A stretch of 64,000 bases of DNA, taken from assembly GCA_028278525.1 (NCBI GenBank), contig JANQEE010000062.1:1-64000 (forward strand), written 5' to 3'. The stretch comes from Minwuiaceae bacterium (GTDB lineage Bacteria; Pseudomonadota; Alphaproteobacteria; Minwuiales; Minwuiaceae). The position numbers and the translations under genes are program-made. The stretch's first letter is position 1; every line of letters begins with the position of its first letter. Positions 1 through 64,000 of this stretch are shown here, piece by piece. The notes beneath the pieces are model-generated. The model was not told the origin of the DNA, did no database searches, and saw nothing but the letters and a program-made list of their open reading frames with translations.

Positions 1-125
1 TCTGGGCGACCCGGTCGGGTTCGCCATAGCCCAGTTCGCCGCCGAACACCATTGGACTCAGCCGACAGCCCCGCACGGTCAACCGGGTAGTTCTCAAAAA
101 CCGTCAGCGTGTCAAACAAATCCCC
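1..125 (-). pseudogene. Fragment resembling an NRPS condensation domain (runs off left edge)
   Basis: Read on the minus strand, about 125 to 50 gives a peptide with the run LFDTLTVFENYPVD, which resembles the late core of nonribosomal peptide synthetase condensation domains. The expected upstream part of such a domain is absent: the frame is preceded directly by a palindromic repeat. Near position 50 the protein-like signal seems to move to another frame, starting MVFGGELGYG. This suggests a 5'-truncated, possibly frameshifted remnant continuing beyond the window. The call rests on one short motif recognised by eye. Confidence 0.4.
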
Positions 126-180
126 CAGGCCCAACCACCCGTACAGGGTACCCTCATGGGTGGTTGGGACGGGGGAGCGG
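124..180. repeat. Long palindromic repeat, copy 1 (degenerate left arm)
   Basis: Right arm GGGTGGTTGGGACGGG with the central GGGTACCC is shared with copies at 43021-43099 and 60818-60898. The left arm here is decayed (CCAGGCCCAACCACCC). It separates the condensation-domain fragment from the acetyltransferase gene. Confidence 0.75.
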
Positions 181-245
181 GCTGGCCCGGCTGCACATAA
201 GGAATCGACGGGGGAGCAGGCGACTAGGTCGCAACAAGGAATCCC

Positions 246-803
246 TTACCCGTCGTGCAGTTTCGCCGACGTCAGCGCGCCAAGATCCGCGAAGCGGTAC
301 AGCACTGTCGGCAGCAACTCGCCGGCGAATCGGTGTTCCTTTACGGCGGCGCGTTCGGCGCCCAGCGCCTCGTAAAAGAAGCGCGACGGGTTGCCTTCCA
401 GGACCTCGGCGAACATCGCGGTCCGGCCGTTCTTCACGAAGTCGGCCGCGACCTGGCGGCAAAGCTGCCGGCCCAATCCCAGGTTCTGGGCGTCGACGTC
501 CAGATAGATTGCGTAGAGCTCGCCGTCGTCCGGGAACATCGTTTCGCGCGACGGTCCGAACGCCGCGAAACCGATCACGCCGGTCGGTTCGCTTTCCACG
601 ACCAGGATTTTTTCAACGCCGCCGGTGCGCAGGCTGCGCGACCAGTTGGTGGCGGACCGGGATATGCTCAGTTTCTCTGCAAGATACTCTGGCGGCAGCA
701 GGGTGGGATAGGTTTCCCGCCAGGTCTCGACATGCACGCGTGCGATCGCCAGGGCGTCTGAGTCTCGCGCACGCCGGATTGTGATCGACGCCGTGTTTCC
801 CAC
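246..803 (-). CDS. GNAT family N-acetyltransferase
   Basis: A 185-residue protein with the layout of a GNAT domain: N-terminal ITIRRARDSDALAIARVH, then strand 4 and the acetyl-CoA pyrophosphate loop around LYAIYLDVDAQNLGLGRQL (the Q-x-x-G-x-G/A position), and a C-terminal FYEALG motif. It should transfer an acetyl group from acetyl-CoA to an amine; the substrate cannot be told from sequence. The start is GTG at 803 with a GGGGAAA-like ribosome site about 5-10 bases upstream. It stands alone, with a palindromic repeat downstream and a small ORF in the same direction upstream. Confidence 0.85.
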   Translation of the reverse strand: MGNTASITIRRARDSDALAIARVHVETWRETYPTLLPPEYLAEKLSISRSATNWSRSLRTGGVEKILVVESEPTGVIGFAAFGPSRETMFPDDGELYAIYLDVDAQNLGLGRQLCRQVAADFVKNGRTAMFAEVLEGNPSRFFYEALGAERAAVKEHRFAGELLPTVLYRFADLGALTSAKLHDG

Positions 804-846
804 CGCATTTCCCCATGTTCGAATACGGTGGTTTTAGGATGCGGCT

Positions 847-1068
847 TTATGCCGCCGCAGCGCAAGAAACAATTGCCGAAGGCGACGACGATTTTTCGAT
901 TCGCGCGACAGTCGGCGTGGCGTTCGCGCTATCGCCGTCCGATGCCGGCGCGGGCGTCTTGTCTCCTCCATCCTGCTGATGGATGCGATCCGTCCGGCGG
1001 CATTCGGCGAAGGCTTCTTCGTACGTGCGGAGCGGGCGTTCGAGGTAGGGACTGCACATGGCTGACAT
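847..1068 (-). CDS. Small hypothetical protein (73 aa)
   Basis: The ORF begins MSAMCSPYLERPLRTYEEAF and becomes low-complexity towards the C-terminus. Third codon positions are mostly G or C, as in neighbouring genes. Two CRP-like sites lie 51-90 bases upstream of its ATG, a sensible place for promoter control. No family was recognised, and the ribosome site (GAGACAA) is weak. The alternative is that this stretch is non-coding and the sites serve an RNA. Confidence 0.4.
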   Translation of the reverse strand: MSAMCSPYLERPLRTYEEAFAECRRTDRIHQQDGGDKTPAPASDGDSANATPTVARIEKSSSPSAIVSCAAAA

Positions 1069-1118
1069 TTGTCTCGGTTTGACTTTAGTGGACTATTGCT
1101 CGGCATGGTGTCGGCCGC

Positions 1119-1158
1119 TGTGACATCAATCACAACCTCGGGTGTGATGGCCGTCACA
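1119..1158. promoter_or_regulatory. Two tandem CRP/FNR-family binding sites
   Basis: TGTGA-N6-TCACA occurs twice with perfect half-sites: TGTGACATCAATCACA at 1119-1134 and TGTGATGGCCGTCACA at 1143-1158. Their centres are 24 bp apart, a little over two helical turns. The nearest ORF that could use them is the minus-strand one starting at 1068; the porin start lies over 700 bp away on the other side. Confidence 0.65.
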
Positions 1159-1886
1159 TTTCGGTAACCTGGCAAAAGTCGGTGCCGGGCGGGGATTTAT
1201 GGATTCTTAACCATCGCACCTAACACTAATAGATTAGGTTCCGGTGAGGCTTTTTGTCGCGCCGCACCGGATCCGGAACCGTTCATCGATCCTCTTCTCA
1301 CTCCAAAATGAACGGCAGCCCCGCCCTTTGCGGCGGGGCTTTCCTCATTCGCCCGGTAGTGGCATTGGCGCAACAGTCCCCACCAAACTGATCGGACATG
1401 GGTGGAATGGGACCTTACTTGTGCTAGGTAGCGCTTAATCGATCTCGTTACCCCTGGGTTCAAAAAGCTGTCGACGAATTTGTGAAGTTCCAATAAGTCG
1501 TTGTTTCAACCTCTGTTAGCGGACATCCGCTGACGCAGGGTGGAGTGGAGTGAGATCGTCTGTGAGTCGTTATCGGATGCATGACACCCTTGTTAAGGCA
1601 GCCATCGTGGTGACACATGATTGTAACAGGGCGTCTCTACCGTCCGGGCACGGATCGACCAAAGTCGTGCCGTGCAGGGCGGAAAAGCAACCGATAGTGA
1701 TTTGCAAATCTGTCGAGGTTGCGGCTGTTACTGATGCCGTTGCCTAACTGGTTGAGTTAAGCGGCCGACTTTAAGGGGGCTTATCTCAGTTTCGGATTGG
1801 TGTGCGCTACAGATCGGGAGCGGACATCGATATTTGCCGCCCAGGCGCGTGTCGTTTGGGCTTTGTTAAACGAGGGGAGAGGGACA
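1159..1886. other. Long intergenic stretch upstream of the porin, no clear gene
   Basis: Apart from the terminator-like hairpin at 1317-1346, no convincing protein or RNA gene was found. Short ORFs in this stretch lack good ribosome sites and protein-like composition. It may hold a long porin leader or a small RNA ending at the hairpin; neither could be proved. Confidence 0.4.
1317..1346 (+). terminator. Rho-independent terminator-like hairpin
   Basis: AGCCCCGCC (1317-1325) pairs perfectly with GGCGGGGCT (1332-1340) across a 6-base loop, followed by TTTCCTC. No annotated gene ends just before it on the plus strand, so it may end an unannotated transcript starting in 1160-1310. Confidence 0.55.
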
Positions 1887-3035
1887 TTGCGTCACTTCAA
1901 AACCATGTTGTTAGCTACGGCGGGCGCGGTAATCGCGGCGCCGATGATCGGTGGAACCGCGCTCGCGCAGGACGCGATGGCGGAAGTCAACAAAATGAAG
2001 CGGGAAGTTGTCAGCAAAGGCGTCGGCAACGTTCAGCTTAAAATTTCGGGCCAGGTCAACCGCGCCCTGAACGTTGTCAACGACGGCGAGACCACAGAAC
2101 TGTTCAACGTCGACAACGACAACTCGTCCAGCCGTGTCCGTTTCCAGGGCCGCGCCGGGGTGACCGACGATCTCCAGCTCGGCACCAATTTCGAGGTCCA
2201 GTTCGAATCCAACTCCACTGCCGATGTCAGCCAGGAGGATGAACAGGGTCAGGGTCCGAACAACTTCACCGAACGCAAGATCGAGTTGTTCGTGCGCAGC
2301 AAGACCTACGGCAAGGTCTCGCTCGGCCAGGGTGACACCGCCTCGAACGGCACGTCGGAGCAGGATCTGTCGAAGACCGGCGTGATCGCCTATTCCGGCG
2401 TCACCGACATGGCCGGCGGCATTGAGTTCGTCGACGACGACGGCAACCTGACCGGCATCTCCATCGGCGACGTCTTCAGCAATCTGGACGGTTTGAGCCG
2501 TGACGACCGGGTACGCTACGACACGCCGACCTTCGCCGGCTTCACCCTGGGCACCTCCTGGGGCGCCGACGACGCCTTCGACGTGGCGCTGCGCTACGCC
2601 AACGAGTTTGGCGGCATCCGCGTCGCGGCCGCGGTAGCCTACGCTGATCCGGAAGACAGCGGCGACTTGGACGAGCGGATCAATGGCTCGGCCTCGGTCC
2701 TGCACACGCCGACCGGCCTGAACCTCACCTTCGCCGCCGGCCAGGACGACCTGGACGTTGGCGACAACGACCCGGTCTTCTACTACGTGAAGCTCGGCTG
2801 GATCGCCAACTTCTTCAACATCGGCCCGACCGCCTTCGCGATCGACTACGGCTATTCCGAAGAGATCGCGTTGGAGGACGACGAGGCGCAGACCTACGGC
2901 CTCTTCGCCGTACAGCACCTGTCGGATTGGGGCGCGGAGTTGTACACCGGCGTTCGTAACTACGACCTGGACACGGATGTCACCGACACCGACGATGTCT
3001 TCGTTTGGATGACGGGCGCGCGCTTCAAATTCTAA
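1887..3035 (+). CDS. Gram-negative porin
   Basis: About 382 residues. A signal peptide (MLLATAGAVIAAPMIGGTALA then Q) precedes a mature protein rich in alternating beta-strands and acidic loops, ending in the outer-membrane C-terminal signature with final phenylalanine (ARFKF). NVQLKISGQVNRALN and FQGRAGVTDDLQLGTNFEV fit the alphaproteobacterial porin family, which forms trimeric diffusion channels in the outer membrane. The start is chosen as TTG at 1887, which follows GAGGGGAGAGGG closely; ATG at 1905 is the alternative, and the frame stays open upstream to 1797. A small lipoprotein gene follows within 35 bp and a strong terminator after that, so the two may be co-transcribed. Confidence 0.88.
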   Translation: MRHFKTMLLATAGAVIAAPMIGGTALAQDAMAEVNKMKREVVSKGVGNVQLKISGQVNRALNVVNDGETTELFNVDNDNSSSRVRFQGRAGVTDDLQLGTNFEVQFESNSTADVSQEDEQGQGPNNFTERKIELFVRSKTYGKVSLGQGDTASNGTSEQDLSKTGVIAYSGVTDMAGGIEFVDDDGNLTGISIGDVFSNLDGLSRDDRVRYDTPTFAGFTLGTSWGADDAFDVALRYANEFGGIRVAAAVAYADPEDSGDLDERINGSASVLHTPTGLNLTFAAGQDDLDVGDNDPVFYYVKLGWIANFFNIGPTAFAIDYGYSEEIALEDDEAQTYGLFAVQHLSDWGAELYTGVRNYDLDTDVTDTDDVFVWMTGARFKF

Positions 3036-3069
3036 TGACACGGAACGGCGGCTAAGGTATTCATTGCTC

Positions 3070-3246
3070 ATGCAAAAACGATTTGCCTTAGCCGCCATTC
3101 TTGTCGTTGGTGTGAGTCTTGCCGCCTGCGGCGGCAAGCCTTTCGAAGCGCCGGATATCAGCGATATTCCGGACGGGCCGGGTGTTTTTTCGGGCGCTGA
3201 TGGCGAATTTGTCATCAGTCCGAAGCGCCGGGTACGCAGACGATAA
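3070..3246 (+). CDS. Small lipoprotein (58 aa)
   Basis: The protein starts MQKRFALAAILVVGVSLAAC, a textbook lipoprotein signal with lipobox LAAC, leaving a mature chain of under 40 residues that is proline/aspartate-rich and ends in a basic RRVRRR tail. It resembles the small lipoproteins often found next to envelope genes, but no specific family is recognised. It lies 34 bp after the porin gene and directly before a strong terminator, so it is probably the last gene of the porin transcript. ATG at 3070 is preferred over the in-frame TTG at 3064. Confidence 0.7.
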   Translation: MQKRFALAAILVVGVSLAACGGKPFEAPDISDIPDGPGVFSGADGEFVISPKRRVRRR

Positions 3247-3265
3247 GTTTCAACCTGTCAGACTG

Positions 3266-3295
3266 AAGGGTCGGCATTCGCCGGCCCTTTTTCTT
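3266..3295 (+). terminator. Rho-independent terminator after porin/lipoprotein
   Basis: AAGGGTCGGC (3266-3275) pairs with GCCGGCCCTT (3280-3289) around the loop ATTC, with one G-T pair, followed by a T-run. A strong intrinsic terminator about 20 bp after the lipoprotein stop codon. Confidence 0.85.
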
Positions 3296-3333
3296 TGCGC
3301 TCGCCGGCCGCCTTCGCGGACTATGACGGTGTC

Positions 3334-4128
3334 ATGGCCCGCTTGACGATGCTTCTTCTTATCATGGCCGGCCTCGCCGCTTCGCCGGTGTTGGCAAGGC
3401 CGACCGTCGCACTCGAACTGGTGCTGGCCGTCGACAGTTCCGGCAGCGTCGACCATGTCGAGTTCAATCTTCAGACCAGGGGACTAGCCGCCGCGTTTCG
3501 CGATCCGGCGGTGATCGATGCCATTCTCGACGCCGGTCCGGTCGCGGTCGCGCTGGTGCACTGGTCGGGGCCGGATCAGCAGCGCCTCGCGCTCGACTGG
3601 ACGCTGGTGTCCGACGCCGGCTCCGCGGCCCGCTTCGCGAAAGCCGTCGAAGCGGTGCCGCGCGCCTATTTCGGCGCCACCGCTCTCGGTGATGTCCTGA
3701 CCCTGTCTGCCGGGCTGTTCGGCCGCAATCCGTTCCCCGGCGGGCGCCGGGTGATCGACCTGTCCGGCGATGGGCCGAACAATACCCTCCACGGGCCGGA
3801 GGCCGCGCGCGATTTCGCGGTGGCGTCGGGGATCACCATCAATGGTTTGGCCATCCTGAACGAATCGCCCGATCTGGACGTTTATTTTCGGGATCGTGTT
3901 ATCGGTGGGCCCGGTTCGTTTCTGGTCGTGGCGCGCGATTATCGGGATTTCGCCCGCGCCATGCGTTTGAAGCTGATCCGGGAAATTCGCGGCCAGGCGG
4001 TGGCCGCGTTGGAAGCGTCGATGCCGCGAAGCGGGCCGTCAGCGCGCGGCGATAAAGACGCCCAAAGCGAACGACGCGGAAATCAGTCCGAAGATCGGCA
4101 CCGTAGCAAGAAGTTCAACCATGACTAG
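3334..4128 (+). CDS. DUF1194 domain-containing (VWA-like) exported protein
   Basis: After a signal peptide (MARLTMLLLIMAGLAASPVLA) comes a von Willebrand A-like fold: MIDAS motif DSSGS near residue 35, a GATALGDVL segment supplying a second metal ligand, and RRVIDLSGDGPNN supplying the third. This arrangement is typical of the DUF1194 family, whose function is unknown; the MIDAS implies divalent metal and protein binding in the periplasm. The family-like region ends near LKLIREIRG; the last ~35 residues are polar and lie antisense to a small hydrophobic ORF, so they look like a recent read-through extension. ATG 3334 is chosen because it begins the signal peptide. Confidence 0.82.
   Translation: MARLTMLLLIMAGLAASPVLARPTVALELVLAVDSSGSVDHVEFNLQTRGLAAAFRDPAVIDAILDAGPVAVALVHWSGPDQQRLALDWTLVSDAGSAARFAKAVEAVPRAYFGATALGDVLTLSAGLFGRNPFPGGRRVIDLSGDGPNNTLHGPEAARDFAVASGITINGLAILNESPDLDVYFRDRVIGGPGSFLVVARDYRDFARAMRLKLIREIRGQAVAALEASMPRSGPSARGDKDAQSERRGNQSEDRHRSKKFNHD
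4039..4122 (-). CDS. Tiny predicted single-pass membrane peptide (27 aa)
   Basis: This minus-strand ORF encodes a 27-residue peptide starting MVELLATVPIFGLIS and ending FIAAR. It is hydrophobic almost throughout, with one acidic residue near the start and one arginine at the end, as expected for a single membrane helix. A GGAAGG ribosome site sits 8 bases before the ATG. It overlaps, antisense, the odd C-terminal extension of the DUF1194 gene. Hydrophobicity, topology-like charges and the ribosome site support translation; no family is recognised. Confidence 0.5.
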   Translation of the reverse strand: MVELLATVPIFGLISASFALGVFIAAR

Positions 4129-4488
4129 CCTTCCAATCCAACGCTTAATCCAAGGTGGGCTTCAGTCCATTGACTTTGTTTGCCGGGCGGTGCCGTCTGG
4201 TTCGGACTTGCCGATTTCTGTGGCCCATCGGCCACATAGGTCTCGGCCCTTAAACTTGTCCGCTTGCTGTGCGCCAACCAGCGATGGCCTCATTTATAGG
4301 GCGCGGCAATAAACAAAACCTAAAAAATATGTGTTGTATTTGTCACAATGGCTGCCGATTTCGATTGAGCGGGACACCCGGTTTTCCCCTTCACGGCGCC
4401 GTCGCGCAATTGTGGTCGGCCGCAATGATCCGACTTTTGCGTGCGGTCCGATTATCTGGCATCATGCTGGCCAAGGGGCGCGCGTTTT
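4129..4488. other. Intergenic, nothing recognised
   Basis: The stretch is somewhat AT-richer around 4300-4350. It should hold divergent promoters for the tiny membrane peptide and the exported protein at 4489. No repeat, RNA gene or credible ORF was found. Confidence 0.4.
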
Positions 4489-4995
4489 ATGGGGTCTCCG
4501 ATGGGGCCTTGGGTCAAAAGTTTCGTTTTGTCGATGGCGGCGGCGGTGTCGTTCGGCGTTGCCGCGGCGGCGGAAGCCGGCAAGATGCGGGTTGGCGCCT
4601 GGTATGGCGAGCCCAGTTTCTCGTCCGCCGGCGAGTTTCGCCATTGCAGCATGATCGCGCGCTACGCCAACGGCGTGTCGCTGTACTTCGCGCTCGGCGA
4701 GGACGATGCTCTGATCATCGGCCTGCTCGAAGCGAAGCTCGGCATTCCCTCCGGTCAGCAGTCTTTGGTGGTTCTGGAAATCGACGGCGAATGGCGCCGG
4801 TCGGTCACCGCCGAGGGTAGCGGCACGCTCGACCGCATCGTGCTCGGCCCGGCGACGGAGATTGTCGAGGCGTTGCGCCGCGGCCGTGCGCTGCGCGTGG
4901 TCGGGTCGGCCGGTGCCGTCGATCTGACCTTGAAGGATACCGCCGACGCCTTTGCCATGCTGCGGGACTGCGTCGGCGAGAACAAGGCCCGCTAG
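4489..4995 (+). CDS. Hypothetical exported protein
   Basis: About 168 residues with a signal peptide (MGPWVKSFVLSMAAAVSFGVAAAAEA) and a mature part of roughly 140 residues containing two cysteines, HCSM and RDCVGE, that could form a disulfide. The pattern of short beta-strands (VSLYFALG, LVVLEIDGEW, ALRVVG) suggests a small periplasmic beta-rich domain. No family is recognised. ATG 4489 and ATG 4501 are both possible starts; each leaves an intact signal peptide. It is convergent with the response regulator gene, with 53 bp between stops. Confidence 0.7.
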   Translation: MGSPMGPWVKSFVLSMAAAVSFGVAAAAEAGKMRVGAWYGEPSFSSAGEFRHCSMIARYANGVSLYFALGEDDALIIGLLEAKLGIPSGQQSLVVLEIDGEWRRSVTAEGSGTLDRIVLGPATEIVEALRRGRALRVVGSAGAVDLTLKDTADAFAMLRDCVGENKAR

Positions 4996-5048
4996 CAGGC
5001 TGTTGGTTCTGGGCCAAGCCGGCCCGCTCCTGCCAAACTCACCATGTG

Positions 5049-5411
5049 CTAAGGCAGCAGATCTTCGATTTTCGTCAGCAGGGCCGGCAGGTCGACCGGC
5101 TTCGGCAGGTAGTCGTCGCAGCCGGCCGCCAGCGCCTTCTCGCGCTCGCCGGACATCGCGTGGGCGGATAGCGCGATGACCGGGATGTCGCGGGTATCCG
5201 CGGCGGCCTTCAGCTGGCGCGTCGCTTCCCAGCCGTCGAGGACCGGCAGGCTCAGGTCCATCAGGATCAGCGCCGGGGCCTCGGACCGGGCCATGGCGAT
5301 ACCCTGCTCCCCGTCCGTCGCGACCACGACCTCATAGCCGCGCCGGCCCAGACGGCGTGTCAGCATGTAGACGTTGTCTTCGTTGTCCTCGACGTAAAGG
5401 ATTTTGGCCAT
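5049..5411 (-). CDS. Single-domain response regulator (CheY/DivK-like)
   Basis: 120 residues consisting of a receiver domain only. Acidic pocket residues lie in YVEDNEDN, the phospho-acceptor is Asp52 in LILMDLSLP, the switch Ser/Thr position is ALSAHA and the conserved lysine is Lys104 in YLPKP. The wording (LYVEDNEDNVYMLTRRL) is that of stand-alone receivers that act as phosphorelay intermediates or diffusible signals. The start is placed at ATG 5411, nine bases after GGAAG; an upstream in-frame extension to 5507 lacks domain character. No kinase gene adjoins it. Confidence 0.88.
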   Translation of the reverse strand: MAKILYVEDNEDNVYMLTRRLGRRGYEVVVATDGEQGIAMARSEAPALILMDLSLPVLDGWEATRQLKAAADTRDIPVIALSAHAMSGEREKALAAGCDDYLPKPVDLPALLTKIEDLLP

Positions 5412-5613
5412 TGCCGTCATCTTCCGGGGAGCACCGGTCGCCGCCGGTGCCCGCTCCGGGCGGATGCAAGCCTCCGCCGGCGCTTCCGCCCTGTAATGTC
5501 GATGCATTCGATACGATCCTAACGTGAGTGCGGGGTGCCGTCGATATCCCGGCAGATCGCATAATTCTCAAGCCTGCAGCCCTAAGGCGGCCGGGCCGCC
5601 GGCGTATGCGGTG

Positions 5614-5835
5614 CTAGGCCGGGTGAAAATACCGCTGGTTGGATAGCGCGTTGACGGCGACCACGATCTTGCGTTGCCGGTCGCGCAGGTCGAACAAGGA
5701 TGCGTGGGGCGGCAGCGGCGTCTGATCGTGCAGGCGGTCGACCACCCAGACCACCGGCCGTCCATTGTTGACGACGGCGCCGGATGGCGCCTTTGTGAAC
5801 CGGTCGCCCGGCTGAACCTTTTTGCTCGACAGCAT
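5614..5835 (-). CDS. Small conserved-looking hypothetical protein (73 aa)
   Basis: The peptide runs MLSSKKVQPGDRFTKAPSGA, then VVWVVDRLHDQTPLPPHASLFD and VVAVNALSNQRYFHPA. PGDRF near the start, a W-V-V-hydrophobic core and LPPHA give it the look of a small SH3-like beta protein seen in alphaproteobacteria, but no function is known to me. Soluble and probably cytoplasmic. It stands alone upstream of the response regulator in the same direction, with about 200 bp between them. Confidence 0.6.
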   Translation of the reverse strand: MLSSKKVQPGDRFTKAPSGAVVNNGRPVVWVVDRLHDQTPLPPHASLFDLRDRQRKIVVAVNALSNQRYFHPA

Positions 5836-5939
5836 CTGACCTTCCCCTCGATTAAGGCTTCGCCCGCAAATGATGGGCCAAGCATGGTTAATGATCTTTT
5901 AACGCGCCCGGCGCGCCCGCGCCTCGGCGTTTGCTGGCG

Positions 5940-6110
5940 TTTTCTTCCGAAAAAGCGGCATAGCGAGTATTTGAATAAAATAATAATCAGCAAATATATA
6001 TAAAATGCACTTTAAATAACAATATCGAAAAATCTATTTTGTAATTTAACAATCACTTAATTGACACACTCATTTTTACTATTTGTTCATCTCCGTTACT
6101 AAAACTGTTC
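5940..6110. promoter_or_regulatory. AT-rich tract upstream of the RTX gene
   Basis: A sharply AT-rich block (runs of A/T from about 5960 to 6090) sits in an otherwise GC-rich region, 120-270 bp before the RTX protein start. Such tracts often hold bent promoter DNA or sites for nucleoid proteins. No specific operator was identified. Confidence 0.4.
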
Positions 6111-6233
6111 CCCAGGCGCGCGAATTCACCTGGCCGTTTTTTGTATTGGCGTTTGTCTGGTCGGTTCGCGGGGAACATGGGACAGAGCGCAGGCCTCGCT
6201 TGCGTTCTCGGGACAGACAGAGGGTGCAAAACG

Positions 6234-8465
6234 ATGGCTACATTGAACGCCAATACATCGATTTCGATGGATGACGCGGAATTTCTGGATCTGTCGTGGT
6301 TCGACCTCGAGATTGACCTCACGCTATCCGACACGGACATAACCCTGGACAACGGCTACGGCGAGATAGAGCAGTTGTCCGGCAGCTTCGTCGTGGATCC
6401 CGCCAATCCGCTCAACCCGGACGGCACCGTCAATGTGACCGGCGGCACGGTTACCGGCTACCACGCCTCGATCGACTTCGAGACCCAATTCACCCTCGAC
6501 GATCTCAACGTCGATGCGGTGCAGGCCGCGTCCTTTATCAACGAAAGCAACGGCCCGGCCGTCGCCGCGCTGTTTCTGGCCGGCGACGATACGGTGGTCG
6601 GCAGCGATCAGAGCGATACGCTGCTGGGCTTTGCCGGCAACGACGAGATTTTCGGCATGACCGGCAATGACGTTCTGGACGGCGGCGCCGGCGACGACGT
6701 GCTCGATGGCGGCGCGGGTGCCGACACGGTCAATGGCGGCGCGGGCAATGACACGGCGGTGTTCGTCGTCGGTCAGCTGGGTCAGGCCGATATCTACGAC
6801 GGCGGCGTCGACACCGATACGCTGCGCATCGAGCTGACGTCGGCGCAGCACAGCGACCCCGCGATCCTGGCGGACCTGGAAGCGCTCGAGACCTTCATCG
6901 CGGAAAACAACGATTCGACCACCGCGGCCGGCGCGAGCCAGATGTTCGCCAACCTCGGTCTGCGGGTCAGTAACTTCGAGGCGCTCGAGATCTTCGTCGA
7001 CGGTAAGCCGCTCGGCGAAAATTCGGCCCCGACCGACATTCAGATGACCGGCGGCACGGTCGAAGAGAACAGCGCGGCGGGCACGGTGGTCGCCGCGCTT
7101 TCGGCGGTCGACCCGGACGCGGACGAGACCTTCTCCTACCGCCTGGTCGAAAACGGCGGCGGGCGGTTCGCCCTGGTCGGCAGCCAGATCGTGGTGGCCG
7201 AGGGCGCGGTGCTCGACTTCGAGACCACGCCGACCATCGACGTCCTGGTCGAAGTGACCGACAGCGCCGACAACGTTTTCCAGAAAACGCTGACGATTTC
7301 GCTCGGCGATGTCGGGGAAATCGTCGGCACGTCGGGCAACGACCGGCTGAACGGCACCGACGGTAACGACGTCATCGACGCCGGCGACGGCAACGACCGC
7401 ATCAGCGGTCGCGACGGCGACGACACCATCCTCGGCGGCGCCGGCAACGACCGGATCAGCGGCAACGACGGCGACGATACCATCGACGCCGGCACCGGCA
7501 ACGACCGCGTCTATGCCGGCGACGGCGACGACACGGTGATCGCCGGCGATGGCAACGACCGTGTCTACGGCTGGGACGGCGACGACACCATCGACGGCGG
7601 CGACGGCAACGACTACCTGAGCGGCGGCGACGGTAACGACACCCTGCTCGGCGGCGACGGCAACGACCGTCTGAGCGGCGGCGACGGGGACGACATCCTC
7701 GACGGCGGTACCGGCAACGACCGGATGAGCGGCGGCTGGGGCGACGACATCGTCGACGGCGGTGACGGCAACGACTATCTGTCCGGCAGTTGGGGTAACG
7801 ACACCCTGAACGGCGGCGAGGGTAACGACTACCTGCACGGCGGCTCCGGCGACGACGAGCTCAACGGCGGCGCGGGCAATGACGTGATGCGCGGCGGTTG
7901 GGGCGACGACGTCGTGAACGGCGGCGACGGCGACGATTACATGACCGGCTACTTCGGCGACGACGTCATGAACGGCGGCGACGGCGACGACCGCATAATC
8001 GCCGGTTCGGGCGAGGATACCGTCGATGCCGGCGACGGCAACGACTATGTCAGCGGCGGTTGGGGCGACGACATCGTGAACGGCGGCGCGGGCAACGATC
8101 ACCTGCGCGGCTCTTCCGGCGACGACGTTGTGAACGGTGGCGACGGTAACGACTACATCGACGGCGGTTCCGGCGACGACATCGTGAACGGCGGCGCGGG
8201 CGACGACTATCTGCGCGGCGGCTACCGCGGCGACGATACCTTCGTGTTCGAAAAGGGCTTCGGCAACGACTACGTGGCCGATTTCCGCGGCGGCGACGTG
8301 CTGGACTTCAGCGATTTCGAGATCACCTTCGACGATCTGACGCTGACCCAGGACGGCCGCGACACGGTGATCACCGTCGACGGCTTCGAAGACGACAGCG
8401 TCCGTCTCCGGCGCGTCGATGCCGACGACCTGGATCCGTTCAGCGACTTCATTCTGATCGCCTGA
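6234..8465 (+). CDS. RTX calcium-binding protein with cadherin-like domain
   Basis: 743 residues. The N-terminal ~130 residues are acidic and unrecognised. A first RTX block (LLGFAGNDEIFGMTGND onward) is followed by a spacer, then a cadherin-like repeat around NSAPTDIQMTGGTVEENSAA to LDFETTPTIDVLVEV. A long array of some 35 GGxGxDxUx-type nonapeptides (GNDYLSGGDGND and variants) forms a calcium-stabilised beta-roll. The end, FGNDYVADFRGGDVLDFSDF to DDSVRLRRVDADDL, is typical of the secretion-signal region of type I substrates. It is expected to be secreted to the surface or medium; no type I secretion genes lie in this window. ATG 6234 follows AGAGGG. Confidence 0.88.
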   Translation: MATLNANTSISMDDAEFLDLSWFDLEIDLTLSDTDITLDNGYGEIEQLSGSFVVDPANPLNPDGTVNVTGGTVTGYHASIDFETQFTLDDLNVDAVQAASFINESNGPAVAALFLAGDDTVVGSDQSDTLLGFAGNDEIFGMTGNDVLDGGAGDDVLDGGAGADTVNGGAGNDTAVFVVGQLGQADIYDGGVDTDTLRIELTSAQHSDPAILADLEALETFIAENNDSTTAAGASQMFANLGLRVSNFEALEIFVDGKPLGENSAPTDIQMTGGTVEENSAAGTVVAALSAVDPDADETFSYRLVENGGGRFALVGSQIVVAEGAVLDFETTPTIDVLVEVTDSADNVFQKTLTISLGDVGEIVGTSGNDRLNGTDGNDVIDAGDGNDRISGRDGDDTILGGAGNDRISGNDGDDTIDAGTGNDRVYAGDGDDTVIAGDGNDRVYGWDGDDTIDGGDGNDYLSGGDGNDTLLGGDGNDRLSGGDGDDILDGGTGNDRMSGGWGDDIVDGGDGNDYLSGSWGNDTLNGGEGNDYLHGGSGDDELNGGAGNDVMRGGWGDDVVNGGDGDDYMTGYFGDDVMNGGDGDDRIIAGSGEDTVDAGDGNDYVSGGWGDDIVNGGAGNDHLRGSSGDDVVNGGDGNDYIDGGSGDDIVNGGAGDDYLRGGYRGDDTFVFEKGFGNDYVADFRGGDVLDFSDFEITFDDLTLTQDGRDTVITVDGFEDDSVRLRRVDADDLDPFSDFILIA

Positions 8466-8492
8466 CCGGTTTCGGCCTCAGTTCGAAAGTCC

Positions 8493-8521
8493 GGGCCGGC
8501 CTCGCCTCGCGGGGCCGGCCC
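8493..8521. terminator. Bidirectional terminator-like hairpin between RTX and glycosyltransferase
   Basis: GGGCCGGCC (8493-8501) pairs with GGCCGGCCC (8513-8521) over an 11-base loop, followed by AAGGCTTTT. It lies between two convergent genes and may serve both. Confidence 0.5.
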
Positions 8522-8540
8522 AAGGCTTTTCGGCGGCGTT

Positions 8541-9767
8541 CTATAGAACCGCGATCAACGCCCTGACGACCTGTTCCAGGGTGTCTTCCGGCCGGACGTC
8601 GGCGTAACGGCTGCTGAAGGCCTTGACGTTGTCGCTGAACCGCTTGTCCGTCGTCAGCAGGTCGATCGCGCGGCCGTAGTCGAACCCGGCTTCCGCGCCG
8701 CCCGGTGACCCGGCATCCGGCGATCCGGCGCGCGGCGGCACCAGCCCAAGGCCGGCCTGCGCAACCCGGTACGACAGCATGGCCTGTTCGATAACGCCCG
8801 GCAGGCTCAGGATCGGCCGCCCGGCGGCCAGCGCGGCGCTGATCAGCCCGTGGCCGCCGTGGGTTACGACGATATCGCATTCCGCCAACGCGGCCGCCGC
8901 ATCGATTCTGTCGCCATACAGCCGGACCGGCCCGCCGGCTTTCGAAAGCCGGGCGGTCAGCGCCGGCGCGGCATTGCGGACATGAACGACGACGGACCTG
9001 TTCAGGCCCGCCAATCGGTCCAGCAACGCGGCCGTAGCCGGGTGTTCGCCGCTCAGGTAAGCGAAGACCCGCCCGTCGCCGCCCGCCGGCCATTCCGGGG
9101 CGATGCCCGGCGTCGGCTGCATCACCGGGCCCGGATGGCCGCGGTCCGGCCGGTCGGCGTAATGATCCAGCTCCGGCCAGGTGCAGGGCAGGGCGGCCGC
9201 GATGTCGAACAGGTCCGCGACGGCTTGCAACGGCGCCGCATCCTGGCCGGTCAACGCTTCGTTGGCCGCGGCCAGGAACCGCGCTTCCGTCTGCGCCAGG
9301 GCCGCTTCGTCGGCCTGCCGCCAGGGCAGGACCGTCGGCATCGGTGTCAGTGGCGGCGGCACGGCGAAGCCGGTGCCCAGCGCGGCCGCCCTCCGGTTGC
9401 CGGCGCGCGCGGCCAGCAGGGCCGTCGGCGCATGATCGGCGATGATCAGATCCGGCGACAGCGCGTCGAACAGGCTGCGCCAGGCGACGATCAGCGCGGT
9501 TATCGCGCCGCCGTCGCTCAGTCCGGACCGCATCAGGATATCGGCGTAGTTCAGCGCCGGCCCGGGCATGGCCGTGCCGCTCAGCCGGATCGGCGCCTGG
9601 TGGATGGCGAACCCGTGCCCGGCCAGCATGGCATGGGCCGTCAGCACGTCCCGCGCCGCCACCGAGACCTCGTGGCCCAGCGCGGCCAGCGCGCGCGCCA
9701 CCGGCGCCAGGCGGGCCAGATGGCCATAGCCCGCTCCCAGTTCCCAGCACATCAGGATACGGGCCAA
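8541..9767 (-). CDS. GT-B fold glycosyltransferase (UDP-glycosyltransferase/MurG-like)
   Basis: 408 residues. The N-terminal half starts with a glycine-rich loop, GAGYGHLARLAPVARALAALGHEV, typical of the acceptor-side Rossmann domain of GT-B enzymes. The C-terminal half carries the nucleotide-sugar site around DIVVTHGGHGLISAALAAG and RPILSLPGVIEQ, as in family GT1 and MurG-like enzymes. It should transfer a sugar from a nucleotide donor to an unknown acceptor. No membrane segments or signal are seen. It stands alone, convergent with the RTX gene and divergent from the subtilase. Confidence 0.8.
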   Translation of the reverse strand: MARILMCWELGAGYGHLARLAPVARALAALGHEVSVAARDVLTAHAMLAGHGFAIHQAPIRLSGTAMPGPALNYADILMRSGLSDGGAITALIVAWRSLFDALSPDLIIADHAPTALLAARAGNRRAAALGTGFAVPPPLTPMPTVLPWRQADEAALAQTEARFLAAANEALTGQDAAPLQAVADLFDIAAALPCTWPELDHYADRPDRGHPGPVMQPTPGIAPEWPAGGDGRVFAYLSGEHPATAALLDRLAGLNRSVVVHVRNAAPALTARLSKAGGPVRLYGDRIDAAAALAECDIVVTHGGHGLISAALAAGRPILSLPGVIEQAMLSYRVAQAGLGLVPPRAGSPDAGSPGGAEAGFDYGRAIDLLTTDKRFSDNVKAFSSRYADVRPEDTLEQVVRALIAVL

Positions 9768-9978
9768 GCGAGAACCTCCCCCATCGCGGTATCCGGAACA
9801 CTAGGGCCGGCGCCGTTAAGGGCGGCTTAAATCACCGTAAAGATTGAACAATTGCCGAGATATCATAATCATTTGGTTCGTTCTTCCCGTCGGCGATTTA
9901 GTCGTCCTTTAAGACTATTTTGATTGAGTGGAATGGCACGGAATTCTCAACCCGCAGCGTCCACAAGGCCGACCGTCC

Positions 9979-11289
9979 ATGCGTTTCACAGCCGCCGTTT
10001 GCGCCGCATTCATGGGATTGTCGATCCCCGGTATTTCCGTCTCCGCGGAAGCCGTGGGCTGCGTGCGCCTGCTTGAATACGATAAATCGGGCCGCGTGAT
10101 CGGCAGCAAGGGATCGGTCTGCACGGAAGGCGCCGCCGGCGCGTCGCAGCCGTCCGCCAGGCCCGATGGCCGCCGGGATCCGGCCTCGTCCGCCGCCGGA
10201 TCCGCGCGCACGGCCGCCCGGGACGATGCGATGCCCGGCGAATTGCTGGTGCTCGATCCGCCGCGCGGCTTTGCCCGCGCCGTTCGCGGCCTGGGCTTCG
10301 CGGTGTTGGAGCGTGCGGCGCTCGGCAATCTGGACATGTCGGTCGCCCGGGTGAAGGTGCCCGCGCGGCTTGGAACCGACGCGGCCGGCCGCCGGCTCCT
10401 GGCCCGCTACCCGGGCCTCACCGTCGACGCCAATCCGCTGTTCGAGGCGGCGGAACGCTCCGTCTCCGACAGTTTCGCCCGGGCGGCGATCGGTTGGCGG
10501 GCGGTGCCGCCGAACTGCGGTCGCGGCATTCGGCTCGGCATGATCGATGCGGCGATCGATCTCAACCACCCGGCGCTGGCGGGGCAGGACATCGTCTACC
10601 GCTCGTTTCATGGGCCGGACCGCCGCCCGGCCAAGCCCGATCACGGCACGGCCATTGCCGCCATGATGGCCGGCCGGCCGGACGACAACGGCTGGGGCGG
10701 CCTGTTGCCGGGGATGGCGCTCAGGGCCGCGAACATGTTCGAAGTGGATTCGTCCGGCCGCGTGGTCGGCAGCGCGATCGGCCTGGTCAAGGCTGTCGAC
10801 TGGATGGTGTCGGAACGGGTGCACGCTCTGAACCTCTCCATCGCCGGTTCCGACAACCGCGTCACCCGTAAGGTCTTCGAACGCGCCCGCAAGAAGGGCC
10901 TGATCATGGTCGCGGCGGCGGGCAACTGGGGCCGCGCCGACCGGCCCGCTTTCCCGGCCGCCTATCCGCATGTCGTCGCGGTCACGGCCGTGGGCGAACA
11001 CCGCAACGTCTACCGCCACGCCAACCGCGGCGGCTATATCGACTTCGCGGCCCCGGGCGTCGCGCTCTGGACCGCGGTGCCGGGCGGCGGCCGTTTCCAA
11101 AGCGGCACGTCCTTCGCGGCGCCCTATGTCAGCGTCCTGCTGGCGGCGGAAGTCGCCCGTGGCGTGCCGGCGGACGCGCGTTTGCTGCGCGACCGTCTCC
11201 GTTCCAACACCGTCGACCTCGGCGCGCCCGGCCACGACGACGTCTACGGCTGGGGCCTGATCGACCGCCAGCCCGACTGCGCCGGCTGA
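9979..11289 (+). CDS. Secreted S8 (subtilisin-like) serine protease
   Basis: 436 residues from ATG 9979, which begins a signal peptide (MRFTAAVCAAFMGLSIPGISVSA). A low-complexity linker rich in Ala/Arg/Pro (about 50-85) and a propeptide-like segment (about 85-165) precede the catalytic domain. The triad is Asp190 (GMIDAAIDLNHP), His222 (DHGTAIAAMMAG) and Ser378 (QSGTSFAAPY), with the oxyanion Asn316 in AAAGNW. All are intact, so an active endopeptidase is expected. It is exported; the last residues, including a terminal cysteine pair with CG upstream, may form a disulfide. It is monocistronic, with an AT-rich promoter region upstream. Confidence 0.9.
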   Translation: MRFTAAVCAAFMGLSIPGISVSAEAVGCVRLLEYDKSGRVIGSKGSVCTEGAAGASQPSARPDGRRDPASSAAGSARTAARDDAMPGELLVLDPPRGFARAVRGLGFAVLERAALGNLDMSVARVKVPARLGTDAAGRRLLARYPGLTVDANPLFEAAERSVSDSFARAAIGWRAVPPNCGRGIRLGMIDAAIDLNHPALAGQDIVYRSFHGPDRRPAKPDHGTAIAAMMAGRPDDNGWGGLLPGMALRAANMFEVDSSGRVVGSAIGLVKAVDWMVSERVHALNLSIAGSDNRVTRKVFERARKKGLIMVAAAGNWGRADRPAFPAAYPHVVAVTAVGEHRNVYRHANRGGYIDFAAPGVALWTAVPGGGRFQSGTSFAAPYVSVLLAAEVARGVPADARLLRDRLRSNTVDLGAPGHDDVYGWGLIDRQPDCAG

Positions 11290-11439
11290 TCCCACCGATC
11301 CCACCGATCCCGTTCTAGGACCGGCGTTCAAGCTGCTCCAGGCTCGTGCGGACCCGTGACAAACACCACATAGATCGCTGGCGGCCCATGAAATCATGGC
11401 TTCGTGGCGTACGGCATGATCATCGTGGAGCGACGCGCC

Positions 11440-11618
11440 ATGGAGAAATCCCGCAAAGCGCCCGGATCTTTCGAAGAGACCTATCCCCGCTACCCCTTTG
11501 CCGATCTGGTCAGGCTCGGACTCGGCATCGCCTGTTGGATCGTCGTCTTGCGCGGAAAGCGCGCACCGGACTGCAAAACCGATGCTGTCCGGCCAAGCGG
11601 GAAGCCGCCCGCCTCATT
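11440..11618 (+). pseudogene. Possible small membrane ORF interrupted by a palindromic repeat
   Basis: An ATG nine bases after GGAG opens a frame reading MEKSRKAPGSFEETYPRY and then a hydrophobic stretch LVRLGLGIACWIVVL. The frame then runs into the 30-bp palindrome at 11619-11648 and continues as meaningless low-complexity sequence to 11886. This fits a small single-pass membrane protein whose 3' end was replaced by the repeat, but chance cannot be excluded. Confidence 0.28.
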
Positions 11619-11648
11619 CCCTCTCCCCCCGCGCGCGGGGGGAGAGGG
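11619..11648. repeat. 30-bp perfect palindrome
   Basis: The block starting CCCTCTCCCCCCGCG is followed at once by its exact reverse complement, with no loop, and then by GTCAGGGTGAGGGGGG. It belongs to the type of dispersed palindrome common in GC-rich proteobacterial genomes. Only one copy is in the window. Confidence 0.7.
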
Positions 11649-11737
11649 TCAGGGTGAGGGGGGTGTCGAAGCCGGTCGCCGTCCTTGTCGAAGCATGCCC
11701 ACCCAGTGGAACTGCGCCGAATGGGAGCCCCGATCCC

Positions 11738-12568
11738 TTACGTCTTCAGCGGCACGGCCCGTCTTCGGGCGAATCCAAGCAGACCCAGACCGATGCCCAA
11801 CAAAGCGAGGCCGGTCGGTTCCGGAACGTCGTCGGTTTGATCGACCATACCGAAGGCCACGTTGTCGACGGCGACAAGCGCGTTGAAGCCGCTGGAAACG
11901 CGAATGCTCGTAATCAGGTCGGTATCGGAAATGACGCCGAAAAAGCTATCGATCGTGTTCCCGGCGAAGACAGCCGCGTCCAACAACCCGCCTGCGCCGA
12001 AAACCGAAATCACGATGTTCGACGGATTGACCAAACTGGCCACGTCGAAGCCAACCGCATTGACCGCATCGGTGAACACGATATCCAGCGCATCGCCAAG
12101 GAAGTACGGCGTCAGTTTCTTGCTTGCCGCACCCAGATAACCGTCGCCGACCGCGATCAGGCCATTGAGGTGGCCACCGGGATTATCGACAAACTGAATG
12201 CCGCCCTGGATATCGCCGGCCGAGAAAACCGCATTGTTTGTCATGCTGTCCAAGGGAGCTGGAAATCCCCAGGAAGAATTGGCTGGGACATTGGCCGACT
12301 CGAAGTCCTCGAGCGCGAGACCCGGAGCGGCCGCGTCAAACGCACCACGGTCGCCGAATGTTACGGTTGCGGCGTTGGAAATCCCCACCGTGCCGAACGT
12401 TACGAACGCCGCGCCGGCAAGGGCTATCGCGAGCCTCTTCAACAGCGTCGGGCGAAGCGTCGAATCTGGTTTTACGGTTTCTCGCCGATTGCATCCGGCA
12501 TCGATTTCCGGACCTGCGGCACCCGGGCCGAACAAGGCGGCCAGCAAACTCGTGCCTTCGATCTTCAT
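11738..12568 (-). CDS. PEP-CTERM sorting-domain protein 1
   Basis: 276 residues. The C-terminus has the PEP-CTERM signal: DVPEPTGLALLGIGLGLLGF, a hydrophobic helix, then the basic cluster ARRRAVPLKT. The mature part (ATVTFGDRGAFDAAAPGLALEDFE onward) resembles extracellular beta-sandwich PEP-CTERM proteins. Exosortase would cleave and anchor or release it at the surface; no exosortase gene is in the window. The start at ATG 12568 has a strong AGGAG site, but puts ~42 residues before the evident signal peptide (LLKRLAIALAGAAFVTFGTVGISNA), an unusual extension; a TTG just before KRLAIAL is an alternative without a ribosome site. Confidence 0.85.
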   Translation of the reverse strand: MKIEGTSLLAALFGPGAAGPEIDAGCNRRETVKPDSTLRPTLLKRLAIALAGAAFVTFGTVGISNAATVTFGDRGAFDAAAPGLALEDFESANVPANSSWGFPAPLDSMTNNAVFSAGDIQGGIQFVDNPGGHLNGLIAVGDGYLGAASKKLTPYFLGDALDIVFTDAVNAVGFDVASLVNPSNIVISVFGAGGLLDAAVFAGNTIDSFFGVISDTDLITSIRVSSGFNALVAVDNVAFGMVDQTDDVPEPTGLALLGIGLGLLGFARRRAVPLKT

Positions 12569-12596
12569 TACATACTCCTGTGCTACGCTACGATAA

Positions 12597-12650
12597 ACAT
12601 ATGTATCGCAAATTCCGTGCCAAATTGGCAACTATTTGCGGTACATATGT
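12597..12650. promoter_or_regulatory. Large nested palindrome just upstream of PEP-CTERM gene 1
   Basis: ACATATGTATCGCAAAT (12597-12613) and ATTTGCGGTACATATGT (12634-12650) are inverted repeats with one mismatch in 17. Inside lies a second palindrome, GCCAAATTGGC (12619-12629), on the same axis. It ends 29 bases before the start codon, so it may be an operator for a dimeric regulator or a leader hairpin. Confidence 0.6.
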
Positions 12651-12685
12651 AAATTGAAATGGTCGGTGTCGGCGGTAATCATGTT

Positions 12686-12703
12686 TGTAAACTTTTCCGA
12701 CAC
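12686..12703 (-). promoter_or_regulatory. TGTAAA-N6-CGACAC element upstream of PEP-CTERM gene 1
   Basis: TGTAAACTTTTCCGACAC on the plus strand (GTGTCG-N6-TTTACA in the direction of the gene) lies about 118 bp upstream of the start codon. The same spaced pair occurs twice upstream of the other PEP-CTERM gene, at 23095 and 23208. Confidence 0.55.
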
Positions 12704-12826
12704 AATGCCGCGCGCAATACGACCGTCGACGCTGCCGAAATGGGAAAACCCCATTGAAGCAACCTGTTCCGGTGGGATCTCGACGCGGTCTAGGGTGTAA
12801 GATCTCCCAACGTGCCGTCCCACCGC

Positions 12827-12894
12827 GTCATTCCGGCGAAGGCCGGAATCCAGGACGGACGGTTGTTATGGATTCCGGCCTCCGCCGGAATGAC
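12827..12894. repeat. Paired inverted GTCATTCCGGC repeat, copy A
   Basis: A unit GTCATTCCGGCGAAGGCCGG followed by AATCCA, then its inverted partner ending CGCCGGAATGAC about 20 bases later. It is itself a hairpin and the whole forms a larger one. Related copies lie at 19799, 20197 and 20932. It sits downstream of the cyclase gene. Confidence 0.85.
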
Positions 12895-12945
12895 TGTGTA
12901 GAGGGCGCCGCATCCCGACTAGGCCCTTAGGCGCCTCGCGAACCG

Positions 12946-15900
12946 TTACCGCAACAACGCTTCCGACTGCTCCAGCCAGTAGGGCATGCCCAGGTCGCGA
13001 TACATCGTGGCGGCTTTGGCGATCTGCTCGTCGGCCTCCGGTTGTCTCCGGCACTGCCGGTAGACCTGCCCAAGGCCGAAATGGCAATGCGCGACCAGTG
13101 GGTGCATGCCCAGCGGCTCCGCCAGCGCCCGCGCCGCCTGGTAATGGCCCTCGGCGACGGTCGGCTCCGGCACGTCGGAATGCAGGGCGATTTCGCCCAG
13201 CAGCCGCAGGGCGTGCGCTTCGTGGCCCTGTTCTTCCCGTTTGCGGGCCAGCGCCAGGGCGCGTTCCGTCGCGGTTTTCGCCTCTTCCATGCGGCCGGCC
13301 AGGAACAGCGCCTCGCCCAATTGCACGCCGACCAGCGACCGAAACAGACCTAATCCCATGGATTGGTAGTCGGCCACGGCCTGTCGCAGCAACGGCAGGC
13401 CCTCCGCGGTCCGGCCGGACAGCGCGTAGGCGTGGCCAAGGAAGCCCGTAATGAATGGCGAGAGGTAGGTGAGGTTCCATTCGCGGATGATCGAATGCGC
13501 CTTCTCCAGCGCGTCCACCGCTTGATCGAACTCCCCCTTCACGTCGTAGAAGTACCCCAGGTCGTAGTAGATATGGGCGATGTTGAACGGATGCCCGACA
13601 TCCTCGGCGATTTCCAGGGCGGTCTCGCCATGGCGCATCGCTTCGTCGAATTCGCCGCGTTCGGCCAGGGCCCAGACCAGCCAGGATCGGGATATCACGG
13701 CGGGCACGAACGGCAGGCCGCAGCGCTGGCGGCTCAGGTCGCCGGTCAGGGAATCGGCGACTTTCTGGAAATAGGCCTCGGCCTGTCGGCAGTCGCCCGA
13801 TGTGACGGTGGCGCAGCCAAGGTAGAAGTATGCGCCGATCTCCAGCGACAGATCCTGTGACGCTTCGTTGATCGCCAGCGCGGTTTCGGCCGCCGCCCGT
13901 GCATCCGCGGCCCGGCCGAGCTGCCAAAGGCTGGCGCTTCGGAAAACCGACACCCAGCCGATGCGGATCTGGTCGTCGATCTTCTTCGCCACCTGTTCCG
14001 CGTCGTGCAGGTGGGGCAGGATCTCCTCGAAGGCGCCGATCGACCAAAGCGCGTTCCGTAGTTCGAACCGGAGGTCGATCCCCCGCTCCAGGGACTCGCG
14101 GGTTTCCGGCAGCCGGGCGCCGGCCGCCAGCGCCTGCTCGAACAACGCCGCCGCCTCGCGCACGGCGGCGCGGTCCATGGCCTTCAGGCCGGCCTGCTGC
14201 AGATACGTGAACGCCTTGTCCCATACTTCGCCCTGATAGGCGTGATGGGCCAGCAGGTCGGTCCGCTCGGCCGATGGGTCGCCCGCCCGCGCTTCCAGAA
14301 CGTCCGCGATCGTGGCATGCAGCCGGCGCCGCCGGCTGATCAGAATGGTGTCGTAGGCGGCGTCCTGAACCAGCGAATGCTTGAAGGTATAGGTCGCGTC
14401 CGGCGGAACGCCGCGGCGGAACACCAGCCCCGACTGGACCAGACGTTCCAGCGAAGCATGGATTTCCGGTTCGGTCTTGTTGGTGACGGCGGCCAGCAGG
14501 TCAAAGGAAAATTCCCGGCCGACGACCGCGCCGATCTGGGCAATCTCCTTGGCTTCGTCCAGCCTGTCCAGCCGCGCCACCAGCGAGGATTGAAGCGTTG
14601 CCGGTATCACCGCGTCGGCGGCCGGCTCGTCCTTCGACACATAGCTTTCCAGAACCGACTTGGTCAGTTCCTCAACGTACAAAGGCACGCCGTCGGCGCG
14701 GACGACGATCCGGTCGATGATCGCGTCCATCAGCTCCTGGCCGCCGACCGAGTGCGCGATCTCCGCCGCCTGCTTGCGGCCGAGCCTGTTCAGCGCGATC
14801 AGCGACAGGTGCGGGTGGCCGGACCAGGGCGGCGTATATTCCGGACGGTAGTTGATCACCATGAATACGGCCTGGTCGGTGATCCGCGGCATGATCTCCG
14901 CTACGTAGTCGCTCATCGACGGGTCGATCCAGTGCGCGTCTTCCACGACCAGCAGCACGGGGCGGTGTTTGCTAAGGGCGATCACCTGATCGGTCATGGC
15001 CTCGATGGTTCGGTGACGCAACTGTTGCGGCGTCAGATCCAGCGGGCCGAAACGGTCCTCGCCGGGGACGGACAGCAGGGCGGCGAACAGCGGCATGATC
15101 GCGTCGATGTCAGCATCGGTTCGCCCCAGCAACGCTTCCAGCTTGTCCAGCTTGGCGTCGCTGCTGTCTTGATTGGAGATGCCCGCGGCGCGCTGCAGTC
15201 TCTGGATGACGGGATAGAACGCGCTGTTGCTGTGGTGCGGCGAGCATTGGTAATACAGGTTGAAGCGCCGGTCATTGCCGATCTTCTTCCTGAAGTCCTG
15301 CAGCATCCGCGACTTGCCGATCCCGGCTTCGCCGGACAGCAGCACGATCTGGCCCTCGCCTGCCTTCGCCAGGTCCCAGCGCTCCCGCAACAGGCCAAGC
15401 TCGTGCTCGCGGCCGACCAACCGGGTCAGTGCCGCCCCGTGCGCCGCCTCGAACCGGCTCTCGACCGCGCTGGCGCCGATCACGCGCCAAACGCGGATGT
15501 CCTCGGAAAATCCTTTCAGGCGATGCGGGCCCAGGTCGTCCAGCTCGAACGTCGTGCCGAGCAGGTGCCAGGTAAGCGAATCGATCACCACCTGGCCCGG
15601 CGCGGCGACCCCCTGCAGGCGGGCCGCCAGGTTCGGCGTTTCCCCGACCACCGCCTCCATGTCCCAGGCGACTTCGCCGACCAGGTCGCCGACCACCACA
15701 TGGCCCGTGGCGATGCCGGCTCTGGCGTGTAAGCTTTCGTCCTGGCCAAGGCTCAGCGTTTCGACCGCCGCCACCGCGTCCAGCGCGGCCCGAACCGCCC
15801 GTTCCGCTTCGTCCTCGTAGGCGCGGGGCCAGCCGAAATAGGCAAGCACGCCGTCGCCCATGAATCGGGCGACGTAGCCTCCGTACCGCCGGACGGCATT

Positions 15901-16263
15901 GGTCACCACGTCCTGGTAGCGCCGCAGCACGTCGCGCAGGTCTTCCGGGTCCAGCCGGCGCGACAGCTCCGTCGAACCGACCAGGTCGCAGAACATCACC
16001 GTCAGCTGCCGGCGTTCGGCTTCGCTTTCCAGCCGCCGTTCCGTGCCGCCGGCTTCCGGCTGTCGGTCTGCCTCATGTCCTCTCAGGGTGGCGATCGCCG
16101 CCAACATGATACGGCGATGGCCGAGGGAGAGCCCCAGTTCCTTCAGGTCGTCGTCGTTCAGATGCACCAAGGCGCGAAGGTCGATATCGTTGGCGTCGAA
16201 CAGCTCGGCGTAGCGGCCGAGCCCGATTTCCTCCAGCCATCGATCGATGCCGTTGCTCGCCAT
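12946..16263 (-). CDS. SAM-domain / class III nucleotidyl cyclase / ATPase / TPR signalling protein
   Basis: 1105 residues in four parts. Residues 1-65 form a SAM (sterile alpha motif) domain (IDRWLEEIGLGRYAELFDAN). About 85-260 is a class III adenylate/guanylate cyclase domain with metal-binding FCDLVGSTELSRRL and a second aspartate in FMGDGVLAYFG, so likely catalytic. About 275-600 is an ATPase of the AAA_16/STAND type (LVGREHELG, Walker A SGEAGIGKSRML, Walker B-like LLVVEDAHWID). From ~680 to the end are TPR-like helices. Such proteins are thought to make cAMP under control of the ATPase/TPR sensor; the signal is unknown. Cytoplasmic; a single-gene unit. Confidence 0.88.
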   Translation of the reverse strand: MASNGIDRWLEEIGLGRYAELFDANDIDLRALVHLNDDDLKELGLSLGHRRIMLAAIATLRGHEADRQPEAGGTERRLESEAERRQLTVMFCDLVGSTELSRRLDPEDLRDVLRRYQDVVTNAVRRYGGYVARFMGDGVLAYFGWPRAYEDEAERAVRAALDAVAAVETLSLGQDESLHARAGIATGHVVVGDLVGEVAWDMEAVVGETPNLAARLQGVAAPGQVVIDSLTWHLLGTTFELDDLGPHRLKGFSEDIRVWRVIGASAVESRFEAAHGAALTRLVGREHELGLLRERWDLAKAGEGQIVLLSGEAGIGKSRMLQDFRKKIGNDRRFNLYYQCSPHHSNSAFYPVIQRLQRAAGISNQDSSDAKLDKLEALLGRTDADIDAIMPLFAALLSVPGEDRFGPLDLTPQQLRHRTIEAMTDQVIALSKHRPVLLVVEDAHWIDPSMSDYVAEIMPRITDQAVFMVINYRPEYTPPWSGHPHLSLIALNRLGRKQAAEIAHSVGGQELMDAIIDRIVVRADGVPLYVEELTKSVLESYVSKDEPAADAVIPATLQSSLVARLDRLDEAKEIAQIGAVVGREFSFDLLAAVTNKTEPEIHASLERLVQSGLVFRRGVPPDATYTFKHSLVQDAAYDTILISRRRRLHATIADVLEARAGDPSAERTDLLAHHAYQGEVWDKAFTYLQQAGLKAMDRAAVREAAALFEQALAAGARLPETRESLERGIDLRFELRNALWSIGAFEEILPHLHDAEQVAKKIDDQIRIGWVSVFRSASLWQLGRAADARAAAETALAINEASQDLSLEIGAYFYLGCATVTSGDCRQAEAYFQKVADSLTGDLSRQRCGLPFVPAVISRSWLVWALAERGEFDEAMRHGETALEIAEDVGHPFNIAHIYYDLGYFYDVKGEFDQAVDALEKAHSIIREWNLTYLSPFITGFLGHAYALSGRTAEGLPLLRQAVADYQSMGLGLFRSLVGVQLGEALFLAGRMEEAKTATERALALARKREEQGHEAHALRLLGEIALHSDVPEPTVAEGHYQAARALAEPLGMHPLVAHCHFGLGQVYRQCRRQPEADEQIAKAATMYRDLGMPYWLEQSEALLR

Positions 16264-16475
16264 CGTCCCCTATTCCAAAAGCGCGGATTATTGTAGCAGA
16301 TATGAACGCCGTAAGCGCATGAAATGATTTAGGAAATGTCGGCAAGCATCTCGCGAAAGAGTGCGAGCCTATTCGCTCCGCCGAACGGTTCGGCCCAAGC
16401 CGGCGCGCTTGGTTTGGCTGTTCTGAATGACGGTTTTATGGAGGGCCGGATGCGCCGCCGTCGCGGATACCGGCG

Positions 16476-16892
16476 TCAGTCGAAGCGGACCTTCTGGCCG
16501 GTCACCGCGCCGTTCCGGTCGAAGTCGAAATGCAGGATGGCGACGGCGTTGAACGCGCAGCCGCCTTGCGCGAAGCTGCGCACCACATAGGTCGCATAAC
16601 GCTTATCGGAAGAAACGTAATCGGGTTTGCCGAGTGCGTCGTAAAGCTGCGGCGTGCCGGCGCCGACGAACATGTCTTCGTCCAGGATGTCCCCGACATA
16701 GCGGAATCGGTCGTCCGCGGGCGATGCTTTCCAGGCCGCGCTGTCGAACGCGTGTCGCTCCCAGCCGTCCACGTCGCACAGGCCGGAAAACCGCTGGATC
16801 GTGATGGTGGCCGCAACCGCGCCCACGGCGACGATAACGATCGCCGCCGCGAGCGCGATGCGGAAATAGGGTTTCTGGCTGCCCGCCGTCAC
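16476..16892 (-). CDS. Hypothetical protein with N-terminal membrane anchor
   Basis: 138 residues: a short basic start (MTAGSQKPYFR), one membrane helix (IALAAAIVIVAVGAVAATITI), then about 110 residues probably in the periplasm with two cysteines (GLCDVDGWERH, GGCAFNAVAI). FRYVGDILDEDMFVGAGTPQLYDALGKPDYVS resembles the layout of small SmpA/OmlA-like or BLIP-like domains, where a polarity-linked residue defines a 'ratio' helix, but this is only a guess. It lies 10 bp downstream of the aldehyde dehydrogenase gene and may be co-transcribed with it. Confidence 0.65.
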   Translation of the reverse strand: MTAGSQKPYFRIALAAAIVIVAVGAVAATITIQRFSGLCDVDGWERHAFDSAAWKASPADDRFRYVGDILDEDMFVGAGTPQLYDALGKPDYVSSDKRYATYVVRSFAQGGCAFNAVAILHFDFDRNGAVTGQKVRFD

Positions 16893-16902
16893 GGGCGGCG
16901 GA

Positions 16903-18348
16903 TTATTCCGCCGCCGCCGTCCAGCCGCTCACCGATTTGACTTCCAGGAAGTCCTCCAGGCCCCAGATGCCGCCCTCGCGGCCGTTGCCGGACTGCTTGT
17001 AGCCGCCGAACGGCGCCCCGGCGCCGCGCGACTGGCCGTTCATCTCGACCATGCCGGCGCGCAACCGCCGGGCGACCCGGTTGGCTTTCTCGCTGTCCTG
17101 GGTCTGCACGTAGTCGGTCAGGCCGTAGACCGTTTCGTTGGCGATCTTGATCGCCTCTTCCTCGTCGTCGAACGGGATGATCGACAGTACCGGGCCGAAG
17201 ATCTCCTCGCGGGCGATGGTCATGTCGTTGTTGACGTCGGCGAACACGGTCGGCCGTACGAAATAGCCGCGGTTGGCGCCTTCCGGCCGGCCCAGGCCGC
17301 CCGCCACCAGCCGCGCGCCCTCCTTGATGCCGGCGTCGATCAGCGTCTGCACCTTATCGAACTGGGTCTGGGAGACCACCGGGCCGATATGCCGGCCTTC
17401 CTTGGCCGGGTCGTCGACCGCCGTGATGTTGGCGGCTTCCGCGGCGGCTTCCACCGCCTTGTCGTAGGCCGACCGTTCCACCAGCATGCGCGTCGGCGCG
17501 TTGCAGGACTGGCCGGTATTGTTGAAGCAGTGCATCGCACCCCGCTTCACCGCCTTCTCGTCCGCGTCGGCGAAGACGATGTTGGCGCCCTTGCCGCCCA
17601 GTTCCAGATGCACCCGCTTGATCGTGTCGGCGGCGTTCTTGGAGATCGCCTTGCCGGCCCGGGTCGACCCGGTGAAAGAGATCATGTCGATATCCGGGTG
17701 GCCGGAAAGCTGGGTGCCGACGCCCGCGCCGTCGCCGTTCACCAGGTTGAACACGCCCGCCGGGAAGCCGGCCTCGTGCACCATCTCGGCGAACAAAAGC
17801 GCCGACATCGGCGCGATTTCCGACGGCTTCAGCACCATGGTGCAGCCCGAGGCGAGCGCCGGGATCACTTTCAGCGTCACCTGGTTCATCGGCCAGTTCC
17901 ACGGCGTGATCAGGCCGCAGACGCCGATCGCCTCGTACAGGATGCGGTCGTTCGGCGCATGCTCGCCGAGCGGCCGGTCGAACTCGAATCCTTTAAGCGT
18001 GCGGATGAAGTTCTTGATGTGGGCGAATCCGGCGCCGGCCTGCGCGGTTTTGGCCAGCGACAGCGGCGCGCCCATTTCCCGCGAGATGGTCTCGCCCATC
18101 TCCTCCATCCGGGCGCCGTAGATCTCCAGCAGCTTCTCCAGCAGCGCCACCCGCTCTTCCCTAGAGGTCTGGCTCCAGCTTTCGAAGGCGGCGTTGGCCG
18201 CGGCGACCGCGGCGTCGGTGTCCGCCTGTCCGCCCAGCGAGATAACCGCATAGGCCTCTTCCGTCGACGGGTCGATTACTTCCAGGTCGGTGCCGTCCTT
18301 GGGCTCCACCCACTGTCCGTTGATGTAGAATTTGCGTGCGTCCTGCAT
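16903..18348 (-). CDS. NAD(P)-dependent aldehyde dehydrogenase
   Basis: 481 residues, the normal size for the aldehyde dehydrogenase superfamily. It oxidises an aldehyde to the acid (or acyl-CoA-free product) using NAD(P). The catalytic nucleophile is Cys282 in FNNTGQSCNAPTRM, the general base Glu249 in LELGGKGANIV, and the cofactor region holds TPWNWPMNQ, KPSE and FTGSTRAGK. It lacks any marker giving the substrate; sequences of this type are often annotated as betaine-aldehyde or succinate-semialdehyde-like. Cytoplasmic. A small membrane protein gene follows closely; the GrlR-like gene upstream is 94 bp away in the same direction. Confidence 0.9.
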   Translation of the reverse strand: MQDARKFYINGQWVEPKDGTDLEVIDPSTEEAYAVISLGGQADTDAAVAAANAAFESWSQTSREERVALLEKLLEIYGARMEEMGETISREMGAPLSLAKTAQAGAGFAHIKNFIRTLKGFEFDRPLGEHAPNDRILYEAIGVCGLITPWNWPMNQVTLKVIPALASGCTMVLKPSEIAPMSALLFAEMVHEAGFPAGVFNLVNGDGAGVGTQLSGHPDIDMISFTGSTRAGKAISKNAADTIKRVHLELGGKGANIVFADADEKAVKRGAMHCFNNTGQSCNAPTRMLVERSAYDKAVEAAAEAANITAVDDPAKEGRHIGPVVSQTQFDKVQTLIDAGIKEGARLVAGGLGRPEGANRGYFVRPTVFADVNNDMTIAREEIFGPVLSIIPFDDEEEAIKIANETVYGLTDYVQTQDSEKANRVARRLRAGMVEMNGQSRGAGAPFGGYKQSGNGREGGIWGLEDFLEVKSVSGWTAAAE

Positions 18349-18442
18349 GGCGATTTTCTCTTGTTCGAGGGGGTTGGAAATATCTTGCCCGGAATGTAGA
18401 GCGGCCGGAGGCGTTCGTCAAAAGCCCAGAGAGGGCCGGCCC

Positions 18443-18784
18443 CTAGCCCGCCGGCATCTCCATCCGCTTGGTAAGCCTGATCTGTAAGTCGAACTGCGGC
18501 TTGTCGGTGCGGCGGATCGTGCCGTTGATCTCGCCGTCCCGCCAGGCGCCGGCGATCTCGGTCTGGAATTCTTCCTTGGCCTCGCCGAAGTTGGTGCGCG
18601 GCGGTCCGTAATAGTGGATCTGCAGGCTGGCGGTCACTTCCGTGCCCTTGAGGCTGTAGCGGCCCATCGAATACTGCCGGTTGTCGCCGCCGACGATGCG
18701 CCCGTTCTCGAAGATGAACACGCCCCGGTTTTCCCAGCCGAACGGGCCGTAGACCTCGCCTGTCCAAATGCCTTCTATCGACAT
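18443..18784 (-). CDS. GrlR-like small regulatory-fold protein
   Basis: 113 residues starting MSIEGIWTGEVYGPFGWENR, with GVFIFENGRIVGGDNRQYSMGRY and a final QIRLTKR strand. The pattern of a beta-sheet with G-G-D and Y-x-x-G-x-Y motifs matches GrlR-like proteins, named after the type III secretion regulator GrlR of enteropathogens. In alphaproteobacteria these occur without type III secretion and their role is unknown; none is found here. ATG 18784 follows GGAGG by ten bases; the longer frame to 18820 adds no domain. Confidence 0.65.
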   Translation of the reverse strand: MSIEGIWTGEVYGPFGWENRGVFIFENGRIVGGDNRQYSMGRYSLKGTEVTASLQIHYYGPPRTNFGEAKEEFQTEIAGAWRDGEINGTIRRTDKPQFDLQIRLTKRMEMPAG

Positions 18785-18936
18785 GCCGCTCAATCCTCCG
18801 GCGCCCGCCCATTTGACCATAACGCTGGGAACGAAAAAAGGGAGTGGTTATGATCTAGACGCCGTCTTTTTTGGGATCGGGCGAACGGGGCCGTTGGGGC
18901 GGCCCGCCGACACCTTAAAGGCGGTGGGAGGAACAT

Positions 18937-19776
18937 ATGGGCAAAAGCACGCCGGCCGACGCCGAACCGGCGCCCGGGTCCGACGCCGAACAACCGCCCG
19001 AGCCGATCAAGACCAAGGTCTACGAGGCGGCGCTGGCCGAGCTCCAGGTCGAGCTGGTCAAGCTCCAGGAGTGGATCAAGGTCCAGGGCCTGAAGGTCGT
19101 CGTCATCTTCGAGGGGCGCGACGCCGCCGGCAAGGGCGGCGCCATCAAGCGCATTACCGAGAGCCTGAACCCGCGCCATTGCCGCGTCGTCGCGCTGGCC
19201 GCCCCGACCGAGCGCGAGAAGACCCAATGGTACTTCCAGCGCTATGTGCCGCACCTGCCGGCCGCCGGCGAAATGGTCCTGTTCGACCGCTCCTGGTACA
19301 ACCGCGCCGGTGTGGAGCGCGTCATGGGCTTCTGCACCGACGACGAATACGAGGAATTCATGCGCTCCTGCCCCGAGTTCGAGCGCATGCTGGTCCGCTC
19401 CGGCATTATCCTGATCAAATACTGGTTCTCGGTCAGCGACGACGAGCAGGAGCGCCGCTTCCGCCGCCGCATCACCGACCCGACCAAGCGCTGGAAGCTC
19501 TCGCCCATGGACCTGGAATCGCGCAAGCGCTGGGTCGAATATTCCAAGGCCAAGGACGAGATGTTCGCCCACACCGACATCAAGCAGGCGCCGTGGTACG
19601 TGGTCAACGCCGACAGCAAAAAACGCGCCCGCCTCAACTGCATCAAGCACCTGCTGACCATGATCCCCTACAAAGACCTTACCCCCGCCCCCATCGACCT
19701 GCCGCCCCGGCAGGACGCCCAAGGCTACGTCCGCCCGCCCCTGGACGACCAGACCTTCGTGCCCGAGGATTACTGA
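18937..19776 (+). CDS. ppk2: Polyphosphate kinase 2 (PPK2)
   Basis: 279 residues, a one-domain PPK2. The enzyme moves phosphate between polyphosphate and nucleoside diphosphates (or NMP), and class I members favour NTP/NDP conversion. Visible motifs: Walker A FEGRDAAGKGG, the second catalytic motif VLFDRSWYNRAGVE, and the basic lid with FRRRITDPTKRWKLSPMD. The N-terminal ~25 residues are an acidic/proline-rich tail. Cytoplasmic. It is transcribed alone; two inverted repeats and a GIY-YIG gene follow. Confidence 0.93.
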   Translation: MGKSTPADAEPAPGSDAEQPPEPIKTKVYEAALAELQVELVKLQEWIKVQGLKVVVIFEGRDAAGKGGAIKRITESLNPRHCRVVALAAPTEREKTQWYFQRYVPHLPAAGEMVLFDRSWYNRAGVERVMGFCTDDEYEEFMRSCPEFERMLVRSGIILIKYWFSVSDDEQERRFRRRITDPTKRWKLSPMDLESRKRWVEYSKAKDEMFAHTDIKQAPWYVVNADSKKRARLNCIKHLLTMIPYKDLTPAPIDLPPRQDAQGYVRPPLDDQTFVPEDY

Positions 19777-19798
19777 CGAGGCAGACCCCACCCACACG

Positions 19799-19866
19799 GT
19801 CATTCCGGCGTAGGCCGGAATCCATAACAACGGTCCGGTCTGGATTCCGGCCTACGCCGGAATGAC
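19799..19866. repeat. Paired inverted GTCATTCCGGC repeat, copy B
   Basis: Same structure as copy A: GTCATTCCGGCGTAGGCCGG, a ~20-base middle, and an inverted partner ending CGCCGGAATGAC. It lies between the ppk2 stop codon and the GIY-YIG gene and could act as a bidirectional terminator. Confidence 0.85.
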
Positions 19867-19883
19867 TTTGTCGGCTAGGCTGG

Positions 19884-20111
19884 TTACGGCCCGATGTCTT
19901 CGTAGAGGTCGCGCCAGTCGGGGTTTTGGCTTTCGATCAGGCGGATTTTCCAGGCGCGTTTCCATTCCTTGATGTGCTTCTCTCGGGTGAAGCCAGGGGC
20001 GGCGTCGGTTTTGTGTTCCCAGATCCGGCGGGCGAGGTTCGACGTAACGCCGACATAGAGGGTGCCGTTGCGTTTGCTGGCGAGGATGTAGACGTGGCCG
20101 GGTTTGGGCAT
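19884..20111 (-). CDS. GIY-YIG domain protein with an apparent internal deletion
   Basis: 75 residues: MPKPGHVYILASKRNGTLYVG, SNLARRIWEHK, then GFTREKHIKEWKRAWKIRLIE and NPDWRDLYED. This is the start and end of the small YhbQ-like GIY-YIG nuclease family, which is usually 90-100 residues long. The segment that normally lies between GFT and TREKRIKEWKR (roughly 20 residues, with the K-Y-x-x-x-x-L-V-W-Y-E strand) is missing, and the frame is kept. The GIY-YIG strands, the arginine and the glutamate of REKxIKEWKR remain. It may be inactive. Flanked on both sides by inverted repeats. Confidence 0.75.
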   Translation of the reverse strand: MPKPGHVYILASKRNGTLYVGVTSNLARRIWEHKTDAAPGFTREKHIKEWKRAWKIRLIESQNPDWRDLYEDIGP

Positions 20112-20196
20112 GGCGGTAGGGTCGTCGGATTGGGCGGCGGGTACAAGCGCCTTGTCGTCATTTCGGCGAAGGGCGCCACCCCACCACCCCCACAGA

Positions 20197-20264
20197 GTCA
20201 TTCCGGCGAAGGCCGGAATCCATAACAGCGGTCCATCCTGGATTCCGGCCTTCGCTGGAATGAC
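20197..20264. repeat. Paired inverted GTCATTCCGGC repeat, copy C
   Basis: Same structure as copies A and B, with one change in the right unit (TTCGCTGGAATGAC). It lies upstream of the GIY-YIG gene and about 90 bp before the VUT transporter start. Confidence 0.85.
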
Positions 20265-20354
20265 GCCATGGGCACATCGCGCACCCCCATTAACACCGCC
20301 GCCCTGCGGTGCTATACGGCCCCGTCCGTCCAACCGTGCCAAAGGAAAGCCGCC

Positions 20355-20906
20355 GTGACCGAGCCGCGCCTCCCCCTCTCCCCTGCCGGCATCGCCGCCG
20401 GCGTCCTGGCGATGACGGCAATCGTCGCGCTCTCCAACTACGCGGTGCAGTTCCCGATCAACGACTGGCTGACCTGGGGCGCGCTGACCTATCCCGTAGC
20501 CTTCCTGGTCACCGACCTGACCAACCGCACGCTCGGGCCCAAGGCGGCGCGCATCGTCATCGCGGCGGGCTTCGTGCTCGCGGTGATCTTGTCGGTCTGG
20601 CTCGCCACGCCCCGTATCGCCATGGCCTCCGGCGTCGCCTTCCTCGTCGCCCAGCTCCTCGACGTCGCGGTCTTCAACCGTCTGCGCGCCGGCGTCTGGT
20701 GGCGCGCCCCGCTCGCCTCGTCGACCATCGGCTCCGTCGTCGACACCGCGCTCTTCTTCTCCATCGCCTTCGCCGCCACCGGCCTGCCCTGGATCACCTG
20801 GGCCCTCGGCGATTTCGGCGTGAAAATGCTAATGGCCGCCCTCCTGCTCCTCCCCTTCCGCCTCCTGATGCCGGCCCTCCGCCCGCACCTGGCCGGCGGC
20901 AGCTAG
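20355..20906 (+). CDS. VUT family protein (YhhQ-like queuosine precursor transporter)
   Basis: 183 residues with about six hydrophobic segments (for example AGVLAMTAIVALSNYAVQF, WGALTYPVAFLVTDLTN, GVAFLVAQLLDVAVFNRLR, VDTALFFSIAFAATGL). TYPVAFLVTDL and the later FLVAQLLDVAVFNRLR are signatures of the VUT (formerly DUF165/YhhQ) family, inner-membrane proteins that take up queuosine precursors such as preQ0/preQ1. The start is GTG 20355, six bases after AAAGGAAAG; the longer upstream frame encodes the inverted repeat and is not real. Confidence 0.85.
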   Translation: MTEPRLPLSPAGIAAGVLAMTAIVALSNYAVQFPINDWLTWGALTYPVAFLVTDLTNRTLGPKAARIVIAAGFVLAVILSVWLATPRIAMASGVAFLVAQLLDVAVFNRLRAGVWWRAPLASSTIGSVVDTALFFSIAFAATGLPWITWALGDFGVKMLMAALLLLPFRLLMPALRPHLAGGS

Positions 20907-20931
20907 CACACCGCGCCGTCCACCCAACACC

Positions 20932-20957
20932 GTCATTCCGGCCTTCGCCGGAATGAC
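20932..20957. repeat. GTCATTCCGGC repeat, single unit (copy D)
   Basis: A single 26-bp palindromic unit, GTCATTCCGGCC then TTCGCCGGAATGAC, of the same family as copies A-C. It lies between the convergent VUT and enoyl-CoA hydratase genes. Confidence 0.8.
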
Positions 20958-21001
20958 AAAAAGAGGACCAGCCGCGCGCCCCGCGCGCCAATAAAATCCC
21001 C

Positions 21002-21763
21002 TCAAAAATCCTTCACCAGCCGCGTCGTCTCCGGGTCCAGCATCCCCGCGATCGTCGCCTCGGTCTCCAGGTCCAGCGCCCGGTTGATGTCGGTCACCGC
21101 CCCCTGGTTCAGCACCCGCTTCATCGCGCGCACCGACAGCGGCGGCAACCGCCCAAGCCGCACCGCGACCGACCGCGCCTCCTCCATCAGCCGGTCGTCG
21201 CCGACCACCCGCCACGCCACCCCCAGTTCCTTGAGCGCCGCGGCGTCGTACGTCTCCCCCAGCAACAGCATCTCCCGCGCCTTGTTCAAGCCCACCAGCG
21301 CGGGCAGCAGCGACGTCACCGCGCCGGTGACGAACAGGTTCAGCGACACCTCCGGAAAGAAGCCCTTCGCGCTTTCCGCCCAGATCGGAAAGTCGCAATT
21401 GATCGCCCATTCGAACCCGCCGCCGACCGCCCAGCCGTTGATCGCGCCGACGACCGGCTTGCCCCCGAACACGATCGCCCGCGTCGCCCGCTGGATCGCG
21501 GTCACCGCCTCCCGCGCCTCCGCCTCGTTTTCGGGATGCCGATGCTCGTGCCGGTCGTCCCCCGCGCAAAACGCCCGCCCCGTCCCGGTAAACACGATCG
21601 CCCTGGTGGCCGGGTCCCCATTGGCGTCGTCGAAGGCCACCGCCACCTCGTCGATCAATCGCCGGTTCATGGCGTTCAGGCTATCCGGCCGGTTCAACGC
21701 GATGGTCCGCACCCCGTTCTCGTCGACATCGCTCGCAACGGTCTCATACTGAAATTCGCTCAC
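21002..21763 (-). CDS. Enoyl-CoA hydratase/isomerase family protein
   Basis: 253 residues of the crotonase superfamily, acting on acyl-CoA thioesters. Motifs: ALNRPDSLNAMNRRL, the first oxyanion loop FCAGDD, and the second oxyanion turn AVGGGFEWAINCD, followed by FFPEVSLNLFVTGA. The usual hydratase glutamate pair is only partly recognisable, so an isomerase or hydrolase role is possible. GTG 21763 is the start, preceded by GGGAGGACAGGGGC. A duplicate of its 5' end and upstream flank lies at 23387-23598. It is not next to other beta-oxidation genes. Confidence 0.85.
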   Translation of the reverse strand: MSEFQYETVASDVDENGVRTIALNRPDSLNAMNRRLIDEVAVAFDDANGDPATRAIVFTGTGRAFCAGDDRHEHRHPENEAEAREAVTAIQRATRAIVFGGKPVVGAINGWAVGGGFEWAINCDFPIWAESAKGFFPEVSLNLFVTGAVTSLLPALVGLNKAREMLLLGETYDAAALKELGVAWRVVGDDRLMEEARSVAVRLGRLPPLSVRAMKRVLNQGAVTDINRALDLETEATIAGMLDPETTRLVKDF

Positions 21764-21985
21764 GCCCCTGTCCTCCCGGGTTGCTTTTCCCCCGGCCCGC
21801 GACGGCTGGCGCCACCATCGTCGCGCCGCCGCCGTCCGGGTCCAGCGCCTAGCGTGGGGGAGGCGCAATTACGGGACGCGACATCGAACGCAATCCCGAT
21901 GCCCATCGGCCGGCCAGCGTCTTTCGCAGGCGCCGCGGAACGGGCCCGCTTCACTCGAATTGTCGCGGTGGCGAGGTCATACGAA

Positions 21986-22017
21986 ACCGAGCCGACTGAA
22001 GGATCAATCGGCTCGGT
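21986..22017 (-). terminator. Terminator-like hairpin after PEP-CTERM gene 2
   Basis: ACCGAGCCGA (21986-21995) pairs perfectly with TCGGCTCGGT (22008-22017) over a 12-base loop. In the minus direction it is followed by TTTCGT. It lies 25 bp after the PEP-CTERM gene 2 stop codon. Confidence 0.6.
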
Positions 22018-22041
22018 CTATGTTTGACGGAGGGCGTGTGA

Positions 22042-22929
22042 CTAGGCGGCGCTGCGCCGGCGGCGCCAGGTTATGGCGCCAAGGCCCGCCAGGCCCAACC
22101 CGAACAGGGCGAGCGTCGCGGGCTCCGGCACGTCGGCGAACGGGTCGACCTCGATCACGGCCTCATTTAGGTCGTCGGCGACAAGCAGGGTCCGGCTCAC
22201 CGGATCGAACTCCAGGCCTTCCGGATCGTCGAAGCCCGGAATCGAAAACGACTGGATCAGCGCGCCGGCCGTCGTGATCTCATAGATCATGCCGGTGCCG
22301 GTGCTGTCGTCGGCGAAGAAGATATTGCCCGTCAGCGGATCGAAGGTGATGCCCTCGGGTTCGTCGACGTCCAAGCCGAACAGGACCGTCGTGATCAGCG
22401 TCGACACCACGTTTCCGGCGGCATTGAACTCGTAGATTGTTTCGTCACCGTCGTCGGCGACCCAGAAATTGCCGCTACCCGGCTGAATGGCCACGCCGTC
22501 GGCATCGCCGGACGGCGGATCGGTGACGATCCGGACCCCGGCGCCGACAAGGCTGTCGGTGTTGATGTTGTATTCGTGCAGTCCCGAGGCCGGCCCTGGC
22601 TCGGAATTCGACAGCAGGGCGTTGCCGTTGCCGAGGAACGTTACGCCCTCGACGCCGTCGAGCGCGACCGTGTCGGTATCGACGACCGTCGATCCGTCGC
22701 GGGAGACCTGGACGATCTCGCTTATGATCTGGCCGTTCGTCTCGCCCGTCGCCGTGCTGGAAACGAGCAGCAGGTCGCCGGTCGGGGTGATGGCGATGCC
22801 TTCCGGACCGTCGTTGATGATCCCGGCGGTGCTGAATGTGTTCAGGATTGTCGCCGCGCCGGCCTGGGCGGGTAACAGTGCGGCGCCCACGATCACGGCG
22901 GCGATTAAGCTGTTGCGTTGGACCCTCAT
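22042..22929 (-). CDS. PEP-CTERM sorting-domain protein 2 (beta-propeller-like)
   Basis: 295 residues. Signal peptide MRVQRNSLIAAVIVGAALLPAQAGA; C-terminal PEP-CTERM signal ADVPEPATLALFGLGLAGLG, then ITWRRRRSAA. Between them are repeated segments of the form GPEGIAITPTGDLLLV, GVEGVTFLGNGNALL, ADGVAIQPGSGNFWVADDG, EPEGITFDPLTGNIFFADD and DPEGLEFDPVSRTLLVADD, five or six blades of an NHL/SdiA-like beta-propeller. It would be exported and processed by an exosortase encoded elsewhere. A hairpin terminator follows; two copies of a shared upstream element lie 166-296 bp before the start. Confidence 0.88.
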   Translation of the reverse strand: MRVQRNSLIAAVIVGAALLPAQAGAATILNTFSTAGIINDGPEGIAITPTGDLLLVSSTATGETNGQIISEIVQVSRDGSTVVDTDTVALDGVEGVTFLGNGNALLSNSEPGPASGLHEYNINTDSLVGAGVRIVTDPPSGDADGVAIQPGSGNFWVADDGDETIYEFNAAGNVVSTLITTVLFGLDVDEPEGITFDPLTGNIFFADDSTGTGMIYEITTAGALIQSFSIPGFDDPEGLEFDPVSRTLLVADDLNEAVIEVDPFADVPEPATLALFGLGLAGLGAITWRRRRSAA

Positions 22930-23094
22930 AAGCGTCTCCCGTCGAAGGTTTTTCTCGCTACGGACTTACGCTGACTTGGACTAGATCATTGTGTATTGTT
23001 GATCAGTCTAAATAGAGCAATTTTCATGCCAGAGATTTAACTGTCTATAATTCATAGAGAAATCAGCTACGGCCGTTCGGGTTTCAGCCGTTAT

Positions 23095-23112
23095 TGTAAA
23101 TTATCTCGACAC
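23095..23112 (-). promoter_or_regulatory. TGTAAA-N6-CGACAC element, proximal, PEP-CTERM gene 2
   Basis: TGTAAATTATCTCGACAC on the plus strand, about 166 bp upstream of the start codon of the minus-strand PEP-CTERM gene 2. It has the same half-motifs and spacing as 12686-12703 and 23208-23225, with an unrelated 6-base centre. Confidence 0.5.
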
Positions 23113-23207
23113 CGTGGCGCGCATGTGCCGGCCGCCGATTTGTCGAGGTACAGGAAAAACCCAATAGGAATGGCTCTTTACGGACGAATTTCGGGCGACC
23201 GCGTCGG

Positions 23208-23225
23208 TGTAAAATTTCCCGACAC
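23208..23225 (-). promoter_or_regulatory. TGTAAA-N6-CGACAC element, distal, PEP-CTERM gene 2
   Basis: TGTAAAATTTCCCGACAC on the plus strand, about 279 bp upstream of the start codon. It is nearly identical to the element before PEP-CTERM gene 1, including most of the centre. Confidence 0.55.
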
Positions 23226-23266
23226 TCGGCCGCCTCCGACTCGATGCTCGCGCCGGAAGCGTGTCT

Positions 23267-23386
23267 GAATTACAGGGACGGTATACTTAACGAAGCTGGC
23301 GGTGCTGGGCTGGCCAATCGCGCGGCGCTCAGGGATCGTGCGTAGTGACCGAAAGGTGAGAGTGAAGTGCACTGTCCCTGTAATTC
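23267..23386. mobile_element. 120-bp MITE-like element, copy 1
   Basis: Terminal inverted repeats: GAATTACAGGGACGGTATAC at the left, and the reverse complement of the right end reads GAATTACAGGGACAGTGCAC. The interior (CTGGCGGTGCTG, CCAATCGCGCGGCGCTCA) encodes nothing. It cuts off a duplicated enoyl-CoA hydratase gene at its right end. A diverged second copy lies at 25623-25743. The ends resemble sequences often found beside IS200/REP-associated transposases, but no transposase is present. Confidence 0.7.
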
Positions 23387-23598
23387 CAATCGTCCCCCGC
23401 ACAAAACGCCCGCCCCGCCCCGGTAAATACAATCGCCCGCGTGGCGTCATCCGCATTGGCGTCGTCGAACGCCACCGCCACCTCGTCGATCAACCGCCGG
23501 TTCATGGCGTTCAGGCTGTCCGGCCGGCTCAACGCGATGGTGCGAACGCCGTTGTCGTCGACGACGCTCGTAACGGTGTCGTACTGAAAAGCGCTCAC
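23387..23598 (-). pseudogene. 5' fragment of a duplicated enoyl-CoA hydratase gene
   Basis: The first ~70 residues (VSAFQYDTVTSVVDDNGVRT, SLNAMNRRLIDEVAVAFDDAN, AIVFTGAGRAFCAGDD) closely match the intact gene at 21002-21763, and the similarity continues into its upstream flank to about 23715. It stops at the FCAGDD oxyanion loop, where the MITE-like element begins; the frame then ends inside the element at 23329. The rest of the gene is gone, so no enzyme can be made. Confidence 0.85.
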
Positions 23599-23925
23599 GC
23601 TCCTGTTCTCCCTGGCTACTTTTCCTTCTCCTCGGCCTGCAGCCGACGACGCCACCATCGTCGCGCCGTCGATTGTCCGGGTCCAGTACCCGACTCGGGG
23701 CATCTTGCGCATTTTCGGGAAGCAACTCCTAATTCAGACCGATTCCGCGAAACGCCTCAACTTCTTGCCAATTGACCTCGGCACAACCATGCAAAACGTC
23801 CGCCTAAAGTAAAGGTCATCCGCAGGCATCTGATCTGCCAGTATCCAACAATCAAAAGAAACCGAAGCACCTTGTCCGATACTATTTGGAAGTCACTAGC
23901 CACAAACCATGCCGAACGTTCCGCT

Positions 23926-25350
23926 TCAGCCATCTCTGGATGAAGCTGCCCGAGCGCTTACAGTCTGTATATGTTCGTCGATTGTTTCCTCTAAGAAGGA
24001 ATGAAAATCCTCGATCACGTCGTGGGTCTTTTGGTTCCATGTAAGCTTATACCATCGACGATTGACTTCATGTCCTAGTGGTTCGAATACACCCCAATCG
24101 CTGAGAGCGTGACGTGTAACCACCTCAAAGACGTAGCAGGTCTCTAAGCTCGGCGCGCAGGAAACGATCAATGAGAAGCGCTTCAAGCTTTGAAATTTCG
24201 GCGTGAAGGTCAGCTTCAACTGGACTGCGTCCATTCTACAATTCAAATGTAGATCGTACCTCGTAACCATTTCACTGGACGGCAAAAAAGAAGACAATCC
24301 AAATCGGAGCTGGTTCAATGGATCAACTGTTCTTTCGCGTGAAATCTCCGCTGTTACAAAATTATCTGGTCGCGTTTCTTTATGCAGAACTCGCGTGATG
24401 AACGTTCTGGCATCCGCCTCATTAAAACCATCATGTATAACATGTTCGTGATCGTAAAAACTGGCAAAGTCGCTGGGCTTTTCAAACGCAGAAATGATGC
24501 TGTTAAAAAAATCTGAGATAAAGTTCTGAGCGGCTTCCTTTTCGACGTAACCTTCTTCCAAGATTTTTATTTGGTCGAGAGTGCTGCGCGAAACTTCATA
24601 GTTCTGTGCGTTCGCATTCTCGGATGCGTCTGAGTCAAATTCTTCCTCACGCTTCGCCCGCAGTAGATTCAGCCTGTCAGCACTATCGGCGAATACCTCA
24701 CGTCCAGTTCCTTGAGTCACAAAGTGAGGAGTCTGAGTATCGTTATCGAGATACTGATCGCGTAAGGCGTTTATTATGTCCGAGTAGTAAACTGCACCAG
24801 TCCTTTTAGACAGCGCCGCCCCGTAGAAGCTGTCGGTGAAATCGCTAAGTGGATCGCCTGTGAGAGATGATTGATTGTCCAGGCATGATGCGATTTGAAT
24901 GAGACTGTTAAACCCTTCCTTAGGTTCAGGCAAGAATTCGCCATCAGACTTCAACAGAAGCGTACCTGAACTACAAGCGTCGACAACTTTGACCACAAGT
25001 TCTGCGTTCGTGGCTTTCAGAAGTGTGTGGAGTTCCGAATGCGAGAGGCCGGTCTCATTGGGGCGAGCCGCGTCGAAATCCGTCGCGTTGAAAAAGAATT
25101 CGTCAGATTTCTGGCAACCGTGGCCGGAAAAATAGAAGAAAAGCTCTTTGACCACGCCCGCATCTTCCAGAAAGGTACGAATGGCATCTTTGAGGTCTGC
25201 TGCTTTTTTGTTGGTCAGCGTTTTGACGGAGTCGTATTTGTTCGTTGCATTCAGTAAGCCGGATATGGCGGTTACATCGGCCAGGCAGCATTCCAAATTA
25301 GGAGAGCTTTGATATTCAGAGTTGCCAATTACGATTGCTATGTTTCCCAC
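23926..25350 (-). CDS. Caspase-like (peptidase C14) protein with unknown C-terminal region
   Basis: 474 residues. The N-terminal ~200 form a caspase fold: AIVIGNSEYQ, a DVTAISGLL helix, then the catalytic dyad His77 in FYFSGHGCQ and Cys126 in VVDACSSGT; both are intact. The remaining ~270 residues contain a charged helical stretch (ISDFFNSIISAFEKPSDFASF) and beta-rich segments with no recognised family. Bacterial caspase-like proteases often act in stress or phage-triggered death, with the C-terminal part as sensor or partner. The start is GTG 25350 after GGAG. The gene is clearly AT-richer than its surroundings, which suggests transfer. Nothing is co-directional next to it. Confidence 0.82.
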   Translation of the reverse strand: MGNIAIVIGNSEYQSSPNLECCLADVTAISGLLNATNKYDSVKTLTNKKAADLKDAIRTFLEDAGVVKELFFYFSGHGCQKSDEFFFNATDFDAARPNETGLSHSELHTLLKATNAELVVKVVDACSSGTLLLKSDGEFLPEPKEGFNSLIQIASCLDNQSSLTGDPLSDFTDSFYGAALSKRTGAVYYSDIINALRDQYLDNDTQTPHFVTQGTGREVFADSADRLNLLRAKREEEFDSDASENANAQNYEVSRSTLDQIKILEEGYVEKEAAQNFISDFFNSIISAFEKPSDFASFYDHEHVIHDGFNEADARTFITRVLHKETRPDNFVTAEISRERTVDPLNQLRFGLSSFLPSSEMVTRYDLHLNCRMDAVQLKLTFTPKFQSLKRFSLIVSCAPSLETCYVFEVVTRHALSDWGVFEPLGHEVNRRWYKLTWNQKTHDVIEDFHSFLEETIDEHIQTVSARAASSRDG

Positions 25351-25622
25351 GACTCGCTCCGAATTGAAGACCTTTCGATATCAGGTGTCGAACTACCTTG
25401 GTAGAATGATAACCGCTGGAGTAGCTGTACACCTTAACTCCTGAGCGGATCGCAATTTTGTACGATGTGTGCTCAACGGGACCGAACAATATCCTCACAA
25501 AATTAAATGCAGGTGCTCCTTAATATTGATATAATTTCTACTGAATATTTGTATCTTATTGCGTTCTTATCAAGTGTGGCTTGGGTTTGCGGTGGATGAT
25601 TGATTAGGGCGATGCTGGCTTT

Positions 25623-25743
25623 GTAATTAAAGTGACAGCGTTACTAACTAAACTGGCGGTGCTGCACTCACCAATCACGCGGCGCTCACGCATCGTGTGT
25701 TGTGGCTGAAGGATGCGAGTAAAGTATACTGTCCCATTAATCC
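25623..25743. mobile_element. 120-bp MITE-like element, copy 2 (diverged)
   Basis: Matches copy 1 in order and spacing: AACTGGCGGTGCTG, CCAATCACGCGGCGCTCA, CGCATCGTG and the right end AAAGTATACTGTCCC. The left terminal repeat is decayed (AATTAAAGTGACAGCGTTAC). It lies between the caspase gene and the unknown gene to its right, in their divergent intergenic region. Confidence 0.65.
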
Positions 25744-25990
25744 CATTTTTGACGAAGTGGCGAGCAATGCAGAAGGGAAAAGATAGCCATTGGCAGCATT
25801 CGAGAACTAAGCAAATTATATCTATTCTGTATCATGTTCCGAGTTCGAAACGCAGACTTCGCATAATTTGAGGGCTAAAATCAAACTTTCGTTACACAAG
25901 AAATGCCAATGGTATTATGAAAAAAGCTGGTGGACCGACAGCTGGAAATTGTTTCTTGCCGCTTCGGGCCTTACCACGCGGGATTCAATC

Positions 25991-27025
25991 ATGCCAAGTA
26001 AAGGATTTGAGGTTACATATAGCTCCTGGCCTTTAGACTGGCACTGGAGAGAAGACGAAAGTCGAGACCGGTTGTCGACTTTGGCGATTTTCTACGACAA
26101 AGTGTTTCTACCAGCTCCCATTGGAATGGACGAGTACACCACACCGAAATCTTGGTCCTATGATGAGTGGATAGAGCGGTTACCAGCGGGGGGAAGCAAA
26201 GGTAAAACAATCGGTCAAGCAGAAGCATCGGTAGTCATGACCGTGGGGTTGGGAAGCTTTGAAGACTGGAGAAATAAGAATAGGTCTCTATTCGATGCTA
26301 ATGTGCTCGAATTCTTACCTATACCAGATAAAATAACGGATGATTTGTCGGATGAATTGAAGCGCCAAGTTTGGTCTAAGCTCAACGAATCGTCACCTCA
26401 GAAGTATCGACAGATTCCAGAAGTCCCGTCCACTGTTTTTGCGCACTTTGACGGCACATTAGCTTTTGCCGTTCATACGGTATGTGGTCGCAGCGAGGGG
26501 CGGGAAATCTACCTGCCTGACAATAACGATAGATCGACCGAGAGGCTTACTGGACTCTTGGCTATCTCCCTTTTTCAGCATTACGTTCCTGTTCTACGTA
26601 GCCTTACGGCTGAACAAATATTGGAAGTCAGAGAGTACGTTCAAGATACGCGCGAGGGCTTCACAGATTACTTGGCGGGATTTGCAGACGAACTCGAGCA
26701 ACGACTAGCGCATGGCACTAGAAGCGATCTCGAAGAGGCCGGAGAGATGGTAAAAAGACGTCTCAGGGCAGAGTACAATACTTTCCGGCGACAAATTCGA
26801 TCAAAACGTGGAAAATTTTGGGCGAATGTACTCGATACAGGTGCTAAAGCGCTGCGCATAGATGCGACTCCGTGCACTCCAAAGTTTTATGGAGAGATTC
26901 TAGACTTAGCCTTGGGTCTCACGGGTAGCTCGTTGGAACGGATAGCAGAGCAACAATCAACAAAGAACCAAGCGATGCTCTTCCTAGGAAGTCTTGAAAA
27001 GTCTGTTGCACGACAAGCTGAATGA
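25991..27025 (+). CDS. Unknown protein of the accessory island (about 344 aa)
   Basis: Starts MPSKGFEVTYSSWPLDWHWR and soon has LAIFYDKVFLPAPIGMDEY, then mixed helix with LLAISLFQHYVPVLRSLTAEQ, a long charged helical stretch (FTDYLAGFADELEQRLAHGTR to EMVKRRLRAEYNTFRRQI) and a small C-terminal hydrophobic region. No signal peptide or clear membrane span; no family is recognised. The early Y-D-x-V-x-L-P pattern is reminiscent of N-termini of proteins of unknown function in mobile islands. ATG 25991 (GCGGGA upstream) is preferred; the frame is open back to TTG 25868. AT-rich like the caspase gene, from which it is divergent. Confidence 0.7.
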   Translation: MPSKGFEVTYSSWPLDWHWREDESRDRLSTLAIFYDKVFLPAPIGMDEYTTPKSWSYDEWIERLPAGGSKGKTIGQAEASVVMTVGLGSFEDWRNKNRSLFDANVLEFLPIPDKITDDLSDELKRQVWSKLNESSPQKYRQIPEVPSTVFAHFDGTLAFAVHTVCGRSEGREIYLPDNNDRSTERLTGLLAISLFQHYVPVLRSLTAEQILEVREYVQDTREGFTDYLAGFADELEQRLAHGTRSDLEEAGEMVKRRLRAEYNTFRRQIRSKRGKFWANVLDTGAKALRIDATPCTPKFYGEILDLALGLTGSSLERIAEQQSTKNQAMLFLGSLEKSVARQAE

Positions 27026-27116
27026 CGAGCGTTAGACTGGGTAAATTGGCGACCCTACTCGCGATTAATCCAGCTTCGGATCATGAACGGCACTATGAGG
27101 CATGGTGGATGAACGA

Positions 27117-27138
27117 CCGCTTTCGAATCTGAAAGCGG
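27117..27138 (+). terminator. Hairpin after the unknown island gene
   Basis: CCGCTTTC (27117-27124) pairs with GAAAGCGG (27131-27138) over GAATCT. It lies 92 bp after the stop codon at 27025 and lacks a T-run, so it is only a possible terminator. Confidence 0.35.
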
Positions 27139-27178
27139 ACCTTATGTGCCACAAAGACTGTGGGATTACCCGGCAGCC

Positions 27179-27280
27179 CTAAACCGACATCGCTTCCCCC
27201 GCCTCGCGAAACCGCCGCTCTAGGCTCGCCAGAAACCGCAACCAGAACCGCCCGCCCTCGGCCAGCCTTTGCGCAGGTCG
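27179..27280 (-). pseudogene. Third, most diverged copy of the pseudo-receiver gene 3' end
   Basis: In the matching frame it reads AQRLAEGGRF, LRFLASLERRFREAGEA and stops at TAG 27179-27181. This corresponds to the last ~30 residues of the gene at 30356-31225 (AQWLSEGERFRPRFLASLERR). Similarity is clear but with many substitutions, more than in the copy at 28811. No upstream part of the gene is present. Confidence 0.75.
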
Positions 27281-27573
27281 GGCGCGGCTTCGCCATTTGC
27301 TGTAACAAAAGGCCGTTAAATCAGCCCCAGTACCGTCGCCGTACCGGTCTTGGCCGGCTGATCGGCCCGTAACCGCGGCCGATTTTACACTTTGCGGATA
27401 CCCGTGTTAGGGTCCCGGCACTCAATCACCAATCCGATTTCGGCGCGGGTCCGACGCGGTCGGGCGGCGGCGCAGTGCGTTTCATGCGCCGGGGTCATGT
27501 GTGGTCCGCCGGGAACGATGCCTCGTTTCCGGTCGGTATCGCACATCCAGTTCGTAACCGAAGGAGGGATGTA

Positions 27574-28443
27574 ATGAAGGCCGATGGCGAGTTTGACGAG
27601 ATCAACGAAGCCAAGGCGAGTATGGATCATATCTACGACCAGCCCGATCCACGCGCGTATTTTTCCGAACTGCGAAAGCTCCACTACAACATTCCCGGCG
27701 CGGCCAAGCCGATATTCGAAAAGCTGATTTCCCGCCTCCGGCGCCGCCGCGACGAGCAGGTTCGCGTCCTCGATCTCGGATGCTCCTACGGCGTCAACGC
27801 CGCCCTCCTGAAGCACGACCTGACGATGCCGGACCTCTACGACCATTGGGGACAGCAGCGGTTCGAACATGCCTCGCCGGACGAAGTCGTCGAATACGAC
27901 AAGCGCTTCTTCGGCAATCTCGCCGAAGACGAAGACCTTGAAGTGATCGGGCTGGACCAGGCCGAAAGCGCGCTCGAATTCGCGGAAGACGTCGGCCTGT
28001 TGGACGAGTCCCTGGCCGTCAATCTGGAAACCGAGCCCCTGCCGGACTCCGCGAAACAGGATCTCGCCGCCGTCGACTTGATCGTCTCGACGGGGTGCGT
28101 GGGCTACGTCACGGAAAAGACGTTCGAGCGGCTGCTGCCGGCGGTGCTGTCCGGCAGCCCTCCGTGGCTGGCGAATTTCGTGCTTCGGATGTTTCCCTTC
28201 GATGCGATCGAAGCGGCCCTGGCGGAGCGGGGTTACGTGACCGAGAAGCTGGAAGGCCGGACGTTCCGACAACGCCGGTTCGCCTCGGGCGACGAACGGC
28301 AACAGGTTTTGGACCAGTTGCGCGATCAGGGCCTGGACCCGGCGAGGAAGGAAGCGGACGGCTATTTGCATGCCGAATTCTATCTTTCCCGCCCGAAGGC
28401 AGAGGCCGCCCGAATGCCGATCGACCAACTGCTTGTCGTGTGA
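27574..28443 (+). CDS. Class I SAM-dependent methyltransferase-like protein
   Basis: 289 residues. A helical N-terminus (YDQPDPRAYFSELRKLHYNIPG) precedes the Rossmann-type AdoMet site: motif I RVLDLGCSYGVNAALLK, then VIGLDQAESAL as the acidic motif II strand and VDLIVSTGCVGYVTEKTFERLL at the position of the catalytic-face motif. The C-terminal part (RGYVTEKLEGRTFRQRRF) completes the fold. The substrate is unknown. ATG 27574 follows AAGGAGGGATGTA, an excellent ribosome site. It is GC-rich like the core genome but lies between the second and third copies of the pseudo-receiver gene end, so it counts as island cargo. Confidence 0.8.
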   Translation: MKADGEFDEINEAKASMDHIYDQPDPRAYFSELRKLHYNIPGAAKPIFEKLISRLRRRRDEQVRVLDLGCSYGVNAALLKHDLTMPDLYDHWGQQRFEHASPDEVVEYDKRFFGNLAEDEDLEVIGLDQAESALEFAEDVGLLDESLAVNLETEPLPDSAKQDLAAVDLIVSTGCVGYVTEKTFERLLPAVLSGSPPWLANFVLRMFPFDAIEAALAERGYVTEKLEGRTFRQRRFASGDERQQVLDQLRDQGLDPARKEADGYLHAEFYLSRPKAEAARMPIDQLLVV

Positions 28444-28469
28444 CCGCGTCCGGCGCTTTCCGGGGCGCC

Positions 28470-28717
28470 AGCAGACTGTTGAAAAAAGCGCTTTGTGGCC
28501 TGGATGCTTCGAGACGCGCCCCTTCGGGCCGCTCCTCAGCATGAGGGCTAGCATGTTGACAACACAACGACCTCATCCTGAGGAGGCCCGCAGGGCCGTC
28601 TCGAAGCCTCATCCTGAGGACGCCCAAAGGGCCGTCTCGAAGCCTCATCCTGAGGAGGCCCAAAGGGCCGTCTCGAAGGATGGGCAACCGCTCAGGTGCC
28701 CTTTTCAGCAGCCTGCT
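28470..28717. repeat. Composite repeat element with three 36-bp tandem units and inverted ends
   Basis: The ends AGCAGACTGTTGAAAA (28470-28485) and, inverted, AGCAGGCTGCTGAAAA (28702-28717) match in 14 of 16 bases. Inside are an inverted unit (about 28502-28547, CTTCGAGACGCGCC to CTCAGCATGAGG) and three back-to-back 36-bp units at 28571-28606, 28607-28642 and 28643-28678, each CCTCATCCTGAGGA to CCGTCTCGAAG. There are no spacers. Relatives of the unit lie at 41593-41697. Confidence 0.8.
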
Positions 28718-28810
28718 AACTCTTCAAAATTGCTCTAGGCGAAGAACCAATTTCTTGACCGGTAAACGGACCTTGCCGATAGCCGGGTCGACACGGCCCG
28801 GCCCGGCCGT

Positions 28811-28981
28811 CTAACCCGCCGCCGCTTCCCCCACCTCGCGGAACCGCCGCTCCAGGCTCGCCAGGAACCGCGGCCGGAACCGCTCGCCCTCGGCCAGCCA
28901 TTGCGCGAATTCGGGCCCGGCGCTTTCCGAGGCGCTGCGGAACGGGCCGGAATTGACCGGCGCGTCCCGGTCATCCGGCAT
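28811..28981 (-). pseudogene. Second copy of the pseudo-receiver gene 3' end
   Basis: From the TAG stop (28811-28813) the sequence matches 30356-30501 over 146 bases with only four differences by eye and no gaps, then goes on as a diverged homologue (VERMPDDRDAPVNSGPF against IEQMLANWDELINSGPF). An ATG at 28981 would give a 56-residue peptide with only the C-terminal region of the gene. It may be a relic or a short expressed peptide. Confidence 0.8.
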
Positions 28982-29127
28982 CCGCTCGACCTTCGTTCCG
29001 TTTGCGGCCGATTTCTCTAAAACAATTCAATAGTTGCATTTATGTGGTAATATGTGATTTAGAGTAGAAAATAATTAGCTGATTTGATGTTGCCGACATA
29101 ATCGCTTGCTGAGCGAGGTGCAAAGCA

Positions 29128-30336
29128 ATGGGAGCGGAGAATCAGGCGAAGGAACCCGGTTTTTTCCGGCGGACGTTTTTTAGAGCGCGCGAAACAGATT
29201 CGGACGAACACGTAAGGGCGTTCGAGTACACCTGGCTGCAGCGCATCGTGGCGAAACTCCCCGGCGGCAGGGTCTCCGGGATTCATCTCCAGGAAGCGAG
29301 GGAGCGGTACATTTCCCTGTCGCGCGAAGTCGGAAATTACGTGCAGCGCTACAATTGCAATGGCGAACAAGGCCGGCCCGAGGGAGGTGGTCCGCACGAC
29401 GGAGCGGCCGGCGACGTGGAAGCCGGGGAGAAATGCGTCCACCTGAAAGCATGCAGGGCGACTTTGGATGAAATCTGGCGTAGCTATCTGGAAAGAAAAG
29501 AAGAGAAACTAAACTATGCATGGCGCGAATTGACGCGCGTGCGCATCATGCTGGTGGAGCGAATCCTCCCGCCCGAGAAATTGGTTCAGCAAGTCGATTT
29601 CTGCCGCGAGGAGGCCAACCGGCTGGCGGTTTCCAGCGACACTGAAGTAAGCGATATGCTTCAGCGGCTCGCGGAGGCGCTGGACGAATCCGGACAAAGC
29701 GTGGACAGCACGCAACGCACGAGGCGTTTGGTGAGAGCGTTGCTTGAGAGATTCAACACCATTCGTACAAACCGCATTCACCACCAATACCTTACCATCA
29801 GAACCTATAAATACGCATTGGCGGTGCTGTTGGTGCTGTCCGTGGTCCTTATCAGGAACGAAGACCAATTGGTCGACAATACGAAAAGCGTAGATTCCAC
29901 CGTCGTAGCGGTTGAAACGGGCTTCTGCGCTCCGCTCTTTGCGGGTGTGGATTCAGGAGAAGAAAATACCGGAACGTTGGGGAAACTATACTGCTTTGGC
30001 GTGGTGTTTCCGATGCACCGTTTGGAGGTTCTTCTGGCGGGAAACGTCCTGGCTTTTGTCTATTTCGCGGGCTTGATCGGTGGTTTCTTCAGCATTGCGA
30101 CACGGGCTCGGAGCGCCGACTATGTTCCGGGCGAGGACGCGTACATCCTGTGGTACGTCTTGACCAAGCCTTTGGTTGGCGCTTCGGGCGCGATCATTCT
30201 GTTCGTTCTGTTCCAGGGCGGCCTGGTCGAACTCAATTTGCTCAACGATCTCGGAGCTGAACCGAGTCCCGAAGTCTTCGGTTTTGCTTTCTTGGCCGGT
30301 TTCTCCGAGCGGATCGTATTTCCGAGTTTTCGATAA
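29128..30336 (+). CDS. Unknown membrane protein with helical cytoplasmic region, C-terminus probably cut short
   Basis: 402 residues. The first ~225 are charged and helical (ARERYISLSREVGNYVQRY, YLERKEEKLNYAWRELTRVR), likely coiled-coil-forming. Three membrane helices follow: YALAVLLVLSVVLI (~230), VLLAGNVLAFVYFAGLIGGFF (~305) and LVGASGAIILFVLFQGGLVEL (~355). The pattern ending KPLVGA then FAFLAGFSERIV is known from membrane proteins of unknown function, which usually go on a little further; here it stops as FPSFR, 20 bp from the repeated pseudo-receiver 3' end, so the gene seems truncated. AT-richer than the core. ATG 29128 follows GAGGTG. Confidence 0.7.
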   Translation: MGAENQAKEPGFFRRTFFRARETDSDEHVRAFEYTWLQRIVAKLPGGRVSGIHLQEARERYISLSREVGNYVQRYNCNGEQGRPEGGGPHDGAAGDVEAGEKCVHLKACRATLDEIWRSYLERKEEKLNYAWRELTRVRIMLVERILPPEKLVQQVDFCREEANRLAVSSDTEVSDMLQRLAEALDESGQSVDSTQRTRRLVRALLERFNTIRTNRIHHQYLTIRTYKYALAVLLVLSVVLIRNEDQLVDNTKSVDSTVVAVETGFCAPLFAGVDSGEENTGTLGKLYCFGVVFPMHRLEVLLAGNVLAFVYFAGLIGGFFSIATRARSADYVPGEDAYILWYVLTKPLVGASGAIILFVLFQGGLVELNLLNDLGAEPSPEVFGFAFLAGFSERIVFPSFR

Positions 30337-30355
30337 CGGGTCAGTATTAGACGCC

Positions 30356-31225
30356 CTAACCCGCCGCCGCTTCCCCCACCTCGCGGAACCGCCGCTCCAG
30401 GCTCGCCAGGAACCGCGGCCGGAACCGCTCGCCTTCCGACAGCCACTGCGCGAATTCGGGCCCGGCGCTTTCCGAGGCGCTGCGGAACGGGCCGGAATTG
30501 ATCAGCTCGTCCCAGTTGGCCAGCATCTGCTCGATCTCGATCCGCGTCAGGATGCCGGTTTCCAGCAGCACGATGCGCAAATAGTCGCCGAAGCAGACCT
30601 TGACCTTCAAGTTGGTGCGCGAGCAGTGCTCGACCGCGCCGACGACATAGCCCAAGAGGCCCAGTTTCTCGATCACCGTGCGGCCGAAATAGTCGGAGGC
30701 GTAGTCCCGGGCGCTGCCGACGAAGGCGGAGATCTCGGCCACGTTGTCGTCGGTCTCGCTGGACAGCCGGCCCTGGGCGGCCAGGTTGGCCACCGTGCGC
30801 GCGCCGTCCATCGCCATCAGCATCTGGTGGCGCACCGCGCCGGGCAGGCGGCGGTGGGAGCCGCGGGTCCAGAACCGGACCCGTTCGGTCAGCGGGTTCA
30901 GCGGCCCGGCCTTCAGCAGAAAGTCGTCGACGCCGACCGACAGCCACTGCTCGAAATCGTCGATCGAGAACGACGCGGTGAAATAGATCATCGGCACACG
31001 CTCGCCCAGCAGGTCGCGGGCGCGGCGGCCGAAATCCGCGGCGTCCATGGCCTCGGGCCGGGGCTCCAGCACGAACAGGCGCGGCACGTTGTTGACGATC
31101 AGGCTCAGGCCCTGGTTCGGCTCGGTCGTCGACAGCACGAAGAAGCCGAGCCGCCTCAAGCGCTTGTGCAGCGCCTTGCGTTGCGGCTCGTCGGGCACCG
31201 TCAGGACAAGGAGTTGGCGGCCCAT
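30356..31225 (-). CDS. Pseudo-receiver (degenerate response regulator) protein with C-terminal helical domain
   Basis: 289 residues. Residues 1-125 have the fold pattern of a receiver domain (LLVLTVPDEPQRKALHKRL, RLFVLEPRPEA, VPMIYFTASFSIDDF, GVDDFLLKAG), but the phospho-acceptor position holds Glu54 instead of Asp and the N-terminal acidic pair is poor, so it is probably not phosphorylated normally. The C-terminal half is helical and unrecognised, ending FLASLERRFREVGEAAAG. Its last part is present three times in the region (also 28811 and 27179), with foreign-looking genes between the copies. It is divergent from the DUF123 gene. Confidence 0.75.
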   Translation of the reverse strand: MGRQLLVLTVPDEPQRKALHKRLRRLGFFVLSTTEPNQGLSLIVNNVPRLFVLEPRPEAMDAADFGRRARDLLGERVPMIYFTASFSIDDFEQWLSVGVDDFLLKAGPLNPLTERVRFWTRGSHRRLPGAVRHQMLMAMDGARTVANLAAQGRLSSETDDNVAEISAFVGSARDYASDYFGRTVIEKLGLLGYVVGAVEHCSRTNLKVKVCFGDYLRIVLLETGILTRIEIEQMLANWDELINSGPFRSASESAGPEFAQWLSEGERFRPRFLASLERRFREVGEAAAG

Positions 31226-31311
31226 GGCTGGCTCGGACTTACGTTCTTTAAAAACGACCTTCGCGGCCCGATACTGGGCGTCGTACCGTTAATTTTCGGA
31301 AAATGCCGGCC

Positions 31312-31704
31312 ATGAGCGACCTGCCGAATGCTTCCGGCGCCTACATCCTCCTGATTGACCTGGACCGGCCGCTCGCCCTCGACATCCCGACGCTCGGCCC
31401 GGCAACCCTCCCGCCCGGCCGCTACGCCTATTGCGGCAGCGCCCGCGGCCCCGGCGGCATCCGCGCCCGCGTCGGCCGGCATCTCAAACCCGACAAGAAA
31501 CCCCACTGGCATATCGACCGCCTGACCGGCCCGGGCCGCATCGTCTCGGCCTCAGGCTACCCGGACGGCCACGAATGCACCCTGTTCGCCCGCCTCCTCA
31601 GCCACCCGGGCGTCACCGTGCCCGTGCCCGGCTTCGGCAGCACCGACTGTCGCCGCTGTGCCAGCCACCTCGCCGCCGTGCCGGCGGGTTTTGCGCCGCC
31701 CTGA
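31312..31704 (+). CDS. DUF123 / GIY-YIG-like nuclease family protein
   Basis: 130 residues starting ASGAYILLIDLDRPLA, with LPPGRYAYCGSARGPGGIRAR, HLKPDKKPHWHIDRL and a C-terminal GFGSTDCRRCASHL. These are the signatures of DUF123, a family with the GIY-YIG nuclease fold also found fused to endonuclease III-like proteins. A DNA-processing role is inferred, not shown. Three cysteines cluster near the C-terminus. ATG 31312 is chosen over ATG 31303; neither has a strong ribosome site. It lies 122 bp upstream of dgt in the same direction. Confidence 0.83.
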   Translation: MSDLPNASGAYILLIDLDRPLALDIPTLGPATLPPGRYAYCGSARGPGGIRARVGRHLKPDKKPHWHIDRLTGPGRIVSASGYPDGHECTLFARLLSHPGVTVPVPGFGSTDCRRCASHLAAVPAGFAPP

Positions 31705-31826
31705 CACAACCCACCGACTCGCCGCCGCGAATCCCGGGGCGCATGGGCTCGTTCCCCAATTTTAGGCATCACCCCCCACCCCAACCCCCCTTGCGGCCGA
31801 CCGGCCCGGGGACTAGCGTGCCCGCC

Positions 31827-33158
31827 ATGATGGAATGGCGAACGCTGCTCTCGACCCGGCGGCTCGGCGAGGACGAGGCCGAACCCTTCAGCCCGGCCCG
31901 CAGCCCGTTCCACAAGGACCTCGACCGCATCGTCTTCTCCTCGGCCTTCCGCCGCCTCCAGGACAAGACCCAGGTCCACACCCTGGCCGAGAGCGACTAT
32001 GTCCGCACCCGCCTGACCCACTCCATGGAGGTCGCCTCGGTCGGCCGCTCGCTCGGCGCCACCGTCGGCCACCACGTCGCCGCCCGAAACGGCCTGCCGG
32101 AGGGCTTCACCTCCGCCGAGTTCGGCCATATCGCCGCCGCCGCCTGCCTCGCCCACGACATCGGCAACCCGCCGTTCGGCCATTTCGGCGAGGCCACCAT
32201 CCGCGACTGGTTCCGCCGCGATCCGCTCGGCCGGTCGCTCATCGCCCCGCTCGACCCGGCCCAGGCCGAGGATTTCCTGCGCTTCGAGGGCAACGCGCAG
32301 GGCTTCCGTATCCTGGCCCGCCTACAGAACTGGCGCGACGCCGGTGGCCTCCGCCTCACCGCCGCGACGCTCGCCGCCTACACCAAGTATCCCCGCGCCG
32401 CACTGCTGGGTAAGGCGGCGGAGGCGGCCGGGGCGGATGACAGCGGCGCCCGCAAGTTCGGCTTCTTCCGCGCCGAGGCCGATCTGTTCGCCGAGGTCGC
32501 TGCCGAGACCGGGCTGATCCGCCGCGCCGGGCCGGACGAGCCCTACTGGTGCCGTCACCCGCTCGCCTACCTGGTCGAGGCGGCGGACGACATCTGTTAC
32601 CACGTCGTCGACCTGGAGGACGGCTACAAGCTTGGCCGCATCCGTTTCGCCGAGGCCGAGGGGCTGCTCACGCGACTGGCCGGCGACAGCCTTCGCCGCT
32701 ACCGCGAGATCGAGGAGGAACCGCGCCGCATCGCCTATCTCCGCGCCAAGGCGATCGGGCATTTGGTCGACCTCGCGTCACAAGCGTTCATAGAGAACGA
32801 GACAGTGATCCTGGCGGGCCGCTTCGGCGGCGAACTGCTGGCCGAGACGCCGGCGTCCGGCACGCTCGCCGAGATCGCGACGCTGACCGAACAGCGCGTC
32901 TTCCAGACGACTGAGCGCTATGAGAAGGAGCTGGACGGGTCCAAGGCGATGCATGCCTTGCTGAACGCCCACGCCGGCGCGTTCCTGGAAGCGGAGCAGG
33001 GCTCGATCTCGCCGCGGTCGGAGGCGCTGATCGGCCTGTTCCCCGAGCCGGCGGTCGACCTGACCGACCGTTACGGCTGGCTGCTCCGCGTCACCGACTA
33101 CGTCTCCGGCATGACCGACAGCTACGCGCTCAGCCAGTTCCAGAAGCTCCGAGACTAG
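31827..33158 (+). CDS. dgt: Deoxyguanosinetriphosphate triphosphohydrolase-like protein
   Basis: 443 residues of the HD superfamily dGTPase family, which hydrolyses dNTPs to the nucleoside and triphosphate. The metal ligands are His in [16 protein letters not shown] and the HD pair in [16 protein letters not shown]; the later aspartate is in [30 protein letters not shown] and [10 protein letters not shown] are further family signatures. Two ATGs, at 31827 and 31830, can serve as start; a long upstream open frame is the shadow of the DUF123 gene. Its 3' end overlaps the convergent hutH gene by 29 bp. Confidence 0.92.
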
Positions 33159-34674
33159 GCAACAGCCCGGCGCCGGGCAGGGCGTTGAACCGGCCCGCCG
33201 CGATGGCGGCCTTCAGCGTGTCGATCTCCGGCGTGAAGGCCCGGTCGCGGCCGTAGGATTTCGCGTGATCGCGCACCACGGCGATGGCCTTGGCGAGCGG
33301 CTTGGAGGTTTTCAGCGGTTTGTGGAACTCGACACCCTGCGCCGCGGCCAGGAGTTCGATCGCGACGATGCCGGCGGTGTTGTCAGCCATCTCGGTAAGC
33401 CGTCGGCCGGCGAAGGTCGCCATCGAGACATGGTCTTCCTGGTTGGCCGAGGTCGGCAGCGAATCGACGCTCGCCGGATGCGCCATCGACTTGTTTTCCG
33501 ATGCGAGCGAGGCGGCGGTCACCTGGGCGATCATGAAGCCGGAATTGATGCCGGGCTCGGCGACCAGGAAGGCGGGCAGGCCGCTCATCTGCGGGTCGAT
33601 CAATAACGCGACGCGCCGTTCGGACAAAGCGCCGGTCTCGGCGATGACCAGCGCCAGCACGTCGGCGGCGAGCGCCACCGGCTCGGCGTGGAAGTTGCCG
33701 CCGGAGAGCAGGTCGCCGGTCCCTGCGAAAACCAGCGGGTTGTCGGAGACGGCGTTGGCCTCCCGGCGCAGGATCTCGGCGGCATGGCGGAGCTGGTCGA
33801 GGCAGGCGCCCATTACCTGCGGCTGGCAGCGCAGCGAATAGGGGTCCTGCACCCGGTCGCAGTCGACGTGGGAATCGCGGATCTCGCTACCGGCGATCAG
33901 GTCTTTGTAGACCCGGGCGATCTCGATCTGTCCCTCTTGGCCGCGGATCGCGTGGATGCGGGGATCGAACGGTGTGTCGCTGCCCTTGGCCGCGTCGATG
34001 GAGAGCGCGCCGGCGACCACCGCGGCCTGGAACGCGTCTTCCGCGGCGAACAGGCCGGTCAGCGCCAGGGCCGTCGAGACCTGGGTGCCGTTCAACAGCG
34101 CCAGGCCTTCCTTTGGTTGCAGGGTGAGCGGCGTGAGCCCGGTGCGCTTCAGCGCCGTCTTGCCGGACAGGACGCGGTTGCCAACTCGAGCCTTGCCTTC
34201 TCCGATCATCACCGCCGAGAGCGCGGCGAGCGGCGCGAGGTCGCCGGAAGCGCCGGCCGAGCCCTTGGCCGGGATCACCGGGTGGACGCCGCGGTTCAGC
34301 ATCTCGAGCAGCAGGGTGACCACCTCCGGCCGAACGCCGGAATAGCCGCGCGCCAGGCTGTTGGCTTTCAACGCCAGAATCAGCCGCACCGCGCCGTCGT
34401 CCAGCGCCGGGCCGGTGCCGGCGGCGTGGGAACGGACCAGTCGGACCTGCAGTTCCTGAAGCTGGTCATGCGGGATGTTGGTCTGGGCCAGCAGCCCGAA
34501 CCCGGTATTCAGGCCGTAGATCGTCTCGTCGCCGGCGGCGGCCTTGGCGACCGCGCGGGCCGCGGCCTGGACCGGCTTCTGCCAGCCCGCGGCGAAGGCG
34601 ATCTTGTCCATGCCGCGCGCGATGCCGCGGAGTTGCGGGAGGGTGAGGGCGCCGACCGTCAGCTTCAGCGCCAT
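33130..34674 (-). CDS. hutH: Histidine ammonia-lyase
   Basis: 514 residues, the usual size. It removes ammonia from L-histidine to give urocanate, the first step of histidine breakdown. The self-made MIO prosthetic group forms from Ala-Ser-Gly in [16 protein letters not shown]; other family motifs are [20 protein letters not shown] and [11 protein letters not shown]. Its ATG overlaps the hutU stop codon by one base, so translation is coupled. The last gene of the operon; its end overlaps dgt (opposite strand). Confidence 0.96.
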
Positions 34675-36356
34675 CAGCCGGCCTCTTCCAGGAACGGCAG
34701 GTTCAGCCTGTGCTCGCGCGCGCAGTCGATGGCTTCTTGATAGCCGGCGTCGGCGTGGCGCATCACGCCGCTCGCCGGGTCGTTGGTCAGCACCCGCTCC
34801 AGCCGCCGCGCGGCCGCCTCGGTGCCGTCGCAGACGATCACCATGCCGGCATGCTGCGAATAGCCCATGCCGACCCCGCCGCCGTGATGCAGGCTGACCC
34901 AGGTGGCGCCGGAGGCGCAGTTGAGCAGCGCGTTCAGCAGCGGCCAGTCGGAGACGGCGTCGGAGCCGTCCATCATCCGCTCGGTCTCCCGGTTGGGACT
35001 GGCGACCGAGCCGGAATCCAGGTGGTCGCGGCCGATCACGATCGGCGCCTTGAGCTCGCCGCTCGCCACCATCTCGTTGAACGCGAGTCCGATGCGGGCG
35101 CGGTCGCCGAGGCCGAGCCAGCAGATCCGGCTCGGCAGGCCCTGGAACTGGATGCGCTCGCGCGCCATGTCCAACCAGTTGTGCAGATGCGGATCGTCGG
35201 GGATCAGTTCCTTGACCTTGGCGTCGGTGCGGTAGATGTCCTCCGCCTCGCCGGATAGCGCGGCCCAACGGAACGGCCCGATGCCGCGGCAGAACAGCGG
35301 CCGGATATAACCCGGCACGAAGCCCGGGAAGTCGAAGGCGTGCTCGACGCCCATCTCCAGCGCCATCTGCCGGATGTTGTTGCCGTAGTCCAGCACCGGC
35401 ACGCCGTCGGCGAAGAATTGCAGCATGGCGCGCACCTGCACGGCCATGCTCTCCTTGGCCGCCTGCACCACCGCGTCCGGGTCGGTCTCGCGCTTGCGTT
35501 CGGCTTCGTCCCAGGTCCAGCCGGCCGGCAGATAGCCGTTCAGCGGATCGTGCGCCGAGGTCTGGTCGGTCACCACGTCGGGGTGGATGCCGCGGCGCAC
35601 CAGCTCCGGATAGACTTCCGCGGCGTTGCCGAGCAGGCCGACCGAAACCGCCTCGCCGTCGGCGCAGGCCTTGCCGATGATGTCCAGGGCTTCGCTCAGG
35701 TCGTCGGTCTTGCGGTCCAGATAACCGGTCTCCAGCCGTCTTTCGATGCGGCTCGCCTGGCACTCGACCGCCAGCAACGAGGCGCCGGCCATGGTCGCGG
35801 CCAGCGGCTGGGCGCCGCCCATGCCGCCAAGCCCGCCGGTCAGAATCCAGCGGCCCTTCAGGTCGCCGTCGTAGTGGCGGCGGCCGACCTCGACGAAGGT
35901 CTCGTAGGTGCCCTGGATGATGCCCTGGCTGCCGATATAGATCCACGAGCCGGCCGTCATCTGGCCGTACATCATCAGCCCTTTACGGTCGAGCTCGCGG
36001 AAATGCTCCCAGGTCGCCCAGTGCGGCACCAGGTTGGAGTTGGCGATCAGCACACGCGGCGCGTCGGCGTGGGTCTTGAACACGCCGACCGGCTTGCCGG
36101 ACTGGACCAGCAGCGTCTCGTCCTCTTCCAGGTCGCGCAGGCCCGCGACGATGCGGTCGAAACAGTGCCAGTCCCGGGTCGCCCGGCCGATGCCGCCGTA
36201 GACGACCAACTCGTCGGGCTTTTCCGCGACCTCCGGATCAAGGTTGTTCATCAGCATGCGAAGCGGCGCTTCGGTCAGCCAGCTCTTGGCTGTGATATCG
36301 GTTCCGCGCGGCGCACGTACCTCGCGGGCATTGGCGAAGCGATTGTCGATCGGCAT
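34674..36356 (-). CDS. hutU: Urocanate hydratase
   Basis: 560 residues. It converts urocanate to imidazolonepropionate, using tightly bound NAD+ as electrophile. Motifs: [46 protein letters not shown] (NAD-binding glycine-rich region), [16 protein letters not shown] and the active-site region around [16 protein letters not shown] 36356 follows GGAG by seven bases; the frame is open further upstream without support. It lies between hutC and hutH, 31 bp after hutC. Confidence 0.96.
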
Positions 36357-36372
36357 CGGCGTTCTCCGTTCA

Positions 36373-36387
36373 GTTGGCCCGGCCAAC
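36373..36387. promoter_or_regulatory. Perfect palindrome between hutC and hutU
   Basis: GTTGGCC-C-GGCCAAC abuts the hutC stop codon and lies 17 bases before the hutU start. It could be a small hairpin adjusting expression of hutU relative to the upstream genes. It does not match the HutC operator at 41520. Confidence 0.4.
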
Positions 36388-37122
36388 TCAGGGCCGGTGG
36401 GCGAAGGTCTCCCCTAGGCGGTAGCGCGAGCCCGGATGGGTCAGGCGCGCCCAGGTCACCACGGCGCCGCGCGCCCAGGTGCGCCGCTCCAGCAGCAGGC
36501 AGGGCTCGCGGGCGTCGATCTTCAGCAGGCGGCGGGTCGCGGCGTTGGGCGCGACGGCCTCGATCAGGTGCTCCACCTGATCCGGCGACACTGCTTGCAT
36601 CAGATATTCGTTCGGCGTAACACGGCTGAAATCCTGGTCAAGGTAATCCGGCGCGACGGCCGGATTAACGTAGCGCTCCTCAAGCTGCACCGGGATGCCG
36701 TTCTCGCGGTGCAGCATCAGGGAATGGAAGACGGGCGCGCCGTCCGGCAGCCCGAGATGCCGCGCCGCCCGACCCTTGGCCGGTTCCTGGCGCAACAGCC
36801 GTACATCCGACGTATGGGTATGGCCGCGGGCGCGGATCTCCTCGGCGATGTTGCGGATCTCCAGCGGCGAGGATTGCGCCTTGCCGGCGGCGACGAAGGT
36901 GCCGACGCCCTGCACCCGAGTGAGCAGACCCTCGCCGGAGAGTTCCCGCAAGGCGCGGTGCACGGTCATGCGCGAGACGCCAAAGTCGCGGGTCAGTTCG
37001 GTTTCCGACGGCACGCGATGGTCGACCGGCCAGTCGCCAGAGCGGATACGGTCGACGATGAAGCGCTTCACGCTCTGATACAGCGGCTCGGCGCCGCCGG
37101 GTTTGCGCAGCATCTGGTTCAT
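36388..37122 (-). CDS. hutC: GntR-family histidine utilisation repressor HutC
   Basis: 244 residues: an N-terminal GntR winged helix ([39 protein letters not shown]) and a C-terminal UTRA effector domain ([26 protein letters not shown]). HutC proteins repress hut genes and release DNA on binding urocanate. The start overlaps the end of the preceding ATPase gene by 4 bp, so it is part of the transport-catabolism operon and probably represses its own synthesis through the site at 41520-41531. Confidence 0.94.
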
Positions 37123-37835
37123 GACGCCGCGTCCGCGAGTCCGAGATAGGCGTCGATAATCGCCGGGTTGCCGCGCGCCTCCGCCGCGTCGCCGCGATAG
37201 ACGGCTTGGCCGGATTCGAGCACGCAGACATTGTCGGCGATGGCGAGCGCCCGTTGCGTGCTTTGCTCGACCAGGAGGACGGTCATGCCGTCGGCGCGCA
37301 GCCGGTCGATGGCGGCGTAGCAGAGATCGACGATCTTCGGCATCAGCCCAAGCGAGACTTCGTCGATCAGCAGCAGGCGCGGCGCGGCCATCAGGGCGCG
37401 GCCAATGGCGAGCATCTGCTGCTCGCCGCCGGACATCGACCCGGCGCGCTGGCCGCGCCGTTCGGCGAGCCGCGGGAACAGGTCGAACACGGTATCGCGG
37501 TTCCGCGGCATCTCCGCCTTCGGCCGGGCGTAGCCGCCGACGGTCAGGTTCTCCGCCACCGTCAGGTCGCCGAACAGCCGCCGGCCCTCCGGCGCCAGGG
37601 CGATGCCGGCGGTGACGCGCTGCATGGGGCTGGCGCCGCCGATGTCGCGGCCGTCGAACAGCATGCGGCCCGCCTGCATCGCGACATGGCCGGCAACGGA
37701 CATCAGGGTCGAGGTCTTGCCGGCGCCGTTGGCGCCGATCAGCGCGAACACGGTGCCGGCCGGCACCTCCAGGTCGAGGTCGTGCACGGCCGTGATCGGG
37801 CCGTAGCCGCAGGCAAACCCTTCAAGCCGCAGCAT
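37119..37835 (-). CDS. livF: ABC transporter ATP-binding protein (LivF type)
   Basis: 238 residues: Walker A GANGAGKTSTL, signature SGGEQQMLAIGRALMAAP, Walker B LLLIDEVSLGL and switch LLVEQ. It pairs with the other ATPase to drive a branched-chain-amino-acid-type (HAAT) importer. Being inside the hut operon, the substrate is most likely histidine or a related compound such as urocanate. Walker B has IDEV instead of the common LDEP, with the catalytic Glu kept. It overlaps the preceding ATPase gene by 14 bp and hutC by 4 bp. Confidence 0.92.
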   Translation of the reverse strand: MLRLEGFACGYGPITAVHDLDLEVPAGTVFALIGANGAGKTSTLMSVAGHVAMQAGRMLFDGRDIGGASPMQRVTAGIALAPEGRRLFGDLTVAENLTVGGYARPKAEMPRNRDTVFDLFPRLAERRGQRAGSMSGGEQQMLAIGRALMAAPRLLLIDEVSLGLMPKIVDLCYAAIDRLRADGMTVLLVEQSTQRALAIADNVCVLESGQAVYRGDAAEARGNPAIIDAYLGLADAAS

Positions 37836-38586
37836 CTGCTTCGGCTCCCATATAGGCGGCGCGCACCGCCGGATCGGCCATCACCTCACGCGGCGCGCCA
37901 TCGGCGATTAGCCGGCCCTGGTCCAACACCAGCAGCCGGCCACAGATCCGCATCACCTCGCTCAGGTTGTGCTCGATCAGCAGGATCGTCGTGCCGGTCT
38001 GGTTGATGGTCGCGATGGTGTCGGCGAGGCGGCCGGCTTCAACATGGTTTAGGCCGGCGAGCGGTTCGTCGAGCAGCAGCAGTTTCGGCGCGAGCGCCAG
38101 GGCGCGGGCGACCTCGAGCCGCTTTAGGTAACCGAGCGGCAGGTTTTCCGGCTCCGCGTCGGCCGCGTCGGCGATGCCGACGAGGTCCAGCAGGTCGCGG
38201 GCGCGCGCCTGCTGCTCGGTCCGACCGACCGCGAGCAGCGCGGCCAACGGATTGCGCGTACGGTCGAGGCCGGCGGCGAGCGCGACGTTGTCGAGAACGG
38301 TCATCGACCGGAACGGCCGGACGATCTGGTTCGACATGCCGAGGCCGAGTCGGGCCCGCCGGTGCACGGGCAGGGCGGAAATGTCCCGACCGTCGAGCGA
38401 CACCGCGCCGGCCACCGGGCGGACGGTGCCGGTGACGGTGCGGAGCAACGTGGTCTTGCCCGCGCCGTTCGGTCCGATCAGGCCGGTCAGCGTTCCCCGG
38501 GCCTGCGAAAAGGAGGCGCCGTCGACCGCCTTCAGCCCGTCGAAGCGGACTTCGATGTCGCGGACGTCGAGCAGCGGGGCGCTCAT
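37822..38586 (-). CDS. livG: ABC transporter ATP-binding protein (LivG type)
   Basis: 254 residues: Walker A GPNGAGKTTLL, a LivG-like signature region LPLGYLKRLEVARALA in place of the classical LSGGQ, Walker B KLLLLDEPLAGL and switch LLIEHNL. Second ATPase of the HAAT importer. ATG 38586 overlaps the stop codon of the permease gene upstream by 4 bp, so it is translationally coupled. As in the LivF gene, location points to histidine-related uptake. Confidence 0.92.
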   Translation of the reverse strand: MSAPLLDVRDIEVRFDGLKAVDGASFSQARGTLTGLIGPNGAGKTTLLRTVTGTVRPVAGAVSLDGRDISALPVHRRARLGLGMSNQIVRPFRSMTVLDNVALAAGLDRTRNPLAALLAVGRTEQQARARDLLDLVGIADAADAEPENLPLGYLKRLEVARALALAPKLLLLDEPLAGLNHVEAGRLADTIATINQTGTTILLIEHNLSEVMRICGRLLVLDQGRLIADGAPREVMADPAVRAAYMGAEADAAA

Positions 38587-39446
38587 GCCGGTCGCCTTTC
38601 CGCTTTGCGGCCTGCGGTCCAGCCGAGCCGGGCCAGCCCTGCCAAGCCGGCGGGGCTGAAGCGCATGGTCAGCAGCAGCAGGCCGCCGTAGAGCAGCAGC
38701 TTGTAGTCGTTGATGAAGCGGAACAGCTCCGGCATCAGGGTGAGCAGCACCGCGGCGATCAGCACGCCGACGGTCGAGCCGATGCCGCCGACCACCACCA
38801 TGGCCAGGATGCTGATCGATACCGTGAAGCCGAAGGCGTCGGGCACGATGATCCGCGCGTAGTGGGCGTAGAGGCCGCCGGCCACGCCGGCGATGGCGGT
38901 GCCGAGCGCGAAGGCCACGAGCTTGTAGCGAGCGACGTCGATGCCGACGGTGCGCGCCGTGTCCTCGTCGTCGGCGATGGAATCGAAGGCGAAGCCCATC
39001 CACGATCGCTTGATGTAGAGGCTGATGGCGAAGACGCCGGCGGCGAGGCCGAGCACGAGGAGCAGGAAACCGGTCTCGCCGAGGCCGGACTCGGAGATCT
39101 GCGAGATGCCGAGCTCGCCGCCCAGCCACTCCTGCTGCCGCACCACGCCGAGGAACAGGAAGCCGACACCCATCGTGGTGATGGCCAGGAAGTCGGCGCG
39201 CACGCGGAGCGACGCTATGCCGACGATCAGGCCGAGCAGGGCCGCCCCGGCCGCGCCGGCAACGAGGGCAGGGGCGAAGCCTATGCCTGCCTTGGTCAGC
39301 ATGGCGGCCGTATAGGCGCCGACGCCGTAGAACGCGGCGTGGCCGAGGCTGATCTGGCCGCAAAAGCCGGTGATCAGGTTGAGGCTGAGCGCCAGCAGGA
39401 CGTTGATGCCGATCAGCGTGAGCAGACTGAGTTCGTAGGCGCCCAT
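38583..39446 (-). CDS. livM: ABC transporter permease (LivM type)
   Basis: 287 residues, mostly hydrophobic, with about nine membrane segments (LLTLIGINVLLALSLNLITG, AALLGLIVGIASL, AVLLTLMPELFRF and others). GFCGQISLGHAAFYGVGAYTAA is the N-terminal signature of LivM-type permeases of the HAAT family. It forms the translocation path with the LivH-type permease. It starts 2 bp after that gene ends. Confidence 0.92.
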   Translation of the reverse strand: MGAYELSLLTLIGINVLLALSLNLITGFCGQISLGHAAFYGVGAYTAAMLTKAGIGFAPALVAGAAGAALLGLIVGIASLRVRADFLAITTMGVGFLFLGVVRQQEWLGGELGISQISESGLGETGFLLLVLGLAAGVFAISLYIKRSWMGFAFDSIADDEDTARTVGIDVARYKLVAFALGTAIAGVAGGLYAHYARIIVPDAFGFTVSISILAMVVVGGIGSTVGVLIAAVLLTLMPELFRFINDYKLLLYGGLLLLTMRFSPAGLAGLARLGWTAGRKAERRPA

Positions 39447-39448
39447 GG

Positions 39449-40309
39449 TCAGGCCTTGCCGAACAGGCCCTGGGGCCGGACCATCAGCACCGCCACCAGG
39501 AACAGAAAGGCGATGGCGTCGCGGTCCATGATATGGCCGGCATAGATGGTGCCGAAGGATTCCATGACGCCGAGCGCCAGGCTCGCGACCAGGGTGCCTT
39601 TCACGTTACCGAGGCCGCCGAGCACGATGATTGCCAGCATCTTGTAGCTGGGCACGCTGCCCATGGTCGGCTCGACAAAGTTGTTCAAGAGCGCCACGAG
39701 AACGCCGGCGACTGCGGCGAGCGCCGAGCCGATGAAGAAGTTGAGATAGCGGACCTTCACGGTGTCGATGCCGAACGACTGCGCCATCTCAGGGTCGGTC
39801 ACGGTGGCGCGCCAGGCGACGCCGATGCGGGTGCGGCCGGCGAAAACGGCGAGTGCGCCGAGCAGGCCGAACGCGGCGACGATGGTCGCGGCCTCGACCG
39901 TCTGCAGGGAGAGAGCGCCGAGTTGCACCGAGCCCTCGACCGGCGACAGGTCGAACGAGTTGCCGTAGGGCCCGAACACCAGGCGGAAGCCTTCCTCCAT
40001 GCAGATGAAGAGGCCTATGGAGGCGATAAGCGCCACGAAGGGCGGGCGGTGCAGGATCGGTTCGTAGAGCAGGCGGTAGATCGCCATGCCGGCGAGGCCG
40101 ACCAGCGGCACCGCGACCAGTGCTGCGAGCAGCAGGCTGCCGGCGGCGTTGGTGACGGTGACCGCGATGTAAGCGCCGAGTGTGAACAGGCCGGCATGGG
40201 CGACATGCAGGATGCGCAAAAGGCCGTAGACCAGTGTCAGGCCGACGGCGATCAACGCGTACATGCTGCCCTGGATCAGGCCCTGCAGCGTGAGGTCCAG
40301 GTACAGCAT
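39449..40309 (-). CDS. livH: ABC transporter permease (LivH type)
   Basis: 286 residues with about eight membrane segments (GSMYALIAVGLTLVYGLLRILH at the N-terminus is the LivH signature; GGLGNVKGTLVASLALGVMES near the C-terminus is the coupling region facing the ATPases). It is the partner of the LivM-type permease in the importer. It begins 28 bp after the binding-protein gene, the first cistron of the operon. Confidence 0.92.
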   Translation of the reverse strand: MLYLDLTLQGLIQGSMYALIAVGLTLVYGLLRILHVAHAGLFTLGAYIAVTVTNAAGSLLLAALVAVPLVGLAGMAIYRLLYEPILHRPPFVALIASIGLFICMEEGFRLVFGPYGNSFDLSPVEGSVQLGALSLQTVEAATIVAAFGLLGALAVFAGRTRIGVAWRATVTDPEMAQSFGIDTVKVRYLNFFIGSALAAVAGVLVALLNNFVEPTMGSVPSYKMLAIIVLGGLGNVKGTLVASLALGVMESFGTIYAGHIMDRDAIAFLFLVAVLMVRPQGLFGKA

Positions 40310-40337
40310 ACCGCGTTGTTCCCCCGTGCCGTCCTGG

Positions 40338-41498
40338 CTATTTGGCTGGCGGCGCGAGCAGGGCGGTGTCGTCGATCACCGAATGGCGGTGCCAGGCGCC
40401 ATCGCGCACCACCTGCACCTGCACGGCTTTCATCACCTCGCCGAGCGGGTTGAACGAGATCGAGCCGGTCGAGGCCGTGAGGTCCTCAGTGGCCGCGATG
40501 GCGTCGCGCAGTTTGGCCGGGTCGGAGACATCTCCGTCCAACTTGCGCATCGCGGCGACGGCGACTTTGATCGCGGTATGCCCGGAGGCTGCGACCATGT
40601 CGGCGCCGAACCCGGCCTTTTTCTCGAACGCCGAAATGAATTGCTTGGTTTCCGGCTGATCGGAATCGCGGTCGAGCGAGGTGGTGATGATCACGCCCTC
40701 GGCGGCCTTGCCGGCGATCTCCAGGAACTTGTCGGAGTCGTAGCCCTCCTGGCCGATCACCGGGGCGTCAACGCCCTTGGCGCGAAGCTGTTTGACCAGC
40801 GGTGCGGCGGTGAAGAAATAGCCGGTCGCGTAGATCGCCTCCGGCTTGTCCGCCGCCACCTTGCTGACGATCGGGCCGAACTGCCGGTCCTTGATCGAAT
40901 ACTGGTATTCGTTGACGACCTCGATGCCGTAGTCGCCTGCTTTCTCCTTGAAGCCGGCGGCGAGGGACTTGCCGAAATCGTTCTGCAGCGTGATCAGCAC
41001 GACGCGCTTCTTGCCGAGCATCTCGCCGACCAGCTTGGCGCCGGCGCGGCCTTGGACCTCACCGACGAACGAGGTGCGGAAGACGAACGGGCCGGCGCGG
41101 GTGATGTCCGGGTGCACCGCGTAAGCCGAGATGTAGGGAACGCCGGAATCCTGGAACACCTGGGCGGCGGCGCGGGTCGAGCCGGAATAGCTGCCGGAGA
41201 CGCCGACCGCGACCTTGTCCTGGCCGATCATTTTCTTGGCGACGGGCACTGCCTGGTCCGGCTTGGCGCCGTCGTCGTAGACGACCAATTCGATCTGCTT
41301 GCCGTTGACGCCGCCGCTGGCGTTGGCTTGTTCAACGGCGAGTTCCGCGCCGGTCAGCGCCGACTTGCCGTCCGCCGCCGCGAAGCCGGTGAGCGGTGCG
41401 TTGAATCCGATCTTGATGGTGTCGGCCGCGTACGCGGCGCCGGCGAGTGTCGTGGCCGCCGCGACAAGGGAGCCGAGGAGCAATCCACCAAAGCGCAT
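40338..41498 (-). CDS. Periplasmic substrate-binding protein of the hut-linked ABC importer
   Basis: 386 residues. Signal peptide MRFGGLLLGSLVAAATTLAGAAYAA, then a two-lobed type I periplasmic-binding fold: IKIGFNAPLTGFAAADGKSALTG, ASGGVNGKQIELVVYDDG, VGVSGSYSGSTRAAAQVFQDSG. LivJ/LivK family; because the operon goes on into hutC, hutU and hutH, the likely ligand is histidine or urocanate. ATG 41498 follows AAGGAGG by five bases. A HutC-type operator lies 21 bp upstream of the start. Confidence 0.9.
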   Translation of the reverse strand: MRFGGLLLGSLVAAATTLAGAAYAADTIKIGFNAPLTGFAAADGKSALTGAELAVEQANASGGVNGKQIELVVYDDGAKPDQAVPVAKKMIGQDKVAVGVSGSYSGSTRAAAQVFQDSGVPYISAYAVHPDITRAGPFVFRTSFVGEVQGRAGAKLVGEMLGKKRVVLITLQNDFGKSLAAGFKEKAGDYGIEVVNEYQYSIKDRQFGPIVSKVAADKPEAIYATGYFFTAAPLVKQLRAKGVDAPVIGQEGYDSDKFLEIAGKAAEGVIITTSLDRDSDQPETKQFISAFEKKAGFGADMVAASGHTAIKVAVAAMRKLDGDVSDPAKLRDAIAATEDLTASTGSISFNPLGEVMKAVQVQVVRDGAWHRHSVIDDTALLAPPAK

Positions 41499-41519
41499 TT
41501 GAGCCTCCTTATTCTTTGA

Positions 41520-41531
41520 TTGTATAGACAA
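41520..41531. promoter_or_regulatory. HutC-type operator before the transport-hut operon
   Basis: TTGTATAGACAA matches the palindromic TTGTATA-type sites bound by HutC (GntR) repressors. It lies 22-33 bases upstream of the binding-protein start codon, where a bound repressor would block transcription of the eight-gene operon. A partial second half-site, CCATAGACAGG, follows directly. Confidence 0.7.
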
Positions 41532-41592
41532 CCATAGACAGGTGAGGCGACGGCGGTCAATGCGCCGTTTGACGGGCTATCGGGCGTATGGC

Positions 41593-41697
41593 CATCCTTC
41601 GAGACGGCGCTTCGCGCCTCCTCAGGATAAGGTCATCGTGTTTTTAGTAAGGTCGCCTCATGCTGAGGAGCCTGCGCAGCAGGCGTCTCGAAGCATC
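41593..41697. repeat. Inverted pair of CTTCGAGAC-type repeats
   Basis: ATCCTTCGAGACGGCGC to CTCCTCAGGATAAGG (41593-41632) faces an inverted relative, CCTCATGCTGAGGAGC to GTCTCGAAGCATCC (41656-41697). It is the same repeat family as the tandem units at 28571-28678. It lies between hutI and the transport-hut operon. Confidence 0.75.
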
Positions 41698-41733
41698 CCG
41701 TCGACCAAGCGACTGCCTTCTTTACTGGACAGG

Positions 41734-42963
41734 TCAGGCGGCGCGGCGGACGATTTCGCCGCTTCGGATCACGGCCAAGCAAGGATTGGCGCCGATGGCG
41801 TAGGCGAGTTCGGCGGGCCGGTCGATGTCCCACAGCACGAAGTCGGCGGTCTTGTCCTGTTCCAGCGACCCGTGGCTTTCCACCATGCCGAGGGCGCGGG
41901 CGGCGTTGCGGGTGACGCCGGCGAGCGCCTCCTCCGGCGTCATGCGGAACAGGGTGCAGGCCATGTTGAGCATCAGCAGCAGCGATGTCGCCGGGGAGGA
42001 GCCGGGATTGCTGTCGGTCGCCAGGGCCATCGGCACGTTGTGGCGGCGGAACAGATCGATGGGCGGTAGCCTGGTTTCGCGCAGGAAGTAGAAGGCGCCG
42101 GGCAACAAAACGGCGACGGAGCCCGCCCGGGCCAACGCCTTGACGCCGTCTTCGGAGACATACTCCAGATGATCCGCCGACAGGCCGCCGAACCGGGCCA
42201 GCAGTTGCGCGCCCTGTTGATCGGAAAGCTGTTCGGCGTGCAGCTTGACCGGCAGGTCGAGCGCGCGGGCGACCTTGAACACCCGCTCGGTCTGGGCCGC
42301 GGTGAAGCCGATGGTCTCGCAGAACGCGTCGACGGCGTCGACCAGGGTCTCGTTGTTGGCCGCCGGCAGCATCTCCTCGCAGACCAGGTCGATATACTCG
42401 TCCGGCTTGCCCTGGTACTCAGGCGGCAGGGCGTGCGCGCCGAGGAAGGTGGTGCGGACGGTGATCGGCAGCAGCCGTTCCAACCGGCGGGCGACGCGGA
42501 GCATCTTGTTTTCGGTTTCAGTATCCAGGCCGTAGCCGGATTTGATTTCGACGGTGGTCACGCCTTCCGCAGCCAGCCGTTCCAGCCGGACGCGGCCGGA
42601 CTCGGTCAGGTCGAACTCGTCCGCGTCGCGGGTGGCGGCGACGGTCGAGACGATACCCCCGCCGGCGCGCGCGATTTCCTCGTAGGTCGCGCCTTCCAAG
42701 CGCATCTCGAATTCGCCGGCGCGGTTGCCGCCGTAGACGATGTGGGTGTGCGGATCGATCAGGCCCGGCGTGATCCAGGCGCCGTCGGCGTTGTGCACCG
42801 AGGTCGCCAATTGCTCCGGCGGTGACGGTAGGTCGGCGGCCGGGCCGACATAGGTGATACGACCGCGTTGCAGGCCGAGCGCGCCGTCGGTTATGGCGCC
42901 GTAGGGACCCGAACCCGGGGTCATCGTTGCCAGATTGGCGTTGATCCAGATCGCGTCCCACAT
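41734..42963 (-). CDS. hutI: Imidazolonepropionase
   Basis: 409 residues of the amidohydrolase superfamily. It hydrolyses imidazolone-5-propionate to N-formimino-L-glutamate, the third step of histidine breakdown. Metal ligands are in [20 protein letters not shown]; substrate motifs are [32 protein letters not shown] and the final ligand aspartate in [10 protein letters not shown]. It lies upstream of the transport operon in the same direction, separated by about 235 bp with a repeat pair and the HutC site, so it may have its own promoter. Confidence 0.96.
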
Positions 42964-43020
42964 CGCCGACCACCCCGAACTTTGTTGCCGACCGCTTTAT
43001 TGCCCGCTCTTTGTCTCGAT

Positions 43021-43099
43021 CCCGGCCACCCGCTCCCCCGTCCCAACCACCCCAAGGGTACCCTCATGGGTGGTTGGGACGGGGGAGCGGGTGGCCGGG
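43021..43099. repeat. Long palindromic repeat, copy 2 (32-bp perfect arms)
   Basis: The 32-base left arm (43021-43052, starting CCCGGCCACCCGCTCCCCCG) is perfectly complementary to the right arm (43068-43099); the 15-base loop contains GGGTACCC. It is the best-preserved of three copies (124-180, 60818-60898). It lies in the promoter region between divergent hutI and hutF. Confidence 0.9.
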
Positions 43100-43165
43100 T
43101 AATTCCATCTGAACACATAACACTTTAGTGTGCAGTGACTTCAACACTAAGCGCGGCCTTTCCGC

Positions 43166-44530
43166 ATGACCAGTCTGATTTGCGATGAAATCCTGTTGGC
43201 CGACGGCTGGGCCTGTGACGTGGTGCTGGAAATCGACGGAGCAGGCTGGTTGGCGGCTGTACGCCCGGCGGCTGCCGGCGACAAGGGCGATCGGATCGCC
43301 GGGCCCGTCATTCCCGGCATGCCGAACCTGCACAGCCACGCGTTCCAGCGGGCGATGGCCGGGTTGGGCGAACGCGCCGGGCCGACCGACGACAGCTTCT
43401 GGACCTGGCGGCAGGTGATGTACGACTTCGTCGGCAAGCTCGGACCGGACGCGGTGGAGGCGATCGCGGCGCAGCTCTATGTCGAGATGCTGAAGGCCGG
43501 GTTCACTGCGGTCGGCGAGTTCCACTACCTGCATCACGATCCGGCGGGCCGGGCCTACGCGGACCCGGCGGAACTGTCGCATCGGGTGATCGCGGCGGCG
43601 CGGCGGACGGGAATCGGCATCACGCATCTGCCGGTGCTCTACGCCCATGGCGGTTTCGGCGGGCAGCCGGCCGCCGAAGGGCAGCGCCGTTTCCTGAACG
43701 ACGCGGATGGGTTCTTTCGGATCGTCGACGCCGCGTTCGCCGAGGCGGGTGGCGACCCGCAGATCGCCGTCGGGATCGCGCCGCATTCGTTGCGTGCCGT
43801 CACGCCGGACCTTCTGGCGGAAGCGCTTCGTATGCTGGACGAGCTCGACACCGCGGCGCCGGTGCATATCCATATCGCGGAACAGACCAAGGAGATCGAC
43901 GACTGCGTGGCCTGGTCCGGCGCGCGCCCGGTCGACTGGTTGTGCGACAACACCGACGTGAATGGCCGCTGGTGCCTGGTGCATGCGACGCATATGACCG
44001 AGGGCGAAACAATGCGGTTGGCGACGTCGGGTGCGGTGGCAGGGCTCTGTCCGACGACGGAGGCGAATCTCGGCGATGGGCTGTTTCCGGCTCCGGCCTA
44101 TCTCCAGGCCGGCGGCCGGTACGGCGTCGGGTCGGATAGCCATATTTCGGTCAGCCCGGTCGAGGAATTGCGCTGGCTGGAATACGGGCAGCGGTTGGTC
44201 GCCCGGGCACGCAACCTGCTGCTCGGCGGCGACGGAACGTCGGTCGGCGCGACGCTCTGGCGGGCCGCGGCGGCGGGCGGGGCGCAGGCGCTGGGCCGGA
44301 AGATCGGCCGGATCGCCGCCGGCTGCCGCGCCGATCTTCTGGTGCTGGACCGGGATCATCCGATTCTGGCGGGGCGCGCGGGCGACACGCTGCTCGACGC
44401 GCTGGTGTTCGCCGGCAACGCCAATCCGGTGCGCGACGTTATGGCCGGCGGCCGCTGGGTGGTGCGGGACGGGCACCACCCGGACGAAGACAAAATCGCC
44501 GCCGACTACCGGTCCGCTATCTCGGCGTAA
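43166..44530 (+). CDS. hutF: Formimidoylglutamate deiminase
   Basis: 454 residues of the amidohydrolase superfamily. It deaminates N-formimino-L-glutamate to N-formyl-L-glutamate and ammonia, the fourth step of the five-step route. Metal-binding GMPNLHSHAFQRAMAG, then HIHIAEQTKEI, LVHATHMTEGE and GVGSDSHISVS. The next enzyme (HutG deformylase) is not in the window. Divergent from hutI and convergent with the FAD oxidoreductase, ending 3 bp before its stop. Confidence 0.95.
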   Translation: MTSLICDEILLADGWACDVVLEIDGAGWLAAVRPAAAGDKGDRIAGPVIPGMPNLHSHAFQRAMAGLGERAGPTDDSFWTWRQVMYDFVGKLGPDAVEAIAAQLYVEMLKAGFTAVGEFHYLHHDPAGRAYADPAELSHRVIAAARRTGIGITHLPVLYAHGGFGGQPAAEGQRRFLNDADGFFRIVDAAFAEAGGDPQIAVGIAPHSLRAVTPDLLAEALRMLDELDTAAPVHIHIAEQTKEIDDCVAWSGARPVDWLCDNTDVNGRWCLVHATHMTEGETMRLATSGAVAGLCPTTEANLGDGLFPAPAYLQAGGRYGVGSDSHISVSPVEELRWLEYGQRLVARARNLLLGGDGTSVGATLWRAAAAGGAQALGRKIGRIAAGCRADLLVLDRDHPILAGRAGDTLLDALVFAGNANPVRDVMAGGRWVVRDGHHPDEDKIAADYRSAISA

Positions 44531-44533
44531 GCT

Positions 44534-45871
44534 TCAGACCCAGGGGCAGTGGCTGTTCGACGCGCCGAAGGTTCGGCCGGCCGCGAACCGGTCCATGCCG
44601 AAGGGCTTCAATTCGGCGACGTCGTTGCCGCCGACGATCTGGCGCGCGACCAGCTTGCCGACGCCGGCCATCTTGAAGCCGTGGTTCGAGTCGGCGCACA
44701 TGTAAACGTTCGGCAGGATCCAGTCGAAGATCGGCACGTTGTCCGGCGTGAAGGCGCCGATGCCGCCGTTCGGGCGGTCGCGGAAGTTCGGGCGGCAGCC
44801 CTCGAACCGGCCCATCAACTGGCCCATGGCGGCGCAGATGTAGTCCGCGAATTCCGGCTCGGCCTGATAGTCCTTGTTGTCGTGGCCGTAGGGGTCGAGT
44901 TTCGCTTCCGGGCCGATCATCACCGGGATGGTTCCGCCCTGCACGCCCATGCGGTCCATGCGCTCGGCGCCGTTCTTCCAGTAGACGTAGAGATGATCGT
45001 CGAGTTCGCGGCCGGTGCCGTGCTCGATCACCGGGGTGTTCATCAGCTCCACATGCAGCACCGGCGGGTCCAGGTCGTTGGCGGCGCGGTACGGCTCGTC
45101 GATATAAACCTCGCCTTCCAGCAGGCGCCAGTAGGTCCACATATCTTTGGTGGCGCTGCCGCCGTCGGGATAGGCGCAGTCGAGCGCCGTCGGCTTGCCG
45201 AGCAGGTTCCAGTGCTTGCCGACCCAGGCGCCGACGCAGAGGAAAACGGTGTCGACTTTGATGACGCCCTGGCTGGTATGCAGGGCACTGACCGTGCCGT
45301 CGGCCATGTCGTAGTTCTCGACCTCGACGCCCGATAGAATGCGGACGCCGTGCTGTCGACACTTCTCCGCCAGGCCGCGCACGAACTGCATGGTGCCGGC
45401 ATAGCCGGATATCTTCTCGTGGATTGCGACGTCGATGCCGTCGGTTTTGAAGTCGGGCCAGATGTTGGTGAGGAAGGATCGCGCATCGGCTCCGACATAG
45501 AGGTCGGAGTGGTAGTCGACCGCGTTCTGGCTGCGGTGGAGATTCTCGTAGTCGGCGATCTGGTTGGTTTCGCCGCAGGAGATGTAGCCGACCTGCTGGA
45601 AGCCGAAATTGACCGGATCGTGCATCCAGACGTCGACCGAATGCCTGAGGATCGGGTGGAGTTCCTCGGTCATGTAGAAGTTGCGGACGCAGCCGCAGGC
45701 GATACCGGTGGCGCCTGCGCCCGGCGCGGTCTTGTCCAGTACGATAATGTCGGCACCGGAGCCGGTGCCTTTCTTCTCCAGTTCCATCGCCAGGTGCCAG
45801 GCGGTGCTCATGCCGTGCACGCCGGCGCCGATCACGGCGTAGGTGATCGAGCTTGGCAGGTCGTTTGTCAT
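44534..45871 (-). CDS. FAD-dependent oxidoreductase (DAO / sarcosine oxidase beta-like)
   Basis: 445 residues. N-terminal FAD-binding Rossmann site YAVIGAGVHGMSTAWHL, then a GATGIACGCVRNFY segment in the position that often carries the flavin-contact histidine/cysteine, and a C-terminal second FAD segment SNHGFKMAGVGKLVARQIVGG. The DAO family oxidises amines such as sarcosine, glycine or dimethylglycine. The substrate here is not known; the location beside hut genes gives only a weak hint. No signal peptide. Confidence 0.85.
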   Translation of the reverse strand: MTNDLPSSITYAVIGAGVHGMSTAWHLAMELEKKGTGSGADIIVLDKTAPGAGATGIACGCVRNFYMTEELHPILRHSVDVWMHDPVNFGFQQVGYISCGETNQIADYENLHRSQNAVDYHSDLYVGADARSFLTNIWPDFKTDGIDVAIHEKISGYAGTMQFVRGLAEKCRQHGVRILSGVEVENYDMADGTVSALHTSQGVIKVDTVFLCVGAWVGKHWNLLGKPTALDCAYPDGGSATKDMWTYWRLLEGEVYIDEPYRAANDLDPPVLHVELMNTPVIEHGTGRELDDHLYVYWKNGAERMDRMGVQGGTIPVMIGPEAKLDPYGHDNKDYQAEPEFADYICAAMGQLMGRFEGCRPNFRDRPNGGIGAFTPDNVPIFDWILPNVYMCADSNHGFKMAGVGKLVARQIVGGNDVAELKPFGMDRFAAGRTFGASNSHCPWV

Positions 45872-45968
45872 GTTCCCATCCCCGTTGTTTGTCTGTCGTT
45901 AGTCTGGAACGCCGGGCACGGCCCGCGCCGTCCCGTATGCGACCATCGCGCCGGGCGTCATGTCGCTA

Positions 45969-46925
45969 TCAGGCGTCATAGGGGTGCACCGGCGTTTCCT
46001 TCGGTTTGAACAGGTAGCGACGGAAGAGCCGGCCGTAGCCCGAAATCAGATAGCCGCCGTTTTGCGCCAGCAGCCGCCGGCGTTCCGAGCGGTAGCCGGC
46101 GCGGAGGTCGTACCACGGCATCGCCGGGCGTTCGTGATGCAGCACGTGGTAGTTGTTGCCGAGATAGAGCAGGCGCCAGGGCAGGGCGCCCTCGACGATG
46201 GCGGTCCGATGCAGCGGGTTCTCCGCCGCCCGGTGCTCCGCATAGGAGCGCAGTAGGATCAGCGACATGCCCGCATAGGCGAAGCCGAACAGGTAAACCG
46301 GAAACGGAATGCCGCAGACGACGGTGGTCCAGTAAAGGAGCGCCCCGACACTCGTCCAATGGAGGAGCCAAACGCGAAGCTTTTTCCTGTCGCCGCGGAT
46401 AATCGCGGCCACCTCGTTCCGCCACAAGCGCAGCGCGTGGACCGCGGGGCCGAGCAGCAGGCGGCCGGCCAGCGTGTTGTAGACGGTGAGAAACCGGCGT
46501 GCCGGTGCGCTTAGCGTCCGCCAGCGCGCCGCGGTCACATAAAAGCTCTCGGGGTCGTTGGCCGGGCAGGTCAGGTGCTTGTCGCGATGGTGCTTGAGAT
46601 GGACCGCGCGATAGATCGGATAAGGCAGCCAAAGACTCAATGGCGGCCAGGCCAGCAGGGCGTTGATCCGGGCGCTACGTGTCGGATGGCCGTGCAAGGC
46701 TTCGTGCTGGAACGAGCTGTGCCAGGCGGTCAGCCAGGCGCCGAGCGGTACGGCCAGCCACCAGGGCATCGCCGTATAAAACCAGGTGACGGCGAGCCAG
46801 CCGCCGTAGATCAGGAAAATCAGGCCCCAGGTCGGCGCTTCTATCCGGCGCCATAATGGACTTGATACTGGCTCGACAGATGTGGCAACCCCCCCGAATC
46901 CGCGCGCCCGCGGTTCGCGTTTCAT
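45969..46925 (-). CDS. Membrane fatty acid desaturase
   Basis: 318 residues of the membrane diiron desaturase/hydroxylase family. The three histidine boxes are HEALHGH, HLKHHRDKH and YHVLHHERP, and there are about four membrane segments (WGLIFLIYGGWLAVTWFY, WWLAVPLGAWLTAWHSSF, YLFGFAYAGMSLILL and others). It is expected to introduce a double bond into membrane acyl chains using O2. ATG 46925 follows GAGAGG. It is divergent from the XRE regulator gene, which may control it. Confidence 0.9.
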   Translation of the reverse strand: MKREPRARGFGGVATSVEPVSSPLWRRIEAPTWGLIFLIYGGWLAVTWFYTAMPWWLAVPLGAWLTAWHSSFQHEALHGHPTRSARINALLAWPPLSLWLPYPIYRAVHLKHHRDKHLTCPANDPESFYVTAARWRTLSAPARRFLTVYNTLAGRLLLGPAVHALRLWRNEVAAIIRGDRKKLRVWLLHWTSVGALLYWTTVVCGIPFPVYLFGFAYAGMSLILLRSYAEHRAAENPLHRTAIVEGALPWRLLYLGNNYHVLHHERPAMPWYDLRAGYRSERRRLLAQNGGYLISGYGRLFRRYLFKPKETPVHPYDA

Positions 46926-47015
46926 GCGCAATCCTCTCAAAATGTCTTGGTTTGGCGGGGTCCGAAGCCGGACTGGCTACCGCCGATGACGCTACGGACC
47001 GTAGATCGAAGGGAC

Positions 47016-47127
47016 TGCTGAATCAACGTGGGAATGTGAATTTTATATAGTATATTCCACTCAAATAGTTAATATGGTGATTTATCGAAACATCTGGGCA
47101 TAAAGCGAATTATCTGATGATTCAGCA
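47016..47127. promoter_or_regulatory. Inverted 10-mers in the desaturase/XRE intergenic region
   Basis: TGCTGAATCA (47016-47025) and TGATTCAGCA (47118-47127) are exact reverse complements on each side of an AT-rich promoter segment (TTTTATATAGTATATTCC). The second overlaps the XRE start codon. They could be operator half-sites for the divergently read regulator. Confidence 0.4.
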
Positions 47128-47998
47128 AATAACCATCGACCGGCGCGACACCGTGCGGGTGTTCCGCAGCCGGCTGGTCGACGCCCTGGGACGGTCCGGG
47201 CTGAACCGGTCGGAAGTCGCCCGGCAGATCGGCATCGACCGGTCCACTCTGTCGCAGCTTCTGTCGCCGCAGAACGACCGCCTGCCGCGGGCGGAGACGG
47301 TCGCCGCGATCGCGACCGTTCTGCAGGTCAGCGCGGACTGGCTGCTCGGCCTCAGCCAGGACGTGAACCGCCTGGCCGACATCCTGGAACAGTCCATCCA
47401 GATCGAACCGGGCGAACCGTCGGCGGCCGACGAGCGGTTGGGGCGCTGGCATGCGGAAGCGGCCGGCTACAAGATCCGCTATGTGCCGACCAACCTGCCG
47501 GACCTGATCAAGATTCCGGAATTGATCCGCTACGAATTCCAGCATTATGAAGCGAAGAGTTCCGATCAGGCGCTGTTGGAAAGCGAAGACAGGCTGGCCT
47601 ATTCCAGGCTGCCGGAGACGGAGATCGAGATCTGCAGCTCGGTGCAGGCGATCGAGGAGTTCGGCGGCGGCTACGGCATCTGGAGCGACCTGGATATCTC
47701 GATCCGACGCAAACAGATCGCCGAAATGATAGATCTGGTCGACGAGATTTACCCGACGCTGCGTTGGTTTCTCTACGACGGACGGGCGCGGTATTCGGTG
47801 CCGCTGACGATTTTCGGGCCACAGCGCGCGGCGGTCTACATGGGGCAGATGTACTTCGTGTTCAACACGACGGAGCATATCCGTGTGTTGACCCGGCATT
47901 TCGACGATCTGATCCGTGTCGCCGTGGTGCAGCCGCCCGATGTCGCCGACTTTTTGCGCGGCCTTCTAACCCGGCTCGACGGCCCGGGGCCCCACTGA
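47117..47998 (+). CDS. XRE-family transcriptional regulator
   Basis: 293 residues. The helix-turn-helix is at about 20-75 (ALGRSGLNRSEVARQIGIDR, STLSQLLSPQNDRLPRAETVAAIATVLQVSADWLLGL). The C-terminal ~200 residues form an unrecognised, probably ligand-sensing domain with VPTNLPDLIKIPELIRYEFQ and an RYSVPLTIFGPQRAAVYMG strand pair. It lies divergent from the desaturase and 12 bp before the PhnD-like gene, so it is probably the first gene of an operon. Start ATG 47117 has no clear ribosome site. Confidence 0.8.
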   Translation: MIQQITIDRRDTVRVFRSRLVDALGRSGLNRSEVARQIGIDRSTLSQLLSPQNDRLPRAETVAAIATVLQVSADWLLGLSQDVNRLADILEQSIQIEPGEPSAADERLGRWHAEAAGYKIRYVPTNLPDLIKIPELIRYEFQHYEAKSSDQALLESEDRLAYSRLPETEIEICSSVQAIEEFGGGYGIWSDLDISIRRKQIAEMIDLVDEIYPTLRWFLYDGRARYSVPLTIFGPQRAAVYMGQMYFVFNTTEHIRVLTRHFDDLIRVAVVQPPDVADFLRGLLTRLDGPGPH

Positions 47999-48010
47999 GG
48001 GCATTGTCCG

Positions 48011-48847
48011 ATGGCCGTCGTCAGTCTGCCGATGTACGACCTGCCGGAGGTCCGGGAAGCGACCGACGAATGGTGGTCGGGGCTCGCCGGTCATTTTCGC
48101 GATGCCGGCGTCGCCGGCGCGCCGGACCGGCTGAACCGCGATATCGCGGCCAAGGACGCATGGCGCGACCCGGCGCTTCTGTTCAGCCAGACCTGCGGAT
48201 ACCCGCTGACGCACGAGTTTCGCGGCCGTTTGACAGTCGTCGCAACCCCGGCGTACCGGGCGGCCGGCTGCGACGGCGCCGACTATTGCAGCTACCTGGT
48301 GGTGCGCGATGGCGCGGCCGCGGGCTCGATAGCCGACCTTCACGGAACGGTCGCCGCCGTCAACGGCATGGATTCCCAATCCGGTTGGAACGCGTTGGCT
48401 GCCGCGGTCGCGCCGTTCGCAGGGGGGGACGGGTTTTTCAGCCGCATCGAACTAAGCGGGGCGCATGCCGAGAGTATCGCCATGGTGCGGGACGGCGGCG
48501 CGGACGTCGCGGCGATCGATGCCGTGACCCTGGCCTTGATCGAAAGGCACCGTCCCGCGGCTTTGCACGGCATCCGCAGGCTGGCCGAAACGCCCGCCGC
48601 GCCCGGGCTTCCCTATGTAACGCGGCGCGACGCGGATGCCGGTCTGGTGGAGGCGCTGTGGCTCGGTTTGCAGGCCGCCGTTGCGGATCCGTCGCTTGCG
48701 GCCGTCCGCGATGCCCTGCTGATCGACGGCGCGGAACGGTTGGCGATTGGGGCTTACGACCGTATTCTGGCGATCGAGAAACTTGCCGAGGCCGCCGGTT
48801 TATCCGCCATGGCCCGCCAACATCGCGAGACAATGACGGATCCATGA
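48011..48847 (+). CDS. PhnD-like substrate-binding protein without signal peptide
   Basis: 278 residues. The fold markers are those of the PhnD/TAXI type II periplasmic-binding family: LFSQTCGYPLTHEFRGRLTVVATP, GADYCSYLVVRD, LHGTVAAVNGMDSQSGWNAL and AESIAMVRDGGADVAAIDAVTLALI. No signal sequence precedes MAVVSLPMYDLPEVREATD, so the protein should stay in the cytoplasm or be released some other way. It follows the XRE gene by 12 bp and overlaps the next gene by 4 bp. No permease or ATPase genes adjoin it, suggesting a sensing rather than a transport role. Confidence 0.8.
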   Translation: MAVVSLPMYDLPEVREATDEWWSGLAGHFRDAGVAGAPDRLNRDIAAKDAWRDPALLFSQTCGYPLTHEFRGRLTVVATPAYRAAGCDGADYCSYLVVRDGAAAGSIADLHGTVAAVNGMDSQSGWNALAAAVAPFAGGDGFFSRIELSGAHAESIAMVRDGGADVAAIDAVTLALIERHRPAALHGIRRLAETPAAPGLPYVTRRDADAGLVEALWLGLQAAVADPSLAAVRDALLIDGAERLAIGAYDRILAIEKLAEAAGLSAMARQHRETMTDP

Positions 48848-49437
48848 CCAAGACCATCGATTACTTCGTATCGCTTCAATCGCCCTGGACCTATCTTGGG
48901 CACCAGCGGCTGCTCGACATCGCGTCCCGCCACGGCGCGGATATACGGATTGCCCCGGTCAATTTCGGCACGATCTTTCCGAAGACAGGCGGCCTGCCGT
49001 TGCCGAAACGCGCGCCGGAACGCCAGAAGTATCGGATGATGGAGCTGCGCCGGTGGCGGAGTTTCCTGGACGTGCCGCTGAACTTCAGCCCGGCGCATTT
49101 TCCGGCCGACGAGGCATTGGCTGCCGGCATGGTCGGTGCGGCACGGGATGCCGGGCTTGATGCCGTCGGTCTGGCCGGTGCGGTCCTGCGGGCCGTTTGG
49201 GCGGAAGAAAAAAACATCGGAGAGCGGGACACGTTGCTGGCTGTCGCCGATGGCTTGGGGCTGGACGGATCCACGCTGGTATCGGCCGCCGAGGCGGATG
49301 CGGGCGCCACCTGGCAGCGCGATACGGAAGCGGCCCTCGAGCGGGGTGTTTTCGGTGCGCCGACCTATATCTATCGAGACGAGCTGTTCTGGGGACAGGA
49401 CCGGCTCGACTTTCTCGACCGCGCCGTGGGCGGTTAG
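48844..49437 (+). CDS. DsbA-family isomerase (2-hydroxychromene-2-carboxylate isomerase-like)
   Basis: 197 residues of the thioredoxin-fold DsbA/HCCA isomerase family: KTIDYFVSLQSPWTYLGHQR with a serine (SPW) in place of the CxxC active site, then RAPERQKYRMMELRRW and the C-terminal GVFGAPTYIYRDELFWGQDR. Members are glutathione-dependent isomerases in aromatic breakdown; the substrate here is not known. It starts inside the stop codon of the preceding gene (ATGA overlap). Confidence 0.88.
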   Translation: MTKTIDYFVSLQSPWTYLGHQRLLDIASRHGADIRIAPVNFGTIFPKTGGLPLPKRAPERQKYRMMELRRWRSFLDVPLNFSPAHFPADEALAAGMVGAARDAGLDAVGLAGAVLRAVWAEEKNIGERDTLLAVADGLGLDGSTLVSAAEADAGATWQRDTEAALERGVFGAPTYIYRDELFWGQDRLDFLDRAVGG

Positions 49438-49469
49438 CGACCGTCCGATGAACCGGGCCGACGACAGGA

Positions 49470-52397
49470 ATGGCTGAGCGCTCAGAGAGTCCCAAGTCGT
49501 TGCGGTTCTGGGCTGCGGCATTGTCCGCCGCTCTATTCGTCATCAGCCTTGCCTTCTGGGTTTCCCGGACCGTCCAGACGGCGGACGGCCTGGGGGCCGC
49601 GTTTGTAACCGTTTTACCGATGCTGGGAATTCTGGCCGGCGGGGCCGGTCTGGCGGCGGCGGCGTTCTGGTCCCGGCAGATGCACATCCGGCGGGCGGAA
49701 CGCGCCGAGCGGGCCGAACGGCAAGCCGTGGAGTCGGAGAAAGGGTTGATCGACCTGCTCGAGTCCGTGCCGACGGCGATCGCCTTGTGGGATCGCGAGG
49801 ATCGGCTGGTTCATTGCAACGCCAAATACCGGGAACTATTCAGCGGGGCGGCCGACTATCTGATCGCGGGCATGCCTTTCGACACGGTGCTGGAAGTCGC
49901 GGTGGCGAGAAACCTGATGGCGGACGTGGACGGCGACCCGGAGGGTTGGCTGGCCTGCCGGAAAGCGTTGCATGCCAAGCCGGTCGCGACCTTCGAGCGC
50001 AGGCTGCCCGGCGACCAATGGTACAGGGTGAGCGATATACGTTCGGAACTTGGCGGATCGGTACTGCTGATGACCGACATTACCCCGCTTAAACGTCATG
50101 AACGGGCGCTCGAGCAAAGCGAACGGCGGTTTCGCGACTTTGCGGAGGCGTCCTCGGATCTGCTGTGGGAAATGGACGCGGATCTTTGTTTCACCTCGGT
50201 CCAGGATCATGTCGAAGACGTCACCGGCATGCCGCCGGAAGACTTTCTTGGCAAGAAGCGCACCGATTTCAGAGTGGGTGACGACGATCCGGCAAAATGG
50301 GAAGCCCATCTGGAAGACCTCAGCGCGCGCCGTGCGTTTCGCGATTTCCGCTATGAGCTGCTCGACCGGAAAGGGCAGCGGCACGAGCTGTCGGTGAGCG
50401 GCAAGCCGGTGTTCGACGAAACCGGGACGTTCTCCGGTTACCGCGGCGTGACCACCGACCGGACCGGGGTCGCCGAAGTGGAGGCGGCAGTCGAGGCGAT
50501 GCGCCTGCAGATGCAGGAAGCCATCGAAAGCATCTCCGAAGGATTTGCGCTGTTCGATGCCGATGACAGGCTTGTTATGTGCAACTCCAACTACCGGAAC
50601 CTCTACCCGCTTGCCTGGGACGTCATGGTGCCCGGCGCGGCGTTCACGGATATGGCCCGGGTCGCCGCCGAACGCGGCCAGTTCGTCGAAGCGCAGGGCC
50701 GGATCGACGAATGGCTCGAAGCCCGCGTCAAACGGCACAGGAACCCGAGCGGCTTTTTCGAGCACCACCTGGCCGACGGGCGCTGGCTGCAGACCAGCGA
50801 ACGCCGGACCGCCGCCGGCGGTGTGGTCAGCGTCCATATGGATATTACCCAGCTGAAGCTGCGCGAACAGGAACTGAGCACGGCGATGCGGCAGGCGGAA
50901 GCGGCCAACCGCGCAAAGTCCGACTTCATGGCCGTCATCAGCCATGAAATCCGAACCCCCCTGAACGGCGTGCTCGGCATGCTGGGCCTGTTGAACGACA
51001 CCGGGCTGCGCGAGGAACAGTCGAAGTTCGTGGATCTGGCGCAGCAATCCGGGGTGTCGCTGAGAAAGCTGCTTGACGAGGTGCTCGACTTTTCCAGACT
51101 TGAGCAGGACGTCTTCACGCCGAGTCGTGTTGAGTTTCGCCCGGTGGAGACGGTTGACACCGTCGTCAACGCGGCCGCTGCACAAGCTGGCGACAAAGAC
51201 GTCGAAATCGTGTCCGCGATAGCGGCCGACGTGCCGCGGCGTCTGTTTGGCGATCCTGAGCGGCTTCAGCAGATCTTGCTCAATCTGACGTCGAACGCCG
51301 TCAAATTCACCGAATCCGGCAAGGTCGGTATCTCCATCGATGTCGTTCGGAAACGCGCCGGTCATGCGCTGTTACGGTTTGCCGTCGAGGATACGGGAAT
51401 AGGCATTCCGCCCGAAGCACGGGACAGCGTGTTCGAGCATTTCACGCAGGTCGACCCTTCGGCTTCCCGCCAACATGGCGGTGCGGGACTTGGACTGGCG
51501 ATCTGCAAGCGGCTGGTGGACCTGCTGGGCGGCACGATCGGCGTTGTAAGCGATGTGGGCAAGGGCAGCAGATTCTGGTTCGAACTGGACTTTTCGACCG
51601 ACCGGGCGGCTTACGCCGTGCCCGACTTCAGGCGGCGGTCGACGCCGCCGGGTGCGCCGCGTGGCGACGGCCAGCACATACTGCTGGCGGAAGACAGTCC
51701 GACCAATCAACTGGTGGCGAAATCGATACTGGAAGACGCCGGGTATAAGGTCGACGTGGTGGCGGACGGGTACGAGGTGCTGGACCGGCTGGCGGCGGCG
51801 GCTTACGACCTGATTCTCATGGATGTATCGATGCCCACGATGGATGGGATCGAAGCGACGAGACAGATCCGGCAACGACCGGATTCGACCCGAATTCCAA
51901 TCATTGCGATGACCGCGCATGCGTTCACGGAAGACCGGCAGCGCTGTTTGGACGCCGGCATGGAAGACCATCTGTCCAAGCCGTTCGAGAAAAACGACTT
52001 GTTGTGGACGGTCCATCGCAATCTGGGTCGGTCCGATGGGGGCCGCGGGGGCCGGGTTCTCGATGTCGAGGCTCTGTCGCAACTGGAGGCCGATACCGAC
52101 CCCGCGACGTTGCCGACCCTGATCGACAGCTTCCTGACAGAAGCCCGGCAACGCGCCCGTAAACTGGAGCAGGCGGCGAAGAGCGGCGACTTGCGCGCGA
52201 TGGAGCATGAATCGCATGCGCTCAAGAGCAGTGCGCAGACGTTCGGCGCATCGGATCTGCATAGCCGCGCCAAGGCGATCGAGCATGCCTGCCTCAGCCG
52301 ACGGCGGGCGGAAGCGGTAGCGCTTTGCGAGTCGATTACGGACCTGGCCGATGCGGCAGCGGACGCATTGAAGGAACGCTTCGGAGCCTCGGCCTGA
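49470..52397 (+). CDS. Hybrid sensor histidine kinase with PAS, REC and HPT domains
   Basis: 975 residues. Two membrane helices (~11-31 and ~45-68), then three PAS-like domains (about 95-205, 220-335 and 345-465). The HisKA domain has His492 in VISHEIRTPLNG; the ATPase domain holds NLTSNAVKFTESG, DTGIGIP and GGAGLGLAICK. A receiver follows with Asp785 (LILMDVSMP) and an HPT domain with His916 (MEHESHALKSS). This is a full His-Asp-His relay that lacks only the final response regulator. The convergent LuxO-like activator, 7 bp away, is an obvious candidate. The start ATG 49470 is close to AGGA; it may be read with the upstream genes (33 bp gap). Confidence 0.93.
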   Translation: MAERSESPKSLRFWAAALSAALFVISLAFWVSRTVQTADGLGAAFVTVLPMLGILAGGAGLAAAAFWSRQMHIRRAERAERAERQAVESEKGLIDLLESVPTAIALWDREDRLVHCNAKYRELFSGAADYLIAGMPFDTVLEVAVARNLMADVDGDPEGWLACRKALHAKPVATFERRLPGDQWYRVSDIRSELGGSVLLMTDITPLKRHERALEQSERRFRDFAEASSDLLWEMDADLCFTSVQDHVEDVTGMPPEDFLGKKRTDFRVGDDDPAKWEAHLEDLSARRAFRDFRYELLDRKGQRHELSVSGKPVFDETGTFSGYRGVTTDRTGVAEVEAAVEAMRLQMQEAIESISEGFALFDADDRLVMCNSNYRNLYPLAWDVMVPGAAFTDMARVAAERGQFVEAQGRIDEWLEARVKRHRNPSGFFEHHLADGRWLQTSERRTAAGGVVSVHMDITQLKLREQELSTAMRQAEAANRAKSDFMAVISHEIRTPLNGVLGMLGLLNDTGLREEQSKFVDLAQQSGVSLRKLLDEVLDFSRLEQDVFTPSRVEFRPVETVDTVVNAAAAQAGDKDVEIVSAIAADVPRRLFGDPERLQQILLNLTSNAVKFTESGKVGISIDVVRKRAGHALLRFAVEDTGIGIPPEARDSVFEHFTQVDPSASRQHGGAGLGLAICKRLVDLLGGTIGVVSDVGKGSRFWFELDFSTDRAAYAVPDFRRRSTPPGAPRGDGQHILLAEDSPTNQLVAKSILEDAGYKVDVVADGYEVLDRLAAAAYDLILMDVSMPTMDGIEATRQIRQRPDSTRIPIIAMTAHAFTEDRQRCLDAGMEDHLSKPFEKNDLLWTVHRNLGRSDGGRGGRVLDVEALSQLEADTDPATLPTLIDSFLTEARQRARKLEQAAKSGDLRAMEHESHALKSSAQTFGASDLHSRAKAIEHACLSRRRAEAVALCESITDLADAAADALKERFGASA

Positions 52398-52404
52398 AAG
52401 CGCT

Positions 52405-53811
52405 CTAGCTCTCGCCCGTCTCGTCCCAGGTCTGTTTCTTGCGGTAGATGGTCGACGGGCTGATTTCGAGCAGGGCCGCGGCTTTCGGGATGTTGCCCGC
52501 GCAAGCGTCGATCGCGCGCTCGATGGTTTCCTTTTCGACGATCCAGAGTGGGCGGATGCTCGGTGCCGGCTCTTCCCGCGGGCCGACCGGCACGGCGGCA
52601 CCCGGCTGGCGCGCTGTCACAGAGTCACCCGATCGCCGCGACGGTTGGACCAGTTCCGGCAACATGGCCGGGGTCACTTCTTCGCCGTCATGGAGCACGA
52701 CGATATTGCGGATCACATTGAGCATCTGGCGGACATTGCCGGGCCAGGAATACGTCGCGATCGTATTTTCCGTCTCTGCGGAGAAACGGGTGAACCGCTT
52801 GCCTTCCTCTTGAGCGAAGCGGTTTAGAAACTCGTTGGCGATCAGTAGGATGTCGTCGCCGCGCTCGCGCAGCGGCGGCATGGTGACCGGGATGACGTGC
52901 AGGCGATAATAGAGATCTTCCCGGAACCGGCCGGCTTCCACCGCGGCGACCGGGTCCTGGTTGGTCGCGCAGACAAAGCGAACGTCCACCTTTTCCATTC
53001 GGCTGCCGCCGACCTTGGTGAAGCTGCCCGACTGGATGAACCTCAGCAGCTTCGTCTGAAGGTTGAGGTCCATCTCGCAGATTTCGTCGAGGAACAACGT
53101 TCCGCCGTCCGCGCGCTGCGCCGCGCCGTCGCGATCGGTCATCGCGCCGGTGAAGGCGCCCTTCACATGCCCGAAAATCTCGCTTTCGATCAGATCGGCG
53201 GGAATGGCGCCGCAGTTCAGCGCGACGAACGGCGCTTCGGCGCGCGGGCTTAGCTTATGCGTCGCTTCCGCCGCCAGCTCCTTGCCGGTGCCGCTTTCGC
53301 CGGTCACGAAGACCGTTGCCTTGCTTGGCGCCGCGCTTTCGATAATCCGGTAGACCGCCTGCATCGGCAGCGAAGAGCCGACGAAACCGAAAAACTGGTT
53401 ACGGGCGATGTGTTCTTCGTAAGTCTCGACGATCTGAGCCAGCCGCTGCCGTTCCAGCGAATTGCGCAGGGTGTAGATCAGCCGTTCGCTGTTGAACGGT
53501 TTCACCAGGAAGTCGAAGGCGCCGTGGCGCATCGCCGCGACCGCCGAGTTTATCGAACCGTGCGCGGTGATGACCACGACGGCGCAGGCCATACGGGTTT
53601 GCGCGATGTGACGCAGGATATCCATGCCGTCCATGTCCGGCAGCTTGAGATCCAGCAAAACACCGTCCGGCGGATTGGTTTCCAATTCGGCCAATGCGTC
53701 ACCGCCGGTCTCGACAGCCGTGATCTCATAATCCTCGTCGCGCAGGTAATTCTCGTAAGTACGAGCCAGCGAAGGACTGTCTTCAACTAGAAGGATTTTC
53801 TTAGGGCTCAC
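52405..53811 (-). CDS. Sigma-54-dependent response regulator, LuxO-like
   Basis: 468 residues. Receiver 1-120 with Asp54 (VLLDLKLPDMDG) and Lys near 104 (FLVKPF); AAA+ sigma-54 activator about 140-375 (Walker A GESGTGKEL, GAFTGA loop for sigma-54, Walker B GGTLFLDEI, RERGDDI); Fis-type helix-turn-helix at the C-terminus (KAAALLEISPSTIYRKKQTW). The wording of the receiver and of SSLPMQAVYRIIESAAPSKATVFVTGES matches LuxO, the quorum-sensing activator of vibrios. It should activate sigma-54 promoters when phosphorylated by an HPT domain such as that of the adjacent kinase. Transcribed after ald, across a ~200-bp AT-richer gap. Confidence 0.92.
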   Translation of the reverse strand: MSPKKILLVEDSPSLARTYENYLRDEDYEITAVETGGDALAELETNPPDGVLLDLKLPDMDGMDILRHIAQTRMACAVVVITAHGSINSAVAAMRHGAFDFLVKPFNSERLIYTLRNSLERQRLAQIVETYEEHIARNQFFGFVGSSLPMQAVYRIIESAAPSKATVFVTGESGTGKELAAEATHKLSPRAEAPFVALNCGAIPADLIESEIFGHVKGAFTGAMTDRDGAAQRADGGTLFLDEICEMDLNLQTKLLRFIQSGSFTKVGGSRMEKVDVRFVCATNQDPVAAVEAGRFREDLYYRLHVIPVTMPPLRERGDDILLIANEFLNRFAQEEGKRFTRFSAETENTIATYSWPGNVRQMLNVIRNIVVLHDGEEVTPAMLPELVQPSRRSGDSVTARQPGAAVPVGPREEPAPSIRPLWIVEKETIERAIDACAGNIPKAAALLEISPSTIYRKKQTWDETGES

Positions 53812-54010
53812 GTCCGCGTCTTTGGCGTTCCAATCGCGATAATTTACTAGGGTCGATTATTTCAATACTTTTCGCCATACGTAGAAACACGGAGGATCTA
53901 CATTTCTATAGCCCAAATTACGGCATAATTTGATGTGTGCGCGGTTTGTTCCGGCGGATCGTCCCAAGGGCGGTCCAGAACCCGCGACCGTCGGGCACGG
54001 AAGCTCCGTA

Positions 54011-55129
54011 TCAGGCGAGGACGTCGTCGGCGGAAACGTAATCCCGGCCCTGATCGCTGGCGACAGCCTCGTAGGTGAGTTGTCCGTGGTGGACGTTGAG
54101 GCCGTTTTTGAGGTGCGGATCGTCGAGCAGGGCCTGCTTGTATCCCTTGTTGGCTAGCGCGACGATGAACGGCAGCGTTGCGTTGTTGAGCGCGAAAGTG
54201 GACGTGCGCGCGACGGCGCCGGGCATGTTGGAGACGCAATAGTGGACAACGTCGTCAACGCGGTAGGTTGGGTTGTCGTGCGTGGTCGGCTTGGCGGTTT
54301 CGAAACAGCCGCCCTGGTCGATCGATACGTCGACGATCACGGCGCCGCGCCGCATTTTTTTGATCATTTCGCGGCTGACGAGTTTGGGCGCCGCGCCGCC
54401 GCGCACCAACACGGCGCCGACAACCAGATCGGCGCCGGCGACATGGTCTTCGATGGCGTCGACGGTGGAGAAGATCGTATTCAGCATCGGACCGAACTGG
54501 AGGTCGAGTTCGTATAGTCGCGGCAGGGACTTGTCGATCACCGTGACATGCGCTTCCAGGCCCATGGCCATGCGCGCGGCGTTGGTGCCGACGACCCCGC
54601 CGCCCAGGATAACGACTTTCGCGGCCGCGACGCCGGGCACGCCGCCCAGCAGCATGCCCCGTCCGCCCTGTTCCATTTCCAGGCAGTGGGCGCCGGCCTG
54701 TATCGACATACGCCCCGCGACTTCGCTCATCGGCGAGAGCAAGGGCAGTCCGCCGCGGATGTCGGTCACGGTTTCGTAGGCTATGCCGACACAACCGGAA
54801 TCGAGCATCCCTTTTGTCAGTGTCGGATCCGGCGCCAGGTGCAGGTAGGTGAACAGCACCTGGCCTTCGCGCAACATGGCCGTTTCCTGTGGCTGCGGTT
54901 CCTTGACCTTGACCACCATGTCCGCCTTGGCGAACACCTCCTCGGCGCTGTCGACGATATCCGCGCCGGCATCCCGGTAGAGCGTGTCGTCGAGGTCGAT
55001 CCCCGCGCCCGCGCCCGATTGGACGATGACCTGGTGGCCATGGTGGACCGCTTCCCGCACGCTGGCCGGCGTCATACCGACGCGATGTTCCTGGGTTTTT
55101 ATTTCGGTGGGTACGCCGATCAGCATCAC
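54011..55129 (-). CDS. ald: Alanine dehydrogenase
   Basis: 372 residues. It catalyses the reversible NAD-dependent deamination of L-alanine to pyruvate and ammonia. Family motifs: MLIGVPTEIKTQEHRVGMTP with the catalytic/pyruvate-binding residues, VVKVKEPQ, the NAD-binding VVILGGGVVGTNAAR and VDVSIDQGGCFETAKPTTH. It lies 33 bp after the omega-transaminase gene, probably in one operon: the transaminase uses pyruvate as amino acceptor and makes alanine, which this enzyme would recycle. Confidence 0.95.
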   Translation of the reverse strand: MMLIGVPTEIKTQEHRVGMTPASVREAVHHGHQVIVQSGAGAGIDLDDTLYRDAGADIVDSAEEVFAKADMVVKVKEPQPQETAMLREGQVLFTYLHLAPDPTLTKGMLDSGCVGIAYETVTDIRGGLPLLSPMSEVAGRMSIQAGAHCLEMEQGGRGMLLGGVPGVAAAKVVILGGGVVGTNAARMAMGLEAHVTVIDKSLPRLYELDLQFGPMLNTIFSTVDAIEDHVAGADLVVGAVLVRGGAAPKLVSREMIKKMRRGAVIVDVSIDQGGCFETAKPTTHDNPTYRVDDVVHYCVSNMPGAVARTSTFALNNATLPFIVALANKGYKQALLDDPHLKNGLNVHHGQLTYEAVASDQGRDYVSADDVLA

Positions 55130-55162
55130 CGGGGCTCCCTCATACGCTGCGTTACCGGCAGA

Positions 55163-56500
55163 TCAATGAGCCTGCTTCAAGACCTTCGATAGCGTGTCGA
55201 AGATCCGGTCGATCTGCGCCTTTTCCACGATCAACGGCGGCGACAACGCGATGATGTCGCCGGTGGTGCGTATCAGGACGCCTTCCTCATAGCAACGGAG
55301 AAATGCATCGAAGGCCCGCGCGGTCGGTTTGTTGGCGATCGGCTCCAGCTCGATGGCGCCGATCAGGCCCAGATTGCGCAGGTCGATCACGTGCGGATGG
55401 CCTTTCAGGGCATGCAATGCCTCTTCCCAGTAAGGCGACAGTTCGGCCGCACGCTCGAACAGACCTTCTTCCTGATAGGTGTCCAGGGTCGCGACGCCCG
55501 CCGCCGCGGCCAGCGGGTGGCCCGAATAGGTGTAGCCGTGGAACAGCTCGATGGTATTTTCGGGCGCGTCCATGAAGGCGTCGTAGATGCCTTTGCGGCA
55601 GATCACCGCGCCCATCGGCACGACGCCGCTGGTCAGCCCCTTGGCGCAGGTGATCATGTCCGGCATGACGCCGAAATAGTCCGTCGCGAACGGCGCGCCG
55701 AGGCGACCGAAGCCGGTGATGACCTCGTCGAAAATCAGCAGGATTCCGTGCCGGTCGCAGATTTTGCGCAGGCGTTCCAGATAGCCCTGCGGCGGGATCA
55801 GCACGCCGGTCGATCCGGCGACCGGTTCCACGATCACCGCCGCGATGGTCGAGGCGTCGTGCAGCGCGACCAGCTTTTCCAGATCGTCGGCCAGATGGGC
55901 GCCCCAGGCGGGCTGGCCGCGGGAATAGGCGTTGTGTTCCAGATCATGGGTGTGGGAAATGTGGTCGGTGCCGGCCAGCAACGTGCCGAAATGCATGCGG
56001 TTCTTGACGATGCCGCCAACCGAGATCCCGCCGAAACCGACGCCGTGATAGCCACGCTCCCGCCCGATCAGCCGGGTTCGGGTGCCCTGGCCAATGGCCC
56101 GCTGATAGGCCAGGGCGATCTTCAGGGCGGTATCGACGGATTCCGAACCGGAGTTGGTGAAGAACGCATAGTCCAGGTCGCCGGGCATCAGGGCGGTCAG
56201 CCGCGATGCGAGTTCGAAGGCTTTCGGGTGACCCATCTGGAAGGCAGGGGCGTAGTCCAGTTCCTCAACCTGGCGCTGGACGGCTTCGACGACCCGTGGC
56301 CGGGCGTGGCCCGCGTTGCAGCACCATAGGCCGGCGGTACCGTCGAGCACCTGCTTGCCCTCGGCGGTGGTGTAATGCATGTCCTTGGCCGACACGAACA
56401 TGCGCGGCTGCTGTTTGAACTGCCGATTGGCGGTGAACGGCATCCAGAAGGATTCGAGATTATTTGTCGCGCTATGCGCGCTGGCGCCGATGGTGGCCAT
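55163..56500 (-). CDS. Class III (omega) aminotransferase, beta-alanine:pyruvate-like
   Basis: 445 residues of fold-type I PLP enzymes. It starts FWMPFTANRQFK and carries GLWCCNAGH, FTNSGSESVDTALKIA, LIFDEVITGFGRLG and the PLP lysine in MITCAKGLTSG. Enzymes of this kind transfer an amino group from omega-amino acids or amines to pyruvate. ATG 56500 is chosen because the GGGAG ribosome site would be too close to ATG 56509. It precedes ald by 33 bp, which fits pyruvate/alanine recycling. Upstream are two large palindromes. Confidence 0.9.
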   Translation of the reverse strand: MATIGASAHSATNNLESFWMPFTANRQFKQQPRMFVSAKDMHYTTAEGKQVLDGTAGLWCCNAGHARPRVVEAVQRQVEELDYAPAFQMGHPKAFELASRLTALMPGDLDYAFFTNSGSESVDTALKIALAYQRAIGQGTRTRLIGRERGYHGVGFGGISVGGIVKNRMHFGTLLAGTDHISHTHDLEHNAYSRGQPAWGAHLADDLEKLVALHDASTIAAVIVEPVAGSTGVLIPPQGYLERLRKICDRHGILLIFDEVITGFGRLGAPFATDYFGVMPDMITCAKGLTSGVVPMGAVICRKGIYDAFMDAPENTIELFHGYTYSGHPLAAAAGVATLDTYQEEGLFERAAELSPYWEEALHALKGHPHVIDLRNLGLIGAIELEPIANKPTARAFDAFLRCYEEGVLIRTTGDIIALSPPLIVEKAQIDRIFDTLSKVLKQAH

Positions 56501-56656
56501 GGCGTTCATCTCCCGTCGAATTCGAGCCGTTTCGTCACGGCTCCGATCATGGCCAGCATAATCCGAATTGCCGATCCGCGAAAACCGATAAGCCGGCGAG
56601 GATAGGACTGGTCTTCAACGAGCCGCAATGGCAGGTTGTGAACAAGCGGTTGCAGC

Positions 56657-56717
56657 TAGAGCAATATCCGAACGGATTGAACATGATGGTTCAATCCGTT
56701 CGGATAAAATTGCTCTA
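56657..56717. repeat. Palindrome 1 between transaminase and FAH genes
   Basis: TAGAGCAAT-ATCCGAACGG continuing to 56682 pairs with 56689-56717, with a 3-base bulge and a 6-base loop. The central motif ATCCGAACGGATTGAA is itself near-palindromic. A similar palindrome follows directly. Confidence 0.8.
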
Positions 56718-56732
56718 CATCTTAAGAGGCTG

Positions 56733-56788
56733 GAGCATCATCCGACCGAACGGATCGCATAAGCGATCCGTTCGGTCGGATGATGCTC
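56733..56788. repeat. Palindrome 2, 26-bp perfect arms
   Basis: The arms 56733-56758 (starting GAGCATCATCCGACCGAACG) and 56763-56788 are perfect reverse complements around ATAA. Shares the GAGCA-start and CCGAACGGAT core with palindrome 1, so both belong to one repeat family. It ends 31 bases before the FAH-family start codon. Confidence 0.85.
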
Positions 56789-56819
56789 TGGGGGAACGGA
56801 CCCGAAAGGACGGACAAAA

Positions 56820-57668
56820 ATGAAGCTCTTAACCTACAGCAGTGGCGGGGAGGCCACCTATGGCGTCGCGACGGACGACGGCGTGATCGATGTCGGCAAG
56901 CGTCTCGGCGAGAGTTACGGCAGCCTGCGCGCCGTGCTGGAGGCCGATGCCCTGGACGCCGTTCGCGAGGTCACGGCCGGTCAGAGCCCGGACTCGGGGC
57001 TTAACGACATCAGCTACCTTCCGGTTATCCCCAACCCGGAGAAGATCGTCTGTGTCGGACTGAACTACGAGGACCACCGCATCGAGACGGGCCGGGAGCC
57101 TTCCGGTTACCCCGTGTTGTTCGCGCGTTACGCCCATTGCCAGGTCGGGCACGGCCAGCCGATGGTGCGGCCGAACAATTCCGAACAGTTCGACTACGAG
57201 GGCGAACTGGTCGTGGTGATCGGCAAACAGGCGCGGCACGTGAGCCGCGAGGACGCGCTGAGCCACATCGCCGGATACTCGATCTACAACGACGGCTCGG
57301 TCCGCGACTGGCAGAGCCATACGCACCAGTTCCTGCCCGGCAAGAACTTCGATGCAACCGGCGCCTTCGGTCCCTGGATGGTGACGTCGGATCAGATTCC
57401 CGATCCGACGGCGCTGACATTGACGACGCGCCTGAACGGTCAGGTGCTGCAGCATGCCGGCACCGACCAGTTGATCTTCAACATCCCGTACCTGATTTCC
57501 TACATCTCCAGTTTCATGGTGCTGAGGCCGGGCGACGTGATCGTCACCGGCACGCCGGGCGGCGTCGGCATGAAGCGCAATCCGCCGCTGTTTATGAAAG
57601 CCGGCGACACGGTGGAGGTGGAGATCAGCGGCATCGGCACGCTGGTCAACCCGATCGTCGACGAGTAG
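56820..57668 (+). CDS. Fumarylacetoacetate hydrolase family protein
   Basis: 282 residues of the FAH superfamily, which cleaves or decarboxylates C-C bonds in aromatic and sugar-acid breakdown. Metal-site motifs: FDYEGELVVVIGK, IYNDGSVRDWQ, PGKNFDATGAFGPWMV and VIVTGTPGGVG. The small N-terminal domain (MKLLTYSSGGEATYGVATDD) is typical of the 2-hydroxyhepta-2,4-diene-1,7-dioate isomerase-like branch. The substrate is not known. ATG 56820 follows AAAGGA. Transcribed alone; convergent with pyrD. Confidence 0.9.
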   Translation: MKLLTYSSGGEATYGVATDDGVIDVGKRLGESYGSLRAVLEADALDAVREVTAGQSPDSGLNDISYLPVIPNPEKIVCVGLNYEDHRIETGREPSGYPVLFARYAHCQVGHGQPMVRPNNSEQFDYEGELVVVIGKQARHVSREDALSHIAGYSIYNDGSVRDWQSHTHQFLPGKNFDATGAFGPWMVTSDQIPDPTALTLTTRLNGQVLQHAGTDQLIFNIPYLISYISSFMVLRPGDVIVTGTPGGVGMKRNPPLFMKAGDTVEVEISGIGTLVNPIVDE

Positions 57669-57682
57669 GCGGTCCGCCGCCG

Positions 57683-58738
57683 TCAGGGGTTTACGTCGAC
57701 GCCGACGGCGGCGCGCACGCCGTCGAACCCGTCGCGCTTGAGCAGCGCCGCCAGATCGCGGCCGATCGCCGCGACCAGGCCGGGGCCCTGGTAGATCAGC
57801 GCCGTGTAGAGCTGCACCAGCGATGCGCCGGCGCGGATCTTGGCGTAGGCGTCGGCCCCCGACCCGACTCCGCCGACCCCGACCAGGGTGATCCGTCCGC
57901 CGGTCAATCGGTACATCCGGCGCAACGTCTCCGTCGAGGGCGCGAACAGCGGTGCGCCGCTCAAACCGCCGGACTGTTCCTTGTGCCGCCCGCGCAAATC
58001 AGGCGGCCGGGCGATGGTCGTGTTCGAGATGATCAGCCCTTCCGTCCCGTGCTCCACCGCCACGGCCGCGATGTCGGCCAGCTCCGCTTCCGTCAGGTCG
58101 GGCGCGATTTTCAGGGCGATCGGGATCGCCAGGCCGGCGGCGGTCCGCGCGTCCTCCAGCCGTCCGAGCAACTCCTCCAGTTCCGCCTTGTTCTGCAGGC
58201 CGCGCAGGCCCGGCGTGTTCGGCGACGACACGTTGACGGTGACGTAATCCGCGTAGGGCCCAAGCGCCTTCAGGCCCGCGATGTAATCGCCGATGCGGTC
58301 GTCGCTGTCCTTGTTGGCGCCGAGATTGACGCCGACGATGCCGCGCCGCGGGCGGGCGCGGAGCCGCGTTTCCGCCGCCGCCATGCCCTGGTTGTTGAAA
58401 CCCAGCCGGTTGATGACGGCGCGGTCTTCCGGTAGCCGAAACAGCCGCGGTTTCGGATTGCCGGCCTGCGGCCGTGGCGTGATGCTGCCGACCTCGACGA
58501 AGCCGAAGCCCTGCCCGAGCATGGCGTCGGGGACTTCCGCGTTCTTGTCGAAGCCGGCGGCCAGGCCGATGGGATTCGGAAAGGTCAGGCCGCGGAACGG
58601 CACGTGCAGCACCGGGTCGTCCACCGTTTCGGTGCGGGGGACGAGGCCGCTCCGCAACGCCGCTATCGTCGCCCGGTGCGCGACCTCCGGCGGCAGCGCC
58701 CGAAGCAGCGGCGCGGCGGCGCGGAACAAATCGGTCAA
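57683..58738 (-). CDS. pyrD: Dihydroorotate dehydrogenase (quinone), class 2
   Basis: 351 residues. It oxidises dihydroorotate to orotate with FMN and passes electrons to quinone, the fourth step of pyrimidine synthesis. An N-terminal helical membrane-association part (LFRAAAPLLRALPPEVAHRATIAAL) marks class 2. FMN/substrate motifs: NPIGLAAGFDKN, FGFVEVGSITPRPQ, VNVSSPNTPGLR (catalytic Ser) and LVGVGGVGSG. The start is TTG 58738, overlapping the TGA of the DUF952 gene (ATTGA), with GGAG upstream; the longer frame is out of family. Confidence 0.95.
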   Translation of the reverse strand: MTDLFRAAAPLLRALPPEVAHRATIAALRSGLVPRTETVDDPVLHVPFRGLTFPNPIGLAAGFDKNAEVPDAMLGQGFGFVEVGSITPRPQAGNPKPRLFRLPEDRAVINRLGFNNQGMAAAETRLRARPRRGIVGVNLGANKDSDDRIGDYIAGLKALGPYADYVTVNVSSPNTPGLRGLQNKAELEELLGRLEDARTAAGLAIPIALKIAPDLTEAELADIAAVAVEHGTEGLIISNTTIARPPDLRGRHKEQSGGLSGAPLFAPSTETLRRMYRLTGGRITLVGVGGVGSGADAYAKIRAGASLVQLYTALIYQGPGLVAAIGRDLAALLKRDGFDGVRAAVGVDVNP

Positions 58739-59100
58739 TCCGGGTCTCCGTCTTCCCCGAGGTGGGGAAAGATGTGCTCGCCGTCCGGGCCGAGCGGTAG
58801 ATCGTGTACGGCGACGACCGCGGTTGTCGAAAGCTCCGAATAGAGATGGGGAAACAGCGCGCCGCCGCGCGACGGCTCCCACCGGAGCGCATCGCCCAAC
58901 GCGTCCGGATCGACGGCCAACAACACCAGATCATGCTGGCCGGCCCGGTGACGGCGGCAGGATTCGCGAACCTGTTCCGCCGTCGAAAAATGAATGAATC
59001 CGTCGCGGCGGTCGTCGTCCGACCCGGCGTATCCGCCGCGCTCCTGCGCCAATTGCCAGTCCGCCCGACGCGCAATCGAATAGATCAAAGCTGGCCCCAT
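58735..59100 (-). CDS. DUF952 domain-containing protein
   Basis: 121 residues matching the DUF952 pattern: LIYSIARRADWQLAQERG, DGFIHFSTAEQVRES, LVLLAVDPDALGDALRWEPSR and FPHLYSEL near the C-terminus. Function is unknown; the fold is a small alpha/beta. The gene is commonly found with pyrD in alphaproteobacteria, and here its stop codon overlaps the pyrD TTG start, so translation is coupled. Confidence 0.9.
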   Translation of the reverse strand: MGPALIYSIARRADWQLAQERGGYAGSDDDRRDGFIHFSTAEQVRESCRRHRAGQHDLVLLAVDPDALGDALRWEPSRGGALFPHLYSELSTTAVVAVHDLPLGPDGEHIFPHLGEDGDPD

Positions 59101-59206
59101 GGCCGCACCCTAACCAAAGCGGATTGGTCTGAACAGATACAACGGCAGTGCCGGTAATAGCCTGCTGGTACTAGACTCCGAACGAATGTTGGTCGAACAT
59201 ATCGCC

Positions 59207-59839
59207 ATGCTGACCCACCAAGGCATATGGGCGGCGGTCGACGCACTGGCGGCCCAGAACGGTTTTACCGCGTCCGGATTGGCTAAGCGCGCCGGGCTGG
59301 ACGCGACCACCTTCAACAGAAGCAAGCGCACCTCACGGGATGGCAAGCCGCGCTGGCCGAGCACGGAAAGCGTTTCCAAAATCCTCGACGCGACCGGCTC
59401 GACGCTCGGCGACTTCGTTTCCCTGGTCGATCACGGCGGACAGGGCGACGGGCCGTTTCGCATTCCGGTTATCGGCTTCGGCCTGGCCGGCGACAACCGG
59501 TTCTTTACCGAGCACGGCGTCCCGCAAGGCACGGACTGGGACGAAGTGGCGTTTCCCGATATCGGCGATCCCAGCGCCTATGCCCTGGAAGTGACCGACG
59601 ACAGCATGTCGCCGGTCTATCGCGACGGCGATATCGTCGTCGTATCGCCGCAGGCGAACATCCGCCGCGGCGACCGGGTGGTCGTCAGGACGCTCGAGGG
59701 CGAAGTGATGGCCAAGCAGCTTCGCCGCAAATCCGCGCGCCGTATCGACCTGCAGTCCCTGAATCCGGACTATCCCGGCCGGGTGCTGGACATCGACGAG
59801 ATCGGCTGGCTGGCGCGCATCGTCTGGGCCAGCCAATAA
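59207..59839 (+). CDS. LexA/CI-like regulator with S24 peptidase domain
   Basis: 210 residues. The N-terminal helix-turn-helix-like part (GIWAAVDALAAQNGFTASGLAKRAGLD, TTFNRSKR) is followed by an S24 peptidase domain: Ser in TDDSMSPVYRDGDIV and Lys in EGEVMAKQLRR, with a candidate cleavage-site region FGLAGDN. Such regulators bind DNA and can be inactivated by self-cleavage or act as simple repressors. ATG 59207 is chosen since family members start at MLTHQGIWAAVD; ATG 59186 is the alternative. Read away from the DUF952-pyrD genes. Confidence 0.85.
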   Translation: MLTHQGIWAAVDALAAQNGFTASGLAKRAGLDATTFNRSKRTSRDGKPRWPSTESVSKILDATGSTLGDFVSLVDHGGQGDGPFRIPVIGFGLAGDNRFFTEHGVPQGTDWDEVAFPDIGDPSAYALEVTDDSMSPVYRDGDIVVVSPQANIRRGDRVVVRTLEGEVMAKQLRRKSARRIDLQSLNPDYPGRVLDIDEIGWLARIVWASQ

Positions 59840-59947
59840 ACCTGCCAACGGGCGTTTGGCGATTTCCTTAACCGAGACTATGGTACGACCGCCGCGTCGA
59901 CACTTAATGGCGTTTTGCGCAGGATTTTTGAAAGAAGGAGTATCGGC

Positions 59948-60793
59948 ATGGCGGGTGTATTTTGGCACGACGGGAAATGGTCCGAGGAGCAACCGAAGCT
60001 CACCGGGCCGATGGATCACGCGTTCTGGATGTCGACGGTGGTGTTCGACGGCGCCCGGTCGTTCCAGGGGATGGCGCCGGATGTCGACCAGCATTGCGAA
60101 CGGCTGATCAAATCGGCCAAGTCCATGTTGCTGGAGCCGAAGTTTGCGGCGGAAGAGGTCGCCAAGCTTTGTGTCGAGGGCGTTCGCAAGCTGCCGAAGG
60201 AATCGGAGCTCTATATCCGCCCGATGTTCTTCGCCCGGGAAGGTTTCGTGCTGCCGGATCCGGAGACGACGGAATTCGTGCTGGCGATCTATGACACCCC
60301 GCTGCCGCCGGCTAATGGCTTCACGGCCTGTTTCTCCAGTTATCGCCGGCCGGCCCGCGATATGGCGCCGACGGACGCCAAAGCCTCATGCCTTTATCCG
60401 AATTCGCAAAGGGCGCTGCGCGAAGCGGCGGACCGCGGCTTCGACAATGCGATCGTGCTGGACCCGAACAGCAATGTCGCCGAGTTCGCGTCGGCCAATA
60501 TCTGGATCGCCAAGGATGGCGTCGCCATGACGCCGGCCTGGAACGGCACCTTCCTGAACGGCATCACCCGCCAGCGCATCATCCAGTTGCTCAAGGACGA
60601 CGGGGTCGAAGTGCAGGAAACAACCATCACGCCACAGGACGTGCGGGACGCGGACGAGGTGTTCAACACCGGCAACTACGGCAAGGTCGTGCCGGTGGTG
60701 AAACTGGAAGATCGCGACTTGCAGCCCGGCCCGGTGGCTCGGCGGGCGCGCGAACTCTATTTCGAGTACGCGAACGGCGCGCAGCTCTTCTAA
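59948..60793 (+). CDS. Branched-chain amino acid aminotransferase-like (fold type IV)
   Basis: 281 residues of the PLP fold-type IV family. The PLP lysine is in TDAKASCLYPNSQRAL, the conserved glutamate in NVAEFASANIW, and the C-terminal EVFNTGNYGKVVPV holds the phosphate-binding turn. The reaction would be transamination of branched-chain or related amino acids; the change from the usual KxGGNY to KASCLY sets it a little apart from IlvE proper, so D-amino-acid or aminodeoxychorismate-type activity cannot be excluded. ATG 59948 follows AAGGAG. Palindrome copy 3 follows. Confidence 0.88.
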   Translation: MAGVFWHDGKWSEEQPKLTGPMDHAFWMSTVVFDGARSFQGMAPDVDQHCERLIKSAKSMLLEPKFAAEEVAKLCVEGVRKLPKESELYIRPMFFAREGFVLPDPETTEFVLAIYDTPLPPANGFTACFSSYRRPARDMAPTDAKASCLYPNSQRALREAADRGFDNAIVLDPNSNVAEFASANIWIAKDGVAMTPAWNGTFLNGITRQRIIQLLKDDGVEVQETTITPQDVRDADEVFNTGNYGKVVPVVKLEDRDLQPGPVARRARELYFEYANGAQLF

Positions 60794-60817
60794 GCGCTTA
60801 GAAGGTTTCGGGTGGTG

Positions 60818-60898
60818 CCGAGCCGACCCACTCCCCGTCCCAACCACCCCGAGGGTACCCTGTATGGGTGGTTGGGACGGGGGAGCGGGCCGGCTCGG
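60818..60898. repeat. Long palindromic repeat, copy 3
   Basis: Left arm (60818-60849) and right arm (60866-60898) are near-perfect inverted repeats; the outer parts CCGAGCCG/CGGCTCGG differ from copy 2 but still pair, so changes have compensated in the stem. The loop again contains GGGTACCC. It lies between convergent aminotransferase and lysS genes. Confidence 0.88.
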
Positions 60899-60913
60899 AG
60901 AACCTTGGAAAAT

Positions 60914-62500
60914 CTATGCGGCGCTCAGGTCTTCGCCCTTCAGGGCGCGGCGGATCAGGGTCGCGGTTTCCGCGACGCCGTAAAGCGCCGCGAAGGAGCC
61001 GAAGCGTGGGCCCTGGCTCTGGCCGAGCAGGACCTCGTAGAGCGCCTTGAACCAGTCGCGCAGCGGCTCGAACCCGTGCCGCTTGCCGATCTCATAGATC
61101 TCGAACTGGATATCCTCGGCGGCGGTGCCGGCGGCCATGCCTTCCAGGGTGGCCGCCAGCTCTTCCAGGGCGGCCCGTTCGGTGTCCGTCGGCGCGCGAT
61201 AACTTTTGTTCGGCTTCACGAAATCCCGGTAGTAGGCGAGCGCATAGCCGACCAGGCGGTCGAGCATCGGATGGTTCTCCGGGGTCGCGCCGGTGACGTA
61301 GCGCTCGATAAAGCCCCAGAGCACAGCCTTGTCTTCCGTGTTGCACACGCCGGCCAGGTTCATCAGGATCGCGAAGCTGATCGGCACATCCTCCTGCGGC
61401 GCGTTGCCGCCGTGGATGTGCCAGACCGGGTTGGCGAAGCGTTCCTTGCCGTCCTGCTCCCGGAACTTATTCAGAAACGTCAGGTATTCGTCGACCGTCT
61501 TCGGAATGATGTCGAAATAGAGGCGTTTGGCCTTGCGCGGCGACTGGTAATTGAACAGCGCCAGGCTTTCCGGTGAGGCGTAGGTCAGCCATTCGTCGAT
61601 GGTCAGGCCATTGCCCTTCGACTTGGAGATCTTCTCGCCCTTTTCGTCGCGGAACAGCTCGTAATGGAAGCCGTCCGGCGGGTCGGCGCCGAGGATCTTG
61701 CAGATCCGGCTGGAGTGCTTGACCGAGTCGATCAGGTCGCTGCCAGACATTTCGTAATCGACGCCGAGCGCGTACCAGCGCATCGCCCAGTCCGGCTTCC
61801 ATTGCAACTTGCAGTGACCACCGGTGACCGGCACTTCGGTCTTATTTCCATCGCTGTCTTCATAGGTGACGGTGCCGGCATCCGCGTCGTGGGCGATGAT
61901 CGGCACCTGCAGCACCTGGCCGGTCTTCGGACAGATCGGCAGAAACGGGCTATAGGTCGCGCGGCGTTCGTCGCGCAGCGTCGGCAGCATCACCGCCATG
62001 ACATCGTCGTAGCATTCCAGCATGCGGCGCAGCGCATCGTCGAAGCGGCCGGAGCGGTAGCATTCCGTGGCGCTGTAGAATTCGTACTCGAAGCCGAAAT
62101 CGTCGAGGAATGCCCGAAGCCTGGCGTTGTTGTGGTGCGCGAAGCTCTCGTGCGTGCCGAACGGGTCGGGGATGTCGGTCAACGGCTTGCCGAGATGCTG
62201 CGCCACCATCTGCCGGTTCGGGATGTTGTCGGGCACCTTGCGCAGACCGTCCATGTCGTCGGAGAAGGCGACAAGACGGGTCGGCACGTCGGACAGCACG
62301 GCGAAGGCGCGGCGCACCATGGTCGTGCGCATCACTTCGCCGAACGTGCCGATATGCGGCAGGCCGGACGGGCCGTAGCCGGTCTCGAACAGGACATGGC
62401 CTTTGTCGTTGCCACGTTTGTCCAAACGCGCGATCAGCTTTTCGGCTTCCTGGAAGGGCCACGCGCGGCTTTCGCGCGCGAGTTCCGCGTCCGACGCCAT
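60914..62500 (-). CDS. lysS: Lysine--tRNA ligase, class I
   Basis: 528 residues. It charges tRNA-Lys with lysine. This is the class I enzyme (Rossmann fold) of archaea and some alphaproteobacteria, not the class II type: HIGH-like motif [13 protein letters not shown] and KMSKS-like motif [11 protein letters not shown] are both clear. The zinc-ligand-like segment [10 protein letters not shown] and the [12 protein letters not shown] region are also typical. Single-gene unit; convergent with the BCAT-type aminotransferase, divergent from the helicase gene. Confidence 0.95.
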
Positions 62501-62585
62501 CTTTTTCTCTCCTCGAGGCTGCGCGGGCGGAACCTAGGCATAAGCTGTCGGTGCGTCAATCATTGGCCGCCGGTATACTCGCGCC

Positions 62586-64000
62586 ATGCCAAGCGATTCA
62601 GCCGCCTCCCCGCGACGCGTTCGCCTGCCGCAGGTGCCGGCGCTGGCGGTCGGCGGCGGCAGCGCCGCCTGGCTGACGCCGGATGGCGAGGTGCTGGAGA
62701 TCGGCCCGGCGGAGGCTGGGCGGCTGGCGCGGGATGCCGCGCCGATGGTCTGTCATGCGCCGGCGACGGCGGCTCGGCTCGGCGTCAATCGCTTTCCGGC
62801 GCACGATTTGCTGGATCTGTTCGCGTTCGCCCGGCCGGCGCAGTTTTGCTTGCCGACCATCGCCGGACTGGCCGATGCGCTCGGGCTGGATCGACCGAAC
62901 GACCGGACCGATGAAGCCATGCTGCTGGTCGCCGCGGCCGAGCGGCTGCTGACCGACCTGATGCGACAGAAGGGGAGGGAACGGGGCGATATAGCTGCGC
63001 TGGCGATGACGATGGCCCGCGCCGGTTGGCCGTGGGGTCCGGCGACGGTCGCGGCGCTTGGCGAAGCGACGGGCAAATCCGGCTCTTACGGCGGGCTGGA
63101 TGTCTGGAACCGGCTTTCGGAATGGGACGACCGGGCTCCGCCGCCGCCGCCGGAAGACGCGCCGGTATCGCCGTCGGAGGCACGCGAGCGGTTGGGACGG
63201 CTGCTCGACTGCGGCTCGGAAGAAAGACCGTCTCAGGTCGCATTTACGGAAGCGGCTGCCGGCTCGTTCGCACCGCGAGAGCATGCCGGAGAGCCGCAGG
63301 TGGTGCTGGCGGAAGCCGGCACCGGGGTCGGTAAGACGCTCGGCTATATCGCGCCGGCCAGCGTTTGGGCGGAAAAGAACAGCGGCCCGGTCTGGCTCTC
63401 CACCTTCACCAAGAACCTGCAGCGGCAGATCGATCAGGAACTGGACCGGCTCTATCCCAACCCGGAGGAGAAGGCGCAGAAGGTCGTGGTGCGCAAGGGG
63501 CGGGAAAATTACCTCTGCCTGCTGAACGTGGAGGAGGCGACGCAGGGCGGCGCGGCGCGGCAGTCCGACCAGATCGCGCTCGGCCTGATGGCGCGCTGGG
63601 CGCGGGCAAGTCGCGACGGCGACATGGGCGGCGGCGACTTCCCGTCGTGGCTGTCCATGCTGTACGGATCGGTGCGCACGACGGGCCTGGCCGACCGGCG
63701 CGGCGAGTGCATCTATTCCGCCTGCCCGCATTACCGGAAATGCTTCATCGAGAAATCGCGGCACAAGGCCGAACGCGCTGAGATCGTGATCGCCAACCAT
63801 GCTTTGGTGATGATCCGCGCCGCGTGGCATGTCGAACAGGCGGAGCTACCCCTCCGCTATGTGTTCGACGAAGGCCATCATCTGTTCGGCGCCGCCGACA
63901 GCGCGTTTTCCGCCAATATCTCCGGCCTGGAAACGGCAGACCTTCGGCGATGGATCCGCGGCGGCGAAGGCGGACGGCGGAGCCGCGCCCGGGGCCTGGA
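62586..64000 (+). CDS. DinG-type ATP-dependent DNA helicase (3' part outside window)
   Basis: The first 471 residues of a superfamily 2, XPD/DinG-like helicase. After ~230 residues of accessory sequence (including an Ala/Leu-rich N-terminal domain), Walker A is EAGTGVGKTLGYIAPA, an iron-sulfur cluster is suggested by cysteines in GRENYLCLL and GECIYSACPHYRKCF, then IVIANHALVM and Walker B VFDEGHHLF. These fit 5'-3' DNA helicases for repair and replication-blocking structures. The gene continues past the right edge. ATG 62586 lies 85 bp from the divergent lysS start. Confidence 0.9.
   Translation, partial: MPSDSAASPRRVRLPQVPALAVGGGSAAWLTPDGEVLEIGPAEAGRLARDAAPMVCHAPATAARLGVNRFPAHDLLDLFAFARPAQFCLPTIAGLADALGLDRPNDRTDEAMLLVAAAERLLTDLMRQKGRERGDIAALAMTMARAGWPWGPATVAALGEATGKSGSYGGLDVWNRLSEWDDRAPPPPPEDAPVSPSEARERLGRLLDCGSEERPSQVAFTEAAAGSFAPREHAGEPQVVLAEAGTGVGKTLGYIAPASVWAEKNSGPVWLSTFTKNLQRQIDQELDRLYPNPEEKAQKVVVRKGRENYLCLLNVEEATQGGAARQSDQIALGLMARWARASRDGDMGGGDFPSWLSMLYGSVRTTGLADRRGECIYSACPHYRKCFIEKSRHKAERAEIVIANHALVMIRAAWHVEQAELPLRYVFDEGHHLFGAADSAFSANISGLETADLRRWIRGGEGGRRSRARGL

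Follow-up and report, generated by a model that had tools for sequence, protein, structure and literature searches.

In the genome of a Minwuiaceae bacterium, the 3' end of a gene for a pseudo-receiver protein is present three times, with cargo genes lying between the copies. The scar left at this locus is also seen at other, unrelated genes of the genome, and no integrase accompanies it; this suggests that shared sequence, and not a dedicated enzyme, mediated the integration. The model that best accounts for these loci, and to which we give about an even chance of being right, is the serial single-crossover integration of circles that carried cargo together with a homologous gene end.

Three copies of a gene end and the cargo between them

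The locus lies in a window of 64,000 nt (the whole stretch of DNA analysed), and its features are given in order from left to right:

21002-21763, minus strand: intact enoyl-CoA hydratase (ECH) gene, the 5' end of which is duplicated at 23390-23686
22042-22929: PEP-CTERM gene, between the ECH gene and the copy of its 5' end
23390-23686, minus strand: partial copy of the ECH 5' end, 297 nt, 84% identical to its source segment 21555-21845
23926-25350, minus strand: caspase-domain gene (Peptidase_C14, 6e-14; phrog_36966, 1e-45), low GC, GC3 0.50
25868-27025, plus strand: orphan gene, beyond c3, low GC, GC3 0.46
27169/27179-27288, minus strand: c3, copy of the pseudo-receiver 3' end, 81.6% identical to c1 and 83.5% to c2
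27289-28810, plus strand: cargo block 2, with a class I SAM methyltransferase gene at 27577-28443 and, after it, a MITE-like repeat
28470-28723, no strand: MITE-like element read from the sequence, whose inverted ends CAGCAGACTGTTGAAAAA ... CTTTTCAGCAGCCTGCTAA enclose three 36-nt repeats
28811-29000, minus strand: c2, copy of the pseudo-receiver 3' end, 190 nt, 91.6% identical to c1
29001-30355, plus strand: cargo block 1, with one membrane-protein gene (29128-30336, 402 aa, GC3 0.66)
30356-31225, minus strand: intact pseudo-receiver gene, an ORF of 289 aa, the 3' end of which (30356-30544) is copy c1

The original prediction had placed three copies of the gene's 3' end here, and both alignment and a search of the whole genome bore this out. 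The pseudo-receiver 3' end was found at no other place in the 5.95-Mb genome beyond c1, c2 and c3, and the local alignment scores of c2 (733) and c3 (374) far exceed 188, the highest value that any of 5,925 random 171-nt pieces of this genome reached. In all three copies homology starts at the stop codon or at most 10 nt from it. Copy c2 matches codons 243-290 at 97% and codons 229-242 at about 70% (about 40 nt) and is unrelated further in, while homology in c3 extends from some 10 nt beyond the stop as far as about codon 253. The predicted four differences in 146 bases between c1 and c2 proved right (four in 144 nt counted from the stop codon), and divergence rises with distance from the intact gene, as had also been noted (c2 91.6% and c3 81.6% identical to c1). 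Copy c3 has many G/C to A/T changes, and its codon positions have all changed to the same degree, a pattern of neutral decay. At 21906-22004, what looked like a fourth copy in a decayed state stood out against shuffles but fell within chance when compared with random genome pieces, and an apparent extension of c2 and c3 homology far past their edges was discarded since its scores were at the chance level for GC-rich DNA.

The arrangement of cargo had likewise been described correctly, with the membrane gene between c1 and c2, the methyltransferase gene and MITE-like repeat between c2 and c3, and the gene then called unknown (our orphan gene) and the caspase gene past the third copy. GC3 is 0.46-0.50 in the caspase and orphan genes, 0.66 in the membrane gene and 0.78 in the methyltransferase gene, against 0.86-0.93 in resident genes. 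The stop of the membrane gene lies 19 nt from that of the intact pseudo-receiver gene. Relatives of the membrane gene were absent from 385 genomes of the class and a plasmid search gave no match, and the orphan gene was absent from 372 genomes of the class; no relatives of these two genes or of the pseudo-receiver gene were found among viral contigs. Relatives of the methyltransferase gene occur in scattered genomes and on plasmids, and one of them sits among transposase genes. A piece related to the MITE-like element was found at 41589-41711. No second copy of any cargo was seen beside its cargo block, and the window contains no tRNA or other RNA target. The caspase gene is flanked by two repeats of about 100 nt (23288-23388 and 25645-25745, 78% identical), which we considered as a second gene-copy pair and set aside, as their palindromic ends look like those of a MITE/REP-type relic.

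The N-terminus of the pseudo-receiver protein gives a weak Response_reg match (Pfam, 1.5e-05, below the cut-off) and its C-terminus has no assigned domain. Its best homologs are at most 34% identical and provide no usable empty-site relatives, and none of 14 homologous loci in other genomes has copies of its own gene end beside it. Rightward of the pseudo-receiver gene lie DUF123, dgt and then hut genes, and since synteny on the dgt side is not conserved within the family, no empty site could be had from there either.

Displaced ends of other genes and an empty site

A search for local direct repeats, covering 2.37 Mb of the 5.95-Mb genome, revealed long direct repeats of gene ends at several genes (120-490 nt, 81-93% identical and of variable length). 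The most elaborate is found at an M24-peptidase gene, where four copies of the 3' end separate three cargo blocks of 1.2, 3.8 (about 53% GC) and 6.8 kb:

C12:56729-57880: M24-peptidase gene; the duplicated 3' end includes a small ORF after the gene
C12:57769-58027: 3' end at the intact gene
C12:59187-59370: second copy of the 3' end (M24 c2)
C12:63212-63330: third copy (M24 c3)
C12:70184-70443: fourth copy (M24 c4)

Contig C9 has two copies, 232 nt long and 88% identical, of a GMC oxidoreductase 3' end; between them lies just one gene, in DNA of 48% GC. On contig C57, a repeat of about 490 nt consists of the 3' end of a TPR-type gene plus the start of the next gene and flanks 3.4 kb. The ECH gene, in the same window as the pseudo-receiver gene, has its 5' end duplicated. 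The genome also contains a tRNA-Met island on contig C6.

The original prediction had called for a comparison with related genomes, which became possible at the M24 locus. We collected 80 related M24 loci, 73 of which had enough downstream sequence. Copies of the M24 gene end and M24 paralogs were found at none of the 80, and about 30 of these have the upstream genes in the order seen here. Among the 73, 17 relatives have the downstream neighbour 73-784 nt from the M24 gene; its homolog in the present genome is at C12:83200, about 25 kb away. The neighbour being adjacent in these relatives and so distant here, roughly 25 kb, including three extra gene-end copies, was added behind the M24 gene in this lineage.

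At both loci the end of the target gene is regenerated and the old end displaced, in the order c3, cargo, c2, cargo and intact gene for the pseudo-receiver gene and likewise for the M24 gene. The predicted serial insertion with regeneration of the 3' end fits the anatomy of the pseudo-receiver locus, and the empty site that backs it is that of the sister locus M24 and not of the pseudo-receiver gene itself. Overall, analogy and the sister loci of the same genome lend partial support to the insertion reading at the pseudo-receiver gene.

Origin of the copies and competing explanations

The younger copy pairs differ mostly at synonymous sites. At the GMC, ECH and M24 c1/c2 pairs pS is about 0.30 and pN is 0.05-0.07. 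Against the synonymous and non-synonymous split expected from a simple model, in which the dead copy evolves neutrally and the live copy with w = 0.1, local duplication followed by decay was rejected for five young pairs combined (p about 7e-5) and for the GMC pair alone (p 0.004). The c1/c2 pair of the pseudo-receiver locus differs at only four coding sites, too few for a test of its own, and the excess is absent from the TPR gene pair and from c3. Because the synonymous excess exceeds what local duplication allows, the gene ends most probably acquired their differences in different lineages and met later, one of them arriving with the cargo. Of 24 GMC relatives, 22 terminate in QR-stop or something close to it, and in this genome the displaced copy reads DWRATQR and the live gene ends in DWRIE. 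These endings suggest an incoming stretch that fell short of the gene's usual terminus, although the donor's own end may differ. The older copies (c3 and M24 c4) show neutral-looking decay. The claim that the oldest insertion lies outermost agrees with the pattern of decay, but the divergence of the younger copies is no clean clock since, being mostly synonymous, it largely predates insertion.

The original prediction had further described the pseudo-receiver gene end as an attachment-site-like hot spot, and this reading is not supported. Site-specific integrases use a short core at a fixed position. The repeats here are 100-500 nt long, their targets are unrelated and include both 3' and 5' ends, and their edges do not coincide: at the pseudo-receiver gene c2 ends at about codon 229-243 and c3 at about codon 253 (with decay of c3 limiting certainty), and at the M24 gene the edges correspond to gene positions 57782 (c2), about 57810 (c3) and 57769 (c4), those of the older copies being blurred by decay. 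The pseudo-receiver and M24 copies reveal no att core that is short, identical and fixed in its target position. That no integrase is seen had been stated correctly, as a domain search detected none on this contig; recombinases are few in the whole genome, with four tyrosine (PF00589) and one serine (PF00239) recombinase domains, all on other contigs, and no recombinase was found in any cargo block examined.

The main rival to homologous integration, which we regard as rather unlikely, supposes site-specific elements with gene-end att sites and replacement ends, since stripped of integrase and transfer genes and now stacked in tandem by CIME-type accretion. It predicts the observed order of copies and cargo, and known CIME/IME accretion resembles these loci in the regenerated gene end, the displaced old end, the repeats between cargo and the presence of decayed members without a recombinase; a review of IMEs describes both such accretion and integration in the 3', more rarely the 5', ends of protein genes (PMC5704250). 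Serial repeats of the ssrA end are known in Dehalococcoides (PMC3146451), and a comparable tRNA-Met island exists in this genome. A perfect 15-nt block at the edge of M24 c2 could also be read in its favour, as could the blurring of copy edges by decay. It is weakened by the length of the repeats, as those of IMEs are generally 8-60 bp (PMC5704250), by edges that do not line up from one copy of a gene end to the next, by the C57 repeat extending past the TPR gene into the next gene, and by the need for separate integrases at no fewer than five unrelated protein genes, none of which remains. Purely local events, that is tandem duplication or a long template-switching target duplication followed by decay and by the later arrival of cargo between the copies, appear improbable to us. 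Partial duplications of local sequence occur fairly often in this genome, a portion of them as simple tandem paralogs, and the neutral decay of c3 and M24 c4 is what such events would leave; the synonymous excess of the young pairs contradicts them, however, no relative has M24 paralogs or copies, and no second copy of a cargo is seen alongside it. We consider it very improbable that assembly or binning fused two related haplotypes from one metagenome bin into a single contig. The nearly equal pS at three unrelated loci is what two species would give, and the listed contamination is 2.5%, but the examined sequence contains no runs of N, the junctions are sharp and unrelated on the cargo side, leaving no shared k-mer to cause a join, c3 as well as M24 c3 and c4 are decayed relics, and a mis-join does not typically yield copies nested in order at a single locus.

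Proposed integration by gene-end homology

We favour a homologous crossover with a circle because the repeats are long, their edges scattered and their targets unrelated, and because a 5' end and a repeat that runs past its gene are among them. Each cargo block would have come with a terminal stretch of 100-500 nt of the resident gene, derived from a diverged relative, and would probably have entered as a circle by one homologous (RecA-type) crossover within the shared stretch. The resident gene would then be whole but chimeric, finished by the incoming end. Its old end, cut where homology ends, would have moved to the far side of the cargo, so that repeated rounds would give the series oldest copy, cargo, older copy, cargo and intact gene. 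Crossover could occur anywhere in the homology, and selection may keep those events that leave the gene whole, hence the preference for gene ends, 3' or 5'. Recombination between any two copies could in turn excise a circle made of the cargo and a single gene end, and such cassettes could spread among relatives without an integrase. The circles, the role of RecA and a shared origin of the pseudo-receiver and M24 loci are inferred. A donor genome with cargo beside the same gene end was not found.

The closest parallel is the C-terminal displacement of rhs genes, for which Jackson et al. (2009) proposed a scheme of circles and crossover and drew the parallel with mafB (PMC2935791). These systems share with the loci described here the strings of variable-length gene-end fragments that form long direct repeats behind an intact gene, the serially inserted cargo of low GC and a proposed circle whose homologous recombination is limited by homology to the resident gene (PMC2935791). 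In contrast, rhs cargo is a new C-terminal tip and belongs to polymorphic toxins, whereas the cargo here consists of independent genes and the targets are several ordinary genes; with its weak receiver match and copies that share one C-terminus, the pseudo-receiver gene does not resemble a toxin core with an exchangeable tip. The ssrA islands of Dehalococcoides are alike in their many serial 3'-end copies separating cargo downstream of the intact gene, but have a 20-bp repeat at a precise position of an RNA gene and a conserved serine-recombinase module (PMC3146451). Islands at dusA also bring an alternative protein-gene end, in their case the 5' end, and displace the old one, though through att sites of 19-28 bp and with a dedicated integrase adjacent (PMC4482086). 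Merodiploids formed by transformation in pneumococcus arise by homology-driven duplication without a dedicated recombinase, yet there large chromosomal segments between repeats are duplicated and no new cargo is gained (PMC3784515).

Stacking of this kind may operate genome-wide, with small circles entering by single crossover independently of any integrase and the displaced ends serving as portable homology for excision and for transfer among related species, a proposal that we put forward tentatively and at less than even chance.

To our knowledge, the entry of single foreign genes into bacterial chromosomes without a transposase or integrase is largely unexplained. Gene-end homology that travels with the cargo offers a concrete and testable answer to how such genes enter, and a displaced gene end behind foreign DNA is a signature that can be searched for in any genome. 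If true, the displacement model of the rhs and maf genes would extend to ordinary genes.

Left border of the island and the caspase gene

The pseudo-receiver island is bordered on its left by two copies of the enoyl-CoA hydratase gene's 5' end (21555-21845 and 23390-23686, 84% identity). The differences between them are mainly synonymous, and the PEP-CTERM gene lies in between. The caspase gene in turn lies between two degenerate copies of an element with ends AATTACAGGGAC...GTCCCTGTAATT, a pair that looks like a MITE/REP-type relic.

Repeats in the window
23269-23392 and ~25630-25750: palindrome-ended element, 78% identity between copies
28470-28723: MITE-like element; TIRs enclose three 36-nt repeats (CCTCATCCTGAGGA...)
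123-190, 43021-43099 and 60817-60898: REP-like palindromic repeats, one family
12819-12899, 19785-19874 and 20183-20272: REP-like palindromic repeats, other family

A piece related to the MITE-like element is found at 41589-41711 in opposite orientation, and the REP-like repeats of the two families occur in both orientations. The window also holds a long array of diverged repeats spaced by ~54 nt (7325-8244).

Loci on other contigs of the same genome

Loci on contigs C12, C9, C57 and C6 (L, pieces of these contigs)
L172-L174 (C12:56729-84078): M24-peptidase gene-end locus
L153:5287-6732 (C9:65287-66732): GMC oxidoreductase 3'-end duplication
L076 (C57:26184-30539): duplicated two-gene junction, ~490 nt
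L116:22-2776 (C6): tRNA-Met locus

On C12, three cargo blocks are set apart by four copies of the M24-peptidase gene end, and the native neighbour lies 25 kb further off than in relatives. The duplicated GMC oxidoreductase 3' end encloses a single low-GC membrane-protein gene, and the live terminus reads DWRIE, whereas the usual one is ...QR. On C57, the junction copies enclose 3.4 kb with genes for a PEP-CTERM protein and a winged-helix protein. The region downstream of the C6 tRNA-Met is present in three partial copies that set apart a methyltransferase and a LysE-type gene; this locus is a classical tRNA island.
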